Assembly: GCA_015068825.1 (NCBI GenBank)
Contig: SVJU01000006.1
Coordinates: 1-64,000 of the forward strand
Direction of reading: 5' to 3'
DNA from: Oscillospiraceae bacterium
GTDB taxonomy: Bacteria; Bacillota; Clostridia; UMGS1810
DNA: 64,000 bases
The position numbers were made by a program, and so were the translations under genes. Shown here piece after piece: positions 1 to 64,000 of this stretch (its first letter is position 1; each line of letters starts with the position of its first letter). The notes below the pieces were generated by a model that worked only from the letters and a program-made list of their open reading frames with translations, was not told where the DNA came from and made no database searches.

Positions 1-94
1 TATCGTTTAATTCTTTTTCTGTTAACTCTCTTCTGTATTCTCTATGTTTTCTTGATTCTATAAATTCAAGTTGTCTTCTTATATTTTCCGTCAT
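1..94 (-). CDS. Partial gene of unknown function, N-terminal 31 codons only
   Basis: An ATG at position 94 on the minus strand is preceded by a good ribosome site (AAGGGGTG) and opens a frame that runs off the left edge. The visible N-terminus is charged and helical (begins MTENIRRQLEFIESRKHREY), with no signal peptide or membrane segment. I do not recognise the family from so little sequence. It is divergent from the AraC-type regulator at 237, the usual arrangement for a target gene of such a regulator. Its -10 region (ATTATA at 132-137 on the plus strand) has no good -35, which fits activator dependence (inference). Confidence 0.6.
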   Translation of the reverse strand, partial: MTENIRRQLEFIESRKHREYRRELTEKELND

Positions 95-98
95 TTAA

Positions 99-185
99 TT
101 TGCACCCCTTAATAAAAACATTCATATTTTTATTATATAAATAATAAAGAATATGTCTTTGCACTTTTGCAACATTATTTTGCAC
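99..185. promoter_or_regulatory. Repeated TTTGCAC motifs, candidate AraC operator
   Basis: TTTGCAC occurs at 99-105, 158-164 and 179-185, with a one-base variant (TTTGCAA) at 166-172, all in the same orientation and inside the divergent intergenic region. The 158-185 cluster sits just upstream of where the -35 of the minus-strand gene would lie. AraC-family proteins commonly bind direct repeats next to the -35 of their targets, so this is a candidate binding site for the regulator encoded at 237. Confidence 0.4.
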
Positions 186-187
186 TA

Positions 188-216
188 TTGACAAATCTGC
201 CGGCTATCCATATAAT
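188..216 (+). promoter_or_regulatory. Sigma-A promoter of the AraC-type regulator
   Basis: TTGACA (188-193), a 17-base spacer and TATAAT (211-216) match the consensus exactly. Transcription would begin near 223, leaving a very short leader of about 14 bases that is mostly the ribosome site. Confidence 0.8.
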
Positions 217-236
217 AAAAGAAAGAGGTGATTATG

Positions 237-1166
237 ATGTATTACAAACCAACCACACCATATAACTCACTTGAAATTAAAAGCATATATACAATCCATT
301 ATTTTGAATATCACAAAGATTTTTCATTTTCGGGCGAAAAGCACAATTTCTGGGAAATTATGTATGTCGACAGGGGTGAAATCGCAGCTACTGCAGACGA
401 AAAAAGTTTTGTATTAAAACAAAATCAGCTTGTTGTTTATTCTCCGGATGAATTCCATGCTCTTCACGCAAATAACATTACAGCACCAAATACTATAATC
501 GTTTCATTTGACTGTAATTCAAAAAGCTTAAATGCTCTTAAAAATCAGATTTTTTATATCAATGAGCATATGCGTTCGATGCTTGCCGGAATAGTGCGTG
601 AAGCCAAAAAGGCTTACTCAAACAATTTAAGCGACCCCGAATATAGAAAATTAATAAAAGCAAAAAGAAAACCGGAAGGAACTGACAGCTTTGCAGCAGA
701 ACAAATGATAACCTGTTATTTGCAAATGCTTCTCATAGAATTGCTGCGTAGTGGCGGATACAACCGACACACACGCAAAAGCACCGTGCAGAAAAATGAA
801 TTTGCCGATAAATTTAAATTGATATCCAATTGGATTGATGACCACATAGACAGAAAGTTTACAATAAATGATTTATGTGCAGAGTGTATTACAAATAAGC
901 AAACATTAGAAAACATTTTCAAAACCAATGTAGGAATGAGTGTTATAGAATTTTGCAGAAAAAGAAAGATTGATTTTGCCAAGAAATATTTAAGAGAAGA
1001 TGCACTAAACATTACACAGATTTCTGAAAAACTCGGTTTTTCGTCGGTTCATTATTTTACCAGAACATTTAAAAAAGTTGAAAATATGACACCCTCCGAA
1101 TATGCAAAATCTGCAAAAGCCATAATTGACCATTCTGAGCGTGTCTCTAATCCTAAAATTAAATAG
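237..1166 (+). CDS. AraC-family transcriptional regulator
   Basis: A one-component DNA-binding regulator of about 309 residues. The N-terminal half looks like an AraC cupin sensor: charged beta-rich segments with an early histidine-rich strand (FSGEKHNFWEIMYVDRG) and a later SPDEFHALHANN strand. The C-terminal 100 residues hold the paired helix-turn-helix module, including a family-typical ending (ISEKLGFSSVHYFTRTFKK then MTPSEYAKS). An upstream GTG at 228 is also open, but the ribosome site GAAAGAGG (221-228) overlaps it; ATG at 237, or 234, has proper spacing. The ligand is unknown; members with this layout often sense a sugar and control carbohydrate genes. Likely target: the divergent gene at 94 (inference). 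Confidence 0.9.
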   Translation: MYYKPTTPYNSLEIKSIYTIHYFEYHKDFSFSGEKHNFWEIMYVDRGEIAATADEKSFVLKQNQLVVYSPDEFHALHANNITAPNTIIVSFDCNSKSLNALKNQIFYINEHMRSMLAGIVREAKKAYSNNLSDPEYRKLIKAKRKPEGTDSFAAEQMITCYLQMLLIELLRSGGYNRHTRKSTVQKNEFADKFKLISNWIDDHIDRKFTINDLCAECITNKQTLENIFKTNVGMSVIEFCRKRKIDFAKKYLREDALNITQISEKLGFSSVHYFTRTFKKVENMTPSEYAKSAKAIIDHSERVSNPKIK

Positions 1167-1198
1167 CAGTTGTTTTTTTATGTTTCAAAATTTTGATT

Positions 1199-1630
1199 TT
1201 ATATTTCAAATCCATCTGTCACTCCGCTCAGTCTCGAGGTATCTTTCTTTACATAGTACATCTTAAGTTATCTGTGAAGTCGTATGTCCAAGTATATCTG
1301 CCACTTGCTTTGACCTGAGTGCTTTTATCGTGCCATTAGGTTGCTTTACTCCGTTAACTAGATGGCTAGCGAAGGTATGCCTGAGCGAATGCAGTCCTTT
1401 TGTTTCTATGTTTGCGTCTTTGAGTATCCGATAGAATCTCTTACGGAAGTTTACAGGATTAGTGTAATTTCCGTGTTCGTCACATATCAGCGTTGAATCC
1501 TCCCCGAAGCAGTATTCCTTTCTTAGCTCATTAATCGCCTTGATTGCGGCATCATTCAGTGGTACGGTTCGTTTACTTGTCAGGGCCTTTGTTTTTCCTA
1601 CTTTGGATTTTCTGCCGCCGATTGCTTTAG
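1199..1630 (-). pseudogene. Tyrosine integrase fragment, C-terminal catalytic domain, frameshifted
   Basis: Minus-strand translation gives the catalytic half of a phage/ICE-type tyrosine recombinase. It contains a TSKRTVPLND strand, a GLHSLRHTFASH box (the H-x-x-R motif) and a QVADILGHTTSQIT segment. The frame then hits TAA at 1263-1265. The rest of the domain, with the catalytic tyrosine (MYYVKKDTSRLSGVTDG), continues in another frame to a TAA at 1199-1201, so an indel has destroyed the reading frame just before the nucleophile. The N-terminal arm-binding and core-binding domains are absent, replaced by an IS end at about 1625. This is dead mobile-element debris, not a working integrase. Confidence 0.8.
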
Positions 1631-1760
1631 TTCCTTCTCGTATTCCTTGATACGCCTATATTCTCTGGGCATAAAAAATCCTCCTATGGTAGTTTATATT
1701 ATTCTACCATAGGAGGGTGTTTTTTTCTATTGTCTGTTTTTACTGGTTCTGTTCACTGGT
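1625..1760 (-). mobile_element. Remnant left end of an IS3-family-like insertion sequence
   Basis: On the minus strand, an ATG at 1671 follows AGGAGG and starts MPREYRRIKEYEKEL, which resembles IS3-family OrfA starts as I remember them. The frame stops after about 24 codons where it runs into the integrase fragment. Upstream lies a 13-base perfect inverted repeat (CCTCCTATGGTAG at 1680-1692 and its complement at 1704-1716), which would bury the ribosome site in a hairpin, as in some IS leaders. Further out is a candidate terminal sequence (TGAACAGAACCAG on the minus strand, near 1743-1755). The family assignment is from recall and moderate. Confidence 0.5.
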
Positions 1761-1777
1761 TATCGGGGCTCTTATAA

Positions 1778-4700
1778 TCAGCTTATATCTGATGCACTTA
1801 TTATATGAGATGCAACAAGTGGCATTGCGCTTTGCATACTATCCCAAATAAACGCTTTAACTGTGTATTCACCTGTTTGCGGCATTGTAACTGTTGCTGT
1901 AACATTGTTTGTTTTGCCAATTTCAAGTGTAACAGTAGCTTTAGAATAACTTGAGCTTATTAAGTTGTCTGATTTGTCATATACAGCAAGCACCAAAATT
2001 GCAGTTTTTGGTGTATCTGTATTGTTTTTAACTGTTTTTGTTATTGTAAGTGTTGATGAAGGTGTAATGTTGCCTTCATATACAGTACTTACTACTTCGT
2101 ATGACTTTCCGCTTGTAATTGAAAATGTTTTTGCGCTTGTTACCTCGCTTGTGCCATCTTCAAATACAACTTCAGTTGTTATGCTGTATTCACCAATTCC
2201 TACATCGTACATTCTAAGTACATAGTCATATCCATCTTTATACACCTTACCGTAAATTTCATCTTCCCCATTTTTAAATGTAACTTCGGATACAACCTTT
2301 TCAACAGGCACTATAACTGTTGTTCTGAGCTCTATTGTATCGCCTTCTTTAAAATTACCTGATGATACAGGTGTTTTTTGCAAAATGCTTGAAGATGACA
2401 TATCAGCATATTCTATTTCGCTGGCTATTTCTGTGTAAAGTGTAGGTGCATTTTCTGTGTTGTCGATTATAACTTTTGTTCCAAAGCCCTCGCTTGTTTC
2501 TTGTACAATAAGATTATCAATATAAAGTGATGTTGCAAATACTCCGTTTGGTGCATTTATCTGGTCAATTAAAAGCGAATTTCCTTTTGCATTTACAAAA
2601 GTTTCGCTGATGGTAACATCAAACGAAAATGGCTGCCACTGACCCGCTAAAACTGTAAATTCCGCACCTGTGCCGGTTGTAATATCATCTGAAGATAAAG
2701 ATGCAATGCCCATTCTTACATTTGTTGATTCAACTAAGTCATAATTTGTATATATACCGTTTGCATACGTCCTTCCTGTTGTGCTTGCTTTTATCATTCC
2801 TGAAATTTTGTATTTTCTGCCGATATCATCACTTGTAAAATTAGAATTTTTAAATATATTCAAAATTTTTATATTTTCAGCAGATTTTTTAACATCAACA
2901 ATATGCAAACTTCCGTTGCCTTCATAATATTCTGCATTTGTTATGCTTATGTTTTCAATCGCATTTGCATCGCTTAGTATATAATCTGCATCTTTAACAA
3001 AATTTATGGCAGTGTCAAAGTTAAAGTTTACAACTTTCATACCATCTTTTGTTAAAGCCTCAAGAATAAATGTAATATCGCCACCTGTGTTTTCTGTTAC
3101 AAAATCAAGTACATCAACTGTATATTCACCTTTATCTGCAATATCAACAGTTGAAACAAGTGTTGCATCTAAAACAGATGGTGAATTATTCCAATTAAGC
3201 TCGTTTTGTGTCCATGATGCATTTGCAATACCGTAAATATTTACTTTTTGAGTTGCATTATCTTTTACTGTAAACTTAAGCTCTGCTTTATTGGCATTTG
3301 CAAAGTTATCTGATGCAAATTTTAAATATGTATTTTTAACACCTGCAAGAGTTTGTGCTACCTGTGCATTATTACCTACTGCAATTTTTGCATTATAACC
3401 TGCGTTTTCAAACATACTATCTCCGCTTTGAACGAAAGAATCTGCAACAGCATTTACTGATAACACTTCTTCACCAGTTGTATATACAACGCAAGGTGGA
3501 TTTGTATTTTGCTGCTCAACAATTTCATAAACCTCAACATCGTCTATATACACAGAACCTACTTTGTGAGCTATTGCATCTACAAAGTTTGTTGCACTTC
3601 TTTCAAAAGTAAGCATTGTTCCCTGTTTGGTTGCATCCGCAGTTGCCATTTTTTCTGTTATTTCAAACTCATATATGTACTGAGCCCACTGTGATGTGGT
3701 GGTCATTATTTTACTTCCAACAAAGCTTGTTCCACTAATTGACATATGTCCGACTTTCATTTTAATGCCGTCAACGCTACCTTTTGCCCAGAATTTAACT
3801 CTGAATTTTCTGCCAACATCTGCACTTGTAAGTGATCTGTCATTTTCAACTGTGTTATATAGCTTAAACCTTATAAGTCCTTTACTTGACATATCAGCAT
3901 ATTCTCTTGAATATGTAATATGCATCGAACCACTTTTTGTAGTGTCGCCGTATGTATGATCACAGTCTCCACTGTACGCTCTTGATCCACCGGAAGCTGA
4001 ACCACCGGATCTAAACACATCTGTTGAAGAATATTCAGCAGTAGTAGTTCCTCCGTTTTCAATGGTAGAATCGTCAAATGAATTTGAATATCCAAGAACC
4101 TCTTTATATGTTGAATCTAATGATTCAATCTCCATATCAGCTTTTTCAAGCTCCCAAACAACAAGGTTATCAATGTAAACTACATCTGCACCTGTTGCTG
4201 ATCTTTCGAACGACAAAAGCGTATATTGACCATCAATAACTTTTTGAGTAACTTCAAAAATTATATCGTCGCCAAGCGATGTCCATGTATTTGCTTTTGC
4301 TGTTACCGAGTGCTTTTGTTGGCTGTTTTGAGCATTTGTTGTATCAATATCACCCATAAGCAGCACGGAAAATGTTGCATCCTCATCTTCTGCATAAACA
4401 TATCCTGTTACTTTGAATTTTCTACCCAAATCCGCCTGTGTAAATGCATTTTCGCCTTTACTTCCCGGAATAATTGCATTGTAGAATTTTATTCTTGATG
4501 AGCCTTTTGCTGTTTTTTGAACAAGACTCTTTCCGCTTGTACCCTCAGGATAGTTTTTATCACTTGAAAGATATATATTATTTTTGTTCTGATTTCCACC
4601 TGTCATAAAGTCTGTTTCATAAACAAAATCTGTCATATCATCAAATGTATAATTGATTATTTTTGTATCTGCAGTTATAACAATTGTTGCATAATCGTTG

Positions 4701-5188
4701 CCTGCTTCATTCATTGCTTTTGCATAATTTGTTATATCTACTGTGTACTTTCCTGCCCCATTTATGTTTAGTGTTGCAATCGGCGTACCACCATACATGT
4801 AAGTTTTATCAACTTCAAAAGCATGTCTGTCGTTTCCAACAGCATTATACCAGTTAATAGTTGCTTCGTTCCAATTATGAAGGCTTGTTTCGCCGTTTGT
4901 ATCAACACCATAAACATTTATTTTTTGATTACCTTCACTTGTTACATTAAGCATAAGTTCTGCTTTATCTATTGTATTTACAGCATCGGAAACATCAATT
5001 TTTATGTATCCTTTTTTGTTTCCTGATAAAATAGAAGGTGTTTCGCTGCCATTAATGTAAAGGCTTGCACCACCGTTGAATATAGTTTCTGCATTTTTGC
5101 CGTTTTCTACATATGTTGCTGATGCTGTCAAATGTGCGATACGGTGACAACCCTTGTTCATCCAAGGTTTGCATTGCAAGGTTGACAT
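1778..5188 (-). CDS. DNRLRE / carbohydrate-binding-module surface protein, 5'-truncated
   Basis: An extracellular-type protein of about 1,110 recognisable residues. Two DNRLRE/CBM96-like beta domains (roughly 25-175 and 585-735) show the typical KAELMLNV and INVYGV strands with an NWNEATINW or NWNNSPSV tail. They alternate with jelly-roll domains of CBM4/9 type (roughly 180-350, 370-560, 740-905), each with a YIDN(L/D)VV strand. The C-terminus is beta-rich and ends in an Ig-like domain. The first ~25 codons from the ATG at 5188 are out-of-frame sequence of the neighbouring ACT gene, so no signal peptide remains. True homology begins near 5130 (SATYVENG). The original gene has lost its 5' end. 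It probably bound polysaccharide at the cell surface; no catalytic domain is visible. Confidence 0.7.
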   Translation of the reverse strand: MSTLQCKPWMNKGCHRIAHLTASATYVENGKNAETIFNGGASLYINGSETPSILSGNKKGYIKIDVSDAVNTIDKAELMLNVTSEGNQKINVYGVDTNGETSLHNWNEATINWYNAVGNDRHAFEVDKTYMYGGTPIATLNINGAGKYTVDITNYAKAMNEAGNDYATIVITADTKIINYTFDDMTDFVYETDFMTGGNQNKNNIYLSSDKNYPEGTSGKSLVQKTAKGSSRIKFYNAIIPGSKGENAFTQADLGRKFKVTGYVYAEDEDATFSVLLMGDIDTTNAQNSQQKHSVTAKANTWTSLGDDIIFEVTQKVIDGQYTLLSFERSATGADVVYIDNLVVWELEKADMEIESLDSTYKEVLGYSNSFDDSTIENGGTTTAEYSSTDVFRSGGSASGGSRAYSGDCDHTYGDTTKSGSMHITYSREYADMSSKGLIRFKLYNTVENDRSLTSADVGRKFRVKFWAKGSVDGIKMKVGHMSISGTSFVGSKIMTTTSQWAQYIYEFEITEKMATADATKQGTMLTFERSATNFVDAIAHKVGSVYIDDVEVYEIVEQQNTNPPCVVYTTGEEVLSVNAVADSFVQSGDSMFENAGYNAKIAVGNNAQVAQTLAGVKNTYLKFASDNFANANKAELKFTVKDNATQKVNIYGIANASWTQNELNWNNSPSVLDATLVSTVDIADKGEYTVDVLDFVTENTGGDITFILEALTKDGMKVVNFNFDTAINFVKDADYILSDANAIENISITNAEYYEGNGSLHIVDVKKSAENIKILNIFKNSNFTSDDIGRKYKISGMIKASTTGRTYANGIYTNYDLVESTNVRMGIASLSSDDITTGTGAEFTVLAGQWQPFSFDVTISETFVNAKGNSLLIDQINAPNGVFATSLYIDNLIVQETSEGFGTKVIIDNTENAPTLYTEIASEIEYADMSSSSILQKTPVSSGNFKEGDTIELRTTVIVPVEKVVSEVTFKNGEDEIYGKVYKDGYDYVLRMYDVGIGEYSITTEVVFEDGTSEVTSAKTFSITSGKSYEVVSTVYEGNITPSSTLTITKTVKNNTDTPKTAILVLAVYDKSDNLISSSYSKATVTLEIGKTNNVTATVTMPQTGEYTVKAFIWDSMQSAMPLVASHIISASDIS

Positions 5189-5747
5189 TCACCAAAAGCT
5201 CACGACTCACTTCTTGGGAAAGTCCCATTGTCTGCGATAAACCTAAAACATAGGTATTATAGAAAATACTGTTATCATAAACCTTTTCAGAACTATTATA
5301 ATCTATCACACGAACCTTGCAAAGCTTCTCGGCTTCTTTCAAAAATTCCGAAATTTTATTGAAATCATCAACATACAAACCCATTTTGAAATACTGATAC
5401 TCTGTTCCATTTTCCTGCGAACTGATGTAGGAGATGTTAAAGTTGAATTCGCTGATAAGTTCAAGTACATTTGTTACACTTCCCGGAACGTCTGCGAGAC
5501 AAAATTCTATCAGAACAACACTTGTCTTATTTGCACCCGTTTGCAGATAGCCGATTTTTTCAAGCTCGATATCTGCTTTCTTCAATTGTTCCTCCGTGCC
5601 TTCGCTATCTATAAACAAGGTATGTGAATCTACCGCTTTGTTATAACTTACACGAGTAATATTTATTCCAAGCTGCGAAAAGCATTTACTTGCTTTCAAA
5701 AACGCTCCGATATGATTAGGCATAGAGGTTACATAGGTCTTTTTCAC
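5052..5747 (-). pseudogene. ACT-domain protein, 3'-truncated (MBL domain missing)
   Basis: Two tandem ACT-like amino-acid-binding domains (residues ~1-70 and ~75-155), then a helical segment ending LAMQTLDEQGLSPYRTFDSIS. As I recall the family, full members continue into a metallo-beta-lactamase-fold domain after this point. Here the frame passes at about 5115-5129 into DNRLRE coding sequence in a wrong frame and stops at 5052 after some 20 foreign residues. The start is most likely GTG at 5747: GAGGTG at 5754-5759 sits six bases upstream. GTG at 5756 overlaps that ribosome site. It lies 33 bases after the XRE-cupin-acyl-CoA synthetase gene, under the same T-box. The ACT half may still fold, but the enzyme half is gone. 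Confidence 0.75.
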
Positions 5748-5780
5748 ATAAAACACCTCATTTATACGCTTTGTATAGAA

Positions 5781-8081
5781 TTACTTGCCGAGTTTCTCCA
5801 TATCATTCTTACGGATTTCAACTCGTCTTACCTTACCGCTGATTGTTTTAGGAAGCTCATCCACAAACTCAACGATTCTCGGATATTTGTAAGGAGCAGT
5901 ATGTGTTTTGACATATTCCTGAATTTCTTTTTTCAGTTCGTCGGTACCTTCGGTGCCTTTAACAAGCACGATGGTAGCTTTTACAATCTGACCGCGCACT
6001 TCATCAGGAACAGGTGTGATTGCACATTCAAGAACATAAGGAAGCTCCATGATAACGCTTTCGATTTCAAAAGGTCCGATACGGTAACCGGATGATTTTA
6101 TAACATCATCGATTCTGCCCACATACCAAAGGTATCCGTCTTCGTCCATCGTTGCCTGATCGCCGGTATGATAGTAACCGTCATGCCATACTTCGTTTGT
6201 TTTTTCTTCGTCAAGGTAATAACCGATAAAGAGACCGCAAGGGATATCATCTTTAACTCTGATACAGATTTCGCCTGTATCACCGGTTTTACATTCTTTT
6301 CCGTCAGGGTCAAGCACAACAACATCGTAAAGAGGACTTGGTCTGCCCATTGAACCAATTTTAGGTGTTGAGCCTACAAAGTTCGCGATAGAAAGTGTTG
6401 TTTCTGTCTGACCAAAGCCTTCCATAATGGTAAGACCTGTTGCCTTCTTGAACTGATTGAATACTTCGGGATTGAGTGCTTCGCCTGCAGTTGTAGCATA
6501 TTCAATAGAAGAAAGGTCATACTTTGACAAATCCTCTTTGATGAAGAAACGATACATTGTAGGCGGTGCACAGAAGGTTGTGATATGGTATTTAGCAAAC
6601 ATAGGTAAGATATCTTCCGAATGGAATCTGTCAAAGTCATAGGTAAATTGCGCCGCTTCGCAGAGCCATTGTCCGTATAGTTTACCCCAAAGAGCCTTAC
6701 CCCAACCTGTATCGGAGATTGTAAAGTGAAGTCCGTCAGGATTTACATTATGCCAATGCTTTGCAGTAGGATAATGACCGAGCGCATATTTGTATGAGTG
6801 TGTTGCGATTCTTGGATATCCTGTTGTACCTGATGTAAAGAGCATAAGCATTGGATCGTTACCGCAAGGTGTATTTTTTGTGCGGTCAAAATGTGTACTG
6901 AAGCGTTCCATTTCAACATTGAAATCGTGCCAACCTTCTTTTTCGCCGCCGACCAATATTTTAACCATATCTGGATAGTTTACTGCAGCTTTTTCTGCTT
7001 CGCAAGATACATCGCCATCTGCAGTACAAACAATTGCTTTAACCTTAGCAGCTTTGTATCTGTAATCAAAATCGTGTTCTACAAGCTGATTGGTGGCAGG
7101 GATTGCGATAGCACCAATCTTATGAAGTGCAAGCATACAGAACCAGAACTGATAATGGCGTTTTAATACGAGCATTACCGTATCTCCCTTTTTGATGCCG
7201 AGTGATTCAAAGTAGTTTGCGGTCTTTGCAGAATACTTTTTCATATCGCTGAAAGTAAATTTTCTGTCAGTCTTATCATTTGCAACCCACATCATAGCCA
7301 ATTTTTCAGGATTTTTTTCTGCGATAGCATCCACACAGTCAAATGCAAAGTTGAATGAATCTGCGTTCTTAAATTTGATGCCACTAAATACACCTTTTTC
7401 GTCATAGGATGATTCAATAAATTTATCTGCAACAGTTTCAGTTTTTTTCTTTTTGGCAGCGAAGGTGGCGGCAATCATCGGTGCTTCGGGGTATTCTTCA
7501 CTAACGCTTCCGTCCTGTGGATTTAATACAACTGCATGGAATTCGCATCCACCTTCGCTTGCTGCAACCATGCCGTGAGGAATAAGGCTGTTATAGAAAA
7601 TAGAGTCTCCTTCGTGGAGCACATCTACATGATTTCCAACCTGAACTTTGAGTGAACCTTTAACGATAACATCAAATTCCTGACCATTGTGAGAGTTTAA
7701 CTGCATCGGAGCATTTTGTTCCTCTTCAAGGTATGGGAATTTAACGAGGAAGGGTTCAGCAAGCTTTTCCCTGAATTTAGGTGCAAGGTTATTATATTCT
7801 ACACCATGCTTCTTTACAATTTTAAGGCCTTCGCCTTTTCTTGTGATAGCGAAAGAGGTAAGGGTTGTGCTTGTTCCTTCAAGCAAATCAACAACTTCAA
7901 CACCGCAAGCTTTTGCACACTTGTAGATAAATGTGAAGCTGAAATCTGTTTCGCCTTTTTCCAACACCTTGTAATCATCAAGCGATACACCCGTAAGCTT
8001 TGCAAGCTTCTCCTGTGTAAATCCTTTTGCTTCGCGCAGGTCTTTGATTCTTCCTGCGACTTCTTTCAAACTGTAATCCAT
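5781..8081 (-). CDS. XRE-cupin-acyl-CoA synthetase fusion (AMP-forming)
   Basis: A three-part protein of 766 residues. Residues ~5-65 are an XRE helix-turn-helix (EKLAKLTGVSLDDYKVLEKGE). Residues ~95-185 are a cupin (a double-stranded beta-helix with NSHNGQEFDVIVKG and PHGMVAA strands). Residues ~215-760 are an ANL adenylating domain with the P-loop LFTSGTTGYPR, the YHTGDQATMDEDGY aspartate and hinge motif GRIDDVIKSSGYRIGP, and the C-terminal lysine in KTISGKVRR. The domain resembles medium-chain/aryl acyl-CoA ligases. The start is ATG 8081 after AAGGAG; an upstream in-frame start at 8156 would lie inside the T-box terminator. The reaction is carboxylate + CoA + ATP to acyl-CoA; the substrate is unknown. 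T-box control suggests an amino-acid-linked acid (inference). Confidence 0.85.
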   Translation of the reverse strand: MDYSLKEVAGRIKDLREAKGFTQEKLAKLTGVSLDDYKVLEKGETDFSFTFIYKCAKACGVEVVDLLEGTSTTLTSFAITRKGEGLKIVKKHGVEYNNLAPKFREKLAEPFLVKFPYLEEEQNAPMQLNSHNGQEFDVIVKGSLKVQVGNHVDVLHEGDSIFYNSLIPHGMVAASEGGCEFHAVVLNPQDGSVSEEYPEAPMIAATFAAKKKKTETVADKFIESSYDEKGVFSGIKFKNADSFNFAFDCVDAIAEKNPEKLAMMWVANDKTDRKFTFSDMKKYSAKTANYFESLGIKKGDTVMLVLKRHYQFWFCMLALHKIGAIAIPATNQLVEHDFDYRYKAAKVKAIVCTADGDVSCEAEKAAVNYPDMVKILVGGEKEGWHDFNVEMERFSTHFDRTKNTPCGNDPMLMLFTSGTTGYPRIATHSYKYALGHYPTAKHWHNVNPDGLHFTISDTGWGKALWGKLYGQWLCEAAQFTYDFDRFHSEDILPMFAKYHITTFCAPPTMYRFFIKEDLSKYDLSSIEYATTAGEALNPEVFNQFKKATGLTIMEGFGQTETTLSIANFVGSTPKIGSMGRPSPLYDVVVLDPDGKECKTGDTGEICIRVKDDIPCGLFIGYYLDEEKTNEVWHDGYYHTGDQATMDEDGYLWYVGRIDDVIKSSGYRIGPFEIESVIMELPYVLECAITPVPDEVRGQIVKATIVLVKGTEGTDELKKEIQEYVKTHTAPYKYPRIVEFVDELPKTISGKVRRVEIRKNDMEKLGK

Positions 8082-8139
8082 TGTTTTGTCTCCTTTCTGT
8101 TTTGACAAATTTGATATTTGGTTACAAATCTGAATAAAA

Positions 8140-8430
8140 CAAAAAACTCGCCTCAAAGATAACTTTGAGACGAGTTATAATAACCCGCGGTACCACTCAA
8201 ATTACGGAAAATTTTAAAATTCCCGTCACTTACCGAGCTCTAACAAGCCCTTTGCCTTTACGCAGCATTACGGAAGGAGTCTACTAACATTTTGTTTTCG
8301 GTCCTTCGACTCAGAGGTGATAAGTCATTGGAAAGTCTCACCATTGCCTTGCACCAACCGGCAACTCTCTGAAAGGCTCCACAATCCGACCGTCCTCGTC
8401 ATAGTCGTTTTTTGTGATATTCAAATTTTA
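8140..8430 (-). ncRNA. T-box leader upstream of the XRE-cupin-acyl-CoA synthetase operon
   Basis: On the minus strand the leader has the hallmarks of a T-box. A long Stem I has the distal GGTTGGTGCAAGG element, the antiterminator has the T-box core GAGTGGTACCGCGG (8187-8200), and a strong terminator follows (CTCGTCTCAAAG pairing with CTTTGAGGCGAG, then a T-run, 8140-8177). The base after UGG is U, matching a tRNA with discriminator A. Hand folding of Stem I (CGACU with AGUCG, AGG with CCU, AUUG with CAAU) leaves UAUCA on the 3' side of the specifier loop. AUC followed by A (isoleucine) is the most natural reading, but UAU (tyrosine) is not excluded. Confidence 0.9.
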
Positions 8431-8436
8431 ATGTGA

Positions 8437-8465
8437 ATTATACTACCCATTTTTTCATTTGTCAA
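8437..8465 (-). promoter_or_regulatory. Sigma-A promoter of the T-box operon
   Basis: Read on the minus strand: TTGACA (8465-8460), 17-base spacer, TATAAT (8442-8437). This is an exact consensus promoter that places the transcript start near 8430, at the beginning of Stem I. Confidence 0.8.
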
Positions 8466-8483
8466 TAGTTTTTAAAAAAATTT

Positions 8484-9356
8484 TTATTTTGAGAAAAAAT
8501 CTTTTTTTATAAGTTGTATCATTATGGATGTATTCAAATTCACTGCATCTTCAGGATAAATTGCTTTAATATATCCATGCCAGAACTTATTTTTTATCAT
8601 CCTTAAAATCTCTTCATCTGATTTTCCGTTTTTAAAAAAATCAAGTATTTCCTGCGCAGTTTGTTCTGATGCAGCTTTCATATTATCAAGAAAGTATTTT
8701 GTCTGTTTCTCATTTAATATTCCATAATGGGGAGCAAGTAAATATTTTATATCCAACTGTTCTGCTTTCTCAATTGATTTTATAGTATCTTCATAGCTTA
8801 CAAGATAAGACGGAACAATGTTTTTTTCGCCGTCATATACACCAAGTGTTTCGTTAGAAAGAAAAAGACCTTTTTCTCTGCAATAAAAGCCTACAGAGCA
8901 CTTTGTATGTCCGGGCAAATTAACAACTTCAAATTCCATATCTCCTGCTTTGATAATATCTCCTTCATCAACAGCAATATCAACCTTGAGTTCATCACCG
9001 AGAAATTCATAATCGCCAGCTCCGCATTTTTTTGCAAATTTGGCATCAAGTTCTTTCATTGTTCTTTTGGCACCGATACGCCCAAAAATTTCAACAGCAT
9101 ATTTTCCGGCAACAACTTTTGCATCAGGATACCGTCTTAAAATATATGCACTTCCAAGAGCGTGGTCGTAGTGGGAATGAGTTAAGAATATATAATCAAG
9201 TTTTCTTTCTCCTAAAACTAATTTTATATTATCCGCAACGTCATATCCAGTAAAACCAAATCCCGTATCATACAAAATACTTGTGTTTCCATTATCAATT
9301 AAAAACGCTGCATCTCCCTTTTGACAACGAACATCGGTTATTTTTATGTTTTTCAT
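8484..9356 (-). CDS. MBL-fold metallo-hydrolase
   Basis: A 290-residue metallo-beta-lactamase-fold hydrolase. The metal-binding H-x-H-x-D-H motif is intact (THSHYDHALG, residues ~59-68), followed by the downstream histidine in LPGHTKCSVGFY (~149) and the terminal histidine in LLAPHYGILNE (~208). Aspartate/glutamate residues between them fit a dinuclear zinc or iron site. It is cytoplasmic, with no signal peptide. It starts at ATG 9356 and lies 22 bases downstream of the membrane-protein gene, so the two probably form a pair driven by the promoter at 10166-10194. The substrate cannot be named; relatives include glyoxalase II-like and lactonase enzymes. Confidence 0.85.
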   Translation of the reverse strand: MKNIKITDVRCQKGDAAFLIDNGNTSILYDTGFGFTGYDVADNIKLVLGERKLDYIFLTHSHYDHALGSAYILRRYPDAKVVAGKYAVEIFGRIGAKRTMKELDAKFAKKCGAGDYEFLGDELKVDIAVDEGDIIKAGDMEFEVVNLPGHTKCSVGFYCREKGLFLSNETLGVYDGEKNIVPSYLVSYEDTIKSIEKAEQLDIKYLLAPHYGILNEKQTKYFLDNMKAASEQTAQEILDFFKNGKSDEEILRMIKNKFWHGYIKAIYPEDAVNLNTSIMIQLIKKDFFSK

Positions 9357-9378
9357 ACAATTACCTTCTTGAATAATA

Positions 9379-10122
9379 CTATTTTCTCAATCTTCTGCAA
9401 TATTGAGTGCAGAGTTTATCGGTACACTCCGAGCATTTAAGTGCCATATTACTGTTTTCCCAAAATCGCTCCGGATATGTAAAAACACATATTTCCCATA
9501 CAAGCCATATAATAAGCGAGAATATAACAAGCGACCATGAAAAGAAACTGTTTACTGTAACAATGGGCAAAAACATCATCAAGTGGTCCCAATTAAATAT
9601 TCTGCAGGTGGTACAGCATTTATTTTTCATTATAAGTCTAAACGGACACCAAATAAGGACACATATCAAATCACACACATAAAAGAATGTTGATAACAGT
9701 ACCATTGCACCCGTATCTATGATTCCTGTTAAGTGCAATATACTGATTGCAATGGTAAGCAAAATCCATATTACCATAACCTTATATGCGGCTGCAGTTG
9801 TATCTTTGATGTACTCTTTTAAATTCTTATAGTTAATCTTCTCTTTTATCGGCCGGAATAATGACTCAAAAATCTTTTGCGAACCAATGGATATGTGTGA
9901 TTTTACGGGAATGAGCTGTAGCACCATATCCCACATCCAGATTATCCACAGAATGTGTAACAGAGAAAATTCATTAAAAAAATTCCATCCGTTTGCGATA
10001 TTAAATTTTTCTCTATCAAATATGTAAATCATAATTGAAATGAGAAACACAACTACTCTGCCAATCAATCGCAGAAAATATATTCCTCTTGTTTTTGATA
10101 TACGGTTGTTATTCTGTTGCAT
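9379..10122 (-). CDS. Multi-pass membrane protein with a cysteine-rich tail
   Basis: A 247-residue protein with about six hydrophobic segments (near residues 17-35, 50-68, 115-133, 138-158, 180-198, 200-215). A CCTTCRIFNWDH segment lies on a cytoplasmic loop, and the C-terminus carries CSECTDKLCTQYCRRLRK. The two cysteine clusters (CCTTC and CxxCx4CxxxC) could bind a metal or an Fe-S cluster. I know no assigned function for this family. The start is ATG 10122 behind AAAGGAA, with a consensus promoter 44 bases upstream. It precedes the MBL-fold gene in the same transcript. Confidence 0.7.
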   Translation of the reverse strand: MQQNNNRISKTRGIYFLRLIGRVVVFLISIMIYIFDREKFNIANGWNFFNEFSLLHILWIIWMWDMVLQLIPVKSHISIGSQKIFESLFRPIKEKINYKNLKEYIKDTTAAAYKVMVIWILLTIAISILHLTGIIDTGAMVLLSTFFYVCDLICVLIWCPFRLIMKNKCCTTCRIFNWDHLMMFLPIVTVNSFFSWSLVIFSLIIWLVWEICVFTYPERFWENSNMALKCSECTDKLCTQYCRRLRK

Positions 10123-10165
10123 ATGATGATATTCCTTTAATAGCTATTTGAATAATTTTTTGTAT

Positions 10166-10194
10166 ATTATACTATAAAATTAATTATAATTCAA
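10166..10194 (-). promoter_or_regulatory. Sigma-A promoter for the membrane protein and MBL genes
   Basis: On the minus strand: TTGAAT (10194-10189), 17-base spacer, TATAAT (10171-10166). Confidence 0.65.
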
Positions 10195-10211
10195 TCAATT
10201 TTGAAGATTTT

Positions 10212-10260
10212 AAAAGCGGAACCAAGATTTCTTTCGATTTCCCGATTCCGCTTTTATTTA
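10212..10260 (-). terminator. Intrinsic terminator of the GH31-LemA-DUF2207-lipoprotein operon
   Basis: AAAAGCGGAA (10212-10221) pairs with TTCCGCTTTT (10246-10255). On the minus strand the stem is followed by a short T-rich stretch. It lies about 110 bases beyond the stop codon of the lipoprotein gene. Confidence 0.6.
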
Positions 10261-10304
10261 TACCCCTGAAAATGATTTAGTTTCATTCGCAGGGGTATTT
10301 TTTT
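10261..10304 (+). terminator. Strong plus-strand hairpin with seven-T run
   Basis: TACCCCTG (10261-10268) pairs with CAGGGGTA (10290-10297) and is followed by seven T. An inner AATGA/TCATT pairing extends the stem. It points along the plus strand although no plus-strand gene lies just upstream. It may block antisense transcription into the minus-strand operon. Confidence 0.6.
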
Positions 10305-10364
10305 CACTATTCTTCTACCTTATTTGTTATTTTAGAAATCTTTTTACGGATTTACACAATATTT

Positions 10365-10844
10365 TTAATATTCGATTTCTGCACCAACTTTTTCAGCCAT
10401 AGTTTCTAAAGCTTTATTGTATTCATCAAGAAGTGATATACCTTCATTAATCTTTTCATTACCTTCGTTCATTTTGTCAGCATCCTGTTTCTGAATACTT
10501 TCAAGAATTAAAGTAAATCCTTCTTTGTATGCTTCCATTACTTTTACATATTTTGCTTTGATTTCTTTAACTTCTTCTGTTTCAAGACTGATTTTTCCAA
10601 GTCTTTCAAGAGAGTCTTCAACAAGAGGCAACATTACATCTTTAAGGCTTGCTTCAAGCTGTGCATCTTCTTCGAATTTTTCCCATTTTCCTGCTTCAGC
10701 AGTTATTTTTTCGTAGTTTGCGTTTGTTTCTACCATTTCCACATTCAAAAAGTTTTCAAACTCATCATAAACAGGATCACTACATCCTGTAAGAAGTGTA
10801 AAGGCCATAACCAATACAAGTAAAAGTGATACAATTTTTTTCAT
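10365..10844 (-). CDS. Small lipoprotein, coiled-coil, unknown function
   Basis: A 159-residue predicted lipoprotein. It begins MKKIVSLLLVLVMAF and has the lipobox LLTGC, with lipidated Cys at about residue 22. The mature part is almost entirely helical and rich in Glu and Lys (for example LERLGKISLETEEVKEIKAKY), suggesting a helical bundle on the outside of the membrane. The start is ATG 10844 behind GGAGG; the frame is open further upstream, but that part only overlaps the DUF2207 gene. It is the last gene of the GH31-LemA-DUF2207 cluster. I do not recognise a named family. Confidence 0.75.
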   Translation of the reverse strand: MKKIVSLLLVLVMAFTLLTGCSDPVYDEFENFLNVEMVETNANYEKITAEAGKWEKFEEDAQLEASLKDVMLPLVEDSLERLGKISLETEEVKEIKAKYVKVMEAYKEGFTLILESIQKQDADKMNEGNEKINEGISLLDEYNKALETMAEKVGAEIEY

Positions 10845-10887
10845 AATAAAATCCTCCAAATTTAATATATTTAACCTATTATAAGTT

Positions 10888-12546
10888 CTACCTTGAACCG
10901 CCGCCACGGCCACCGCCTGAAAAGCCACCGCCGCCGCCAAATGACGACCTTCCGCCGCCACCGCCTGTTCTTCTTGCCTGCATTGCACGCTGCGAAGAAC
11001 GGTACATACTGCGGTAATAACTGTTTGCAATAATTACATTTCTGTTATAGTTATCAAATTCATATATCTTTTCAGGGTACACCTGTTTAAATTGATTAAG
11101 CACCTTTTCTGCATTTCCAAAAAGTGTGGCATACACAAGATATTCCTTCCAGATAACCGTTTCGCTTATATCTCTTTCGCCTATAAGGGTAAATTCCTCA
11201 AGATATTTTTTCAAGCCCATAACCTCTCTAAGTTCTTTTTTACCGTTATCGCTCAATTTCTTAATGGATCTTCCTGCACCCTTTAAAAACCCTTTCTGCG
11301 AAATGAATGTATCTTTGCCGTTATTTCTTATTCCCCTTATTATACCTAAAATTGTTTCGGGATTTTTGTATGAGTATTTCTCAAGCTCTTTTTCCTGCAA
11401 AATGCCATCTTCCCCGGCAGCATTTATGAGCGTGTTATAAAGAGATATTTCTGCTAACGCATCAGGCTCTTTAATAAGCTTTAAGTTAACCGATTGTTTT
11501 ACCCTTCCGAAAAAGCCAACATTTTCTTCTGTTAAAGGCTCTATGCAGCCTTTGTTTATCATAGAAAGAATAAGAGCGCCTATAATATGACTTTCTTCTT
11601 TTGCTACATAAAAGTTCTGTGCAAGATAATGAGATACCGAAATATTTCCGCCATTTGGGACATCCCTGAAATACCCTGTTTGTTTATAAAACTTTTTAAT
11701 ACTCCTTTTGCGTTTTATAAACAACACAATTACAAAAATAACAAGCAAGTGAGAAAACAAAAGAATTATAAGTCCTATAACAGTTGCAAAAATGCCAACT
11801 TCATCTAATTCATTATCCAGATAGTCACTGCCTTCAAATGCGCGGTTCTTAACAGTTTCAAACGATTTGCTGACCGATGTTTTGGGCGATATAATTCCCT
11901 TATTAAGACGCAGCATAACAATCATTGAGTTGCTTTTAGAAAGCGAAGATGTGGTCCATGCATTAACGCTGCCGTTTTCAAACTCTATATATCCGTCATA
12001 TCCAAAACCCCAGATTGCACAATTTTCTTCAGTCAGCATAGTGCCATTCTGCAGAAGAATATTAATATGTCCGTCTGTTGGAAAGGTTGACATATCAGGG
12101 TTTATAAACATAAAATTTGTTCCGTCGTAATCGGTATAGCTTTTTATAAAATCTGTTACAACATATTCAATGGCATATCTGTTTTCGCCATACTCTGAAA
12201 TACCAAAACACAATTCTACGCCTTCTGAAGTTTTATTTATCCCGCATTTTCCCGATTTTTCCTCAAAGCTCAAATCAACATTCCAGTTGTCTTCAAATTC
12301 ATATTCGCCGTTTTTATCCGATACTTTTAAATCCGAAACGGCAATATCGCCGGTTGCTATCGGTATGTAATTTTCTGTTCCTTCATTAAAATTACCATGC
12401 CAGTTCTGAACAATATATGCACTTCCGTCATCTCTTATGGTTACATCAATATCAATTTCAGAAACATTATTTTTAGCAATAACCGAGCCGGAACAAAGAA
12501 CTGATATAAGCAGTATTGCTATAAGCAATTTTTTAATCAGCTTCAT
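10888..12546 (-). CDS. DUF2207 domain membrane protein
   Basis: About 552 residues. A signal peptide (MKLIKKLLIAILLISVLCSGS) is followed by a beta-rich extracellular DUF2207 region (IDIDVTIRDDGSAYIVQNWHG). A transmembrane helix lies near residues 245-270, followed by basic residues (FIKRKRSIKKF). A cytoplasmic domain follows, ending in a glycine-rich tail (RRTGGGGGRSSFGGGGGFSGGG), the usual end for this family. The start is ATG 12546 with GAGGTAAGAG upstream, 10 bases after the lemA stop; an in-frame start at 12609 would overlap lemA. DUF2207 and LemA genes commonly sit together. The biochemical role is unknown; a membrane-envelope function is likely. Confidence 0.85.
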   Translation of the reverse strand: MKLIKKLLIAILLISVLCSGSVIAKNNVSEIDIDVTIRDDGSAYIVQNWHGNFNEGTENYIPIATGDIAVSDLKVSDKNGEYEFEDNWNVDLSFEEKSGKCGINKTSEGVELCFGISEYGENRYAIEYVVTDFIKSYTDYDGTNFMFINPDMSTFPTDGHINILLQNGTMLTEENCAIWGFGYDGYIEFENGSVNAWTTSSLSKSNSMIVMLRLNKGIISPKTSVSKSFETVKNRAFEGSDYLDNELDEVGIFATVIGLIILLFSHLLVIFVIVLFIKRKRSIKKFYKQTGYFRDVPNGGNISVSHYLAQNFYVAKEESHIIGALILSMINKGCIEPLTEENVGFFGRVKQSVNLKLIKEPDALAEISLYNTLINAAGEDGILQEKELEKYSYKNPETILGIIRGIRNNGKDTFISQKGFLKGAGRSIKKLSDNGKKELREVMGLKKYLEEFTLIGERDISETVIWKEYLVYATLFGNAEKVLNQFKQVYPEKIYEFDNYNRNVIIANSYYRSMYRSSQRAMQARRTGGGGGRSSFGGGGGFSGGGRGGGSR

Positions 12547-12556
12547 ATCTCTTACC

Positions 12557-13102
12557 TCATTTAAGACTTGGCATTTCCGCTTTTTTGTCATTTGTTTCAA
12601 GGTAATCACGGCTTTTTATACCAAGTATTCCTGCCGCAACAGATGTAGGAAACATTCTGATTGTACGGTTTAATTTTGTAACGCTGTCATTATACACAAG
12701 TCGTGATTTACGCACCATTTCTTCGTACATATTCACACTGTCCATTGTCTTGATATAGTTTTCATTCGCCTTAAGTTCAGGATAGCTTTCTGCAACAGCC
12801 ATAATTTTGCCCATAGCTTCAGTAAGAATATTTTCCTGCGCATCAACATCAGAAGCTGAGCTTTTTGAATTTATGGATGTGCGCATTTTTATAGCATCAG
12901 ATATTGTTTTATACTCGTGTTCTGCATACCCCTTTGTTAAATCCAAAAGAGCAGTAAGTGCATCCCAGCGCGAAGAAAGCTGAACACCAATCTGACTCAT
13001 TGAATTGTTAATGTTTTCATCCATTACCACCAGTTTTCTTTGTGCAGATACAAACCACAACACCACTATTACAACTACTGCAATTAAAATTGCAATTGAC
13101 AT
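12557..13102 (-). CDS. lemA: LemA family protein
   Basis: A 181-residue LemA protein. An N-terminal transmembrane helix (AILIAVVVIVVLWFVSA) leads into a long helical bundle with family landmarks: MDENINNSMSQIGVQLSSRWDAL, then LKANENYIKTMDSV and YNDSVTKLNRTIRMFPTS. The bulk of LemA proteins lies outside the membrane with a short cytoplasmic N-terminus. It starts at ATG 13102 after AAGGGGG, 17 bases from the GH31 stop, and is followed after 10 bases by the DUF2207 gene. The pair is widespread, but its molecular role is not settled. Confidence 0.9.
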   Translation of the reverse strand: MSIAILIAVVVIVVLWFVSAQRKLVVMDENINNSMSQIGVQLSSRWDALTALLDLTKGYAEHEYKTISDAIKMRTSINSKSSASDVDAQENILTEAMGKIMAVAESYPELKANENYIKTMDSVNMYEEMVRKSRLVYNDSVTKLNRTIRMFPTSVAAGILGIKSRDYLETNDKKAEMPSLK

Positions 13103-13119
13103 ATAAATTACCCCCTTTG

Positions 13120-15450
13120 TTAAATTATAACTTCTAAAAGTGCATTTTTCAGATTATTATCAATATCCATTGCACAAATATCACAAATTGCTTCTTTCTT
13201 GCTCTTTTCTTTTACTATATTGTAAATTTTAATTTTTGCATCATAGTAAGAATGAGCTTCATTTAAAATATCGTATACCTTGCTTACATAATCATTTTCG
13301 GATATTTTTAATGTTTTTGAAAAGCTTATTATAATTTCATCATCAGCTTTTACTTTTATCTCTATTGCACCGTTTTTGTACGATTTTTGAACATTCACAT
13401 TTGATGATGCCCTTACATTGTTTACGCAGTTAAGAATGATTTTATAAGACCTGTCCTTTGGTATGAGTTTCAAATCGCCTTGAGGTTTTGAAATTTTAAG
13501 TGTTTTGTTATCCCAGTCAAAATAAATTTTTGTTTTTACACATTTCCCATTTTCATAATCAAGTGATTTACCATCATCTTCATATAGTGTAAATTCATTA
13601 TTTGCACCAGGGAAAATGTTAAGTATAACCTCTTTTGGATTTTCAACGCTGTTATCTTTTATTTCGCAGGTTGGAATAATTGCTCCCGCTTTTGCTAATA
13701 CTGGCATTTCATCGTATTTTCTGTACACCTTTACTTTGCGGTTTCCTTCATACATATATTTATTGAAAAAGTCAAACCACTTGCCCTTTGGAAGATACAT
13801 TGTAACAGATGCCATTTGTGTAACTTCGTCTTTCTTTTGTGTAATCGGGCAAACAATCATTTCTGTGCCAAAGAAATATTCATTTTTTACTTCATAAGCA
13901 TCAGATATATCGGGATATTCATAATACATAGGTGTAATTATAGGCATATTATCGTTATGAGCCCTGAAATTCATTGTATATGTATAAGGAATCATTTCGT
14001 AGCGCAAACGAAGGAATTTTTTCATGCTCTTATATGTTTCATAATTAAAATGCCATGGTTCACGGTTTATAAATTCGTTGTTTGAGCAATGAAGTCTTAA
14101 AATGGGCGAAAATGTACCAAGCTGTGTCCAGCGGTTCATAAGCTCATCATCACGGTATCCACGCATGTGACCGCCGATATCATGACTCCACCATCCATAA
14201 CCCACATTTGATGCACATAATGTAAAATACGGCTGAAAATCAAGGCTTTCCCAGTTTATAATGGTATCCCCCGAAAAACCAACCGGATAACGATGTGAAC
14301 CAAAACCAGAAAATCTTGAAAACAATAAACCTCTGCTGTTATTTTTGGTGTTGTCGTGATAGTGGAAGTGATTTAACATCCAGAGTGGGTCAAGACCTTT
14401 TGTTTTTGTGGTATTTCCCTGTTGCCAGTCCATCCACCAAAAATCAACGCCATCATCTTCAAGCGGTTTTAAAACCTTGTCAAAGTAAACATCTACAAAT
14501 TTTTTATCTGCAATATCAAAAGCAACATTTTCTTCATTTTTGTAATCAACCCCCATTGCTTTGGCGGTTTCTTCATAGCAATCTTCATGCGCAGAAATAC
14601 CTTCTGCCGGATGAAGATTAAGTGTAGCCTTCATATTATTATCGTGAAGATATTTTAAAAAGTCTTTTGGGTCTTTAAATAAATTTTTATCCCAGCTAAA
14701 ACCTGTCCAGCCTGAACCATATTTAGTGTCGATATTAACCTTATGCCAATCCATATCGATTACAGCAACAGATAACGGAATATTTTCCTTTTTAAATTTT
14801 TCCATAAGATTAATATATTCTGTATCGGAGTATTTGTGATATCTGCTCCACCAGTTACCCATAGCAAATCTGGGAAGAAGAGGTGTTTTTCCTGTCAGAG
14901 TATAGTAAGCATTTAAACACTCTTTATACTCTTTTGGATATGCAAAAACATACATATCAATTTTTTGTTCATCTCTTACTTCTACCCAACCATCCAAAGT
15001 TTGTGCCAATGTATGAGAATCATCCATAATTCCAAATGAACTTTGACTCATAATGCTTTTTGGCATATTGTCGCCACCACTTACACCATCAAGTGTTCTG
15101 TTTGTACCTGGAAGCGCTTTTGGTTCATCACCAAAATACCACACACCCGGATATTTGCCTAAACGACCGCAAAAAGATATGCTTAAAGTATTTTTAGAAA
15201 ATTCACCGCCACGATATGTAAGTCGGATTGAGTCGGTTTCTATTTTTATTGTGCCATCTTTTTTGATGGTTTTATAATCAGGAACCGGAAAAAGTCTGTT
15301 TACAACACTTTGAGTTTTTCTGTCCTCAAACTTTCCGTCCTTTGCATATTCAAGCCTTATAAGCTGGCTTGTAAGAACTGTAAATCTAAAATCTTTGCCA
15401 CGTACAATGGCTTTTTTATCTGCAACAGGATTAGGTAAAAATTTATTCAT
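13120..15450 (-). CDS. Glycoside hydrolase family 31 (alpha-glucosidase/alpha-xylosidase type)
   Basis: A 776-residue GH31 enzyme that releases alpha-linked sugars with retention. An N-terminal beta-sandwich (~1-200) precedes the (beta/alpha)8 barrel. The nucleophile aspartate is in DFWWMDWQQG (~residue 340) and the acid/base aspartate in GFSGDTIINW (~395). An IDMDWH strand near 240 and GWWSHDIGGH near 420 complete the sugar pocket. C-terminal beta domains follow from ~560. There is no signal peptide, so it acts in the cytoplasm on imported oligosaccharides. The extra ~80 residues at the end are helical. The substrate (glucose versus xylose) cannot be fixed from sequence alone. It starts the operon with lemA, the DUF2207 gene and the lipoprotein gene. 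Confidence 0.9.
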   Translation of the reverse strand: MNKFLPNPVADKKAIVRGKDFRFTVLTSQLIRLEYAKDGKFEDRKTQSVVNRLFPVPDYKTIKKDGTIKIETDSIRLTYRGGEFSKNTLSISFCGRLGKYPGVWYFGDEPKALPGTNRTLDGVSGGDNMPKSIMSQSSFGIMDDSHTLAQTLDGWVEVRDEQKIDMYVFAYPKEYKECLNAYYTLTGKTPLLPRFAMGNWWSRYHKYSDTEYINLMEKFKKENIPLSVAVIDMDWHKVNIDTKYGSGWTGFSWDKNLFKDPKDFLKYLHDNNMKATLNLHPAEGISAHEDCYEETAKAMGVDYKNEENVAFDIADKKFVDVYFDKVLKPLEDDGVDFWWMDWQQGNTTKTKGLDPLWMLNHFHYHDNTKNNSRGLLFSRFSGFGSHRYPVGFSGDTIINWESLDFQPYFTLCASNVGYGWWSHDIGGHMRGYRDDELMNRWTQLGTFSPILRLHCSNNEFINREPWHFNYETYKSMKKFLRLRYEMIPYTYTMNFRAHNDNMPIITPMYYEYPDISDAYEVKNEYFFGTEMIVCPITQKKDEVTQMASVTMYLPKGKWFDFFNKYMYEGNRKVKVYRKYDEMPVLAKAGAIIPTCEIKDNSVENPKEVILNIFPGANNEFTLYEDDGKSLDYENGKCVKTKIYFDWDNKTLKISKPQGDLKLIPKDRSYKIILNCVNNVRASSNVNVQKSYKNGAIEIKVKADDEIIISFSKTLKISENDYVSKVYDILNEAHSYYDAKIKIYNIVKEKSKKEAICDICAMDIDNNLKNALLEVII

Positions 15451-15479
15451 ATTTACACCTCATTAATGCTTTTTTGATA

Positions 15480-15508
15480 ATTATACCACTCACAACAAAA
15501 ATATTCAA
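15480..15508 (-). promoter_or_regulatory. Sigma-A promoter of the GH31 operon
   Basis: On the minus strand: TTGAAT (15508-15503), 17-base spacer, TATAAT (15485-15480), then GAGGTG ahead of the ATG at 15450. Confidence 0.7.
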
Positions 15509-15510
15509 TA

Positions 15511-15545
15511 AAAAAATCCCCTTTTTCAAGGGGATTTTTAAAATG
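15511..15545 (-). terminator. Intrinsic terminator after rubrerythrin
   Basis: AAAAATCCCCTT pairs with AAGGGGATTTTT around a short A-rich loop, and a T-run follows on the minus strand. It ends the perR-rubrerythrin transcript immediately before the GH31 promoter. Confidence 0.8.
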
Positions 15546-15546
15546 A

Positions 15547-16083
15547 TTAATAATTTTCTGCTTTAACTTCAAAGTAAGATTTTGGATGGTCACAAACAGG
15601 GCAAACCTCGGGAGCGGCATCACCATAGTGTAATCTTCCGCAGTTTCTGCATTTCCAAACCATTTTACCGTTCTTTCTGAACACTTCGTTGTTGTTGATA
15701 TTTTCAATAAGTTTTCTGTATCTTTCTTCGTGTTCTTTTTCAATTTCGCCAACCATTTCAAAAAGATTTGCAATCTGGTCAAAGCCTTCCGCTTTTGCTT
15801 CTTCGGCAAATGTTTTATACATATCTGTCCATTCGTAGTTTTCGCCTGCAGCAGCATCTTTTAAATTTTCAAGTGTACCGGGCATACCGCCATGAAGTAA
15901 TTTAAACCAGATTTTTGCGTGTTCTTTTTCGTTTTCGGCTGTTTCGGTAAATAGTGCAGCAATCTGCTCATAACCGTCTTTTTTAGCTTTTGAAGCATAA
16001 TATGTGTATTTGTTTCTTGCCTGAGATTCACCTGCAAATGCAGCCATTAAATTAGCTTCTGTTCTTGATCCTTTTAATTCCAT
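15547..16083 (-). CDS. rbr: Rubrerythrin
   Basis: A 178-residue non-haem iron peroxidase that reduces hydrogen peroxide in anaerobes. The N-terminal ferritin-like four-helix bundle holds a di-iron site with glutamates in [29 protein letters not shown] and [11 protein letters not shown]. The C-terminal rubredoxin domain binds one iron through CRNCG (~140) and [12 protein letters not shown] (~158). The length is normal. The start is ATG 16083 with AAGGAG upstream; the open frame to a GTG at 16092 is unlikely because it overlaps the ribosome site. It follows perR by 25 bases in one operon, so peroxide should induce both. Confidence 0.95.
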
Positions 16084-16108
16084 AATAAACACTCCTTAAA
16101 ATAAAAAT

Positions 16109-16486
16109 TTAATTTTTTTGATTACATTTTTTGCATATACCGAAAAATTTTACCTCGGCTCCTAATATAATATTGCCATTTTTTTCAGAAAAATTCATCA
16201 TATCAAGATTTACATCAATATCAAACACATTTTTGCATTTTTCGCATTTTATATGTGCATGAGGTTTGAGTGTACTGTCAAATATCGACTTGCCGGAAAA
16301 ATCAATTTTTAAAATTTTTCCTTCATCTGATAAAAGATTTAAATTTCTGTAAACAGTTCCAAGACTAATATTAGGAATAGTTTCTCTTACATCTTCATAA
16401 ATCATTTCTGCAGTGGGGTGGTCTTTTCTTGAAAGTACATTTTCCAAAACTATTTCTCTTTGCATTGAATACCTTGTAGCTTTCAT
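16109..16486 (-). CDS. perR: Fur-family repressor, PerR type
   Basis: A 125-residue Fur-family regulator. A winged helix (TAEMIYEDVRETIPNISLGTVYRNLNLL) precedes the metal-binding dimerisation domain with KPHAHIKCEKCKNVFDID. Four cysteines in two CxxC pairs (CEKC and CKKC at the end) form the structural zinc site. HAHIKCEKC with an N-terminal His (DHPTAEM) and downstream Asp fits the regulatory Fe/Mn site of PerR. The peroxide-sensing role is inferred from its operon partner rubrerythrin. A palindrome over its own promoter indicates autoregulation. Confidence 0.85.
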   Translation of the reverse strand: MKATRYSMQREIVLENVLSRKDHPTAEMIYEDVRETIPNISLGTVYRNLNLLSDEGKILKIDFSGKSIFDSTLKPHAHIKCEKCKNVFDIDVNLDMMNFSEKNGNIILGAEVKFFGICKKCNQKN

Positions 16487-16505
16487 TTTTATTACTCACC
16501 TCAGT

Positions 16506-16532
16506 ATTATTAGTAATTGTTACTATTATTAT
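16506..16532 (-). promoter_or_regulatory. Candidate PerR/Fur box over the perR promoter
   Basis: The palindrome TAGTAA-CAA-TTACTA (read on the minus strand) lies within a longer AT-rich inverted repeat at 16506-16532. It overlaps the -10 (16533-16528) and the start of transcription, where a bound repressor would block polymerase. The half-site geometry resembles Per boxes. Confidence 0.6.
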
Positions 16533-16556
16533 ATTCCATCATTTTCCATTTGTCAA
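16528..16556 (-). promoter_or_regulatory. Sigma-A promoter of perR-rbr
   Basis: On the minus strand: TTGACA (16556-16551), 17-base spacer, TATAAT (16533-16528), an exact consensus. Confidence 0.8.
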
Positions 16557-16585
16557 CCCCTTTTTCAAAAAAATTTATTTTTTGC

Positions 16586-16614
16586 TTGAAAATATCAATT
16601 ATATATAGTATAAT
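16586..16614 (+). promoter_or_regulatory. Promoter of the SRP RNA
   Basis: TTGAAA (16586-16591), 17-base spacer, TATAAT (16609-16614). Transcription would start at about 16621, exactly where the outer stem of the SRP RNA begins. Confidence 0.8.
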
Positions 16615-16619
16615 AAATA

Positions 16620-16900
16620 GCGGTCGTACAGCCGGGGCGGTAGCGGTGCCCTGTACTTGCAATCCGCTATAGCAAGGGTTATGTCTTTTACGAGGGTTAT
16701 CTTTGTACGGTTTTGCGCTCTGTGATGGGTGTTGATGGCAAGGTCTTACGCAATACAAGGTTGTGAACCAGGTCAGGTGGGGAACCAAGCAGCCTTAAGC
16801 AATTTTTTTGTATGTGCCGTAAGGAAACCTTTCCTGAGCTTTATCATTTTGTTGCACGTGGAATAGATAATTCGACTTTAAGGCGTACGGCCTTTTATTA
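16620..16900 (+). ncRNA. ffs: Signal recognition particle RNA, large Bacillus type
   Basis: The 4.5S/6S-like RNA scaffold of the signal recognition particle. The 5' Alu-type segment GGTAGCGGTGCCCTGTAC and AATCCGCTATAGC match the Gram-positive large SRP RNA. The S-domain, which binds Ffh, is GAACCAGGTCAGG with tetraloop region GGGGAACC and AAGCAGCCTTAAGC (16767-16800). The outer helix closes perfectly: GGTCGTAC (16622-16629) pairs with GTACGGCC (about 16885-16892). It is followed by a T-rich stretch. It lies directly upstream of dnaX, a common arrangement in Firmicutes. Confidence 0.9.
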
Positions 16901-16940
16901 TATACATTTATTTACTTACATATATAAAGGAGGTTTTTTC

Positions 16941-18656
16941 GTGGCATATAAAGCTTTATACAGAAAGTGGCGTCCTGATACATTTGATACTGTTATCGGT
17001 CAGGAGCATATTACAAAAACTTTAAAAAATGAAATTCTTGAAAACCGAATTGCACACGCATATCTTTTTACAGGTACACGCGGAACAGGAAAAACCTCAA
17101 CCGCAAAAATTTTAAGCCGTGCTATAAACTGTTTAAATCAAAAAGACGGCAATCCCTGTAACGAATGTGATGTCTGCAAGGGAATTATAAACGAAACAGT
17201 TATGGATATTATAGAAATCGACGCCGCATCAAACACAGGCGTTGACAATATCCGTTCAATTATAGAACAGGTTCAGTATACCCCTACTGTTGCAAAATAC
17301 AAGGTTTATATTATAGACGAGGTTCATATGCTTTCGCAGGGAGCATTCAACGCACTTTTAAAAACACTTGAAGAACCTCCGCACCATGTTGTGTTTATTC
17401 TTGCAACCACCGAAGTACACAAAATCCCTGCAACCATTTTATCAAGATGTCAGAGATTTGATTTTAAAACAATTTCCATACCCGATATTACATCGCGAAT
17501 TAAAAATATTCTTGAAAATGAAAATATCCTGGCAAACGATGATGCTATTGAATATGTTGCATATCTTGCAAACGGCTCAATGCGTGATTCATTAAGTATT
17601 CTTGACCAGTGCCTTGCGTTTAAAAGAGATGGTCTTACCTATGACGATGTTGTAAATAATTTAGGTGGCCTTGACGATACAACTCTTTATAAAATTGCCG
17701 AATATGTTGGAAAAAACGATACAAAAAGTGCTTTGGAAGAATTTTATTCTCTTTTGGAGAGTGGAAAAAATATAGACGATTTTTCAACAAGACTTCTTGA
17801 TGCATTTACAAAAATTATGGTTTCAAATGTATCGGGCGGCGAGGTAAATCATAGCTTAAGCAAAAGCAGAAATGAACTTATTTTTAAAGTTTCAAAGCTT
17901 TTTTCAAACGAGCAGATAATGTTTTGTATTGAAATTTTAAACGACCTTATCACCAATTTAAGATTTTCAAAAAGTGCAAAAACACTAATAGAAGCATCTA
18001 TTATAAAAATGTGCGAAAGCGATTTGTGCGATACAAAATCGGCACTTTTAAAAAGAATTAAAGACCTTGAAGACAAGGTTTATCATCTTATGGCAGGCTC
18101 TTTTGTGCCCGCAAAAGAAGTAAAAACAGAAACACATTCACAACCCCCGTCTTATAAAGATGTGCCTTTTGATGTGGACGATAAAACAAACCTGTCTGCC
18201 GCAGAAAATCCACCTAATCCTGCAGAAGAAAAACCTGCTGTTAAGGATAATATTATAAAAGAAGAGAAAAAAGAAACTGTTAAAAAAGATGATACTTCTT
18301 TTGATGCTTCTTCTGGCAGCATAACAGAAAAAATTGCAGCAAGCTGGAGCGAGGTTGTAAACCGTTCCATAAAAGACGGTTCACTTACTGTTTACTTTGC
18401 AATCAACAACACCATTGCCGTAGCAGACGGGCAGTTTCTTATTATAAGAGCGCGCGATGAAGAAGGCAGAGAAAAAATTATAAACAACAAAGAAAAAATA
18501 AAAGAATACATTTTAAAACTGTTTAACGCATCATGCGAAATAAAAGCAGAAACAAGCGAAGCAAAAGTTCAAACATTTGAAAAAGAAGATGTTTTTGATA
18601 AATTTGATGATTTATCAAAAAAATTTCCACAAAATTTTAATAAAGGCGAGATATAA
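16941..18656 (+). CDS. dnaX: DNA polymerase III subunit gamma/tau
   Basis: The clamp-loader ATPase that loads the sliding clamp at the replication fork. From GTG 16941 (AGGAGG at 16929-16934) the 571-residue protein starts MAYKALYRKWRPDTF, the classic N-terminus. It has Walker A GTRGTGKTS (~44-52), a zinc module (CNECDVCKG), Walker B VYIIDEVHML (~115), the SRC arginine-finger motif in TILSRCQRF (~165), and a clamp-loader collar to about 360. A charged linker and tau-like C-terminal domain follow. An in-frame ATG at 16812 would translate SRP RNA sequence and is wrong. No internal frameshift signal for a separate gamma product was noticed. Confidence 0.95.
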   Translation: MAYKALYRKWRPDTFDTVIGQEHITKTLKNEILENRIAHAYLFTGTRGTGKTSTAKILSRAINCLNQKDGNPCNECDVCKGIINETVMDIIEIDAASNTGVDNIRSIIEQVQYTPTVAKYKVYIIDEVHMLSQGAFNALLKTLEEPPHHVVFILATTEVHKIPATILSRCQRFDFKTISIPDITSRIKNILENENILANDDAIEYVAYLANGSMRDSLSILDQCLAFKRDGLTYDDVVNNLGGLDDTTLYKIAEYVGKNDTKSALEEFYSLLESGKNIDDFSTRLLDAFTKIMVSNVSGGEVNHSLSKSRNELIFKVSKLFSNEQIMFCIEILNDLITNLRFSKSAKTLIEASIIKMCESDLCDTKSALLKRIKDLEDKVYHLMAGSFVPAKEVKTETHSQPPSYKDVPFDVDDKTNLSAAENPPNPAEEKPAVKDNIIKEEKKETVKKDDTSFDASSGSITEKIAASWSEVVNRSIKDGSLTVYFAINNTIAVADGQFLIIRARDEEGREKIINNKEKIKEYILKLFNASCEIKAETSEAKVQTFEKEDVFDKFDDLSKKFPQNFNKGEI

Positions 18657-18685
18657 ATTTATTACACTTTATATTCTGCTTTAAA

Positions 18686-18714
18686 TTGACAAATTGCGCC
18701 TTTTGTGCTATAAT
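18686..18714 (+). promoter_or_regulatory. Sigma-A promoter of hom-lysC
   Basis: TTGACA (18686-18691), 17-base spacer, TATAAT (18709-18714). The leader to the ribosome site is only about 20 bases, so no riboswitch or attenuator fits before hom. Confidence 0.8.
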
Positions 18715-18746
18715 CTTGAAATTAACAAATGTAACGGAGGGTTAAT

Positions 18747-19970
18747 ATGATTGGCATAGCTATTTTAGGATACGGTGTTGTAGGCTCAGGTGTTTACGAA
18801 GTAATACGCACAAATACCGAAAGCATTACAAGAAGATGCGGCACCGAAATTGATATTAAACATATATTAGATATAAGAGATTTTGACGACCATGTCGAAA
18901 AACATCTCTTTACCAAAAATTTTGATGATATATTAACCGACCCCGATACAAATATAGTTGTAGAAGTTATGGGCGGAACAAACCCTGCTTATGAATTTAC
19001 AAAAAAAGCTTTAATGGCTAAAAAAAGCGTTGTAACATCAAATAAAGAGCTTGTTGCAAAGCACGGTTGTGAGCTTTTGGATATTGCCGCAAAAATGGGC
19101 GTTCAGTATCTTTTTGAAGCAAGCGTTGGCGGCGGTATTCCAATTATAAGACCACTCAGAAACTGCCTTGCAGCAAACGAAATTGATGAAATTACAGGTA
19201 TTTTAAACGGTACAACAAACTATATTTTAACCCAGATGATAAACGAAAACAAATCATTCGAAGATGCCTTAAAAGAAGCTCAGCAAAAAGGTTATGCTGA
19301 AAAAGACCCTACTGCTGATGTAGAAGGTATTGATGCAGTAAGAAAAATTGCAATTTTATCATCTTTGGCACTTGGCAAATATGTTGACTGTGAAAAAATA
19401 CCCGTTTGCGGTATTACAAAGCTTTCGCTTTTAGATGCTACCTATGCAAAAAAACTTGGAAGTGTAATAAAACTTTGCGGAAGATGCAAAAAAGTAGATA
19501 ACGATAAATACGATATTTATGTAACACCAATGATGATAGATAAATCACACCCTATTGCAAATGTTGATGATGTGTTCAATGCAATTGTTGTAAACGGCAA
19601 CGCAGTAGGCGAAACAATGTTTTACGGCAGAGGCGCAGGTAAGCTTCCAACAGCAAGCGCAGTTGTTGCAGACGTTATAGACATTGTTAAAACCCCATTA
19701 AGAAACGAGCCTTTATGCTGGGTTAAAAGCGAAAAAGACATTCTTCTTGAATCGGAAAAATCATCTTCAAAACGCTTTGTAAGAATTGAAACAAATAATA
19801 AAGAAAAAACAAAAGAAAATATTAAAAAAGTGTTCAATACAAAGGAATTTATTGATATAGAAGAAAATGAAATCGGTTTTATAACCGAAGATATAACAAA
19901 CAAAGAATTTGATAACAAAAAATTGCAGCTTGAAGATAAAATAATAAGCACAATTTTAGTGTTGTCTTAA
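18747..19970 (+). CDS. hom: Homoserine dehydrogenase
   Basis: NAD(P)-dependent reduction of aspartate semialdehyde to homoserine, the branch to threonine and methionine. The 407-residue protein has the nucleotide-binding motif GYGVVGSGV (8-16), the substrate/catalytic region GGTNPAYEF (~76), GILNGTTNYIL (~153-163) and AEKDPTADVEGIDAVRK (~186-202) with catalytic Lys/Asp residues. The C-terminal ~70 residues form a short ACT-like regulatory region, smaller than usual. The ribosome site GGAGGG precedes ATG 18747. The aspartate kinase gene follows after 16 bases, so the two successive pathway enzymes are co-expressed. Confidence 0.93.
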   Translation: MIGIAILGYGVVGSGVYEVIRTNTESITRRCGTEIDIKHILDIRDFDDHVEKHLFTKNFDDILTDPDTNIVVEVMGGTNPAYEFTKKALMAKKSVVTSNKELVAKHGCELLDIAAKMGVQYLFEASVGGGIPIIRPLRNCLAANEIDEITGILNGTTNYILTQMINENKSFEDALKEAQQKGYAEKDPTADVEGIDAVRKIAILSSLALGKYVDCEKIPVCGITKLSLLDATYAKKLGSVIKLCGRCKKVDNDKYDIYVTPMMIDKSHPIANVDDVFNAIVVNGNAVGETMFYGRGAGKLPTASAVVADVIDIVKTPLRNEPLCWVKSEKDILLESEKSSSKRFVRIETNNKEKTKENIKKVFNTKEFIDIEENEIGFITEDITNKEFDNKKLQLEDKIISTILVLS

Positions 19971-19986
19971 TATCAGGAGGTATAAA

Positions 19987-21198
19987 ATGAGTTTAATCGT
20001 TCAGAAATTCGGCGGAAGCTCGGTTGCAAACAAAGAAAGAGTTTTTAATGTTGCAAACCGAATCATCGAAACTTATAAAAACAACAATTCGGTTGTAGTT
20101 GTTGTATCAGCACAGGGCGACACAACAGACGATTTAATCGAAAAAGCAGCCGAAATCACATCTAACCCTTCAAAAAGGGAAATGGATATGCTTCTATCAA
20201 CAGGTGAGCAGATTTCTATTTCACTTCTTGCAATGGCAATTCACGAGCTTGGCTATCCTGCAATTTCGCTCACAGGCTGGCAGGTTGGTATGAATACCGA
20301 CTCAAACTACTCTAATGCAAGAATTCACAAAATTAATGCCGACAGAATCAAAAAAGAGCTTGAACATAAAAACATTGTTATTGTTGCAGGTTTCCAGGGC
20401 ATTAACAAATATGAAGATATAACAACACTTGGAAGAGGCGGCTCTGATACATCGGCAGTTGCACTTGCTGCTGCACTTCATGCAGACCTTTGCGAAATAT
20501 ATACCGATGTTGACGGTGTTTACACTGCAGACCCAAGAATTGTTAAAGGTGCTAAAAAATTAGATGTAATTTCGTTTGACGAAATGCTTGAGCTTGCAAG
20601 CATGGGTGCAAATGTACTTCATAACCGTTCGGTTGAAGTGGCTAAAAAATATAATGTAAATCTATGTGTAAGATCAAGCTTAAACAAAAATGAAGGAACT
20701 GTCGTTAAGGAGGTAAATGATATGGAAAAAATGTTGGTTAAAGGTGTAGCACACGATTTGGATGTTGCAAGAATTGCACTTTGTGATATAGAAGATAAAC
20801 CGGGAGTTGCTTTTAAAGTATTCTCACTTTTGGCAAAAGCAAAAATCAATGTTGATATTATTTTACAGTCTATCGGCAGAGAAAACAAAAAAGATATCAG
20901 CTTTACTGTATCTAAATCAAACATGGAAAAAGCTGTTGAAATTTTAAATCAGAACAAAGATGTTATTGGCTTTGACAACATAAAAACAAATGGTGAGGTT
21001 GCAAAAGTTTCTATTGTTGGCGCTGGTATGGTAAATAACCCAGGCGTTGCATCAATGATGTTTGAAGCTTTGTCAGAAGCAGGAATTAACATCCATATGA
21101 TTTCTACATCTGAAATTAAAGTATCTGTATTGGTTAATGCAAAAAATGCTCAGAAAGCTGTTCAGGCAATCTGCGAAAAATTCAACCTTGCAGACTAA
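19987..21198 (+). CDS. lysC: Aspartate kinase (alpha subunit), with internal beta-subunit start
   Basis: Phosphorylates aspartate, the first step to lysine, threonine, methionine and diaminopimelate. The 403-residue protein has the kinase motif VQKFGGSSVA (4-13), GRGGSDTSAVALAAAL (~149-164), and substrate residues in ASMGANVLHNRSVE (~205). Two ACT domains (~265-330 and ~340-400) bind feedback amino acids. AGGAGG precedes ATG 19987. An in-frame ATG at 20722 (codon 246) has AAGGAGG at 20707-20713, eight bases upstream, predicting a separately made 158-residue ACT-only subunit, as known for Bacillus subtilis aspartokinase II. Confidence 0.95.
   Translation: MSLIVQKFGGSSVANKERVFNVANRIIETYKNNNSVVVVVSAQGDTTDDLIEKAAEITSNPSKREMDMLLSTGEQISISLLAMAIHELGYPAISLTGWQVGMNTDSNYSNARIHKINADRIKKELEHKNIVIVAGFQGINKYEDITTLGRGGSDTSAVALAAALHADLCEIYTDVDGVYTADPRIVKGAKKLDVISFDEMLELASMGANVLHNRSVEVAKKYNVNLCVRSSLNKNEGTVVKEVNDMEKMLVKGVAHDLDVARIALCDIEDKPGVAFKVFSLLAKAKINVDIILQSIGRENKKDISFTVSKSNMEKAVEILNQNKDVIGFDNIKTNGEVAKVSIVGAGMVNNPGVASMMFEALSEAGINIHMISTSEIKVSVLVNAKNAQKAVQAICEKFNLAD
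20707..20724 (+). promoter_or_regulatory. Internal ribosome site for an aspartokinase beta subunit
   Basis: AAGGAGG (20707-20713) stands eight bases before ATG 20722, in frame with lysC. A full Shine-Dalgarno inside a coding sequence at this exact junction of kinase and ACT domains mirrors the alpha2beta2 aspartokinase II of B. subtilis, whose beta subunit starts at about codon 246. Confidence 0.7.
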
Positions 21199-21220
21199 TT
21201 AAGCTAACGGTTATAACATT

Positions 21221-21252
21221 AAGGGATGCATTAATTTGTATCCCTTTTTTTA
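21221..21252 (+). terminator. Intrinsic terminator after lysC
   Basis: AAGGGAT (21221-21227) pairs with ATCCCTT, followed by a run of T to 21252. It ends the hom-lysC transcript. Confidence 0.8.
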
Positions 21253-21285
21253 AAATAAATACACAAAGTAAAAACGAGGTAAGTT

Positions 21286-22041
21286 ATGGATAATAATAAT
21301 CAGAGTATGTCAAAAATAGAAGGCAGAAACCCCGTTATAGAGGCTTTAAAATCAAAAAGAGCAATTGATAAAATCTATGTTAAAAAGGGCGAGGTTCAGG
21401 GCTCTTTAAAAAAAATATTCGCACTTGCAAGAGCACAAAAAATAATCATCTGCGAGGTAGAAAAATCAAAGCTTGACCAAATGAGCGAAACAAAAGCGCA
21501 TCAGGGTGTTATTGCAATTGCTCCTGTTAAAGACTATGCCTCGGTAGATGATATTTTAAATCTGGCAAACGAAAAACAAAAACCACATTTTATAATTATT
21601 GCAGACAGAATTGCCGACCCGCATAATCTTGGCGCAATTATAAGAACTGCAAATTCTGCTGGTGCAGACGGTGTTATAATTTCAAAACACGACAGTGCTA
21701 CCTTAACTCCTGTGTGCGAAAAAGCATCAGCAGGCGCTGCTCAACACACACCCGTTGCAAGAGTTACAAATCTTGCACAAACCATAGAAAAGCTTAAAGA
21801 AAAAGGAATATGGGTTATCGGCGCCGATATGTATGGCGAAAATACTATATATACACAGGACTTTTCGGGAAATGTTGCAATTGTTATAGGCTCGGAAGGT
21901 GAAGGAATTTCGGAGCTGATAAAGAAGAAATGCGATTTTTTAGTTAAAATACCAATGTATGGCGATGTTACATCACTAAATGCCTCGGTTGCAGGTGCAC
22001 TTATGATTTATGAGGTTGTAAGAGCAAGAGAAAGGAAGTAA
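21286..22041 (+). CDS. rlmB: 23S rRNA (guanosine-2'-O)-methyltransferase, RlmB/SpoU type
   Basis: A SPOUT-class RNA 2'-O-methyltransferase of 251 residues using S-adenosylmethionine. The N-terminal L30e-like RNA-binding domain (~8-85) begins IEGRNPVIEAL. The SpoU domain has motif 1 DPHNLGAIIRTANSAG (~109-124), motif 2 AIVIGSEGEGIS (~203-214) and motif 3 IPMYGDVTSLNASVAGA (~225-241), forming the trefoil knot. Assignment to the 23S G2251 position is by family similarity; relatives such as TrmH or YsgA-type enzymes cannot be fully excluded. The next gene, copA, starts five bases later, but a functional link is unlikely. Confidence 0.88.
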   Translation: MDNNNQSMSKIEGRNPVIEALKSKRAIDKIYVKKGEVQGSLKKIFALARAQKIIICEVEKSKLDQMSETKAHQGVIAIAPVKDYASVDDILNLANEKQKPHFIIIADRIADPHNLGAIIRTANSAGADGVIISKHDSATLTPVCEKASAGAAQHTPVARVTNLAQTIEKLKEKGIWVIGADMYGENTIYTQDFSGNVAIVIGSEGEGISELIKKKCDFLVKIPMYGDVTSLNASVAGALMIYEVVRARERK

Positions 22042-22045
22042 TTAA

Positions 22046-24265
22046 ATGCAAAGTAAAACCTTTACAGTTACAGGCATGCACTGCGGTGCGTGCTCTGCAA
22101 GGGTAGAAAATGTTGTAAGAAAGCTTGACGGCATAAAAAGAGCAGATGTAAGCCTTGCGCTTTCGCGTCTTGAAGTTACCTTTGACGAAAAAAAGGTATC
22201 AGAAGAAATGATTGCAAATGCAGTAAAATCACTTGGCTTTGGCATAAACTTTGACTCCTTCAAAGCCGCTTATGAAAAAAGACAAAAAGAAGCAAAAAGA
22301 ATTTTTTATAAATTTATTGCATCACTTATTTTTGCCCTTCCCCTGTTTTATATTTCTATGGGGCATATGGTAAATTTATATATCCCCGATTTTATAAACC
22401 CCGATTTTCATCCGTTAAACTTTGCTATCGCGCAATTAATACTTGCAAGCTTTTGCGCTATTGTAGGATATAAATTTTACACAAACGGATTTAAAAATCT
22501 ATTTAAGCTTTCGCCAAATATGGACTCACTTGTTGCAATAGGAACTATGAGCGCCTATATTTACGGCATATTTGTTGTTTTTGAAATTGCAAAGGGAAAC
22601 ACACATCTTATTCACAATCTTTATTTTGAATCGGTGGGCGTTATTATAACCCTTATACTTCTTGGAAAATCACTTGAAGGTCGTTCAAAACTAAAAACAA
22701 ACGATGCAATAAAAAAGCTTATGGAGCTTACACCCGATACCGCACTTATTGAGCGTGACGGAAAAAGTATGACTATAAAAACATCAGAAATTACCAAAGA
22801 CGATATAGTAATTATATCACCGGGTGAAAAAATTCCCGTTGATGGTGTGGTAATTTTTGGAAGCACCACAGTTGATGAATCAATGCTCACAGGTGAGAGC
22901 ATAAGCGTATCAAAAACTGAGGGCGATAAGGTGTTTCAGGGTTGTATAAACCGCTACGGGCATATTAAAATAAAGGTATCAGAAATTGGCGAAGAAACAG
23001 TTTTATCACAAATTATAAAAATGGTAGAAAAGGCAAGCGGTTCAAAACCCGAAATTGCACATCTTGCCGATAAAATAGCACTTGTTTTTGTTCCGTGCGT
23101 TATATCCATTGCGCTTATAACAGGCATTATATGGCTGTTTTTAAAGGATTTTTCATTTGCGGTAAATATGTTTATCTCGGTTCTTGTCATTGCCTGCCCG
23201 TGTGCACTTGGTCTTGCAACACCCACTGCGGTTATTGTTGCAATAGGAAAAGGTGCAGATAACGGCATACTTATAAAAGATTCAAACGCACTTCAGCTTC
23301 TTAGCAAAACCAAGGGCTTTGTGTTTGACAAAACAGGCACACTTACCATTGGCGAGCCTTTTGTAACCGATGTTTTAACTTTTGGCGATATTTTGGAAGA
23401 TGAGCTTTTAAGCTATGTGGCAAGCTGTGAAAGTGTATCTGAGCATCCACTTAGCGAAGCAGTTTTAAACTATTCAAAAGAAAAAAATATAAAAGTAATC
23501 CAGGCTAACGATTTTGAAGCTATTGCAGGCGGTGGAGTTAAAGCTAAGGTAAATGACAAAACCGTTCTTATAGGCACAAGAAAGCTTATGGAGGATAATA
23601 ACATAAAAATTTTAAACGAAAAAGAAATTGACGCATTTGAAAAAAGCGGAAAAACCATTATGTTTGTTGCAATAAATAACGCTTTATCAGGGCTTATTTT
23701 AGCAATGGACAAAATAAGAGATGATGCTTATAACACCATAAAAAGCTTAAAATCGCACAAAAAAGATGTTTATCTTTTAACAGGCGATAATAAATATGTT
23801 GCCAAAGAAACTGCAAAAAAACTTGAAATAGAAAATGTTTTTTCATCGGTTCTTCCAAACCAGAAATCCGATATAATCGAAAAAATCCAGAACGAAAAAG
23901 GCTTTGTTGCAATGGTTGGCGACGGAATAAACGATTCTGTTGCTCTATCTAAGGCAAGTGTTGGAATTTCGGTATCGGGCGCAACAAAAATTGCAATGGA
24001 AGCAGCAGATGTGGTACTGATGCATGATAAACTATCTGACCTTACAAAAGCGATAGATTTAAGTAATATCACAATCAAAAATATAAAGCAGAATTTGTTT
24101 TTTGCTTTTATTTATAACACAATTTTAATTCCTCTGGCGGCAGGTGTTTTGTACTATCCTTTCGGCATTGTGCTAAACCCAATGATTGCTGCTGCGGCAA
24201 TGAGTTTAAGCTCGGTATCTGTTGTTACAAACGCATTAAGAATTAAAGCTATAAAATTACACTAA
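22046..24265 (+). CDS. copA: Heavy-metal P-type ATPase, copper-exporting CopA type
   Basis: A 739-residue P1B ATPase that pumps copper(I), or a similar ion, out of the cell. One N-terminal HMA domain has GMHCGACSARVENV (CxxC ~12-15). About eight membrane helices follow, with the ion-binding CPC motif in VLVIACPCALGLATPTA (~382-384). The phosphorylation site is DKTGTLT (~429), the nucleotide-domain HP motif is SEHPLSEAV (~467) and the hinge is VGDGINDSVALSKA (~630-643). The C-terminal helices carry YN (FAFIYNTILIPLAAG) and MSLSSVSVV, the CopA-type copper signature. No copper regulator (CsoR or CopY) or chaperone CopZ is adjacent. Confidence 0.92.
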   Translation: MQSKTFTVTGMHCGACSARVENVVRKLDGIKRADVSLALSRLEVTFDEKKVSEEMIANAVKSLGFGINFDSFKAAYEKRQKEAKRIFYKFIASLIFALPLFYISMGHMVNLYIPDFINPDFHPLNFAIAQLILASFCAIVGYKFYTNGFKNLFKLSPNMDSLVAIGTMSAYIYGIFVVFEIAKGNTHLIHNLYFESVGVIITLILLGKSLEGRSKLKTNDAIKKLMELTPDTALIERDGKSMTIKTSEITKDDIVIISPGEKIPVDGVVIFGSTTVDESMLTGESISVSKTEGDKVFQGCINRYGHIKIKVSEIGEETVLSQIIKMVEKASGSKPEIAHLADKIALVFVPCVISIALITGIIWLFLKDFSFAVNMFISVLVIACPCALGLATPTAVIVAIGKGADNGILIKDSNALQLLSKTKGFVFDKTGTLTIGEPFVTDVLTFGDILEDELLSYVASCESVSEHPLSEAVLNYSKEKNIKVIQANDFEAIAGGGVKAKVNDKTVLIGTRKLMEDNNIKILNEKEIDAFEKSGKTIMFVAINNALSGLILAMDKIRDDAYNTIKSLKSHKKDVYLLTGDNKYVAKETAKKLEIENVFSSVLPNQKSDIIEKIQNEKGFVAMVGDGINDSVALSKASVGISVSGATKIAMEAADVVLMHDKLSDLTKAIDLSNITIKNIKQNLFFAFIYNTILIPLAAGVLYYPFGIVLNPMIAAAAMSLSSVSVVTNALRIKAIKLH

Positions 24266-24278
24266 GGAGGCACTTTTT

Positions 24279-24551
24279 ATGAAGAAGGCAATTATTACAG
24301 TATTAGGAAAAGATAAAGTTGGCATTATATGTGGCGTAAGCACAGTTTTAAAAGAATTAAATGTAAACATTCTTGATATTTCGCAAACCATTATGGGCGA
24401 AATTTTTACAATGATAATGTCGGTTAGCGTAAGCGAAGCAAATGTGGATTTTTCAGCCCTTTCCGATGCACTTTCTGCCGAAGGCAAAAAGCTTGGTGTT
24501 GTAATAAACATTCAGCACGAAGACATTTTTAATTCAATGCACAAAATCTAA
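24279..24551 (+). CDS. ACT-domain protein (UPF0237)
   Basis: A single ACT domain of 90 residues (VLGKDKVGIICGVSTVLKELNVNILDISQTIM), with the usual beta-alpha-beta-beta-alpha-beta layout. Members of UPF0237 nearly always stand directly before a PFL/DUF711 gene, as here (37 bases to the next start), and probably sense a small molecule, perhaps an amino acid, for that partner. Its own ribosome site AAGGAGG precedes ATG 24279, and the gene starts 13 bases after copA. The ligand is unknown. Confidence 0.88.
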   Translation: MKKAIITVLGKDKVGIICGVSTVLKELNVNILDISQTIMGEIFTMIMSVSVSEANVDFSALSDALSAEGKKLGVVINIQHEDIFNSMHKI

Positions 24552-24588
24552 TAGCACATATTGCATATCATAAAAGGGGGAAAAACCT

Positions 24589-25947
24589 ATGCTTAACCAA
24601 AAAGAAATCTTTGAAACAATAAATATGATAGAAAAAGAAAACCTCGATATCCGTACAATCACAATGGGTATTTCGCTTCTTGACTGTGTTTCTTCCGATG
24701 TAGACACAGTTTGCAAAAAGGTATATGATAAAATCACAAAAAAAGCCGAAAATCTTGTTAAAACAGGCGAGGATATTGAAAAAGAATACGGTATTCCGAT
24801 TATTAACAAAAGAATAAGCGTAACACCTGTTTCGCTCATTGGACAAGGCTTTTTGCCATCTGATTTTGTAAAAATTGCAAAAACACTTGATAGAGCTGCT
24901 TTAGATACGGGAGTAAACTTTATAGGCGGTTTTTCTTCTCTTGTTCAAAAAGGCTTTACTGTTGGCGATACAAGTTTAATTGATGCAATCCCCGAAGCAT
25001 TAGCTACAACAAACAAGGTTTGTTCATCGGTTAATGTTGGCTCAACAAAAGCGGGCATCAATATGGATGCAGTTAAAAAAATGGGCGAAATTATAAAAGA
25101 AACCGCCCAAAAAACAAAAGACAGCGACGGCTTTGGCTGTGCAAAGCTTGTTGTATTTGCAAATGCAGTTGAAGATAATCCCTTTATGGCAGGCGCATTT
25201 CACGGTGTGGGCGAAGCTGAATGTGTAATTAATGTAGGCGTTAGCGGGCCTGGTGTTGTTAAATGTGCTCTTGAAAAGGTTAAAGGCGAAAAATTTGAGG
25301 TTGTAGCCGATACAATCAAGAAAACTGCATTCAAAATTACAAGAATGGGCAATCTTGTTGCAAAAGAGGCATCAAGAAGGCTTAATGTTCCTTACGGAAT
25401 TGTTGACTTATCACTTGCTCCTACTCCTGCAGTAGGCGACTCTGTTGCATATATATTAGAAGAAATGGGTCTTGAAAAGTGCGGAACTCACGGCACAACT
25501 GCGGCACTTGCACTTCTTAATGACGCAGTTAAAAAAGGCGGAATTTTTGCCGCATCAAATGTTGGCGGACTTTCTGGTGCATTTATACCTGTTAGCGAAG
25601 ATGCAGGTATGATAAGCGCCGCAATGGACGGCTCATTATCGCTTGAAAAATTAGAGGCTATGACCTGCGTGTGCTCGGTTGGTCTTGATATGATTGTTGT
25701 TCCGGGCGATACAAGTGCATCTACAATTTCTGCAATTATTGCAGACGAAGCGGCAATCGGTATGATTAACAACAAAACCACAGCTGTAAGGGTAATTCCC
25801 GCACCGGGCAAAAAGGTTGGCGATGTTGTTGAATTTGGCGGACTTTTGGGAACAGGCCCTGTTATGAAGGTAAGTAATTTATCAAGTGAAGAATTTATAA
25901 ATAGAGGCGGAAGAATTCCGGCACCTATTCATAGCTTAAGAAACTAA
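24589..25947 (+). CDS. PFL family protein (DUF711/UPF0210)
   Basis: A 452-residue conserved protein of the DUF711 family, structurally related to pyruvate formate-lyase-like barrels. Conserved stretches include [62 protein letters not shown] and [27 protein letters not shown]. No glycyl-radical loop of a true PFL (RVSGY) is present, so formate chemistry is not implied. It is preceded by GGGGG at 24575-24579 and by its UPF0237 ACT partner. No catalytic activity is established for the family; together they look like a metabolite-sensing pair. Confidence 0.88.
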
Positions 25948-25966
25948 ATTTCAAAGGTGATTTGAT

Positions 25967-27112
25967 TTGAAAACGATTGGCATTGTATGTGAATACAATC
26001 CGTTTCACAACGGGCATAAATTTCATATCGAAAATGCAAAAAAGCTTCTTTTAGCCGACAAAGTGGTTTGCGTTATGAGCGGAAGCTTTGTTCAGCGTGG
26101 AGAAATTGCAGTTTACGATAAATGGACAAGGGCAAAAATGGCCATTTTAAACGGAGCAGACCTTGTTTTAGAAATTCCTTCGTACTTTTGTATGCAATCG
26201 TCAAAAGAGTATGCTTACGGTGCAGTTTCGGTTTTAAATCTTTTGGGAAATGTAGATTATTTAAGCTTTGGAAGCGAAGAAGGCAATTTAGAAGTTTTAG
26301 AAAAAATTGCAAAAATAAAAAGGTCAAAAGAATATAATCTTTATCTTAAAGAATTTATAGAAAGCGGTTTAAGCTATTCTTTATCAAGCGAAAATGCTCT
26401 TAAAAAAATTCTTGATTATGATGATAAAAAACGCATTTTTTCTCCAAACAACCTTTTGGGAATTGAATATATAGAAGCTTTAAACAAAACAAAAAGCAAA
26501 ATAAAAGCGCATACAATAAAAAGGCACCTTACAGACCATTTGGAAAATGAAATAGAAAATAATTTCGCAACCGCATCAAAAATAAGAGAATTTATAAAAG
26601 AAGGCAAAGATTTTAAAAAATATGTGCCTTATGATGATATTTTTGATACTTTTGATGAACAAAATGCCGAAAGCTTTATCTTGGGTTTTTTTCGTCTTTT
26701 ATCGGATAAAAAAAGCATTTTAGGCGGTGAAGACGGGCTTTGTGAAAGGCTTATAAAATGCGCAAAGGAAAGCGCATCTTTAGATGAATTTTATAACCTT
26801 TCAACATCAAAAAGATACACTAAATCAAGAATAAAACGATGCGTCAAATGTGCTATTTTAGATGTGAAAAAAGCATCAAAGCTTGATTATATAAGGGTTT
26901 TGGCATTTAACGATAAGGGCAGAGAAATTTTAAAAGCATCACAAAATAAAGATTTAATCGTTACAAAAACAGCTGATTTTAACCCTTCAAAAAATTCAAT
27001 GTTCAAATACGATATTATGGCAACCGATTTTATGTATCTTTGCGCAAACGACAACAAAAAAAGAAAAAGCGGAATGGATTTTACCACCCCGCCTGTATAT
27101 ATTAAAAATTAG
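25967..27112 (+). CDS. tmcAL: tRNA(Met) cytidine acetate ligase
   Basis: Acetylates the wobble cytidine 34 of elongator tRNA-Met using acetate and ATP. The 381-residue protein has the nucleotidyltransferase motif CEYNPFHNGHKFH (8-20; HNGH is the HxGH of the fold), SGSFVQRGEIAVYDKWTRA (~38-56), and a substrate region FGSEEGN (~100). The C-terminal helical domain contains SPNNLLGIEYIEAL (~164). The start is TTG 25967 behind AAAGGTG; the following MKTIGIVCEYNP is the usual N-terminus. Its end overlaps the convergent Gfo/Idh gene by four bases, with no terminator between. Confidence 0.88.
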   Translation: MKTIGIVCEYNPFHNGHKFHIENAKKLLLADKVVCVMSGSFVQRGEIAVYDKWTRAKMAILNGADLVLEIPSYFCMQSSKEYAYGAVSVLNLLGNVDYLSFGSEEGNLEVLEKIAKIKRSKEYNLYLKEFIESGLSYSLSSENALKKILDYDDKKRIFSPNNLLGIEYIEALNKTKSKIKAHTIKRHLTDHLENEIENNFATASKIREFIKEGKDFKKYVPYDDIFDTFDEQNAESFILGFFRLLSDKKSILGGEDGLCERLIKCAKESASLDEFYNLSTSKRYTKSRIKRCVKCAILDVKKASKLDYIRVLAFNDKGREILKASQNKDLIVTKTADFNPSKNSMFKYDIMATDFMYLCANDNKKRKSGMDFTTPPVYIKN

Positions 27113-28242
27113 TCGCAATATACTTCTTTATTTTCTTTAGCCGATTTGTAGGCTAAATCCATAATATAGTTTATATACGCACCGTCACAAAACGACGGTG
27201 TTGTTTTTTTGCCTTCATAAACCGCATTTAAAAAATTATAAAGACAGTGAACATGCCCTCTTAGCCACCCTATTGAGCTTTTTGAACTTGGAAATGTACC
27301 CGCAGGTTTTTCAAATCTTTGCACACACTCAATTCTTTTAAAACCTCTCTCGCCGCCAAAAACATCTTCTTTTTGGGTGTTGTCAAAATAATAAAGATAA
27401 TTTGCATCCATAAGGTCAAACCTTAATGCACCCTTATCGCCGTAAATTTCAAAAGATAATTCATCATTTGTGCCTGTTGCAATTTTAGAAATTGTCATAT
27501 TTCCCCCAGCACCGCACATCATATCGCAAAGAACAAACGCCTCATCTTCGTTTGTTATATCAACCATCCTGCCGTTTTTATCAGGCCTTTTGTCGTACAA
27601 AACCTTTGTTTTACAGTAGATTGACTTATAATCGCCTATCAAAAATCTTATAATGTCAAAAACATGCGAGCCTAAATCAAGTATAACTCCGCCACCGCCT
27701 ATTTTTTCATCATTCTTCCATGTAATCGTCTTATCCTTATCCACCGAGCCTGAGTGCAAAAACTTTGCGCCAAAGGTTAAAATATTGCCTAATTTTCCTT
27801 CGTCAATCATTTTTTTGGCAAGCATTGTTGCAGGAAAAAATCTGTTCTGAAATGTCATTTGAGTTATACTCTCGTAATTTTTTTCAATATCCGCAATTTC
27901 TTTTGCATCATTATAGTTTATTGCAAGCGGTTTGTCGCAGTAAATGTGCTTTTTCTTTTTCATAGCCTCCAAAACCGCATCTTTGTGAAACGCATTTGGT
28001 GTGCATATATCAACCACATCAATTTCATCATCATTTATAATGTCCATAAAATTGTCGGTGTAATTTTCGTATCCGTACATTTCGCAAGCATTTTTTGCAT
28101 TTTCAATATGCGATGCACAAATTGTTTTTAAATTTATTTTAAAAGGCAAATTGTCATAATAAAGAGGTATTGTTTTATACCCGAAGGTGTGGGTTTTTCC
28201 CATAAAACCACAGCCTATTACACCAATGTTAATAGTTTTCAT
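27109..28242 (-). CDS. Gfo/Idh/MocA family oxidoreductase
   Basis: A 377-residue NAD(P)-dependent sugar or inositol dehydrogenase-like enzyme. The Rossmann fold has GVIGCGFMGKTHTFGY (~8-23), the catalytic lysine is in HIYCDKPLAINYNDAKEI (DKP replaces the usual EKP), and a C-terminal beta-sheet domain holds the conserved GGGGVILDLGSHVFDIIRFL histidine helix (~184-203). Cytoplasmic. The start is ATG 28242 behind GAGGTG. It stands alone between convergent tmcAL and the repeat region. The substrate is unknown; a role in oligosaccharide or uronate metabolism is plausible in a glycan-using organism. Confidence 0.9.
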   Translation of the reverse strand: MKTINIGVIGCGFMGKTHTFGYKTIPLYYDNLPFKINLKTICASHIENAKNACEMYGYENYTDNFMDIINDDEIDVVDICTPNAFHKDAVLEAMKKKKHIYCDKPLAINYNDAKEIADIEKNYESITQMTFQNRFFPATMLAKKMIDEGKLGNILTFGAKFLHSGSVDKDKTITWKNDEKIGGGGVILDLGSHVFDIIRFLIGDYKSIYCKTKVLYDKRPDKNGRMVDITNEDEAFVLCDMMCGAGGNMTISKIATGTNDELSFEIYGDKGALRFDLMDANYLYYFDNTQKEDVFGGERGFKRIECVQRFEKPAGTFPSSKSSIGWLRGHVHCLYNFLNAVYEGKKTTPSFCDGAYINYIMDLAYKSAKENKEVYCD

Positions 28243-28319
28243 TTTTAATCACCTCTAAAAAATTTATATATAAATTATATATCAATTTTTACAGTTTGTC
28301 TACACCTTTAGCCTATATG

Positions 28320-28440
28320 TTGAAATATATGTTTTATTGTGATAAAATTAAGCTTAAGTGTGGCTGTAACTTCATCCACAACTTGACATGAACCACTGCT
28401 AATAAAGACTGGCATCTAAATTATACAGTCTTTATAAAGT
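28320..28440 (+). ncRNA. Candidate small RNA (promoter plus hairpin, no reading frame)
   Basis: TTGAAA (28320-28325), 17-base spacer and TAAAAT (28343-28348) form a good promoter on the plus strand. About 50 bases later a perfect 10-base inverted repeat, ATAAAGACTG (28402-28411) with CAGTCTTTAT (28426-28435), forms a hairpin. There is no strong T-run after it and no open frame of note, so this is only a candidate short transcript. The rest of the stretch 28243-28450 shows nothing else. Confidence 0.25.
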
Positions 28441-28450
28441 TTGATATGTA

Positions 28451-28931
28451 AGGGACAAAAAAGCCTTCCCCTTGAGGGGAAGGTGGGTTGCGAAGCAACT
28501 CGGATGAGGTGGAAATGAATAAAACAAACAATTCAAAATTAACCGGCAATGCAAGAGCATTAAGAATGAATATGACAAAAGAAGAAAGACATCTTTGGTA
28601 TGATTTCTTGAAAACTTTACCTGTGACTGTCAACAGACAAAAGGTAATTGGTAAGTGTATTGTTGACTTTTATATTGCTTCTTCAAAACTTGTTATTGAA
28701 CTTGATGGTTCTCAACACTATGAAGATAATGGTATAGAAAATGATACAAAAAGAGATGAATTTCTAAATAATTTAGGAATTTAAGTATTAAGATATTCCA
28801 ATTTGGATGTTAATCAAAGATTTGAAAGTGTATGTCAAGATATACTGAATCATATTAACACCTCATCAGTCACTTCGTGACAGCTTCCCCTCAAGGGGAA
28901 GCCTTTGAAAAAACATAATTTTTTTGTCCCT
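28451..28931. mobile_element. Repeat-armed element carrying a DUF559 gene
   Basis: Terminal inverted repeats AGGGACAAAAAA (28451-28462) and TTTTTTGTCCCT (28920-28931) enclose two inward-facing copies of one structured arm. Each arm has a palindrome CTTCCCCTTGAGGGGAAG and a short stem capped by a TTCG or GAAG turn (GTTGCGAAGCAAC on the left, TCACTTCGTGA on the right), and ends in GATGAGGTG. Between the arms lies a single small gene. The left arm supplies the gene's ribosome site (GAGG at 28506-28509), and the right arm supplies the ancestral stop codon (TGA 28878-28880). This looks like a small transposable or MITE-like unit with cargo. Confidence 0.6.
28515..28880 (+). pseudogene. DUF559 (PD-(D/E)XK-like) protein with one nonsense codon
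   Basis: From ATG 28515 a 121-codon frame encodes a DUF559 protein, related to very-short-patch-repair-type endonucleases. It begins with family features NARALRMNMTKEERHLWYDFL. The nuclease core has IVDFYIASSKLVIELDGSQHY, with the catalytic Asp and the E-x-D pair. Codon 90 is TAA (28782-28784), after NNLGI; the sequence then continues in frame with VLRYSNLDVNQRFESV to the TGA at 28878. One base change (Lys or Gln to stop) therefore truncated a previously whole gene, and the remaining 89 residues keep the core. The host-encoded function of DUF559 proteins is not established. Confidence 0.7.
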
Positions 28932-28978
28932 AGCTTGACAAAATCATATGAGAAATGTCGGAAAAAGTCGAAACAAAA

Positions 28979-29001
28979 GCCTCCCTTTGCACAAGGGAGC
29001 C
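28979..29001. repeat. Isolated palindrome of the same repeat class
   Basis: GCCTCCCTTTGCACAAGGGAGCC is an imperfect palindrome like the core of the arms at 28463-28490 and of the repeat at 45605-45625. It lies between the DUF559 element and the sigma-factor gene and looks like a remnant half-copy. Confidence 0.5.
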
Positions 29002-29048
29002 TATGGCATTTATGGGAGTCTTTAAAATATTTCAAGGAGGTGAAGCCA

Positions 29049-29603
29049 ATGGATGAAAAAAGTATTATAGAGCGCATAAAAGGCGGCGACAAAGAAGCAT
29101 ATGCACTTATTGTAGAAAAATATAAAAATCAGATTTTTAATATTTGCTATCATTACTTACAAAATCATCACGATGCCAACGATGCCGCTCAGGAAACCTT
29201 TATAAAAGCATACAAATCCATAAACGGCTTCAATTTTAAATCCTCTTTTGCAACCTACCTTGTAAGAATTGCAATAAACACCTCAAAAGATTATTATAAG
29301 AAACACAAAAACCAGCAAAACAACATTGATATTGATGATGAAAACACACCCGAAATAAAGGACGACAAAAACACTCCCGAAGATAATTTTGAGCAAAAAG
29401 AAAGGCAAAAAATGGTGCGTGACGCCATTTCAAAGCTTAATAAAAAACATCGTGAAATGATAATTCTTCGTGATTTAAACGGATATTCATATCAGGAAAT
29501 TGCAAACGCACTAAACATTTCGGAGGGTACGGTAAAATCAAGAATAAACCGTGCAAGAGAAGCTTTAAAAGAAATTATTTTAAAAAACGGAACTTTTTTG
29601 TAA
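29049..29603 (+). CDS. ECF-type sigma-70 family sigma factor
   Basis: A 184-residue alternative sigma factor with only regions 2 and 4. Region 2 (~10-80) has FNICYHYLQNHHDANDAAQETFIKAY, and region 4 (~125-180) has the helix-turn-helix LRDLNGYSYQEIANALNISEGTVKSRINRARE. An acidic linker separates them. The start is ATG 29049 after AAGGAGG; the frame is open upstream, but that sequence encodes the end of the repeat region. The next gene, after 44 bases, is a membrane anti-sigma factor, the standard partner. The signal that releases it is unknown; such pairs usually respond to cell-envelope stress. Confidence 0.9.
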   Translation: MDEKSIIERIKGGDKEAYALIVEKYKNQIFNICYHYLQNHHDANDAAQETFIKAYKSINGFNFKSSFATYLVRIAINTSKDYYKKHKNQQNNIDIDDENTPEIKDDKNTPEDNFEQKERQKMVRDAISKLNKKHREMIILRDLNGYSYQEIANALNISEGTVKSRINRAREALKEIILKNGTFL

Positions 29604-29647
29604 GCTTAATCGTCTAATAAATTAAGAAAGGAGGGTGCTTTGATAAA

Positions 29648-30592
29648 ATGAAAGAATGCAAACACTTCAAAAAAAATATATCAGCCTATGTTGACAATAT
29701 GCTTACCAATACACAAAAACAAAAATTTGAAGCTCATTTAAAGGCTTGCTCATCTTGCCAAAAAGAAGTTGATAAGCTAAAAAGCATAATAGAATTTTCA
29801 TCGTCATTAAGTGTAAAAGCGCCCGATGTCTTTACAAAAAATGTGATGGAAAAAATCGAAAATTTACATAGTGAAAAACCAAAAATTTTGCCTTATGCAC
29901 GATATGCCTCGGCACTTGTAGCTATTTTTTTGGCAGTTGTGGTTTTAAAAACGCCTGTTATGGATTATTTTGAAAAAAATTATGTGGACACACCCAAAAT
30001 TCAAACTACGCAGAATACTATTCAAAGCACAGTAAAAGAAGTTGAAACAACACAAGAAGAAAAAGAAGAAGTAAAAGCATTTGATAAAAATACCGATTTG
30101 GCAAAAGCTATTCAACCAAAACAAGGTATATCTGATACACAAAATGTTAAAGAAGATAAAATTGAATCAGTCCCTTCTGATGCTACCGAAAGTGCGCCCT
30201 TAAATGAAGATAATCAGCAAACTTTTGAATTTGAAGCGGTGCAAATTGCCGAACCAACAAAATACAAAATGAAATCAATTGGCGAAGTTAATACAGCAAT
30301 AATAATAGAAGAAACTACAGAAAATGAAAATGATGGCATCAGCATGGCATCTTCAAAGCCTTATAATGTTACTTTAAACATAGAAACAACCCTTTCTGCC
30401 AAAGAAACTCTCGATATAATAAACTCAACCCTTAAAACAGATTATACCGAAAACGAAGGCAAAATAGAAATTTTGCTGTCTTTTGATGATTATACTCTTC
30501 TTTACGAAACCTTAAAGGATAATACCTCTTTTTCGGGATTTGAAAATGTTAATTTTGGAGAAGATGTAAATATTGTAATTTTATCAAAATAA
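29648..30592 (+). CDS. Membrane anti-sigma factor with zinc-finger domain
   Basis: A 314-residue regulator that would hold the ECF sigma factor at the membrane. The N-terminal zf-HC2 domain has the H-x3-C-x2-C motif in FEAHLKACSSCQ (~29-40) and an upstream Cys near residue 4. One transmembrane helix follows (YASALVAIFLAVVVL, ~82-96). The outer region has a Gln/Thr/Glu-rich linker (~110-200) and a small folded C-terminal domain (~235-314) that may sense the signal. It follows the sigma factor by 44 bases in one operon. A promoter for the pair was not clearly seen. Confidence 0.88.
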   Translation: MKECKHFKKNISAYVDNMLTNTQKQKFEAHLKACSSCQKEVDKLKSIIEFSSSLSVKAPDVFTKNVMEKIENLHSEKPKILPYARYASALVAIFLAVVVLKTPVMDYFEKNYVDTPKIQTTQNTIQSTVKEVETTQEEKEEVKAFDKNTDLAKAIQPKQGISDTQNVKEDKIESVPSDATESAPLNEDNQQTFEFEAVQIAEPTKYKMKSIGEVNTAIIIEETTENENDGISMASSKPYNVTLNIETTLSAKETLDIINSTLKTDYTENEGKIEILLSFDDYTLLYETLKDNTSFSGFENVNFGEDVNIVILSK

Positions 30593-30655
30593 TTCTTTTA
30601 ATTTTTAAAAACTTATGGTAGAATATATTTTGTAAATTACTTTAAGGAGAAAATT

Positions 30656-31501
30656 ATGAGTGCAAAAAAATTGCTTTTAGCTTTAAATAAAATGTTTAAA
30701 TGCCCTACTCATCCATTTAACCTTCAGAATGAGGGCAAAATGACCTATGCCGAGTGGCAGTATTTAAAGGGCAGCGACACAATAAAATTTTATACTAAAG
30801 TTAAAACCGAAGAAGATATGTTTAAGGATAAAACCGTTCTTGATATTGGCTGCGGTGCTGCAGGAAAATCGCTTTATTATGCATCAAAAGGCGCAAAAAA
30901 GGTTTACGGTGTAGATGTTGTTGCTCACTATAAAGAAGAATCAGAAAAATTAGCCGAGCAAAAAGGTCTTAGCGACAAATTTGAATTTCATCTTTGTGAT
31001 GCGGCAAACCTTTGTTTTGAAGATAAAATGTTTGATACAATCATTATGAACGACAGTATGGAGCATGTTGCAGAGCCTGAAAAAGTTTTAAAAGAATGTT
31101 ATCGGGTTTTAAAGGATGATGGAAAATTGTTTGTAAACTTTTGCCCATACTATCATCCTTACGGCGCGCATTTAAGTGATGTAATAGGCTTTCCGTGGGT
31201 GCATATGTTCTTTAAAGAGCAAACAATGATTGATGCATATAAAGACTTGATTTCTGATATGCCCGATAAGGATATGCGAATAAAATTCAGATTTTCAAAG
31301 GACGAGAACGGAAAAGAAACCATTTCATACATCAACAAAATGACAATAAAACGCTTTAACAAAGTTTTAAAAACATCACCCTTTAAAACAATCGAATACA
31401 AAAAAGAAGTAGCACTTAGAAATGTATTTTCTTGTTTTGCAAAAATCCCCGTTTTAAAAGAGATGTTTGTTAAAATGGTGGTTGTTATTTTATCCAAATA
31501 A
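30656..31501 (+). CDS. Class I SAM-dependent methyltransferase
   Basis: A 281-residue methyltransferase with the Rossmann-type S-adenosylmethionine site: motif I VLDIGCGAAGKSLYYA (~60-75), acidic end of strand 2 in VYGVDVV (~84-90), FEFHLCDAANLCFED (~107) and the motif-IV-like MFDTIIMNDSMEHV (~122-135). This resembles methyltransferase family 11/UbiE-type enzymes. The C-terminal 120 residues are an extra region of unknown role with PHGA-type segments (YHPYGAHLSDVIGFPWVHMFF) as found in sugar or lipid methyltransferases. AAGGAG precedes ATG 30656. The substrate is unknown. Confidence 0.85.
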   Translation: MSAKKLLLALNKMFKCPTHPFNLQNEGKMTYAEWQYLKGSDTIKFYTKVKTEEDMFKDKTVLDIGCGAAGKSLYYASKGAKKVYGVDVVAHYKEESEKLAEQKGLSDKFEFHLCDAANLCFEDKMFDTIIMNDSMEHVAEPEKVLKECYRVLKDDGKLFVNFCPYYHPYGAHLSDVIGFPWVHMFFKEQTMIDAYKDLISDMPDKDMRIKFRFSKDENGKETISYINKMTIKRFNKVLKTSPFKTIEYKKEVALRNVFSCFAKIPVLKEMFVKMVVVILSK

Positions 31502-31510
31502 ATACCAAAT

Positions 31511-31548
31511 TGCTCTCATTATTAAAAATGAGGGCGATTTTTTTAATA
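31511..31548 (+). terminator. Intrinsic terminator after the methyltransferase gene
   Basis: GCTCTCATT pairs with AATGAGGGC around an A/T loop and is followed by seven T. Confidence 0.75.
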
Positions 31549-31581
31549 CAATAAAGATTTTTTCAAAAAATAGTGGAAATT

Positions 31582-31610
31582 TTGGTAAAAATGTGTTATG
31601 ATTATATGAT
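31582..31610 (+). promoter_or_regulatory. Probable promoter of comM and downstream genes
   Basis: TTGGTA (31582-31587), 17-base spacer, TATGAT (31605-31610), 45 bases before the comM start. It drives a plausible run of same-strand genes from comM to recR. Confidence 0.45.
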
Positions 31611-31654
31611 GTATAATGTTTTTGTGTTAATTTTTGTGTAATCGGGGTGAAAAA

Positions 31655-33193
31655 ATGATTTCAAAGGTTAATAGCTGTGCTCTTATGGGCATTAACGGAT
31701 ACATTGTTGAAGTTGAATCCAACCTTTCAAATTCAATACCGTCAATGGACATTGTAGGCCTTCCCGATGCGGCTGTCAAAGAGTCAAAAGAAAGAGTTAA
31801 AGCCGCTATCAAAAACAGCGATTTTTCCTATCCTCAAAAGAAAATCATTGTTAACCTTGCCCCTGCCCATACAAAAAAAGAAGGTGCATATTTTGACCTT
31901 CCTATAACAATAGCAATACTTGCAGCATCCAATCAGATACAGTTAGATAACATTAACGATTTTATGTTTTTGGGCGAACTTTCGCTCGATGGTGCTATAA
32001 GGAGTGTAAACGGCATACTTCCAATGGTAATTGCCGCAAAAGAAAACGGAATAAAAAATGTTGTTGTTCCGTATGATAATGCTTGTGAAGCCGCAGTTGT
32101 AAAAGATATTAATGTTTTTGGTGCAAAAACATTAACCGAAGCGGTAGAGCATTTAACAAAAGAAAATTTAATACAAAAAACCTTTATAGATATAGATGAA
32201 TTTTTTGACCAGACAAATGCCTACACGGACGATTTTTGTGATGTAAAAGGTCAGGTAGCGGCAAAAAGAGCTATTGAGGTTGCAGCAGCAGGCGGGCATA
32301 ACATTCTTATGATTGGCTCTCCCGGCTCTGGAAAAACAATGCTTGCAAAACGCATTCCTTCAATACTTCCTAACATCTCTTTTTCAGAAGCTTTAGAAGT
32401 TACCAAAATTTATTCCATCGCAGGAAAACTTCCTTCGGACACTCCGCTCATAAAAACAAGACCTTTCAGAAATCCGCATCATACACTTTCTCCGCAGGCA
32501 ATATGTGGTGGTGGTGCAAATCCAAAACCCGGCGAAATAAGTTTAGCTCACAGAGGCGTTTTATTTCTTGACGAATTTCCTGAATTTAGAAAAGACACAA
32601 TCGACGCACTTCGTCAGCCGCTTGAAGATGGCTCTTTTACTATTGGCAGGGTTGCAGCAAGCTACACATTTCCAAGTGAGGTTATGCTTGTTGCAAGTAT
32701 GAACCCCTGCAAATGCGGTTATTATGGAGATAACACAAGAAATTGCACCTGCACACCAAATCAGATTCAAAAGTATCTGGGCAAAATTTCGGGACCTATG
32801 CTTGATAGATTTGATATTCACATAGAAGTTCCCACCGTTAAATACGATGAGCTTGAAAGTACCAAAAAAGCAGAAAGCAGTGAAAAAATAAGACAAAGGG
32901 TAAATATGGCCCGAAAAATTCAGCTTGAAAGATACAAAGATAAAAACATATTTTCAAATTCACAGCTATCACAAAGCGATTTAGAAATTTATTGTAAATT
33001 AGATGATAAAAGCAAAGTCCTTTTGAGAAATGTGTTTGAAAAGTTAGGTCTTTCTGCAAGAGCACATTCAAGAATTATAAAGGTTGCAAGAACCATTGCA
33101 GATTTAGCGCAAAGCGAAAACATTTCAGCTTCGCACATTGCCGAAGCAATAGGATACAGAAGTCTTGATAAAAAATTTTGGTTTACAAACTAA
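31655..33193 (+). CDS. comM: YifB/ComM-type Mg-chelatase-like AAA ATPase
   Basis: A 512-residue AAA+ protein. The N-terminal Lon-protease-like domain starts MISKVNSCALMGINGYIVEVE and contains VNLAPAHTKKEGAYFDLPI. Walker A is in MIGSPGSGKTMLAKR (~222-236) and Walker B in GVLFLDEFPEF (~295). Mg-chelatase-type features follow (NPHHTLSPQAICGGGANPKPGEISLAHRG). A cysteine cluster CKCGYYGDNTRNCTC (~343) is a family trait. In other bacteria ComM drives branch migration during recombination. The start is ATG 31655 behind GGGGTG; the frame is open from 31634, without a better site. Confidence 0.9.
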   Translation: MISKVNSCALMGINGYIVEVESNLSNSIPSMDIVGLPDAAVKESKERVKAAIKNSDFSYPQKKIIVNLAPAHTKKEGAYFDLPITIAILAASNQIQLDNINDFMFLGELSLDGAIRSVNGILPMVIAAKENGIKNVVVPYDNACEAAVVKDINVFGAKTLTEAVEHLTKENLIQKTFIDIDEFFDQTNAYTDDFCDVKGQVAAKRAIEVAAAGGHNILMIGSPGSGKTMLAKRIPSILPNISFSEALEVTKIYSIAGKLPSDTPLIKTRPFRNPHHTLSPQAICGGGANPKPGEISLAHRGVLFLDEFPEFRKDTIDALRQPLEDGSFTIGRVAASYTFPSEVMLVASMNPCKCGYYGDNTRNCTCTPNQIQKYLGKISGPMLDRFDIHIEVPTVKYDELESTKKAESSEKIRQRVNMARKIQLERYKDKNIFSNSQLSQSDLEIYCKLDDKSKVLLRNVFEKLGLSARAHSRIIKVARTIADLAQSENISASHIAEAIGYRSLDKKFWFTN

Positions 33194-33205
33194 CGGAGGA
33201 AAGTT

Positions 33206-34600
33206 ATGAAAAGTATTGAAATTAAAAAAATATTCAGACAAACAGACGATTTTGCCGAAAAAACCATTACGGTTGCAGGCTGGATTAAAAGCGTAAGAGC
33301 ATCTAATGTATTTGGCTTTATTGAGCTTAACGATGGTACATTCTTTAAAAACTTACAGGTTGTTTTTGAAAAAGAAATCCTTTCAAACTTTGACGAAATT
33401 GCAAAGCTTAACATCGGCTCAAGTATTTATGTAACTGGTAAGCTTGTTTTAACTCCCGATGCAAAACAGCCTTTTGAATTAAAAGCAGAAAAAATTGAAA
33501 TCGAAGGCTATTCAACACCTGATTTTCCATTGCAGAAAAAGCGTCATTCGTTAGAATATTTAAGAACAATTGCACATCTTAGACCTCGTACAAACACATT
33601 TTCTGCTGTTTTAAGAGTTCGCTCGCTAACAGCTTATGCAATTCATAAATTTTTCCAGGACAGAGGATTTGTGTATGTTCATACACCAATTATAACATCA
33701 TCTGACGCAGAAGGCGCAGGCGAAATGTTCAGAATTACAACACTTGATATGGATAATCCTCCACGCACCGAGGACGGAAAAATAGATTATTCAAAAGACT
33801 TCTTTGGCAAAAGCACAAACCTTACCGTTTCAGGTCAGCTTGAAGCAGAAACACATGCAATGGCATTCAGAAATATTTATACATTCGGTCCAACCTTCAG
33901 AGCAGAAAATTCAAACACAGCGCGTCATGCAGCAGAATTCTGGATGATTGAGCCTGAAATTGCATTTGCCGACCTTAAAGACGATATGGAACTTGCCGAA
34001 GATATGATTAAATACATCATAAACTACTGTCTTGAAAATGCTCCTGAAGAAATGGAATTTTTCAATAATTTCATTGACAAGGGACTGCTTGAAAGACTAA
34101 ATAATATTGTATCAAATGATTTTGCGCATGTTACCTATACCGAAGCAGTAGAAATCCTTCAAAACAGCGGCAAAAAGTTTGATTATCCTGTTAAATGGGG
34201 CATTGACTTACAGACCGAGCACGAAAGATACATCACCGAAGAAGTGTTCAAAAAACCTGTTTTTGTTACCGATTATCCAAAGGATATCAAAGCATTCTAT
34301 ATGAAACAGAACGACGATGGCAAAACTGTTGCTGCTATGGACCTTCTTGTTCCCGGAGTTGGCGAAATTATTGGCGGAAGCCAGAGAGAAGAAAACTACG
34401 ACAAGCTTGTTAACAGAATGAACGAGCTTGGAATGGATACAAAAGATTATGAATGGTATCTTGATTTAAGAAAATACGGTGGCACAAATCACGCAGGCTT
34501 TGGTCTTGGATTTGAAAGAGCAATTATGTATATAACAGGTATTTCAAACATAAGAGATGCAATTTCTTTCCCGAGAACCGTTAAAAACGCAGAATTTTAA
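33206..34600 (+). CDS. asnS: Asparagine--tRNA ligase
   Basis: A class IIb aminoacyl-tRNA synthetase of 464 residues that charges tRNA-Asn. The N-terminal OB fold (~15-115) binds the anticodon. The catalytic domain has motif 2 [26 protein letters not shown] (~225-250), an aspartate/asparagine-discriminating region [11 protein letters not shown], and motif 3 [21 protein letters not shown] (~429-449). AGGAAAG precedes ATG 33206, 12 bases after comM. The terminator at 34614-34647 follows. The family is well defined and distinguished from AspRS by the N-terminal signature and the NTARHAAEF motif. Confidence 0.95.
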
Positions 34601-34613
34601 TAACAACATATTT

Positions 34614-34650
34614 ATGCGGATTAAATTAATATATTTAATCCGCATTTTGT
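34614..34650 (+). terminator. Intrinsic terminator after asnS
   Basis: A near-perfect 13-base inverted repeat, TGCGGATTAAAT with ATTTAATCCGCA, is followed by TTTTG. The short T-run suggests incomplete termination. Confidence 0.65.
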
Positions 34651-34670
34651 GAAAGGAATGATTTTTTGTT

Positions 34671-35507
34671 ATGGATAAATCACCATTAAAAAGCTTTTTG
34701 TTAACACTTCTTTATGCACTTTTCTTTTTTGTTGTCATTTTAAGATGTGCAAAAATAAATATCGGTCTTGGTATTTTAGCGGCTGTAATAATATTTTTAG
34801 TTGTGATATTCTTAAAAAGAGCAACTTTATATTCGTTAGCTGCACAGCTTACCTTTAACAAAGACAAACAAAAAGCATTTGACTACTTTGAAAAAGCTTA
34901 CAAAACAAAAAAAATGAAACCTCAGGTTGCACTTTTTTATTCATATCTTCTTTTAAGAGATGCAAAATGTGAGGAAGCTGATAAAAAAATTGACGAAATT
35001 TTAAAAAATCAAAAAACACAGCTTACCGAAACCGACATAAAAAATGCACATCTTAACAAAGCCCTTATAAGATGGAAAACAGGCGACTTAAAGGGAGCTA
35101 TTGAAAAAGCACAGGCACTTTATGATGATAACTTTAAAACCACTGCACTTTACGGTGTTTTAGGATACTGGTATATTCTTGATAACAATTACGAAAAAGC
35201 GCTCCAAATCAACAAAGAAGCCTATGATTACAACGATTCTGACCTTATTATATGCGACAATCTTGCGCAAAACTATTATCTTTTAGGAGATGTAGGCAAA
35301 GCATTTGAAATCTACCAGAATATTATGGAAAAAGAGCCTACATTTATTGAGGCATATTATAACTTTGCCTGCGTTTTAAATAAAAAAGGTGAAAAGGAAA
35401 AAGCAATCGAAAACCTTGAAAAAGCACTTGAAATTGACGAAAAGTTTTTATCTTGTGTAACACATAACGAAGTTAAAAAACTATTAGATGAATTAAGGAA
35501 TGAATAA
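34671..35507 (+). CDS. Tetratricopeptide-repeat membrane protein
   Basis: A 278-residue protein with two N-terminal membrane helices (LLTLLYALFFFVVILRCA and ILAAVIIFLVVIFL, residues ~10-27 and ~35-50), then a TPR array in the cytoplasm or outside (direction not certain). Repeats include KAFDYFEKAYKTKKM, KALQINKEAYDYNDSD and KAIENLEKALEIDEKFL, each with the usual A/G/P pattern. It is probably a scaffold for an unidentified partner. The neighbours asnS and the LarC-like gene give no clear clue. The ribosome site is weak (GAAAGGAATG, 13 bases upstream). Confidence 0.8.
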   Translation: MDKSPLKSFLLTLLYALFFFVVILRCAKINIGLGILAAVIIFLVVIFLKRATLYSLAAQLTFNKDKQKAFDYFEKAYKTKKMKPQVALFYSYLLLRDAKCEEADKKIDEILKNQKTQLTETDIKNAHLNKALIRWKTGDLKGAIEKAQALYDDNFKTTALYGVLGYWYILDNNYEKALQINKEAYDYNDSDLIICDNLAQNYYLLGDVGKAFEIYQNIMEKEPTFIEAYYNFACVLNKKGEKEKAIENLEKALEIDEKFLSCVTHNEVKKLLDELRNE

Positions 35508-35510
35508 CAA

Positions 35511-36143
35511 TTGAAAATATTGTATTTTGATTTATTTTTAGGAGTAAGTGCACAAAGTATTTTTTCTGCACTTTACGATATAATAAATACTCCGTCTTTA
35601 AATGTAAAAGCCGATAAATATGATGTATCGGGAATTCTTTGCACAAACGCTCAACCTCTTGAAGATAATCTTTTTTCTCAAGACGATTTTTTGTTTGCCA
35701 AAAATGTATGCAAAAACATTTTAAGAGACGAAAAAGAGGATACAAAGTTTTTTTGTGCAATAAACCATCTTCTTAAAATACTTTCGCCCGATTTTATTAT
35801 TTCTTCCCCCATTTACGACGGCTCGGGATTTGATGTTAAAACTAATATGTGTATCCCCTCTCCAAATGTGCTGAAAATGTTTAAAGATTTAAAAATTCCT
35901 TATGAGAGCTTAAAAATTCAAAAACAGCTTGCAAAAGAAGATGGCATTGCCGTTATAAAATCTGTTTCAAACGATTTTGGCACTTTGCCAAAGCTTGATA
36001 TTGATAAAATAGGCTATGGTACTGACGGCGACACAATTACAAGAGTTGTTACAGGGTACGAAAAACAAGACAGCTTGTGCGATATTTTTGAAATAAGTGA
36101 AGAAATAGCTAATATAAGAGAAATTTCATACTTAACAAAATAA
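35511..36143 (+). CDS. Short LarC-like protein (nickel-insertion family)
   Basis: A 210-residue relative of LarC, the nickel-pincer insertion protein. The start MKILYFDLFLGVSAQSIFSALYD resembles the LarC N-terminus, and IISSPIYDGSGFDVKTNMCIPSPNVLKMFK plus AKEDGIAVIKSVSNDFG and KIGYGTDGD match LarC's strand order (SP-x-GSGF, (P/S)PNxLxLL, IGYG). The conserved HFHEVGA segment expected before it is absent (FFCAINHLLKI instead), and the C-terminal LarC2 half is missing. The start is TTG 35511. No larA or larB is in the window. It may be a degenerate or repurposed LarC; activity as a nickel inserter is doubtful. Confidence 0.6.
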   Translation: MKILYFDLFLGVSAQSIFSALYDIINTPSLNVKADKYDVSGILCTNAQPLEDNLFSQDDFLFAKNVCKNILRDEKEDTKFFCAINHLLKILSPDFIISSPIYDGSGFDVKTNMCIPSPNVLKMFKDLKIPYESLKIQKQLAKEDGIAVIKSVSNDFGTLPKLDIDKIGYGTDGDTITRVVTGYEKQDSLCDIFEISEEIANIREISYLTK

Positions 36144-36154
36144 GGTAGGTTTTA

Positions 36155-37114
36155 ATGAAAACTGTTACAATAAACAAAAATGACGAAAATCAAAGGCTTG
36201 ATAAGTTTTTGACCAAATATTTTAAAAATATGCCGCAAAGTGCGATATATAAATATATCCGTAAAAAAAGAATCAAAGTGAACGGCAAAAAATGCGAAAT
36301 CTCTTACCGTTTAAAAGAAGGCGACGAGCTTTCTTTATACATAAACGACGAGTTTTTAGAAAGCGATGTTAAAATTTCTAATTCTTTTCTGGATATTACT
36401 CCCGATATAAGCATATTATATGAAGATGAAAATATTATGCTGGTGGACAAAAAATTTGGTATGGTTGTTCACGAAGATAAAAATGAGCAGAAAAATACAC
36501 TTATTAATCACATAAAAGCATATTTATATCAAAAGGGCGAATATAATCCTAAGGACGAGCATTCTTTTGCCCCATCTTTATGTAACCGCATAGACAGAAA
36601 TACAGGCGGCATTGTTATTGCGGCAAAAAATGCCGAAGCACTTAAAATCATTAACGAAAAAATAAAATCAAGAGAGATTAAAAAGTTTTATCTTTGCCTT
36701 GTTGTTGGGCATCTTAACAAAAAAAGCGACACACTTGAAGCCTATCTTTTTAAAGACAGCAAAAAAAATACAGTTTTTGTATATGATACTCCAAAGGTTG
36801 GCACAAAAAAAATCATTACAAAATACACAGTTTTAGAGGAGCGAAAAAATTCATCGCTTGTTGAGGTAGACCTTTTAACAGGAAGAACTCACCAGATAAG
36901 AGCACATTTTGCGCACATAAAGCATCCTTTATTAGGTGATGGAAAATACGGCAGTAACGAAATTAACAAAAAATTTAATCTTAAGCATCAGCTTCTTTAT
37001 TCATACAAAATAAAATTTGAATTTTCGGATAAAAACAAATTATCATACTTAAACCAAAAATCATTTAAAGTTGATAAAATACCTTTTTATGATTTAGACA
37101 GGCAGGAAAAATAA
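36155..37114 (+). CDS. RluA-family pseudouridine synthase with S4 domain
   Basis: A 319-residue enzyme that converts uridine to pseudouridine in 23S rRNA or tRNA. An N-terminal S4 RNA-binding domain (~12-75: QRLDKFLTKYFKNMPQSAIYKYIRKKRIKVNG) precedes the catalytic domain. The catalytic aspartate lies in LCNRIDRNTGGIVIAAKN (~147-164; the common form is HRLDKxTSG). TGRTHQIRAHFAHIKHPLLGDGKYG (~246-270) is the family's second landmark. It starts 12 bases after the LarC-like gene, with recR three bases beyond its end. The target site in rRNA cannot be assigned. Confidence 0.9.
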   Translation: MKTVTINKNDENQRLDKFLTKYFKNMPQSAIYKYIRKKRIKVNGKKCEISYRLKEGDELSLYINDEFLESDVKISNSFLDITPDISILYEDENIMLVDKKFGMVVHEDKNEQKNTLINHIKAYLYQKGEYNPKDEHSFAPSLCNRIDRNTGGIVIAAKNAEALKIINEKIKSREIKKFYLCLVVGHLNKKSDTLEAYLFKDSKKNTVFVYDTPKVGTKKIITKYTVLEERKNSSLVEVDLLTGRTHQIRAHFAHIKHPLLGDGKYGSNEINKKFNLKHQLLYSYKIKFEFSDKNKLSYLNQKSFKVDKIPFYDLDRQEK

Positions 37115-37117
37115 ATT

Positions 37118-37714
37118 ATGTTATATTCAAACTCACTTTCAAAATTAATCGATATGTTCAAAAAAATGCCGGGTATCGGGCATAAATCGGCAATAAGGCT
37201 TGCATTTAACATTATATCTATGTCAAACGAAGAAGTAAACGAAGTTTTAGATACAATCAAAAATGCAAAAGAAAAAATAAGCTACTGCTCAATTTGCCAG
37301 AATTTAACCGAAAACGACCCGTGCGATATTTGTGCAAACGAAAAAAGAGACCAAAGCACAATTTGTGTTATGGAATCGCCAAAGGATGTTATTGCACTTG
37401 AAAAAACAAGAGAGTATTTCGGGCTTTACCATGTGCTTCACGGCTCTATTTCGCCAATGGATGATGTAACTCCCGATATGCTTAAAATAAAAGAGCTTAT
37501 CTTAAGGCTCAAAGATGACAAAATAAAAGAGGTTATACTTGCCACAAACCCAAGTATTGAAGGCGAAGCAACTGCAATGTATCTTGCCCGTTTAATAAAA
37601 CCAATGGGCATTAAAGTATCAAGAATTGCACTTGGTATTCCTGTTGGCGGTGACCTTGAATATGCCGACGATGTAACCATTACAAAGGCAATGGAATTAA
37701 GACACGAGCTTTAA
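37118..37714 (+). CDS. recR: Recombination mediator RecR
   Basis: A 198-residue protein that, with RecO and RecF, helps load RecA on gapped DNA. The N-terminal helix-hairpin-helix ([17 protein letters not shown]), a four-cysteine zinc finger ([21 protein letters not shown], ~52-72) and a Toprim domain ([28 protein letters not shown], ~80-108; later [13 protein letters not shown]) are all intact. The length is normal. It begins three bases after the RluA-type gene, so translation is likely coupled. It ends before the greA promoter. Confidence 0.94.
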
Positions 37715-37737
37715 AAAGGTGCAAAATCAATATAGCA

Positions 37738-37766
37738 TTGACATTTTGGATATTTTTGTGTATAAT
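37738..37766 (+). promoter_or_regulatory. Sigma-A promoter of greA-lysS
   Basis: TTGACA (37738-37743), 17-base spacer, TATAAT (37761-37766), exact consensus, 69 bases before greA. Confidence 0.8.
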
Positions 37767-37834
37767 AATATCTTAATGACGCTTTATAATATTTACAAAT
37801 TATTTCGATAATATAAATAAAAGGAGAATTTTTA

Positions 37835-38317
37835 ATGAACAATAATGCACAAACTGTTCTAACTCCCAAGGGTCTCAAAAAAATTGAAGAAGAATACGAA
37901 TATTTAAAGGTTGAAAAACGAAAGGAAATTGCTGAAAGAATCAAGATTGCAAGAGGATTTGGCGACCTTTCAGAAAATGCCGAATATACCGCAGCTAAAG
38001 AGGAACAGGCAAAAATGGAAACAAGAATTGCTGAGCTTAAAAAAATACTCGAAAATGCTGTTGTAATTGACGAAAGTGCCATTCCTTCAGATACTGTAAG
38101 CATCGGCTCAAAAGTTAAGGTTTACGATGAAGAATTTGAAGAAGAAATTGAATACAGCATTGTAGGCTCAATGGAAGCTAACCCAAGAGAATTTAAAATT
38201 TCTGATAAATCTCCCGTTGGAACTGCACTTTTGGGCGCAAAAGTGGGCGATGAGGTTGAGGTTGAAAGCCCCGACGGAAATGTTAAACTAAAAGTTTTGG
38301 AAATTATAAGAGATTAA
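37835..38317 (+). CDS. greA: Transcription elongation factor GreA
   Basis: A 160-residue factor that rescues backtracked RNA polymerase by stimulating transcript cleavage. The N-terminal coiled coil (~8-78: [24 protein letters not shown] and [28 protein letters not shown]) carries the acidic tip (D-L-S-E-N-A-E-Y). The C-terminal FKBP-like domain (~85-160) has [34 protein letters not shown]. The ribosome site is AAAGGAG. It is followed by lysS after 37 bases, a frequent pairing in Firmicutes. Confidence 0.95.
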
Positions 38318-38354
38318 TTTTTGCACTAACAGATTATACGAAAGGATTTTACTT

Positions 38355-39905
38355 ATGAGCAATCAGAACAATGCACCCGAAATGGAACTTAGCGAAATTA
38401 TAAAAGTAAGACATGATAAATTGCACGAACTTCAGCAAGAAGGCCGTGACCCATTTGTAATCACAAAATTCGACCGCACACATTCATCAAAAGACATTTC
38501 AGAAGGCTACACCGAAGAAGAGCGCACAATTGAAGTAAGAGGCGAAGAAAAGCAGGTTACAGCAAAAATTTCTCCTCTTAATGGTCAGAATGTTTGTGTT
38601 GCAGGAAGAATTATGTCTAAAAGAGGTATGGGTAAGGTTGGATTTGTGCACATTCAGGATTTAGACGGTCAGGTTCAGCTTTTTGTTAAAAAAGATATTC
38701 TTGGTGAAGATGAATACAACCACTTTAAAAAGCTTGATATTGGCGATATAATCGGCGCAACAGGCGAAGTTTTCACCACACAGACAGGTGAAATTTCGGT
38801 AAGAGTAGATAAAATAACACTTTTGTCAAAATCACTTCTTCCGCTTCCCGAAAAATTCCATGGTATGACAAATACCGATATGCGTTATCGTCAAAGATAT
38901 GTTGACCTTATTATGAACCGTGATGTTAAAGATACATTTATCAAACGTTCAAAAATTATTTCTTCAATAAGAAGATATCTTGATGGCGAAGGCTTTTTAG
39001 AGGTTGAAACACCTATGCTTGTTTCTAATGCAGGCGGTGCGGCAGCCCGTCCGTTTGAAACACATTTTAACGCACTTGATGAAGATTTTAAACTTCGTAT
39101 TTCATTGGAACTATACTTAAAACGACTTATTGTAGGCGGTCTTGAAAGAGTTTATGAAATCGGCAGAGTTTTCAGAAACGAAGGTCTTGATACACGTCAT
39201 AACCCCGAATTTACACTTATGGAATTATATCAGGCTTACACAGATTACCACGGTATGATGGATTTAACCGAAAACTTGTACCGTCATGTTGCAAACGAAG
39301 TTTTAGGCACAACAAAAATCGTTTACAATGGCATTGAAATGGATCTTGGAAAACCATTTGAAAGAATTACAATGGTTGATGCTGTTAAAAAATATGCAAA
39401 TGTAGATTTTGACAAAATTACAACCTTGGAAGAAGCAAGAAAGGTTGCAGATGAGCATCATGTTGAATATGAAGAGCGTCACAAAAAAGGCGATATTTTA
39501 TGTCTTTTCTTTGAAGAATTTGTAGAAGAGCATCTTATTCAGCCAACATTTGTTATGGACCATCCTATCGAAATTTCGCCGCTTACAAAGAAAAAACCTG
39601 AAAATGGCGATTATGTAGAAAGATTTGAGTTCTTTATGAATGGTTGGGAAATGGCGAATGCATACTCTGAGCTTAACGACCCAATCGACCAAAGAGAAAG
39701 ATTTAAAGCTCAGGAAGAGCTTCTCGCTCAAGGTGATGAAGAAGCCAACACAACAGACGAAGACTTTATGAGAGCGCTTGAAATTGGTATGGCTCCAACA
39801 GGCGGTATCGGCTTTGGTATCGATAGAATGTGTATGCTTCTTACCGACTCAGCCGCAATCCGTGATGTGCTTTTATTCCCAACAATGAAGCCGGAAGCAA
39901 GATAA
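38355..39905 (+). CDS. lysS: Lysine--tRNA ligase, class II
   Basis: A 516-residue class IIb synthetase that charges tRNA-Lys. The N-terminal OB-fold anticodon domain (~55-160) is followed by the catalytic core: motif 1 near IISSIRRYLDGEGFLEVETPML (~200), motif 2 GRVFRNEGLDTRHNPEFTLMELYQAY (~275-300) and motif 3 GGIGFGIDRMCMLLTD (~478-493). The insert EISPLTKKKPENGDYVERFE is typical. AAAGGA precedes ATG 38355. The last 10 residues of the C-terminus are normal. Terminators at 39917 and 39957 follow. Confidence 0.95.
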   Translation: MSNQNNAPEMELSEIIKVRHDKLHELQQEGRDPFVITKFDRTHSSKDISEGYTEEERTIEVRGEEKQVTAKISPLNGQNVCVAGRIMSKRGMGKVGFVHIQDLDGQVQLFVKKDILGEDEYNHFKKLDIGDIIGATGEVFTTQTGEISVRVDKITLLSKSLLPLPEKFHGMTNTDMRYRQRYVDLIMNRDVKDTFIKRSKIISSIRRYLDGEGFLEVETPMLVSNAGGAAARPFETHFNALDEDFKLRISLELYLKRLIVGGLERVYEIGRVFRNEGLDTRHNPEFTLMELYQAYTDYHGMMDLTENLYRHVANEVLGTTKIVYNGIEMDLGKPFERITMVDAVKKYANVDFDKITTLEEARKVADEHHVEYEERHKKGDILCLFFEEFVEEHLIQPTFVMDHPIEISPLTKKKPENGDYVERFEFFMNGWEMANAYSELNDPIDQRERFKAQEELLAQGDEEANTTDEDFMRALEIGMAPTGGIGFGIDRMCMLLTDSAAIRDVLLFPTMKPEAR

Positions 39906-39916
39906 TTTTAAAATTA

Positions 39917-39946
39917 AATCCCGCTAAATAAGCGGGATTTTTTATG
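39917..39946 (+). terminator. Terminator after lysS
   Basis: AAATCCCGCT pairs with AGCGGGATTT, then a run of T. Confidence 0.75.
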
Positions 39947-39956
39947 CCTTAAAACA

Positions 39957-39993
39957 AAAAAGATAAGCGGAAAAACCGCTTATCTTTTTTAAT
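39957..39993. terminator. Bidirectional terminator between lysS and the SLH gene
   Basis: AAAAAAGATAAGCGG pairs with CCGCTTATCTTTTTT over a five-base A loop, giving T-runs on both strands between two convergent genes. Confidence 0.8.
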
Positions 39994-40001
39994 TATGAAA
40001 C

Positions 40002-43000
40002 TTATTTTACAACAATAATTTCCTGCAAGTAAGAATATCTTGAACGGGTATATACAAAGTCGCCTGACTGAATATCAGAAAGTGAACCTGCAAAAATTCT
40101 GTCGTTTTTGGAATCACAAATAATAGGTGTCATATTTGTAAGACCATAAAGAACCGTTTGTGTTCCGTCACCAAATGCAATTTTTAAATATGTGCCTTCA
40201 GAGTCTATAACAGTACCTGATGCAAGGAAGTTATCGCTGTTTGTTTTACCGCTATATCCGCCTGTTCTGTCAATAGCATCAATGCTTCCTGTGTGTTTTG
40301 TATAATTACAAATTCCTTTGTTGTTGAGCGCATATTTAATGATATCACCGCGTTTTATAGCTTTTGTATTTGAAGATGCATCCTGATAGAAACCAAGCTC
40401 ATCCTCTTTAAGAACAAGTGTTACTTCGCCCGAACCTGTTACTCCTCTGATTACATTCTGCATTTCACCTTCTTCATCAACCATAACAACAGTGTTTGTA
40501 ACAACCATCTGTGTTGCGCCTGACGGTTCTTCACCTGAAGATGTTTCATCTCTTAAAATAACGAATTTTGCAACATTAAAATCGTTAAGGTTGTATGCTT
40601 CTACAACATACTGCTGATAATCATCAAAGAATGCAAGTGCACTTTGAGTTTCGTAATTTTTCTCATCTTCAAAGTCTGCTTGGTCTGCATCGGTTGCAGG
40701 AGCCATAATCATCACAGTATCATTATCAACATAGAAAAGCGGGAGGTCTGTTTCAGCAGTACCGTTTGCAAAGAATGGTTTTAAGTATCTTCTCTGTACA
40801 GAAGGAATATCAAGACTTAAAATATTGCTTCCTGTTTGCGCAGTACCGATTGTTGTAATAAAGCCATCACCATTTTGTTTAAAGTAAACCATTTGATTTG
40901 GAATTTTTCCGTCATCAAAGTCTTTTGCCAAATCCTCAGCTTTTTTCTTTGTGGTAGAAGAATTAAATTTAACCTCTTCCAAAAGCTCATAGGTTTTTAT
41001 TTCGCCGTCTAAGGTATATACACTCATTGTATAACCTTTGCCAAGGTCTAAAAGCGATGCAATATTAACAAGGAATCCATACTGTTCATCATAAACAACA
41101 CTCTTATCATCCATATAAGCAACATTGCCAAAAATATCAAAATAGAATTTTGCTTTTTCGCCAAGTGCTAAAGTTGTATTCTTTGCAAAGCTGTTTGACA
41201 TTACATACTGAGCATTGTTGATTTCAACAAAATCATCCTCAGCAGAATATCCTGTAACAGTACCATCAATCGCCCAGTTATCAGCTTCAATGATAACAAC
41301 ATTGCCATCTATACTTTCTTTAACAAGAGCAACATCATATCTTGCAAGATCAAGAATTTCGCATTTTTCACCGTTTCTTGAAACTGCAATGTGTTTTTCA
41401 AAATCATCATCTGCAAATTCAATTTCATTGCCGCTTTCAAAAACGATTTTTGAATCATAAGTAGAAATGGTTTTAACAACCTCGGTTTTGTAAGAATCAA
41501 TTCTTACAATATAATTGCCGTTATCATCAATAATTGTAACACTGCCGCATTTTCCGCCGTCTATAAGATCTTTAATATATGCTATTTTAAAGCTTGTCGC
41601 ACTGCCATTATAAATAACTGCAGCGTTTAGCGGAAATCTTTCTGTTTTTTCTTTGTTTGCAGCATTTTCATAATATACTATAATTTCATTGCCATCTTTT
41701 TGAACATCTGTAAGAAAGGCATCCTGAATTGTTATCTGGTCTAATGCGTCCTCATAGGAAACCATATAAATTATTTTTTGCTGACTGCCTTCTTTTTTTA
41801 CAAAATATTCAACACTAAGACCTATAAAATCGGCAGTATCAACCTCGCTTGAATAAACAAATCCGTCAATCTGCACCTGATTTTTACCTAAAACTTTTGT
41901 TGTAATACCAACGCTTGAAAACTGATTTGCTTCAACTCTGCCGGTATATTTGTAAATATCAAAAGCCTTTTCCATAAAAATTGAATCCTTCTGTATTGAA
42001 AGAACAATTTCATCTGTGCCTATTACATCATCACTTGGATACTTTGAATTAAGCATATTAAAAATCAAAGTATAGGCATCAGCTAAAGTAATCTGACTGT
42101 TTTTATTTACACCATCAAGAATATCGTTGTAAATTGTTGAGAAATTTGCAATAAGTTCAGCTTCTGTTAATGCAGATGAAAATCCTATTGCACGCATAGC
42201 CATAATTGCCGCATCATCAGATGCTACAAAATCGTTTATGCCAAAAGCATCATCAACATAACCTTTAACAATACCAAGCTTTGCTGCAGCGGTAATTTCA
42301 TTATATGCCCAATAGTCCGCCTTTACATCACGGAAAATAAGTTCGGCGTCACTGTATGAAACATTACCAATGTTTAAAGCCTTCATAATAAGATAAACAA
42401 ATTCAGATTTTGAAATAGAATCATCAAAGGTTTTTTCGGTATCAACTTTTATTCCAAGACTTTCTAAAAAATCGTAATGCTCAGGTTTTTTGTTCTGATT
42501 TTCTACTGAAAAAGCTTCCTGATTGCCATATTCAATATAGTTTTTAACCTTCCAGATAAGCTGAGCGGTTTCCTGTCTTGTAGCAAGTTTTAACGGATTA
42601 AATGTATTGTCATTATAACCATTTACAATACCAATATGATTTAGCGCATAAACAGCTTCCTTTGCATAATCTGAAATAGCATTATCGTCATTAAATTTTA
42701 CTTCTTTATTGGCTTTACTTTCTTCATTAAGAAATCTATAAAGCATTACAGCCAAATCCTGACGGGTAAGGTTTTCGCCAATACCAAATGTATTTTCGCT
42801 TGTTCCCTTTATAATACCTGCGCCATAAAGATTTTTAATGTAAGCGTAATACCACATATCTTTATTAACATCGCTAAATGCTATTTCTGTATCCGAAATA
42901 ATATCAAATGCCGAAGAAAGCATTTTTGTAAATTCTTCTCTTTTTACAGTATCATAAGGTCTGAAAAGTCCGTCGCCATCGCCTGAAATAACGCCATCCT

Positions 43001-45536
43001 GATAAAGACGATTAATAGCATCTATACCGTAAGATAAATCATCAATATCGGTAAACGGAGCTTTTTTAGAAGGTGTAATAACAACCTCTTCTTTATCTTC
43101 TTTATCTTCGGTTACCTGAGGTTTTGTAATTTTAATTACTCTTCCGCTTGAAGATGAACCTTTGTTAGATGATGTATTATTTGATACTGTCTGATTTTGT
43201 TTTTCTGCTACCTTTGTTAAAGCAGTAGCTTTAGCCGAATTAAAAGCAGAAACAATATCATCATAATTATCAAAGGTTACCATCATATTAAAGTACATAT
43301 CCTGCAAAATATCGGCGTAATTTTTGACTTTATCGTAATCATCATCTAATTCAACGCCAATTGCATCGCTCTCAAGCTCAACAATCTCCATTAAGTCTTC
43401 GGGACTTTCGGCATTGTTTGCAAGATACATAATTGCATTTTCAATTATATCGTCTACAGCATTTACCGAAAGAAGTTCAAAAACATCTGCTTTAGCTTCT
43501 TTAAGTTCTTTGTAGTACGATTTATTTGTAAATTCTTCGCTGCCTAAAATGCCTTTATATTTTGTATTTTCCAAAATTTTATATTTTTTGGCTATATCTT
43601 CTTCATTGATAAGCAAAAATGCTGCAGCACTTTTGTTGAATACAGAAGCAAAAGTATCCTTTGTGTATCCTTCTTCGGGGATAGTATCTGCTATATACTG
43701 CGCCAAAGAAGATATTTTTTCAGCTGCAACATCAGCCAAAATCATATCATTTTTTGGAAGTGCCGAATATTCAAGAATATAGCTTTCGTCATTTGCAAGA
43801 ATTTTACCTATTTTTTCAACATCTTTATCGTTAAAGATATCAATTACATCAAGTAAAATACTCTCGTCAGAAACACCGACTCTTTTTGTAGCTGTAGCTG
43901 CCTCTGAAGATGAAACAGTAAGTGTGTACCAACCGCCGATTTTATCTTTTTCGCTATCTAAAACACCAAAAAGCTCACTTACTTTAAAGTTTAAAGAAAA
44001 CGCACCGTTTTCGTCTGCAATAACCTGATTTTTATATGCAACACCGCCGTTTGAATCTTTTTTAAATTCAAGTGTTACATAAGAAAATCTTTCTGCACCT
44101 GTTGCACCTGTAATGGTTACAACACCATCAGAAACCTTTGGCTCATCAAGATAAATTGTGTTAACGCTTGCAGTAGCATCCGAAATTTCATATTTTTCTT
44201 CTTTACCAAAAACATAAGGTGCACATCTTAAATCCTTACCGCTTGCATCGGTCAAGAATAGCTTAATATAGTCAGCCTCATCAACCTCAACAGTAAATGA
44301 ATCTGTGTTAGTTGTTAAAGCTTTACTATCTAAATATTTAACAGTTTCCACTCCATTTTCTATTTTTAAAACTGCAATATTTGCAACTACACCGCTAATT
44401 GAGCCAGTAACAGTAAAGCTTACTGTATTTTCACCGCTTGGAATTGTTGTAACATTTGCCTCACCGTTAAGTGTAGCAGATAATTTATATGGTTCATTTA
44501 TAACATAAGGGCTTTCCTCGGTACCGCTTCCTGAAAGCGGGATATCGCTTTTTATAAAGAACATAGGTCTTACGCCGTTCATAAAAGCTTGGTTATTGGT
44601 AGAACGAACATCGTTACCTGCATAATATCTTACAAACATCTTCTTTGGTGAACCGTCAGGACCTGATGCATCACGATACCATGTGTAACCGCCTGCTTCC
44701 TTTTTATATGCGCTTGCGCCATTTGAATATGCCAAATCAATGCTGTTACCGGGAAGGTTTATGGCAATGTTAAAATCGTAAACATCTTTAATAGACGGAA
44801 TAAAACAGTAGTCCTTTGTTAATTGGTGATATGCCACACCGTGTTCTACACCATTTTTATCTGTACCGCCGTCATAGTTTGTGTAAGCATGCTTCCAGCC
44901 CTGTTCTGAAGCTGCAAACCATTTTCCCCACCATGCACTTGATGAGTTACTTCCGTGCCAGTTATGACCTTCTGTACCGCCCCAGTTACCTTCGCCAAGA
45001 CGGTTTAAATCATCCTTGTGAACAATCGCTTTGTGAGTAACAGGCACAATCTGATTTCTTTCAAAATCAGATAAATTTGTTAAAAAGCCTGCTTCGTTAT
45101 CCCACGCATATTGGTCATGCTTGTGGTCAGATGCCATATTTGCAACACTATTAGTCATCCAATCTGCATCGGGAGCTTTTCCATCCGGATAATTAACCTT
45201 TTTGTCATTACTGTTAAGGTAAGTTCTTAGTGTACTTTCACTCCAGATTGCGTAATTATCTACCGAATAGTTTTTACGCATAATGATTTTATCGGTGATG
45301 ATTAAAATTTCGTCTTTACCGTCACCGTTAACATCTTGCTTTCCTGCAACTATGTATTTAACAGGAGAGCCGTTGTACTTACCAAAATATAAATATTCAC
45401 CCTTTTGAAGTGAGGTAGAAGAAGAAGCTGTAACTTCTTCTGTAATGTTTATATTTTCATCTGCAATAACACTAAACGGCATTATAGTCTGCATAATAAT
45501 GCATACGGCTAATAATAGCCCCAGTATTTTTTTCAT
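40002..45536 (-). CDS. Large SLH-domain surface protein with DUF6273 domain
   Basis: An 1844-residue exported protein. A signal peptide (MKKILGLLLAVCIIMQTIMPF) is followed by a DUF6273 domain (~45-330: YLYFGKYNGSPVKYIVAG, NEAGFLTNLSDFERNQIVPVTHK, YCFIPSIKDVYDF), beta/Ig-like segments (~345-560) and a helical stretch (~565-800). A Ser/Asn linker leads to three SLH domains (~850-1030) that should bind pyruvylated wall polymers. The first is FTDIDDLSYGIDAINRLYQDGVISGDGDGLFRP. A second SLH-like pair (~1040-1175) and a long beta-rich C-terminal region (~1190-1844) follow. The SLH domains sit mid-chain, which is unusual. There is no recognised catalytic domain; a structural or glycan-binding role is likely. 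Ribosome site AAGGAGAAC. Confidence 0.85.
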   Translation of the reverse strand: MKKILGLLLAVCIIMQTIMPFSVIADENINITEEVTASSSTSLQKGEYLYFGKYNGSPVKYIVAGKQDVNGDGKDEILIITDKIIMRKNYSVDNYAIWSESTLRTYLNSNDKKVNYPDGKAPDADWMTNSVANMASDHKHDQYAWDNEAGFLTNLSDFERNQIVPVTHKAIVHKDDLNRLGEGNWGGTEGHNWHGSNSSSAWWGKWFAASEQGWKHAYTNYDGGTDKNGVEHGVAYHQLTKDYCFIPSIKDVYDFNIAINLPGNSIDLAYSNGASAYKKEAGGYTWYRDASGPDGSPKKMFVRYYAGNDVRSTNNQAFMNGVRPMFFIKSDIPLSGSGTEESPYVINEPYKLSATLNGEANVTTIPSGENTVSFTVTGSISGVVANIAVLKIENGVETVKYLDSKALTTNTDSFTVEVDEADYIKLFLTDASGKDLRCAPYVFGKEEKYEISDATASVNTIYLDEPKVSDGVVTITGATGAERFSYVTLEFKKDSNGGVAYKNQVIADENGAFSLNFKVSELFGVLDSEKDKIGGWYTLTVSSSEAATATKRVGVSDESILLDVIDIFNDKDVEKIGKILANDESYILEYSALPKNDMILADVAAEKISSLAQYIADTIPEEGYTKDTFASVFNKSAAAFLLINEEDIAKKYKILENTKYKGILGSEEFTNKSYYKELKEAKADVFELLSVNAVDDIIENAIMYLANNAESPEDLMEIVELESDAIGVELDDDYDKVKNYADILQDMYFNMMVTFDNYDDIVSAFNSAKATALTKVAEKQNQTVSNNTSSNKGSSSSGRVIKITKPQVTEDKEDKEEVVITPSKKAPFTDIDDLSYGIDAINRLYQDGVISGDGDGLFRPYDTVKREEFTKMLSSAFDIISDTEIAFSDVNKDMWYYAYIKNLYGAGIIKGTSENTFGIGENLTRQDLAVMLYRFLNEESKANKEVKFNDDNAISDYAKEAVYALNHIGIVNGYNDNTFNPLKLATRQETAQLIWKVKNYIEYGNQEAFSVENQNKKPEHYDFLESLGIKVDTEKTFDDSISKSEFVYLIMKALNIGNVSYSDAELIFRDVKADYWAYNEITAAAKLGIVKGYVDDAFGINDFVASDDAAIMAMRAIGFSSALTEAELIANFSTIYNDILDGVNKNSQITLADAYTLIFNMLNSKYPSDDVIGTDEIVLSIQKDSIFMEKAFDIYKYTGRVEANQFSSVGITTKVLGKNQVQIDGFVYSSEVDTADFIGLSVEYFVKKEGSQQKIIYMVSYEDALDQITIQDAFLTDVQKDGNEIIVYYENAANKEKTERFPLNAAVIYNGSATSFKIAYIKDLIDGGKCGSVTIIDDNGNYIVRIDSYKTEVVKTISTYDSKIVFESGNEIEFADDDFEKHIAVSRNGEKCEILDLARYDVALVKESIDGNVVIIEADNWAIDGTVTGYSAEDDFVEINNAQYVMSNSFAKNTTLALGEKAKFYFDIFGNVAYMDDKSVVYDEQYGFLVNIASLLDLGKGYTMSVYTLDGEIKTYELLEEVKFNSSTTKKKAEDLAKDFDDGKIPNQMVYFKQNGDGFITTIGTAQTGSNILSLDIPSVQRRYLKPFFANGTAETDLPLFYVDNDTVMIMAPATDADQADFEDEKNYETQSALAFFDDYQQYVVEAYNLNDFNVAKFVILRDETSSGEEPSGATQMVVTNTVVMVDEEGEMQNVIRGVTGSGEVTLVLKEDELGFYQDASSNTKAIKRGDIIKYALNNKGICNYTKHTGSIDAIDRTGGYSGKTNSDNFLASGTVIDSEGTYLKIAFGDGTQTVLYGLTNMTPIICDSKNDRIFAGSLSDIQSGDFVYTRSRYSYLQEIIVVK

Positions 45537-45571
45537 AGTTGTTCTCCTTTTTTATTTGCATAAATGATTTT

Positions 45572-45757
45572 TAGGGAGAATCCCCCAGTCAGCTAACGCT
45601 GACAGCCCCCTTTAGGCAAGGGGGCCTTTAGCAATAGCACCCTATAGCCTCCCTTGCCTAAAGGGGCGATGCTTGCCGGTGGCAAGCGTTTATCGCCGAC
45701 CGAGTCGGCAGACGAGACGGGGACCACCGAAGGTGGTGGAGGGATTCAATCCCCCAA
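45572..45757. repeat. Compound inverted-repeat element without cargo
   Basis: Two arms of one repeat family face each other. The left arm is AGGGAGAATCCCCCAGTCAG with stem TCAGCTAACGCTGA and a palindrome near CCCCCTTTAGGCAAGGGGG. The right arm, read on the minus strand, is GGGATTGAATCCCTCCACCA with stem CCACCTTCGGTGG, a long middle and palindrome CCCCTTTAGGCAAGGGAGGC. Additional stems lie at 45670-45720. The layout is that of the DUF559 element at 28451 (hairpin with TTCG turn, then a palindrome), but no gene lies inside. It sits between the two DUF6273 genes. Confidence 0.65.
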
Positions 45758-45772
45758 AAAACAATTCATCAA

Positions 45773-48175
45773 TTAATAACTTTTTGCCTGTGAATATGGT
45801 GCTATACTTAAATTATCCCAAATAAATGCTTTGTATGTTGCACCTTCTTCGTAATCTAAAGAAGCAGAAATTGTTGTTGGGTCATCAGTATTTGAAAGCT
45901 GTAAATCATCCATATCAGCAATTTCTAAAACAAGATTTCCATCTTCGTTTGTGATATATTTTGCAATTATAACAACAAAGTTTTTGGTATCGTTTGTTTT
46001 GTTGTAGATGTGAGCTGTTGCTGTAACTTTGTTTGTTAATTCATCTTTTGTAATTTCAACCTGACCGTCAGCATCTGCTGTATCAGAAGTTACAACTGTT
46101 AAAGGCTCAGCATATGTACCAAGACCAGAAGTTACAATGTCACTTGAAATATACATTGCAGGCTGAACACCATAAGAATTAGCCAAGCTTAACGCTCTTG
46201 GACCTACAACAGGTGAGTAAACAGAAGCACAAGCATTTGCTCCGCTCCAGCTTGCTGTAATAAGAAGGTCTCTCATCCAGACATATCCGCCATTATTTGC
46301 ATCAGAAGGCTTATCACTACCACACTGATATCCAACGTTAAGGTTATTATTAGCTTTATTCATTTTTAGCATTTCCCCGCCAAAATCTGCAACATCAAAT
46401 AGTGATGGAACAAATACTAAATCTGTTGTTTCAACATATCTTGCTGTAGAATCAAATGTATCTTCACCAAAGTTGTTACCTCTTACGCCGTTAATGTTTG
46501 TTAAAGCATCAATCCAGAAATAATTAACATCTTCATTGTCTGCCGCTCTACCTGTGTGAACACCCTGCCAGATATCGTTTGCAGTAGTTCCGGGAACTAT
46601 AGCGTTAGGAACACTATTATATGTACCAGATGTGCAAGTAGCTGACTGTTCAAGCATATTGTACTCACCGCCAACTTCAAAACCAGCATCCTTTGCATTT
46701 CCTGCCTTATAGCCAATAGTACCCATTAAATATTTATGTGTAACAGGTTTAATGATTGCTTTTTCACCCGCAGTAAAGTTTGTTAAAAAGCCTGCTTCAT
46801 CACTATAAGAAGGTGTTCCAACCTGCATATGATTACTTATTGTAGATTCAGTATTATAAATTGTTTGTTTGTTATCATCTTCGGTAACATATTTTCCATA
46901 AGCAGAAACTGTTGATTCATCACTGTTAAGCCATGCTCTTAAAGCAGTAGATGCCCACTGTGCGCTATTAAAGCTCTGATGAGACATACCGCCCCAAGTG
47001 CTCATTTCTTTTAAATCAATAATTTCAGAAGCTATTGTGTAGTATTCTTCTGTACCATCGCCGTCAACATCTTTTGAACCAGCAACATACCATTTAATAG
47101 GATACTTTTCGTCTGCACTTGGACCATACTGACCAAGATATACATATTTACCAACTAAATCGTCACAAGATTTTTCCCAAACAAGTGTATATGGATTTTC
47201 TTTTGTACCGTCGCCTGTTACATTGTATTTTATAGAACCGTCAATGAACATAGCAGGAACAACATAAGCATTATCAGTTGAACGTCTGCCGTTTAATCTT
47301 GAAATATTGTGTTTATAGAAAATAGCATTATTTAAAAAATATGTACCATCTGTGGCATCCATAGTAACATCACGAAGCCACATAGCTTTATCGTTTGTTG
47401 GTATTAAATTAAATAAAGGAAGCTTATATTTATAAGCATCAATTATAGAAGGAACAAATATGTAATCTGTTGTTTCTTCTTTCGGAACCTCTGTATATGT
47501 TGTCTCGCCAATTGTGTAATTACCATCAATATTTGTATAATAATCAAGAAATCTCCATCTTTTTCCAAGTGTAGAGTCGTTGTCATAAGGTGTGTGTTTC
47601 ATATATGCTTCTAAAGTAGTATCTTCGTAAACATTACCTGCCGGCAACCACTTTACATCTGTACCCGAGTCAACTGCATCAGCAGGAGGTGTCCATCCCT
47701 TATGGTAATTTGAAATTACAGATTTATGTGTTACAGGTAGCATTATAGCTCTTTCACTTGTTGTAAAGTTTGTTAAGAAACCTGCTTTATCTGCATAACC
47801 TGCACTTACGGTTTCTATTGTGTTGTTTGTTTTATCAAAAGCAACTTCTCCTGCATTAGCATTAGAGTTTAGGTATTCTCTAAGGTCAGATTTAGACCAT
47901 CTGTTAAACTGACGGTTACCTGAATCTGAACGAGCATAACCAGCTTCCATAAGCTTTTCAGCTTTGATTAAATAATAATCGCTTATAGCATCTTCGTTTA
48001 CATTGTCACGAGCTGCAACATACCAAACCATGTCATTTCCGTCAAATGTACCTAATTTAACATATTTGCCCATTAAGCTGGCAGGTATTGAGATAGCCGC
48101 AACATCAATTACTGCCATTGATAATAAAATTGAAATAGCAAGGATGCAAGAAAGTAGTTTTTTCATTCTTTTCAT
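45773..48175 (-). CDS. Exported protein with two DUF6273 domains
   Basis: An 800-residue protein with a signal peptide (MKRMKKLLSCILAISILLSMAV) and two DUF6273-type domains. The first (~35-340) has MVWYVAARDNVNEDAISDYYLIKAEKL, AGFLTNFTTSERAIMLPVTHKS and YIFVPSIIDAYKY. The second (~345-700) has IKWYVAGSKDVDGDGTEEYYTIASEII, AGFLTNFTAGEKAIIKPVTHKY and LVFVPSLFDVADF. A C-terminal Ig-like domain (~720-800) ends the chain. It lacks SLH domains, so attachment to the wall is not evident and it may be released. The ribosome site GGAGG is six bases before ATG 48175. DUF6273 has no established function; the shared architecture with the SLH neighbour suggests the two proteins work on the same surface substrate (inference). 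Confidence 0.85.
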   Translation of the reverse strand: MKRMKKLLSCILAISILLSMAVIDVAAISIPASLMGKYVKLGTFDGNDMVWYVAARDNVNEDAISDYYLIKAEKLMEAGYARSDSGNRQFNRWSKSDLREYLNSNANAGEVAFDKTNNTIETVSAGYADKAGFLTNFTTSERAIMLPVTHKSVISNYHKGWTPPADAVDSGTDVKWLPAGNVYEDTTLEAYMKHTPYDNDSTLGKRWRFLDYYTNIDGNYTIGETTYTEVPKEETTDYIFVPSIIDAYKYKLPLFNLIPTNDKAMWLRDVTMDATDGTYFLNNAIFYKHNISRLNGRRSTDNAYVVPAMFIDGSIKYNVTGDGTKENPYTLVWEKSCDDLVGKYVYLGQYGPSADEKYPIKWYVAGSKDVDGDGTEEYYTIASEIIDLKEMSTWGGMSHQSFNSAQWASTALRAWLNSDESTVSAYGKYVTEDDNKQTIYNTESTISNHMQVGTPSYSDEAGFLTNFTAGEKAIIKPVTHKYLMGTIGYKAGNAKDAGFEVGGEYNMLEQSATCTSGTYNSVPNAIVPGTTANDIWQGVHTGRAADNEDVNYFWIDALTNINGVRGNNFGEDTFDSTARYVETTDLVFVPSLFDVADFGGEMLKMNKANNNLNVGYQCGSDKPSDANNGGYVWMRDLLITASWSGANACASVYSPVVGPRALSLANSYGVQPAMYISSDIVTSGLGTYAEPLTVVTSDTADADGQVEITKDELTNKVTATAHIYNKTNDTKNFVVIIAKYITNEDGNLVLEIADMDDLQLSNTDDPTTISASLDYEEGATYKAFIWDNLSIAPYSQAKSY

Positions 48176-48322
48176 TTTTTACCTCCAAAAAATTTTATTA
48201 TTTATATATTTGTTTGAAAAATATAAAATGCTTGCTTTGTTTATTGACAAATTCATACGAATTTGCAATGATTAATTTGATATCAATTATGAGATTGATT
48301 AATTGGTATCATTTTGGTTTGC

Positions 48323-48344
48323 GGGCGGATGTGAGCATCCGCCC
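48323..48344. repeat. Strong hairpin between the glycosidase chimera and the DUF6273 gene
   Basis: GGGCGGAT (48323-48330) pairs with ATCCGCCC (48337-48344). A T-rich stretch follows on the plus strand only, so for the minus-strand gene it looks like an RNA-stabilising hairpin rather than a terminator. The remainder of 48176-48354 holds the DUF6273 ribosome site and AT-rich sequence. Confidence 0.6.
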
Positions 48345-48354
48345 TTTGGCTTTT

Positions 48355-51300
48355 TTACTTTACTTTAACTTTAAAATGTACTATTGAATAAGGCTCAATT
48401 GTAAATTCAACTGCATTAGAATTTTTATCGTCTGCGTTTCCTTTAATTTCTATTGCCTTATTATAATGGTTATATTCTTCATCTAAAACAGCCCACAAAT
48501 AGTCACTCTGCATAATTTCCATATCTATGCTTTGTGCATCAACTGTCCACTCGGGAAGTTTAATTTCAACAGGTGCTTCTTCTTCCATTCGGTTTACCAA
48601 AGTAAATGTTATTTCTGTATGGTCACTGTTTTCCGATGCATAGCCTGCCACATGTCTGCCATAGCTTGTTCTTACATCGGCAAGAACTTCGCCGCCTATA
48701 TGGTCGGCAAGCAAGGCAAGTGCTTTTGCAGATGCACTCGAGAATATTTTGCCCGAGAAGTCATAAGCTGCGGGAAGGTCATCTACAAGCTCCGAAGGTG
48801 TTTCACCATAGTATCCGTAAGTTCTTGTTCTTCTTGTTTGCGGGTTAAATGCTTTATCGTATTTAATCCAGCCAAAGTAACTTGATTCAATTTCGTGAAC
48901 AACAAATACCTTCCACGGAGTATCAAACAAGCCCTCGCCCATATTTTTAATGGTATTTAGTGCGTGTCCGAATTTATCCTGTATATAGTAGCAATCCCAT
49001 GCTTCGTGTCTGTATAGAATTGTTTCGGTAATCATAAGGTCCTGACCGGGTTTTGCAACTGCATTTGCAGGAATATGCTCACCTTCGGGGACATTTTCAT
49101 AATGCCCTGCGCCTGAAACATCAGACCATTTAACCATATTCATATCGTTTGTATAAACAAATCGTTTAATATCGGTTTTTTCTGCCGCAGGAGGTGCATT
49201 CCACGAACCAAACGGATAATGATGCGCCGAGCCTGCAAGATACTGCCAAACGCCTCTTTCCTGATATTCTTCAATCTGATTATCGTCAGTCGACATAGTA
49301 GTATAAACAATAACCGCATCGGGCCATCTTGCAATAATTTCTTTGGTGTATGCAGCAACAAGGTCATAATAGTTATCTTCCATATCCTCAGTATTGTTGC
49401 TGTAATGCTCATTGGTGTATGTTACCCAGTGGAAATCCTCGTTACCCATTTCCCAAACATCAATTTCATAGCCAAGCTCTTTAATCTTATCAAGATGCTT
49501 TGCAAATGCCGCCGCACCTTCATCAATTCTTTTTACGCCATCATAAAGCATTGCTTTTCCGTCTTTATGAGTCCAGCGGCTTGGTATGGTTGCTTTAACA
49601 TTACCGTTTTCGTCTACATACCAGTAAAGGTTAATTTGATAATATGTATTTAAATCATTTTCTTTACAGAAATCAAGCCAATCCCAGAAATCTGCATGGA
49701 AGTTGTTTTCATTTCCTTCAATAGGCTGGAAGTTACCGCCTCGTCCTTCCATACCATATTTTTCCTGCATATGCCAAAGCTGTGCATCATAGTCATAGCC
49801 TTCTATAAAATAGTAATGTGCAGGTGTACCACCTGGGAATCTAAAGCCCTTAACACCTGATGTTTTAAGCGCCTTTGCGAACTCTTCTCTTAAAGAGTCG
49901 GGGTCATCTTTTGGCTTGATACCTCTTGTAATAAGCTCAAGGTGATAAGCAGAGTTAAAGATAAACATATTTTTATCTATAACCTTTGGATGCTCCATAC
50001 GGGAGAAGTTAAATGTGCCGTCTTTATCTACCTTATACCATTTTGAGTTAGAAGGATTATCAGGGTCGTAATTACCGTTTGATGCTTTTGTTTCGGTATC
50101 GTATTTTGTATAGAATCTAAAAACATCGTTATCGGTTGCAACGCCTGTTTCCTTCATTTTATCTATTACAACGGTGTTTGTGTCTTTATATGTAAGACCT
50201 AAAATTTCGTAAAGTGCAATAGACAGCTCTTTTAGGTTAAGCTCATCTGAATAAAGCGAGTCGCCAATTCCAAGCTCAAAAGCCATATCACGAAGAGTTT
50301 CGTCAGTAAAATCTTCTCCATATACATATCCAAGCTGACCTAATAAAAGAATATACCATTCTTTTGTTGTTAGCTCAATTGTAGGCTGGAATGAGCCTGA
50401 CTGATAGAACGGATATTTGCCCTGATGTGCATATACATACGAAAGCATATTTTTGTAATCAGGAACTTCTGATGCATCGTCATAATTAAAGTTTCCTTCA
50501 TACGACATTGCTTTATCATACTCGCCATTAAATTTTAAAAGATATTTCATAGCATCAAGTCTTGTTACCTTGGTTGCCATGTAATCTTCTTTGGTCTGAC
50601 CTTCTGATAATGCAGGAATAATACCCATATCCCTGAAAAGCTCAACGCACGAAACCTGCTCGTAGTTTATCATATCCGAAACTTTTTGACTTTCGGTGTG
50701 CATTGTACCAAAAATTTCTATTTCTCTGAATCCACCCCATGAGTTGCCTTCAATATAGGTATGCCAGTTTGGAATATTAACAACAAGATGTGTTATTTTT
50801 CGCATAAGTGGTTCGTTGTTTAAATCAATAGTTTGCGGATCATTTGAAAGACTTAAAGAATAAACCTCTCCCTGCTCAACAGGTTCTGGATTTTGCATTC
50901 TCTTTCTGTATTTTGTTTCTTCATTATATACTTCAAACGAAACTGCCGTAGGTGCTGTCCAGTTGTTGTTTACGGTTGGTGTGAATATAATTTTTGAAAC
51001 ATCGGTAGGATATGCAAACTGAATTACAAAGTAGCCATTTGCCAAAGGTCCTAAATTGTTTGTGGTGTCAACACTGCCATCAAACCATCTTGCCCAGTTA
51101 CCATCAGAAGCAATACCCGATGAATTTACTATTGTAAAATCGGTTTCGTATTTAAAGCTTCTTTCGCTGCCTTCGGCTACATTTGCCGCAATACCTGTTA
51201 CTTCAATTTCATTAATCGCACAGTAGTTTGATTTTGAATTGTCGTAAAAATCAAGTATTTCAAAGGTTATTTTTTCTACATTCTGAGTAGAAAGTGTAAA

Positions 51301-52446
51301 TTCAACCCACACTGTATCACAGCTGCATTCAGGAACAACAATGTCTTCTGAGTCGCCGTTATCAAGTGTTGCACGGATTGTTTTTACATTTTTCCATGCT
51401 ACAAAGTTTTTTGTAGCAAGTCGTATTTTAGTTACAATACTTTTTTCAAGCGAAATTTCTATTTTTGGATTTTCGCCTGAAATGTCAAACAAGGTATATG
51501 TACTTTCATCACCGTCAATTATGTTTTTGGCGGGGTTTGTAGAATATTCCACAAGTATAATTGAAGTTACAAGTGCCAGTGCACATCCGTAGCCAACATT
51601 TACAACCTCATTAACAGATGCAAATCCGGGTACGAATTTTTGTACTATATACGACATAACTGTGTATGTTGTACCACCCGGTGCACCGTTTGTTGTAACA
51701 AGAATGTAGTCGTTTGTCTGAAGTGTACCGTTGATTGATAAAAGGAGTATTGTCTGAAGTACAGGAGCCATCATAGGAAGTGTTATTTTAAAGAACATAA
51801 CAAATTTATTTGCTCCGTCAAGATGTGCAGACTCATATAATTCCTCAGGAACATTTGCAAGTGCCGCTAAAAAGTACAATACATTTATACCAAAGGTACT
51901 CCATGTACCGCCGATTACCAGTACAGCCATAGCTGTACCGGTATTGGCGAACCAGTCGATTGGTTTTTTGATAAGTCCTATTTTTTCTAAAAAAACATTC
52001 ATAAAACCAAAATAATCAAATAAGGTTGATATAATAAGACCGACTATTGCAACACTTATTATGTTTGGTAAACAATAAATTGCTCTGAAAAAATTGTTAC
52101 CTTTGTATTTTTTATTAAGTAAAAGCGCAATTATCATTGCGAGGGGAAGCTCAACCGGAAGCTTAAAGAGTGCAAATTTAAAGGTTGTAATCCACGATTT
52201 CCAGTATGTAGCATCCTTAGTAAATATCTGTATAAAGTTTTCAAGTCCTGTAAAACGTGTAGCTTCGGGAGCGCCGGTATAATAAAACCACGCATATCTT
52301 ATAGCCCACGCTATTGGATATATTGTGAATACTATAAAACCAATAAGCTGCAATGACAGCATCAGAAAACACTGTTGCTCCTGCTTTTTAAGCATTGGAC
52401 TTAAGGTGTTTTTATTCATTTTTCTTTTTACTGTATTAGTGCTCAA
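48355..52446 (-). CDS. Chimeric gene: ABC sugar permease fused to glycoside hydrolase
   Basis: A 1363-residue frame with two unrelated halves. Residues ~1-298 are a MalF/UgpA-type sugar ABC permease (start TTG 52446, AGGAG at 52456-52460) with membrane helices and the EAA loop in ELYESAHLDGANKFVMFFKITLPMMAPVL. It breaks off in its last membrane helix (LALVTSIILV). Near 51550 it passes in frame into an F5/8-type C (discoidin-like) domain (~305-600), an SLH-like region (~620-790), and a clan GH-A-like glycosidase (~830-1363). The glycosidase has FRFPGGTPAHYYF, acid/base Glu in WEMGNEDFHW (~996) and a later MITETILYRHEAWD (~1138) candidate nucleophile. The glycosidase half has lost its own signal peptide. 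This could be a real fusion or an assembly join; a working transporter and enzyme are unlikely as drawn. Confidence 0.7.
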   Translation of the reverse strand: MSTNTVKRKMNKNTLSPMLKKQEQQCFLMLSLQLIGFIVFTIYPIAWAIRYAWFYYTGAPEATRFTGLENFIQIFTKDATYWKSWITTFKFALFKLPVELPLAMIIALLLNKKYKGNNFFRAIYCLPNIISVAIVGLIISTLFDYFGFMNVFLEKIGLIKKPIDWFANTGTAMAVLVIGGTWSTFGINVLYFLAALANVPEELYESAHLDGANKFVMFFKITLPMMAPVLQTILLLSINGTLQTNDYILVTTNGAPGGTTYTVMSYIVQKFVPGFASVNEVVNVGYGCALALVTSIILVEYSTNPAKNIIDGDESTYTLFDISGENPKIEISLEKSIVTKIRLATKNFVAWKNVKTIRATLDNGDSEDIVVPECSCDTVWVEFTLSTQNVEKITFEILDFYDNSKSNYCAINEIEVTGIAANVAEGSERSFKYETDFTIVNSSGIASDGNWARWFDGSVDTTNNLGPLANGYFVIQFAYPTDVSKIIFTPTVNNNWTAPTAVSFEVYNEETKYRKRMQNPEPVEQGEVYSLSLSNDPQTIDLNNEPLMRKITHLVVNIPNWHTYIEGNSWGGFREIEIFGTMHTESQKVSDMINYEQVSCVELFRDMGIIPALSEGQTKEDYMATKVTRLDAMKYLLKFNGEYDKAMSYEGNFNYDDASEVPDYKNMLSYVYAHQGKYPFYQSGSFQPTIELTTKEWYILLLGQLGYVYGEDFTDETLRDMAFELGIGDSLYSDELNLKELSIALYEILGLTYKDTNTVVIDKMKETGVATDNDVFRFYTKYDTETKASNGNYDPDNPSNSKWYKVDKDGTFNFSRMEHPKVIDKNMFIFNSAYHLELITRGIKPKDDPDSLREEFAKALKTSGVKGFRFPGGTPAHYYFIEGYDYDAQLWHMQEKYGMEGRGGNFQPIEGNENNFHADFWDWLDFCKENDLNTYYQINLYWYVDENGNVKATIPSRWTHKDGKAMLYDGVKRIDEGAAAFAKHLDKIKELGYEIDVWEMGNEDFHWVTYTNEHYSNNTEDMEDNYYDLVAAYTKEIIARWPDAVIVYTTMSTDDNQIEEYQERGVWQYLAGSAHHYPFGSWNAPPAAEKTDIKRFVYTNDMNMVKWSDVSGAGHYENVPEGEHIPANAVAKPGQDLMITETILYRHEAWDCYYIQDKFGHALNTIKNMGEGLFDTPWKVFVVHEIESSYFGWIKYDKAFNPQTRRTRTYGYYGETPSELVDDLPAAYDFSGKIFSSASAKALALLADHIGGEVLADVRTSYGRHVAGYASENSDHTEITFTLVNRMEEEAPVEIKLPEWTVDAQSIDMEIMQSDYLWAVLDEEYNHYNKAIEIKGNADDKNSNAVEFTIEPYSIVHFKVKVK

Positions 52447-52461
52447 AGTTAAAAACTCCTA

Positions 52462-53943
52462 TCATTTAATTGAAATATCCCAGTTTGGATTTAATGTATA
52501 AGAAGCATCATAATTAGGATTTAATTCTTTGTATTTTGCCATACCATCGTTATAGATTTTTGTATAAGCATCAACAAATTCTTTAGCAGTCATTTTGCCT
52601 GTCCATACATTGTTGATGTATGCGGCTGATGCAATATCCTGTCCTGCAAGGTCAACACCAGGTGTTGGATGCATAACTACGCTATCGCCTACAAGTGCAG
52701 AAAATTCTACCCAGCCTTTCTTTGGATTGTCAATTTTTATATCTTTGAAAATTTCATAATCGTAAGGAATTTCTACGCCATTTTCATATAATTTTGCAAG
52801 TGTTTCGTCGCTTGTGAACCATTTGTAAACTTCCATAAGCTTTTCGCCGCCTACTTTTTCAACAGACGCTTTATTGATTGCGCAGAAAGTTTTACCAGAA
52901 GCTCTTTGTTTGTATGTATCATTTTCGTCAATTACAGGAAGCTTAGCTACGCCCCAGTCGCATTTTGCAGGGAACTGGTCGTTAAACACACCAACGTCAA
53001 ATGAGAATGCCAATTTCATACCGATGCCGCCTTCAGCAAAGCGAGCTCTTGCAGCGTCGTTGTCAAGACCTTCTGCACCAGGATAGTAGCTTCCGTCTGC
53101 TTTGATATCAAGATAAACCTGAGCTAATGGTTCAAGTTTTGCAAAATCCCATGTACCTGTTTTGTAATCGTAACCATCGTTACCTGTAGATGATGGCATT
53201 AAGTTCCAGATGTCTGAATGATACCATCCATCGCCCCATTTAAGAGGTAGAATAATACCATATTCTTTCTTTTCTGCGTTTGTTAATTTTTTAGCGTATT
53301 CTCTCATTTCGGCAATTGTTACAGGAGGTTTAGCTTCACCATTTTCATCAACCAATCCTGCCGCTTTGAACATATCTTTGTTATATACCAAAGCTCTTGT
53401 TGTCATAGAGAATGGTGCCCTGTATGTTTTTCCTTCATAAGTATGTGATAAAGGAACTAAATAATCTTTGAATTTTTCTACTAATTCTTGACCACCCGGC
53501 AAATCCTCTAATGCAGCAACCTGATCCTTCTGAACAAGCTCCTGTAAGTTGCCGCCCATAAACATATCAGCCGCATTACCTGCTTCAAGTGCAATCTGAA
53601 GATTTTGGTTATAATCTCCGCCTCTTACTTCGTAAACAATTTCAATACCTTTTTCTTTACCAACTGTGTTGTTGTATTCTTCTACCATACCTTCAAGTAC
53701 TGTCTTTTTAACAACAACATCACAAAACATTTTTGTGTTGCAAATGCCCTTTTCAAGATAACTTCCCTTGCCAATCCAATGGTCAAGCGAATAATCACCA
53801 AGAAGCAAAAGTGCACTAAATGGCTCTTTTTTATATTCTTCTTCCACATGCTTTACAAATAAATTCATTCTGTCAAGGTTTTTTACCCCGTACCAGTCTA
53901 TATGACAACAGTGAATATCCGATGCGATTAAAACTCTTTCCAT
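52462..53943 (-). CDS. Chimeric gene: metallophosphoesterase N-terminus fused to sugar-binding protein
   Basis: From ATG 53943 (AGGAG site) the first ~70 residues are the start of a calcineurin-type phosphoesterase: MERVLIASDIHCCHIDWYG (D-x-H motif) and SALLLLGDYSLDHW (GD motif). Block III and later metal ligands are missing. Near 53725 the frame switches to an extracellular solute-binding protein of family 1, beginning KTVLEGMVEEYNNTVGKEKG and including APFSMTTRALVYNKDMFKAAGL and FVDAYTKIYNDGMAKYKELNP. The binding protein has lost its lipoprotein signal and lipobox cysteine. It is followed after 15 bases by its ABC permease. The phosphoesterase stub is separated by 28 bases from the upstream M14 peptidase gene. 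As drawn, the binding protein cannot be exported. Confidence 0.75.
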   Translation of the reverse strand: MERVLIASDIHCCHIDWYGVKNLDRMNLFVKHVEEEYKKEPFSALLLLGDYSLDHWIGKGSYLEKGICNTKMFCDVVVKKTVLEGMVEEYNNTVGKEKGIEIVYEVRGGDYNQNLQIALEAGNAADMFMGGNLQELVQKDQVAALEDLPGGQELVEKFKDYLVPLSHTYEGKTYRAPFSMTTRALVYNKDMFKAAGLVDENGEAKPPVTIAEMREYAKKLTNAEKKEYGIILPLKWGDGWYHSDIWNLMPSSTGNDGYDYKTGTWDFAKLEPLAQVYLDIKADGSYYPGAEGLDNDAARARFAEGGIGMKLAFSFDVGVFNDQFPAKCDWGVAKLPVIDENDTYKQRASGKTFCAINKASVEKVGGEKLMEVYKWFTSDETLAKLYENGVEIPYDYEIFKDIKIDNPKKGWVEFSALVGDSVVMHPTPGVDLAGQDIASAAYINNVWTGKMTAKEFVDAYTKIYNDGMAKYKELNPNYDASYTLNPNWDISIK

Positions 53944-53971
53944 ATTTTTCTCCTTTAATAAAGTAATTATT

Positions 53972-56323
53972 CTAATCAAGATAAAGTGTGTTTAAAAACA
54001 GCTTGAATGTGCCCTCTGCCTGAGAACGAAACTGTGCATCAAACCCAAACATAACAATTTCGCCGTCGCCGTATTTAACAGATACAGCACAGTCTTTGCC
54101 TGCAATATATTCTTCCCCCACCAAAAGTCCGTTTGATAAAACATCTTTTTGGTTGTATTTTACAAACGCAGTATAATTATCCTCTGATTTTGGCAAAAAC
54201 GCAAAATCGTTAAAATTTACCACCTCAAATTTTTGTGGCATTCCGCGCATAAATTTGTGGTCTTTTCCTGTAACATTTAAAAGAGAGCCACCTGTCTGAT
54301 ACTCTTTTTGCGAAAGATTTAAAGTAGTTATTTCTAAATCAAGATTAAAACATTCTTTAAAATATTCGCACGTTTTTCCCCATCCAACTACTCTTTTGCC
54401 CGATTTTACAAACTTTTTAATCTCATCAAGACCTTTTTTTCCAAGACCGATTTTAATTTCATCGGGAACTTCATTATCGTATAAATCCTCACGAAGCAGA
54501 GTTTCCATATTATAGCCCGGAAGTATTAGCACATCAAACCCTGAAAGATGCCCGTTTGCAATATCCTCACCTCTTAAAAGGGTGTGATTTGTGTTGTATT
54601 TAGTAAGAGTATGATTGCAATATGCCCACGAATCATAGCCCAAAACATCCACACTCATAAGTGCAATTTTTGCTTTCTTTACTTCTTTTTCACCGCTAAA
54701 TCCAACATAAAACTCATCACCATTTTGAAAAACTTTTTTGCCATCCAAGAGCATCTTGTTAATTTTTTTATAGCTTTCATTTTGCGTTACCAAAAGTTTT
54801 TCTTCCTCAAAAATTTCGCCGTTATATAAATGCATTTTTGCCTTTACTTCTTCTTTTGCGGCAAAAACATCAAGCCCCATCCAGCCTGCAACATTAGATG
54901 CAGCCATATCGCCTGTAAGAAATGTTCCATCACTTCGTCTTGTGTAGCGGTTATCGGGTACATCTCTTTTTCTTAAAAGAACACTTACAACCGAAAATTT
55001 TGGCTGAGCTAAAGGCACAACAATACTTCCTTTTTCAAAACATTTTCCATAAGAAAGCTTTATATCTTCATCAGCTACAAAAAACTTAATCCTTTGGCCC
55101 AAAAGCACCTTTATAAATCGGTTAAGTGATGATAAATCGTGCTGGTTTTTTGGAATAATATACGCCTTGTCTTCGCTTTTTTTGCCTCTCTCGGTTTGTC
55201 TTATAGCCTTAATTGCGCCATTTTTTAAAAGCTGATTTTTGTTTTGTGCCATTAAATTAAGCATACCTATAACACTTAGCATATCCTCTTTAACAATGTC
55301 GCAGAGTGACCACCAGCCGCCTTCCCACGGGTGCGGATTTTTCATGCTCGGCATACTTCCTTTTGAAGCCGAGTCCTCTTTTGATACATACATTCCGTAC
55401 GCACCAGGAATATGCGCCGCCTCAAAAGTAATACCAATAATATTATGATGCTTTACGCTGTCTGCCATATTAAAATAATTTGTTGTTGTAAATTCTTCGC
55501 CGTATAAATCATTAAGTTCGGTTACAACATTCGGAATATTTTGCTCTTCTAAAAAGCAGGCAATTCCGTTGCCGTAAAACTCAATCTCACGCACTAAAAG
55601 AGGGTTTAATTCTTCTCTTAAAGGGTCGCACGAAGGCTCTAAAAACAAGCGGTTGTGGTAGCTTGGTGCATGATGAAAGTCCAAAAGCGCATTTGCATGA
55701 AAATCCTGATAAAAATATTTTGCAAAGCATTTTGTTTCTATTAAATCATGATACATTCCATCACGATTGTTTGCGTGCGAAGCATAACGGTTGTATTCAC
55801 GCACACACGCCTTTTTTTCGTGCTTTGTGCCCTTGTATTTTTTGTTCCACGCATTGTTTATTTCAAGTCCGTCGGGATTTGCAGTAGGAAACATTATAAA
55901 AATAACATTTTCGAGTATGTTTTTAAATTTTTCGCTCTTATTGGTTACTAGCTCATACAGTAAAAGAGGCGACATTTGTGTACCGCCGATTTCGTGCGAA
56001 TGAAGAGAAAGAGTACATACACAAATTGCTTTTCCTTCTTTTGTAAGCGTGTCTATTTCACTCTCCGAAAGTCCTTCGGGGTCCGAAAGCTTATTAGAAA
56101 TTTCTTTGTAATAATCAAGCTTTTCAAGGTTTTTACTGCTGGATACAATAACTGCAATAAGCTCATTTCCATCAAGCGTTTTTTCCATATAATCTATTCT
56201 TATCAAATCGGTTTGCTTTGATATTTCTTCTACATAACCTACAAGCTCTTTATAGCCGAACATATTGCCTTCCGAGCCTATTTCAAAACCGAAATATTCT
56301 TTTGGAGATGTTATTTTTGCCAT
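53972..56323 (-). CDS. M14-family zinc carboxypeptidase with C-terminal GATase-like domain
   Basis: A 783-residue cytoplasmic protein (no signal peptide). The M14 domain (~20-350) has zinc ligands H108 and E111 in SLHSHEIGG and a later His in LLDFHHAPSYHNRLF (~213-225), plus the acid-rich GITFEAAHIPGAYGM (~307), which would carry the catalytic Glu. Residues ~400-560 are a linker and beta-rich region. The C-terminal ~230 residues resemble a class-I glutamine-amidotransferase-like (DJ-1/LacZ C-terminal-type) fold with FDVLILPGYNMETLL and KFVKSGKRVVGWGKTCEYF. It is the first gene of the minus-strand operon with the phosphoesterase/binding-protein chimera. The substrate is unknown; M14 members include cell-wall peptide peptidases. 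Confidence 0.8.
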   Translation of the reverse strand: MAKITSPKEYFGFEIGSEGNMFGYKELVGYVEEISKQTDLIRIDYMEKTLDGNELIAVIVSSSKNLEKLDYYKEISNKLSDPEGLSESEIDTLTKEGKAICVCTLSLHSHEIGGTQMSPLLLYELVTNKSEKFKNILENVIFIMFPTANPDGLEINNAWNKKYKGTKHEKKACVREYNRYASHANNRDGMYHDLIETKCFAKYFYQDFHANALLDFHHAPSYHNRLFLEPSCDPLREELNPLLVREIEFYGNGIACFLEEQNIPNVVTELNDLYGEEFTTTNYFNMADSVKHHNIIGITFEAAHIPGAYGMYVSKEDSASKGSMPSMKNPHPWEGGWWSLCDIVKEDMLSVIGMLNLMAQNKNQLLKNGAIKAIRQTERGKKSEDKAYIIPKNQHDLSSLNRFIKVLLGQRIKFFVADEDIKLSYGKCFEKGSIVVPLAQPKFSVVSVLLRKRDVPDNRYTRRSDGTFLTGDMAASNVAGWMGLDVFAAKEEVKAKMHLYNGEIFEEEKLLVTQNESYKKINKMLLDGKKVFQNGDEFYVGFSGEKEVKKAKIALMSVDVLGYDSWAYCNHTLTKYNTNHTLLRGEDIANGHLSGFDVLILPGYNMETLLREDLYDNEVPDEIKIGLGKKGLDEIKKFVKSGKRVVGWGKTCEYFKECFNLDLEITTLNLSQKEYQTGGSLLNVTGKDHKFMRGMPQKFEVVNFNDFAFLPKSEDNYTAFVKYNQKDVLSNGLLVGEEYIAGKDCAVSVKYGDGEIVMFGFDAQFRSQAEGTFKLFLNTLYLD

Positions 56324-56423
56324 AGAAATCCCTCTTTTTAACCGTTTTTTTCATTATATAAAATAAAATATTTGTTTTCTTGTATTATTCATATATTTTT
56401 ATTGTGCTATTTTGACTTATAAA

Positions 56424-56452
56424 TTGACATTTTTTTCATTATTTGATAGAAT
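56424..56452 (+). promoter_or_regulatory. Sigma-A promoter of the anion transporter
   Basis: TTGACA (56424-56429), 17-base spacer, TAGAAT (56447-56452); the coding start is GTG 56496. Confidence 0.7.
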
Positions 56453-56495
56453 TGTTCTGTCATATTATACTAGCATATATCAAGGAGAAATTAAA

Positions 56496-57605
56496 GTGGC
56501 GGTAAAAGAATTTATAAAGAAGAATATGGTTATGGTTATTGCATTTTTTGCAAGCCTTATAACGAGCTTTATTATTACACCCGGCAAAGAGTATTTAGGT
56601 TATTTTGATTTTAAAACACTCTCTTGTCTTTTTTGCGTTCTTGCAGTTGTTTGCGCACTTAAAAACATAAACTTTTTCTATATGCTTGCAAAAAAGGTAG
56701 TTGTTACCTTTAAAACTTCTAAAATGGCAATTTTGGCACTAACTTATATAACATTCATAGGCTCAATGCTTATTGCAAATGATATGGCACTTTTAACGTT
56801 TTTGCCACTCGGATATTTTGTTTTAAAAACAGGCGGCAAAACAAAGTATATGGCACACACATTTATTATGCAGAATATTGCGGCAAATTTGGGCGGAATG
56901 TTAACACCCTTTGGCAATCCGCAAAATTTATATCTTTATTCTGCATATAATATAGGAAATATAGAATTTTTAAAAATTATGGCACTGCCATTTGCATTTT
57001 CGGTAATGCTTATAACATTTTGCTGTATTGTTTTTGTAGGAAGCGAGCCGCTTAAAATAGATGATGAAAAAATACAAATGAGCAAAAAAAGAACCATTTT
57101 ATACCTTTGTTTATTTGCTCTTTCAATACTTATAGTTTTTAGATCCGTACCCTATCAGTTGGGGCTTATTGTAATTCCTCTTGTACTTATTTTTGCCGAC
57201 AGAAAAGCACTTAAAATGGTGGATTATCCGCTTCTTTTAACTTTTGTGTTTTTCTTTATATTTGCAGGAAATATGGCAAGAATTGACATTGTGAGAAAGG
57301 TTTTTTCATATCTTTTAGATAAAAGCACACTTCTTTTTTCAATTTTGTCATGCCAGATTATAAGTAATGTTCCTTCGGCAATACTTTTGTCGCAGTTTAC
57401 CACAAACTATGCCGACCTTTTGGTTGGTGTAAATATTGGCGGTGTTGGAACACTTATTTCATCGCTCGCAAGCCTTATAACCTTCAGAGAATATGTTAAG
57501 CACAACCCTACAAAAACCAAATATTACATAATTAAATTTTCTGTATACAATTTTTCGTTTTTAATTATACTTACTGCATTTATGCTTTTGTTAAAGCTTA
57601 TGTAA
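56496..57605 (+). CDS. SLC13/CitMHS-type anion permease
   Basis: A 369-residue integral membrane transporter with about ten helices. Landmarks are IANDMALLTFLPLGYFVLKTGG, the pore-like NLGGMLTPFGNPQNLYLYSAY (~137-157) and the second-repeat counterpart QIISNVPSAILLSQF (~300), as in the ion-transporter (IT) superfamily. These (TPFGNPQN; NVPSA) bind sodium and carboxylate in relatives, so a di- or tricarboxylate, or another anion such as arsenite, is a plausible substrate. The start is GTG 56496 after AAGGAGA; the frame runs open from 56412, but no ribosome site is there. It is followed after 16 bases by a sigma-factor gene. Confidence 0.8.
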   Translation: MAVKEFIKKNMVMVIAFFASLITSFIITPGKEYLGYFDFKTLSCLFCVLAVVCALKNINFFYMLAKKVVVTFKTSKMAILALTYITFIGSMLIANDMALLTFLPLGYFVLKTGGKTKYMAHTFIMQNIAANLGGMLTPFGNPQNLYLYSAYNIGNIEFLKIMALPFAFSVMLITFCCIVFVGSEPLKIDDEKIQMSKKRTILYLCLFALSILIVFRSVPYQLGLIVIPLVLIFADRKALKMVDYPLLLTFVFFFIFAGNMARIDIVRKVFSYLLDKSTLLFSILSCQIISNVPSAILLSQFTTNYADLLVGVNIGGVGTLISSLASLITFREYVKHNPTKTKYYIIKFSVYNFSFLIILTAFMLLLKLM

Positions 57606-57621
57606 AAAAAGGAGGTAAATT

Positions 57622-58353
57622 ATGCAAGATAGCGAAAACACAAAATTATTTACCGAATATTATAACACAAAAGATGCTGCTTTAAGAGAAGAAATCATAA
57701 ATAAATATATGTATCTTGCAAAAATTATCACAAAAAAATATCTTAACAAAGGCGTTGAATATGACGACCTTTTTCAGGTTGCGTGCGTAGGCTTAATAAA
57801 TGCTGCCGACAGGTTTAATCCTAATATGGGTGTTGAATTTGCAACCTTTGCAACCCCTACAATACTTGGCGAAATAAAAAGATATTTTCGTGACAAAGGC
57901 TCGATTATAAAGCTTCCGAGAAAATTTTACGAAATTTTTCAGCTTGCAAACAGAATACGATTAAAAAGAATGCAGTATGACGGGTATATCCCCACAATTG
58001 AAGAAATCACCGACGCATTAAATCTTGAGAAAAAAGACCTTGACAGCTATATGTCTTATGAAAATTTTATAAATATTATATCGCTTGATTCGCCTGTTTA
58101 TACCGATGATACACCGCTTATAAACCACGTTGTAGGCTACGAAGATGACGCATTTTTAGTAGTTGAAAACCGTGATTTTATAAAATTTGCCCTAAAACAC
58201 TTGACAAACGAAGAAAAACGATTTATAATACATAGATATTACAGAGGTATGACGCAAAAACAGATTTCTATAAAGTGGAATGTTTCGCAAATGTATATAT
58301 CCCGTCTTGAGCGAAAAACATTGGGTAAGCTTAAAAATCTGTATTTTAAATAA
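57622..58353 (+). CDS. SigB/SigF-type RNA polymerase sigma factor
   Basis: A 243-residue sigma factor with regions 2, 3 and 4, the length and layout of the SigB/F/G group. Region 2 has KGVEYDDLFQVACVGLINAADRFNPNMGVEFATFATPTILGEIKRYFRDKG (~41-91), region 3 lies at ~100-160 (PTIEEITDALNLEKKDLDSYM), and region 4 at ~190-240 has the helix-turn-helix MTQKQISIKWNVSQMYISRLERKTL. No anti-sigma or anti-anti-sigma gene (RsbW/V, SpoIIAA/AB) is adjacent, so its control is not evident. AAAGGAGG precedes ATG 57622, 16 bases after the transporter. The aromatic leader follows, and transcription may read into it. Confidence 0.88.
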   Translation: MQDSENTKLFTEYYNTKDAALREEIINKYMYLAKIITKKYLNKGVEYDDLFQVACVGLINAADRFNPNMGVEFATFATPTILGEIKRYFRDKGSIIKLPRKFYEIFQLANRIRLKRMQYDGYIPTIEEITDALNLEKKDLDSYMSYENFINIISLDSPVYTDDTPLINHVVGYEDDAFLVVENRDFIKFALKHLTNEEKRFIIHRYYRGMTQKQISIKWNVSQMYISRLERKTLGKLKNLYFK

Positions 58354-58376
58354 TGTCATATAAAGAGGTTATTATT

Positions 58377-58460
58377 ATGAAAAAGTTGTTCGCAGTAAAA
58401 GAATATTTTTACTTTTTCTACTTTGGATTTTATTTTAGTCCAAGGTTACTTTTGCTGTGA
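58377..58460 (+). CDS. Aromatic leader peptide (27 residues, Phe/Tyr-rich)
   Basis: ATG 58377 follows an AGAGG ribosome site at 58363-58367 and opens a 27-codon frame ending at TGA 58458-58460. The peptide begins MKKLFAVKE. Residues 10-20 (YFYFFYFGFYF) are ten aromatic residues and one Gly; seven Phe and four Tyr in all, with no Trp. The last codons (24-27, Leu-rich) are the antiterminator strand. Such peptides (for example pheL in enteric bacteria) act only as sensors of charged tRNA, and the peptide itself has no role. The reading frame would respond to lack of Phe or Tyr. Confidence 0.85.
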   Translation: MKKLFAVKEYFYFFYFGFYFSPRLLLL

Positions 58461-58545
58461 AAATTATCGTAAATAAAGCCAAAATTAATACACGACTTTT
58501 ACCGATAAGATTTACTGCAAAAGTAAAGCTTATCGGTTTTTTAAT
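58421..58545 (+). promoter_or_regulatory. Ribosome-mediated attenuator of aroF-tyrA
   Basis: Three mutually exclusive pieces are visible. Hairpin 1 (58421-58427 with 58439-58445) covers the aromatic codons. Segment 2 (TTACTTTTGC, 58446-58455, over codons 24-27) is perfectly complementary over ten bases to segment 3 (GCAAAAGTAA, 58517-58526). The terminator (58501-58509 with 58529-58537, inner stem TTTAC/GTAAA, then six T) needs segment 3 free. A ribosome reaching the stop codon covers segment 2, so the terminator forms. One stalled at Phe or Tyr codons leaves segment 2 free to form the antiterminator, and aroF is transcribed. Confidence 0.8.
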
Positions 58546-58588
58546 TTTAAAAAAATAAATTTTCATAAAAAGGACAAGGTGAAGAAAA

Positions 58589-59602
58589 ATGATTATTATG
58601 TTAAAACAAAACCCCGACAAACAGGAAGTAGAAAAGCTTACTTCCATGCTTGAAAAAGAAAATGTTACCATAAACTATGTTCATGGTAAATTTAACGATG
58701 TAATAGGTCTTGTAGGCGATACATCACATCTTGACGAAAACACAATTTTAGCATCTTCAGATATTGTTGAAACCGTTACAAGAGTATCAGAGCCATACAA
58801 AGCGGTTAACAGAAAATTCCATCCTGACGACACATGCATTGATGTTAACGGTGCAAAAATAGGCGGTCAGCATTTTGGTGTTATTGCAGGTCCGTGCTCT
58901 GTTGAATCTGAAGAACAAATGATTCAGGTTGCAAAAGCTGTTAAAGACAGCGGCGCAAAATTCCTTCGTGGCGGTGCATTCAAACCAAGAACATCTCCTT
59001 ACGCTTTCCAGGGACTTCATGGCGAAGGTATAAGACTTCTTCTTGAAGCTAAAAAAGAAACAGGTCTTCCTATTGTAACCGAAATTATGTCTATTGCTCA
59101 TCTTGATTTATTCAATGATGTTGATGTTATTCAGGTAGGCGCAAGAAATATGCAGAACTTTGACCTTTTAAAAGAGCTTGGACATTCAAACAAACCTATT
59201 CTTTTAAAAAGAGGTTTATCAAGCACAATGGAAGAGCTTCTTATGAGTGCTGAATACATTTTAGCAGGCGGAAACAAAAAAGTTATCCTTTGCGAAAGAG
59301 GTATAAGAACATTTGAAAAAGCTACAAGAAATACCCTTGATTTATCTGCTATTCCGCTTCTTAAAAGCAAAACACATCTTCCTATTATTGTTGACCCAAG
59401 CCACGCAGCAGGTATTGCGGCACTTGTTGAACCGCTATCAAAAGCAGCAGTTGCAGTTGGCGCAGACGGTCTTATGATTGAAGTTCATAACAATCCTAAA
59501 ATGGCTCGTTGCGACGGTGACCAGTCACTTACTCCATTGCAATTTGACTCTGTTATGCAAAAAGTTAAATTCCTTGCATCAGTAGAAAACAAAATAATGT
59601 AA
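58589..59602 (+). CDS. aroF: 3-deoxy-7-phosphoheptulonate (DAHP) synthase, type I-beta
   Basis: Condenses phosphoenolpyruvate and erythrose 4-phosphate in the first step of aromatic synthesis. The 337-residue protein has an N-terminal ferredoxin-like regulatory domain (~1-70: KQEVEKLTSMLEKENVTINYVHG). The barrel has GVIAGPCSVES (~95), GAKFLRGGAFKPRTSPYAFQGLHGEG (~128-153), GLPIVTEIMS, QVGARNMQNFDLLKELG, GNKKVILCERGIRTFE and LPIIVDPSHAAGIAALVEPL (~265-285), the active-site strands of the KDOPS-like I-beta group. The N-terminal domain usually binds an allosteric amino acid (Tyr or Phe). The start is ATG 58589. It is under the attenuator and followed after 21 bases by tyrA. Confidence 0.95.
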   Translation: MIIMLKQNPDKQEVEKLTSMLEKENVTINYVHGKFNDVIGLVGDTSHLDENTILASSDIVETVTRVSEPYKAVNRKFHPDDTCIDVNGAKIGGQHFGVIAGPCSVESEEQMIQVAKAVKDSGAKFLRGGAFKPRTSPYAFQGLHGEGIRLLLEAKKETGLPIVTEIMSIAHLDLFNDVDVIQVGARNMQNFDLLKELGHSNKPILLKRGLSSTMEELLMSAEYILAGGNKKVILCERGIRTFEKATRNTLDLSAIPLLKSKTHLPIIVDPSHAAGIAALVEPLSKAAVAVGADGLMIEVHNNPKMARCDGDQSLTPLQFDSVMQKVKFLASVENKIM

Positions 59603-59623
59603 CACAAAAAGGGAAGTTTTACT

Positions 59624-60460
59624 ATGGATATTGGGTTTGTGGGTATTGGTCTTATTGGCGGCTCACTTTTAAAGGCAATAAAAAAATATACAAATAATAA
59701 TTGTTTTTTTCTTGATAAAAATATAGATGCAATAAAAAAAGCAAAAGTTTTAGGTCTTGGTGAAGAGCTTAATGATGAAAGTATGCTTTCAAAATGTGAT
59801 ATTGTTTTTGTAAGCCTTCATCCTCAAAAAACTATTGATTTTATAAACAGCAACACAAAAAACTTTAAAAAAGGTGCAATTGTGTGCGATGTGTGCGGCA
59901 TAAAAAAAGAAATAGCAAATCAAATTCAGGCTAATCTTATTAAAGAAAATGTGCATTACATCGGTACGCATCCTATGGCAGGAAGAGAATTTTCGGGATT
60001 CGATTATTCAACCGAAAAGCTTTTTGAAAACGCATATTTTATTATTACAAAAAACGAAAACACCAATGACGATGCACTCGAAAAAATACAAACACTTGCC
60101 GAAAGCTTAAGATTTAAAAAATGCGTTATTTCAACCGAGGATGAACACGATAAAATTATCGCATTTACCTCACAATTAGCGCATATTGTGTCAAGTGCAT
60201 ATATAAAAAGCCCTTCCGCATTAATGGAAAAAGGCTTTAGCGCAGGCAGTTTTCAGGATATGACAAGAGTTGCATATCTTAACGAAGATATGTGGACCGA
60301 GCTTTTTATGATGAACAAACAAAACCTTGTTTATGAAATCGAAACTATTGTAAATCATCTTAACGAATATAAAAACGCCCTTATATCAGGCGATGACAAA
60401 AACCTTCATACACTTTTAAAAGAAGGCAGAGAATTAAAAGAAGCAGTTACAAAAATGTAA
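59624..60460 (+). CDS. tyrA: Prephenate dehydrogenase
   Basis: Converts prephenate to 4-hydroxyphenylpyruvate with NAD(P), the branch to tyrosine. The 278-residue protein has the Rossmann motif GFVGIGLIGGSLLKAI (~4-19) and catalytic/substrate features THPMAGREFSGFDYSTEKLFENAYF (~114-138), and a helical dimerisation domain with HIVSSAYIKSP and FSAGSFQDMTRVA. No C-terminal ACT domain is present, so feedback is probably exerted on transcription or on AroF. It lies in the aroF operon. The stop codon (60458-60460) falls inside the stem of the following terminator. Confidence 0.93.
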   Translation: MDIGFVGIGLIGGSLLKAIKKYTNNNCFFLDKNIDAIKKAKVLGLGEELNDESMLSKCDIVFVSLHPQKTIDFINSNTKNFKKGAIVCDVCGIKKEIANQIQANLIKENVHYIGTHPMAGREFSGFDYSTEKLFENAYFIITKNENTNDDALEKIQTLAESLRFKKCVISTEDEHDKIIAFTSQLAHIVSSAYIKSPSALMEKGFSAGSFQDMTRVAYLNEDMWTELFMMNKQNLVYEIETIVNHLNEYKNALISGDDKNLHTLLKEGRELKEAVTKM

Positions 60461-60475
60461 CTGCTTCTTGTTTTA
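60440..60475. terminator. Bidirectional terminator between tyrA and pgsA
   Basis: GAAGCAGTTAC (60440-60450) pairs with GTAACTGCTTC (60457-60467) over a six-base loop. T-rich stretches follow on both strands, serving the convergent tyrA and pgsA genes. The terminator stem includes the last codons of tyrA. Confidence 0.85.
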
Positions 60476-61030
60476 TTTTGAATTTATAACCATTTCCCAG
60501 TTCTTTGCAAGATAAACATATCCTGAATAAATAGTAAACAAGGTTGCAATAAGCATTGCTATGTATCCAAGTGATATAGGACCAATCATTATATCAGAGA
60601 ACAAAATTGAAATAACTGTTGCAATTATCTGTATAACAGTTTTGATTTTGCCTGTCATTTCTGCCGCCATAACAACACCGTTTGAAATAGCAACAATTCT
60701 AAGACCTGTAACAATAAACTCTCTTGCAATAATAATTATTACCATATATGCAGGAATTCTTTGAAGCTCTACAAGGCATATAAGCGCCGCTGCAACTAAA
60801 AGCTTATCTGCAATAGGGTCTAAAAACTTTCCAAGGTCGGTCACCTGATTGTTTTTTCTTGCAAGATATCCGTCTATGCCATCGGTAAGAGCTGCAATAG
60901 CGAACACAAATGCTGCTCCTATGTTAAAATAAAGCTGAACCATTCCCGTCCACTTGCCGCACATTAAAACAACAATAAAAAGCGGTATTAAAAATATTCT
61001 TGCAAGTGTAATTTTGTTTGGTAAATTCAT
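60473..61030 (-). CDS. pgsA: CDP-diacylglycerol--glycerol-3-phosphate 3-phosphatidyltransferase
   Basis: Makes phosphatidylglycerol phosphate in the membrane, the first step to phosphatidylglycerol. The 185-residue protein has several membrane helices and the CDP-alcohol phosphatidyltransferase signature DGIDGYLARKNNQVTDLGKFLDPIADK (~49-75), with the D-G-x2-A-R-x8-G-x3-D-x3-D spacing complete. The N-terminus MNLPNKITLARIFLIPLFI is typical. It overlaps the rimO stop by one base and stands in the conserved rimO-pgsA arrangement. Confidence 0.94.
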   Translation of the reverse strand: MNLPNKITLARIFLIPLFIVVLMCGKWTGMVQLYFNIGAAFVFAIAALTDGIDGYLARKNNQVTDLGKFLDPIADKLLVAAALICLVELQRIPAYMVIIIIAREFIVTGLRIVAISNGVVMAAEMTGKIKTVIQIIATVISILFSDIMIGPISLGYIAMLIATLFTIYSGYVYLAKNWEMVINSK

Positions 61031-62361
61031 TATAGAATAACCTCCCCTGTAATATCATAGTCATGTGCATCAAGCACTTTAATTTTTACAATGTCACCTA
61101 ATTTATGTTCATATTGACTGTAAACATACGCCGCCTCGTCGACATCGGGCGTATCGCCATAAGTTCTTGCAATATAGCAAATTTCGTCCTCATCGTAAGC
61201 ATCTATTATTACATCTAACTCTTTGCCGATTTTATCTTTGTTATTAAGATACGAAACATCATTCTGAATTTCCATAAGTTTCTGATATCTTTGTTGTTTT
61301 ATATCTTCGTCAATCTGATTTTCAAATTTATAAGCTGGTGTTCCTTCCTCTTTAGAATAAGGAAAAACACCTACTTTGTCAAGCCTTTTTTCTTTTAAAA
61401 AGTTATATAGCTTTAAAAAGTCATCTTCACTCTCTCCCGGAAAACCACAGATAAGCGAAGTTCTTATAACAATTTGGGGAATTTTTTCTCTCAATTTATC
61501 TATAAGACTATTAATTTCAGCCTCGCTGCTTTTTCTGCCCATTCTCTTTAAAACATTGTCGCTTACATGCTGTAAGGGCATATCAATATATTTTACTATT
61601 TTTTTGTTTGTTGCAATTTCATTAATTAAATCGTCTGTAATATTTTCAGGATAGCAATACTGAAGGCGTATCCACTCTAATCCATCAATTTTTGAAATTT
61701 CCTTTAAAAGATAGCTTAGCTTATATCCACCCATATCCGAAAAACCGTAATATGCGGTATCCTGCGCAACCAAAATAACCTCTTTTACACCTTTTTTTGC
61801 TAATTCCTTTGCTTCATTCAAAATGCTTTCAACGCTTCTTGAACGGTATTTTCCTCTTAATTTAGGAATTATGCAATAGGTGCAAAAATTATCACATCCA
61901 TCGGCAATTTTTAAATATGCAAAATGGCTTGGTGTAGAAATTTCTCTTGGCAAGTTTTCGTCTGTATGGTCGTTTGCATCACTTACACAAACAACCTTTT
62001 TGTTATTCAAATAAAAATCGTCAATTGCCATAGCAATTTTTGGATAATCATTTGTACCAAGAATTATATCCACTTCGCCAAGCTCTTTTTGTATTTCGTC
62101 TTTATACCTTTGCGCAAGACAGCCTGTAACAATCAAAAGCTCTAACTTTTCTTCTTTTTTCTGCGCCATTTCAATTATTGCATTTATCGACTCCTCTTTT
62201 GCACTGTCAATAAACGCACAGGTATTAACAACAATAATTTCTGCCTCATCTGCATTGGGCGTAATTATGTAATTTTCATTTTTTAAAAGTGCAAGCATAG
62301 TTTCGGTATCGGTCAAATTTTTTGCACAACCGAGCGAAATAAAACCTATTTTCTTTTTCAA
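61030..62361 (-). CDS. rimO: Ribosomal protein S12 methylthiotransferase RimO
   Basis: A radical-SAM enzyme that adds a methylthio group to an aspartate of ribosomal protein S12. The 443-residue protein has the N-terminal UPF0004 domain (~3-125: KIGFISLGCAKNLTDTETML, VNTCAFIDSAKEESI) with three cluster cysteines. The radical SAM CxxxCxxC is in KIADGCDNFCTYCIIPKLRG (~151-170), and a TRAM domain (~375-443) binds substrate. RimO is favoured over MiaB by the LGCAKN start and the RimO-type ending. The start is ATG 62361. recX lies nine bases upstream and pgsA overlaps downstream. Confidence 0.93.
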   Translation of the reverse strand: MKKKIGFISLGCAKNLTDTETMLALLKNENYIITPNADEAEIIVVNTCAFIDSAKEESINAIIEMAQKKEEKLELLIVTGCLAQRYKDEIQKELGEVDIILGTNDYPKIAMAIDDFYLNNKKVVCVSDANDHTDENLPREISTPSHFAYLKIADGCDNFCTYCIIPKLRGKYRSRSVESILNEAKELAKKGVKEVILVAQDTAYYGFSDMGGYKLSYLLKEISKIDGLEWIRLQYCYPENITDDLINEIATNKKIVKYIDMPLQHVSDNVLKRMGRKSSEAEINSLIDKLREKIPQIVIRTSLICGFPGESEDDFLKLYNFLKEKRLDKVGVFPYSKEEGTPAYKFENQIDEDIKQQRYQKLMEIQNDVSYLNNKDKIGKELDVIIDAYDEDEICYIARTYGDTPDVDEAAYVYSQYEHKLGDIVKIKVLDAHDYDITGEVIL

Positions 62362-62370
62362 AATTACACC

Positions 62371-62982
62371 TCATTTTAATTTATCAATTGCGCTCATTAT
62401 ATCGGAAATATTGTATCCGCGTGTTGCAAAATAGCGGATAACCTTGTTTTTTTCTTTAAAATCCGAAAAATCGGTATTTGCAAAACGACTTTTTAAAATA
62501 TATAGAAGATTGTCCTTTTCGTTAAGCTCAAGCTCATCCAAAACATCTTTTGCAATATCTTTTGCAATGCCCTTTTGGCAAAGGTCATTTATAATTCTTA
62601 ATTTTCCGTGTTTTTTATATTCAAAAGCATCTTTTGCGTATTCTGAAGCAAAAAAATAATCATCAATGTAACCTAAATTTTCAAATTCTTTAGCAGCTTC
62701 TGTGGCAATTTGTTTGTCAAATCCACGCTTTATCAGATCGTCAATTACAGCTTTTTTAGGAAGAAGACGACGGTTTATAATGTCCATAACCCTGTTTTTA
62801 GCTTTTGTAAGATTACATTCTCTGTTATAATTTTCAATATCCTCTTTGGTTATTTCATTGCCGATTTTAACCTTAAGACGCACCATATCGGTGTCCTCGA
62901 GAGAGAACGAATATTCTCCGTCAACAAACACCGATACTCTGTTTTTATTCTTTTTTTGATTCTGTATATCAGTAATCTTCAT
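62371..62982 (-). CDS. recX: RecA regulatory protein RecX
   Basis: A 203-residue protein of three-helix RecX repeats that binds RecA filaments and limits their activity. Repeats include NRVMDIINRRLLPKKAVIDDLIKRG, EFENLGYIDDYFFASEYAKDA and KHGKLRIINDLCQKGIAKDIAKDVL, ending with KENKVIRYFATRGYNISDIMSAIDKL. The N-terminal ~55 residues form a beta-strand extension found in many Firmicutes RecX. Its start codon meets the recA stop (one-base overlap), giving tight coupling. It is co-transcribed with recA and rimO. Confidence 0.9.
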   Translation of the reverse strand: MKITDIQNQKKNKNRVSVFVDGEYSFSLEDTDMVRLKVKIGNEITKEDIENYNRECNLTKAKNRVMDIINRRLLPKKAVIDDLIKRGFDKQIATEAAKEFENLGYIDDYFFASEYAKDAFEYKKHGKLRIINDLCQKGIAKDIAKDVLDELELNEKDNLLYILKSRFANTDFSDFKEKNKVIRYFATRGYNISDIMSAIDKLK

Positions 62983-64000
62983 TATTCTTCACTTAATCCG
63001 GTTTCTTCGCCAGCAGTAGATTTTCCCGAATTTCTTTGTTTATCAAGCGCCTCTTTATGTGCAGCTATTACCTTTTCATACATTTCTGCAACAAGTTCAG
63101 GATGCTCCTGAAGGAATACTTTTACCTTATCTCTGCCCTGACCAATTCTTTCGCCCTCATAAGAGAACCACGAACCGCTCTTTTGAATAATATCGTATTC
63201 AACTGCAGCATCAATAAGACAACCTTCTTTAGAAATACCTTCGCCGTACATAATGTCAAATTCTGCTTCTTTAAACGGAGGAGCCATTTTGTTTTTAACA
63301 ACTTTAACTCTTGCTCTGTTACCAATAAGCTGATCGCCATTTTTAATAGCCTCGCCGCGTCTTACATCAATTCTTATTGATGAATAGAATTTAAGCGCTC
63401 TACCACCAGTTGTTACTTCAGGATTGCCGTACATAACGCCAACCTTTTCACGAATCTGGTTAATAAATATAGCAGCAGTATTGCTCTTGCTAAGTATACC
63501 CGTAAGCTTTCTTAAAGCCTGTGACATAAGTCTTGCATGGAGGCCGACATGTGATTCACCCATAACACCTGCAAGCTCCGCTTTTGGAACAAGTGCCGCA
63601 ACAGAGTCAATAACAATAACATCAAATGCGTTACTTCTTGCAAGAGCCTCACAAATATCAAGTGCATCATCACCAGAGTCGGGCTGAGAAACAATAAGTC
63701 TGTCAACATCGACACCAAGTTTTCTTGCGTAAACAGGGTCAAGTGCGTGTTCGGCATCAATAAAAGCAACTTCACCGCCCATTTTTTGCGCTTCGGCAAT
63801 AATATGGAGCGAAACGGTTGTTTTACCTGATGATTCAGGACCGTAAATTTCAATTACTCTTCCTCGTGGAATACCACCTATTCCAAGTGCAATATCAAGA
63901 CTTAATGCACCTGTGGGAATAACATCAACCTCTTTTACAGGAGCATCACCAAGACGCATAATTGAGCCCTGACCGTATTTTTTTTCAATCTGCATAAGAG
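62982..64000 (-). CDS. recA: Recombinase RecA, 5' end beyond the window
   Basis: The strand-exchange ATPase for homologous repair and SOS induction. The visible ~339 residues start within the N-terminal helix ([16 protein letters not shown]), about a dozen residues short of the true start, and the frame is open to the right edge. Walker A is GPESSGKTT (~50-58) and Walker [18 protein letters not shown]. The DNA-binding loop L1 is around [19 protein letters not shown], with [22 protein letters not shown] in L2. The C-terminus ends in an acidic/Gly-rich tail ([16 protein letters not shown]). It heads the recA-recX-rimO-pgsA run on the minus strand. Confidence 0.97.

Follow-up and report, generated by a model that had tools for sequence, protein, structure and literature searches.

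The aroF-tyrA operon of an Oscillospiraceae bacterium is preceded by a leader that, judging from its sequence and from modelled RNA folding, very probably acts as a ribosome-mediated transcription attenuator sensing charged tRNA-Phe and tRNA-Tyr. We analysed a 64,000-nt stretch of contig SVJU01000006.1 (assembly GCA_015068825.1), referred to here as the window, and all coordinates are positions in it. The component parts of the leader, their mutually exclusive pairing, their geometry and their conservation are shown below.

Anatomy of the locus and its leader RNA

The genes and signals of the locus are as follows.

57622 to 58353, + strand: SigB/SigF/SigG-type sigma factor gene, 5' of the leader (PF04542, PF04545; best match TIGR02980, under its cut-off)
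58201 to 58229, + strand: predicted sigma-70 promoter, TTGACA-N17-TATAAT, 12/12 consensus
58366 to 58371, + strand: leader ribosome-binding site, AGAGG within AAAGAGG, just 5' of the ATG at 58377 (from the sequence)
58377 to 58460, + strand: leader peptide ORF of 27 codons, MKKLFAVKEYFYFFYFGFYFSPRLLLL, with stop TGA at 58458-58460 (from the sequence; sister peptide given below)
58404 to 58436, + strand: regulatory codons 10-20, YFYFFYFGFYF, 6 Phe and 4 Tyr in 11 (from the sequence)
58589 to 59602, + strand: aroF, type I DAHP synthase with a ferredoxin-like domain (PF00793, PF18152, TIGR01361)
59624 to 60460, + strand: tyrA, prephenate dehydrogenase (PF02153, PF20463)

tyrA is the last gene of the operon, the next gene lying on the opposite strand, and a single DAHP synthase of the aroF type was found in this 96% complete genome. 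The predicted promoter is embedded in the 3' end of the sigma-factor coding sequence and would place the transcript start at about 58236-58237. In a sister locus (L082, whose aroF is 78% identical to that of the window), both promoter hexamers and the distance between them are the same at the corresponding position, with the adjacent bases diverged. A promoter-like site of 9/12 or better, counted by consensus matches only and without a chance control, was also present at 97 of 116 leaders of relatives, where it typically ended 33 nt 5' of the leader start.

Within the 64-kb window, on both strands, the leader at 58377-58460 was the sole short ORF with a Shine-Dalgarno-like site that reached at least 7 Phe or Tyr residues in 12. 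The corresponding peptide of the sister genome is MKKLFAAVEYYFFFYFGYYFYPRLLLL. Phe and Tyr are exchanged between the two leaders at codons 11, 12 and 18, so that every position is still aromatic, and codons 22-28, where the antiterminator strand begins, do not differ at any base.

The RNA elements of the leader are listed next.

58389 to 58401, + strand: segment 1, the 5' strand of the protector, pairing with 58449-58461 over 13 bp (whole-leader minimum-energy fold)
58420 to 58446, + strand: pause-type hairpin of 10 bp over the last aromatic codons (fold; pair changes relative to L082)
58447 to 58473, + strand: segment 2, the 5' strand of the antiterminator, comprising the final leader codons, the stop and 13 nt more (pairs with 58498-58525)
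58498 to 58525, + strand: segment 3, the 3' strand of the antiterminator, overlapping the 5' arm, loop and inner 3' arm of the terminator (pairs with segment 2)
58501 to 58543, + strand: intrinsic terminator, stem 58501-58516/58522-58537 followed by a U-run (fold)

Segment 1 is built from the codons just 5' of the aromatic run and, in the whole-leader fold, sequesters segment 2. The pause-type hairpin differs from that of L082 by one fully compensatory pair change, T-A to A-T, and by one wobble change, T-G to T-A. The antiterminator comprises 24 bp in four helices (58447-58455/58517-58525, 58457-58461/58511-58515, 58464-58469/58503-58508 and 58470-58473/58498-58501), with an energy of -21.2 kcal/mol and a z-score of -6.7 that none of 200 shuffles equalled. 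The duplex energy of its 26-nt 5' strand, -23.5, was matched by none of 5000 shuffles and by none of the 21,325 26-mers of the window. The terminator (58501-58537 plus the U-run) has a folding energy of -17.7 kcal/mol (z -6.3), and its hairpin, which is followed by six U residues, ends ~51 nt 5' of the aroF start.

The original prediction had been correct in all its coordinates, and reading the ORF confirmed the ribosome site and the 10 aromatic residues within 11 that it had described. It had also proposed that 58446-58455 (TTACTTTTGC) is perfectly complementary to 58517-58526 (GCAAAAGTAA); the match is exact, but this 10-base pairing understated the structure, of which it is merely the outer part. 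The proposal of an intrinsic terminator followed directly by aromatic genes is borne out by the terminator fold and by the Pfam and TIGR profile matches of aroF and tyrA. The view that all elements of attenuation lie here in the right order likewise found support, and it extends to the protector helix and pause-type hairpin, which had been overlooked; with these, the whole trp-type four-segment layout is present in the leader.

Ribosome position and the predicted switch

From these parts we infer promoter use, ribosome stalling, readthrough and a response to Phe and Tyr, in the following sequence. Transcription would begin at ~58237, and a ribosome would start the leader peptide. A shortage of Phe- or Tyr-tRNA is expected to halt the ribosome within codons 10-20, where it would break up segment 1 (58389-58401); segment 2 (58447-58473) could then capture segment 3 (58498-58525) once it is made, ahead of the outer 3' arm of the terminator (58529-58537). 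The 2:3 pairing would block the terminator, and aroF-tyrA would be transcribed. When both tRNAs are charged, the ribosome would reach the stop codon (58458-58460) with its footprint over segment 2; segment 3 would then be free for segment 4, and transcription would stop at ~58543. Without translation the switch should be off, because the minimum-energy state of the finished, untranslated leader combines the 1:2 and 3:4 pairings. While the terminator 3' arm is still unmade, the 2:3 form is favoured in the untranslated leader.

We modelled the folding of the window leader at successive ribosome positions, assuming a standard footprint size. A ribosome at the stop codon masked almost the whole of segment 2, and the terminator formed with a probability of at least 0.99 when codons 22-28 were occupied. 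The antiterminator was favoured with the ribosome at codons 8-11 (probability 0.94) and at codon 20 (0.96), and at codons 12-19 the equilibrium favoured the finished terminator (0.67-0.95). Since the terminator wins at equilibrium over codons 12-19, the switch must be kinetic. In keeping with this, with the ribosome at codon 14 the modelled antiterminator probability was 1.0 until position 58535 was made. The switch of trp attenuation is likewise believed to be kinetic.

Among 118 relatives, full switching at equilibrium was predicted in just 25, most of the leaders keeping the terminator even when the ribosome was stalled. An equilibrium two-state model thus proved too blunt, strong terminators mostly winning, and was replaced by one that considers the RNA before the 3' arm is made. 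By this second model, the antiterminator formed under a stalled ribosome in 113 of the 118; this is a weak test taken singly, as a fraction of 0.56 of shuffled tails also reached 0.7 pairing to the terminator arm at that stage.

Leaders of related aroF loci

In a first set of loci, a leader with a Shine-Dalgarno site and at least 6 Phe or Tyr residues in 12 was present in 64% of 107 aroF upstream regions; for 636 other genes of these loci the figure was 0.8%, and none of 535 shuffles had one. A class survey brought the set to 205 aroF upstream regions. Phe/Tyr-rich leader ORFs with a Shine-Dalgarno site occurred in 129 of these 205, and were accompanied by a terminator in 120; the other 76 regions were without a leader by these criteria. 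All 129 leaders contained both Phe and Tyr, though the search had not demanded both. By genome, the class survey showed the leader in 74 of 117, distributed over 31 of the 44 families sampled.

Leader tails paired more strongly with their own terminators (mean -17.0 kcal/mol) than with those of other loci (-11.4; Wilcoxon p 9e-20), and shuffled tails averaged -11.1 (p 5e-21), these p-values overstating independence since the sequences compared are related. When the 5' and 3' strands were anchored by sequence alone, the observed covariation was reached by 8 of 20,000 permutations. The comparison of relatives that had been proposed as a check on the original prediction thus found both the aromatic codons and the complementarity of tail and terminator to be kept (129/205; p ~1e-19). 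Counted from where the stop codon ends, the antiterminator 5' strand of relatives spanned -22 to -3 (medians), a stretch that a ribosome at the stop would cover. The pairing partners themselves have turned over: Clostridium-type leaders use AATGAGT/ACTCATT, and other leaders GATTTGTGCTGC/GCCGCACGAATT, GGTTTGGCTG/CAGCCGAACC or GGTAAAGCCCG/CGGGCTTTGC.

These comparisons bear on the simplest alternative, namely that a chance aromatic-rich ORF happens to lie beside the ordinary terminator of the sigma-factor gene, with aroF unregulated. Phe/Tyr-rich frames do arise in AT-rich DNA, and terminator-like hairpins were present at 45 of the 76 leaderless aroF upstream regions as well. However, Phe/Tyr ORFs with a Shine-Dalgarno site are ~80 times commoner at aroF than at other genes, the antiterminator pairing exceeds that of 5000 shuffles and tracks its own partner across loci, and the sister exchanges Phe for Tyr with the run still aromatic and codons 22-28 identical. 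The comparative data largely refute this alternative, which we regard as very improbable.

It could also be that the leader controls mainly the translation of aroF, not transcription termination. No terminator was detected for 9 of the 129 leaders, and some relatives may differ in this respect, but the hairpin in the window is followed by its six U residues well ahead of the aroF start, and the aroF ribosome site lies outside the switching helices; for this leader, control of that kind would be very surprising.

Other lineages conserve a hairpin similar to the pause-type hairpin, its loop holding the aromatic codons. In alignments of these, 92.6% of cells were paired, compared with 85.6% in shuffles and 25-52% when the structure was slid, and the covariation score was reached by 2 of 500 shuffles; pairs with two-sided changes were no more numerous than in shuffles. 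The dense windows of the leaders averaged 0.33 Phe and 0.31 Tyr. A nascent peptide of TnaC-like type, arresting the ribosome in response to free Phe, free Tyr or another ligand through its specific sequence and not through tRNA charging, would produce a similar arrangement of ORF, antiterminator and terminator. Yet the peptide is conserved in its Phe/Tyr richness only, Phe and Tyr interchange between sisters, and leaders of other lineages have mainly composition in common, observations that make such an arrest highly unlikely.

Throughout the class Clostridia, DAHP synthase is, we think, probably controlled for the most part by leader peptides whose Phe and Tyr codons sense tRNA charging. Such an attenuator would be old, its pairing partners replaced many times and its logic fixed (codons for both Phe and Tyr, and an antiterminator strand under the stop-codon ribosome), and it would have been carried with aroF to other phyla. 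If this is true, leader peptides and not T-boxes are the main sensor at the entry to aromatic synthesis in Clostridia. The leader offers a testable control point for that entry, and would correct the view that in Firmicutes aromatic amino acids are monitored almost exclusively through T-boxes or TRAP. As the more than 100 natural variants share a common logic and differ in sequence, the family is also a good data set on base-pair turnover in attenuators, in which function can be studied as it is kept while the pairs change.

Phe/Tyr-rich leader ORFs also stood before aroF in records assigned to Lentisphaerae, Kiritimatiellae, Spirochaetaceae/Treponema and Pelosinus (L013, L025, L055, L072, L027, L056, L037). 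These suggest transfer of aroF together with its leader, the records being metagenome bins that may be mis-binned. In genomes with two DAHP synthase copies (G007, G081, G147, G170), the leader can sit on one copy only. The Phe share of the leader showed no significant relation to whether pheA or tyrA lies downstream (p 0.26).

Aromatic pathway content and known systems

In the genome of the window, PheA is located elsewhere, in a separate aroB-aroA-aroC-pheA-aroE cluster, and we found no leader ahead of aroB or thrC there. This genome, at 96% completeness, gave no match either for the chorismate-binding family (TrpE/PabB/MenF) or for TrpA. With PheA present and neither of these detected, the aroF of the window would seem mainly to supply Phe and Tyr, which agrees with a leader containing codons for these two amino acids and none for Trp. 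This relation is not a general one: the sister genome G001 has TrpA, yet its leader is without a Trp codon, and the survey showed no clear link between Trp codons and TrpA (Trp in 12 of 29 leaders from TrpA-positive and 7 of 27 from TrpA-negative genomes). Most sampled members of the family to which the genome of the window belongs were without a DAHP synthase of the aroF type, and aromatic prototrophy looks patchy in that family.

The pheA/pheST and trp leaders of E. coli are classical four-segment ribosome-mediated attenuators. The window leader resembles them in having a Shine-Dalgarno site and a short ORF with end-product codons, in the protector 1:2, antiterminator 2:3 and terminator 3:4 pairings, and in preceding structural genes of the same pathway. 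It differs from them in that its sequence is unrelated, it carries codons for both Phe and Tyr, and it lies on a DAHP synthase gene in Clostridia.

Among reported candidates, the uORFC-13-1 motif places a terminator and a uORF containing Phe codons 5' of aroF (DAHP synthase) and is represented by 24 sequences from Acholeplasma and environmental sources only, with no Clostridia named (PMC8632094); compared by description only, it resembles the window leader in these elements. The accessible part of PMC6429828 (Fig. 6b) presents two Phe and Tyr uORF candidates at shikimate genes in a set of five genomes, Clostridium novyi among them; as far as that part goes, these encode both Phe and Tyr, as does the window leader, and may overlap with the Clostridia family. 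For Thermoanaerobacter, Table 7 of PMC1173090 lists a predicted attenuator ahead of another aromatic operon, pheA-aroA-tyrA-aroF; its type is not stated, and the accessible text describes no leader peptide. Leader-peptide attenuation in place of T-boxes is likewise found in Firmicutes in the His leaders (PMC9413887), including hisS/hisZ in bacilli (PMC2965389), and in the ilv leader of Staphylococcus aureus (PMC5794164), which concern other amino acids and operons and cover narrower ranges of genomes than the Phe/Tyr leader.

The suggestion that a Phe and Tyr attenuator on aroF-tyrA might be undescribed in such a genome therefore stands in part. Leader-peptide attenuators in Firmicutes (his, ilv) and, in the portions of the sources available, uORFs at shikimate genes and aroF had already been reported (PMC6429828, PMC8632094), and the mechanism itself is well known, whereas the breadth in Clostridia and the full anatomy appear to be undescribed. 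The literature searched, which included few subscription journals, yielded no description of a Phe/Tyr attenuator acting on DAHP synthase throughout the Clostridia.

Between positions 58150 and 58650, no Rfam leader family matched at its gathering threshold, and chance matches alone appeared at E up to 5; as the region is without an Rfam match, such leaders are likely to be unannotated in many genomes. The same search bears on control of aroF-tyrA by a T-box riboswitch or by TRAP, the usual routes for aromatic genes in Firmicutes, and the window does contain a genuine T-box elsewhere (8163-8411, - strand). But no T-box (RF00230) was detected in 58150-58650 at E up to 5, the leader is without a GGTGG antiterminator core, and its 309 nt contain 4 scattered (G/U)AG triplets that form no array; nor did a T-box substitute for the leader at any of 20 leaderless aroF loci. 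We therefore give this explanation practically no weight, and retain attenuation by the Phe/Tyr leader peptide. The T-box elsewhere in the window and the genes behind it are as follows.

8163 to 8411, - strand: T-box leader, 94.2 bits (gathering 93; Rfam)
5781 to 8156, - strand: gene for an HTH + AMP-ligase protein (acyl-CoA synthetase type) behind the T-box, named by eye, not by profile
5052 to 5756, - strand: gene for an ACT-domain-like protein, next after the HTH + AMP-ligase gene, named by eye, not by profile

In the alignment, the specifier region of this T-box contains UUAUCACC, in which the specifier is possibly AUC (Ile), and a 12/12 sigma-70 site lies just 5' of it, at ~8465 on the - strand. 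A large bacterial signal recognition particle RNA was also recognized in the window, at 16624-16890 on the + strand (160.5 bits).
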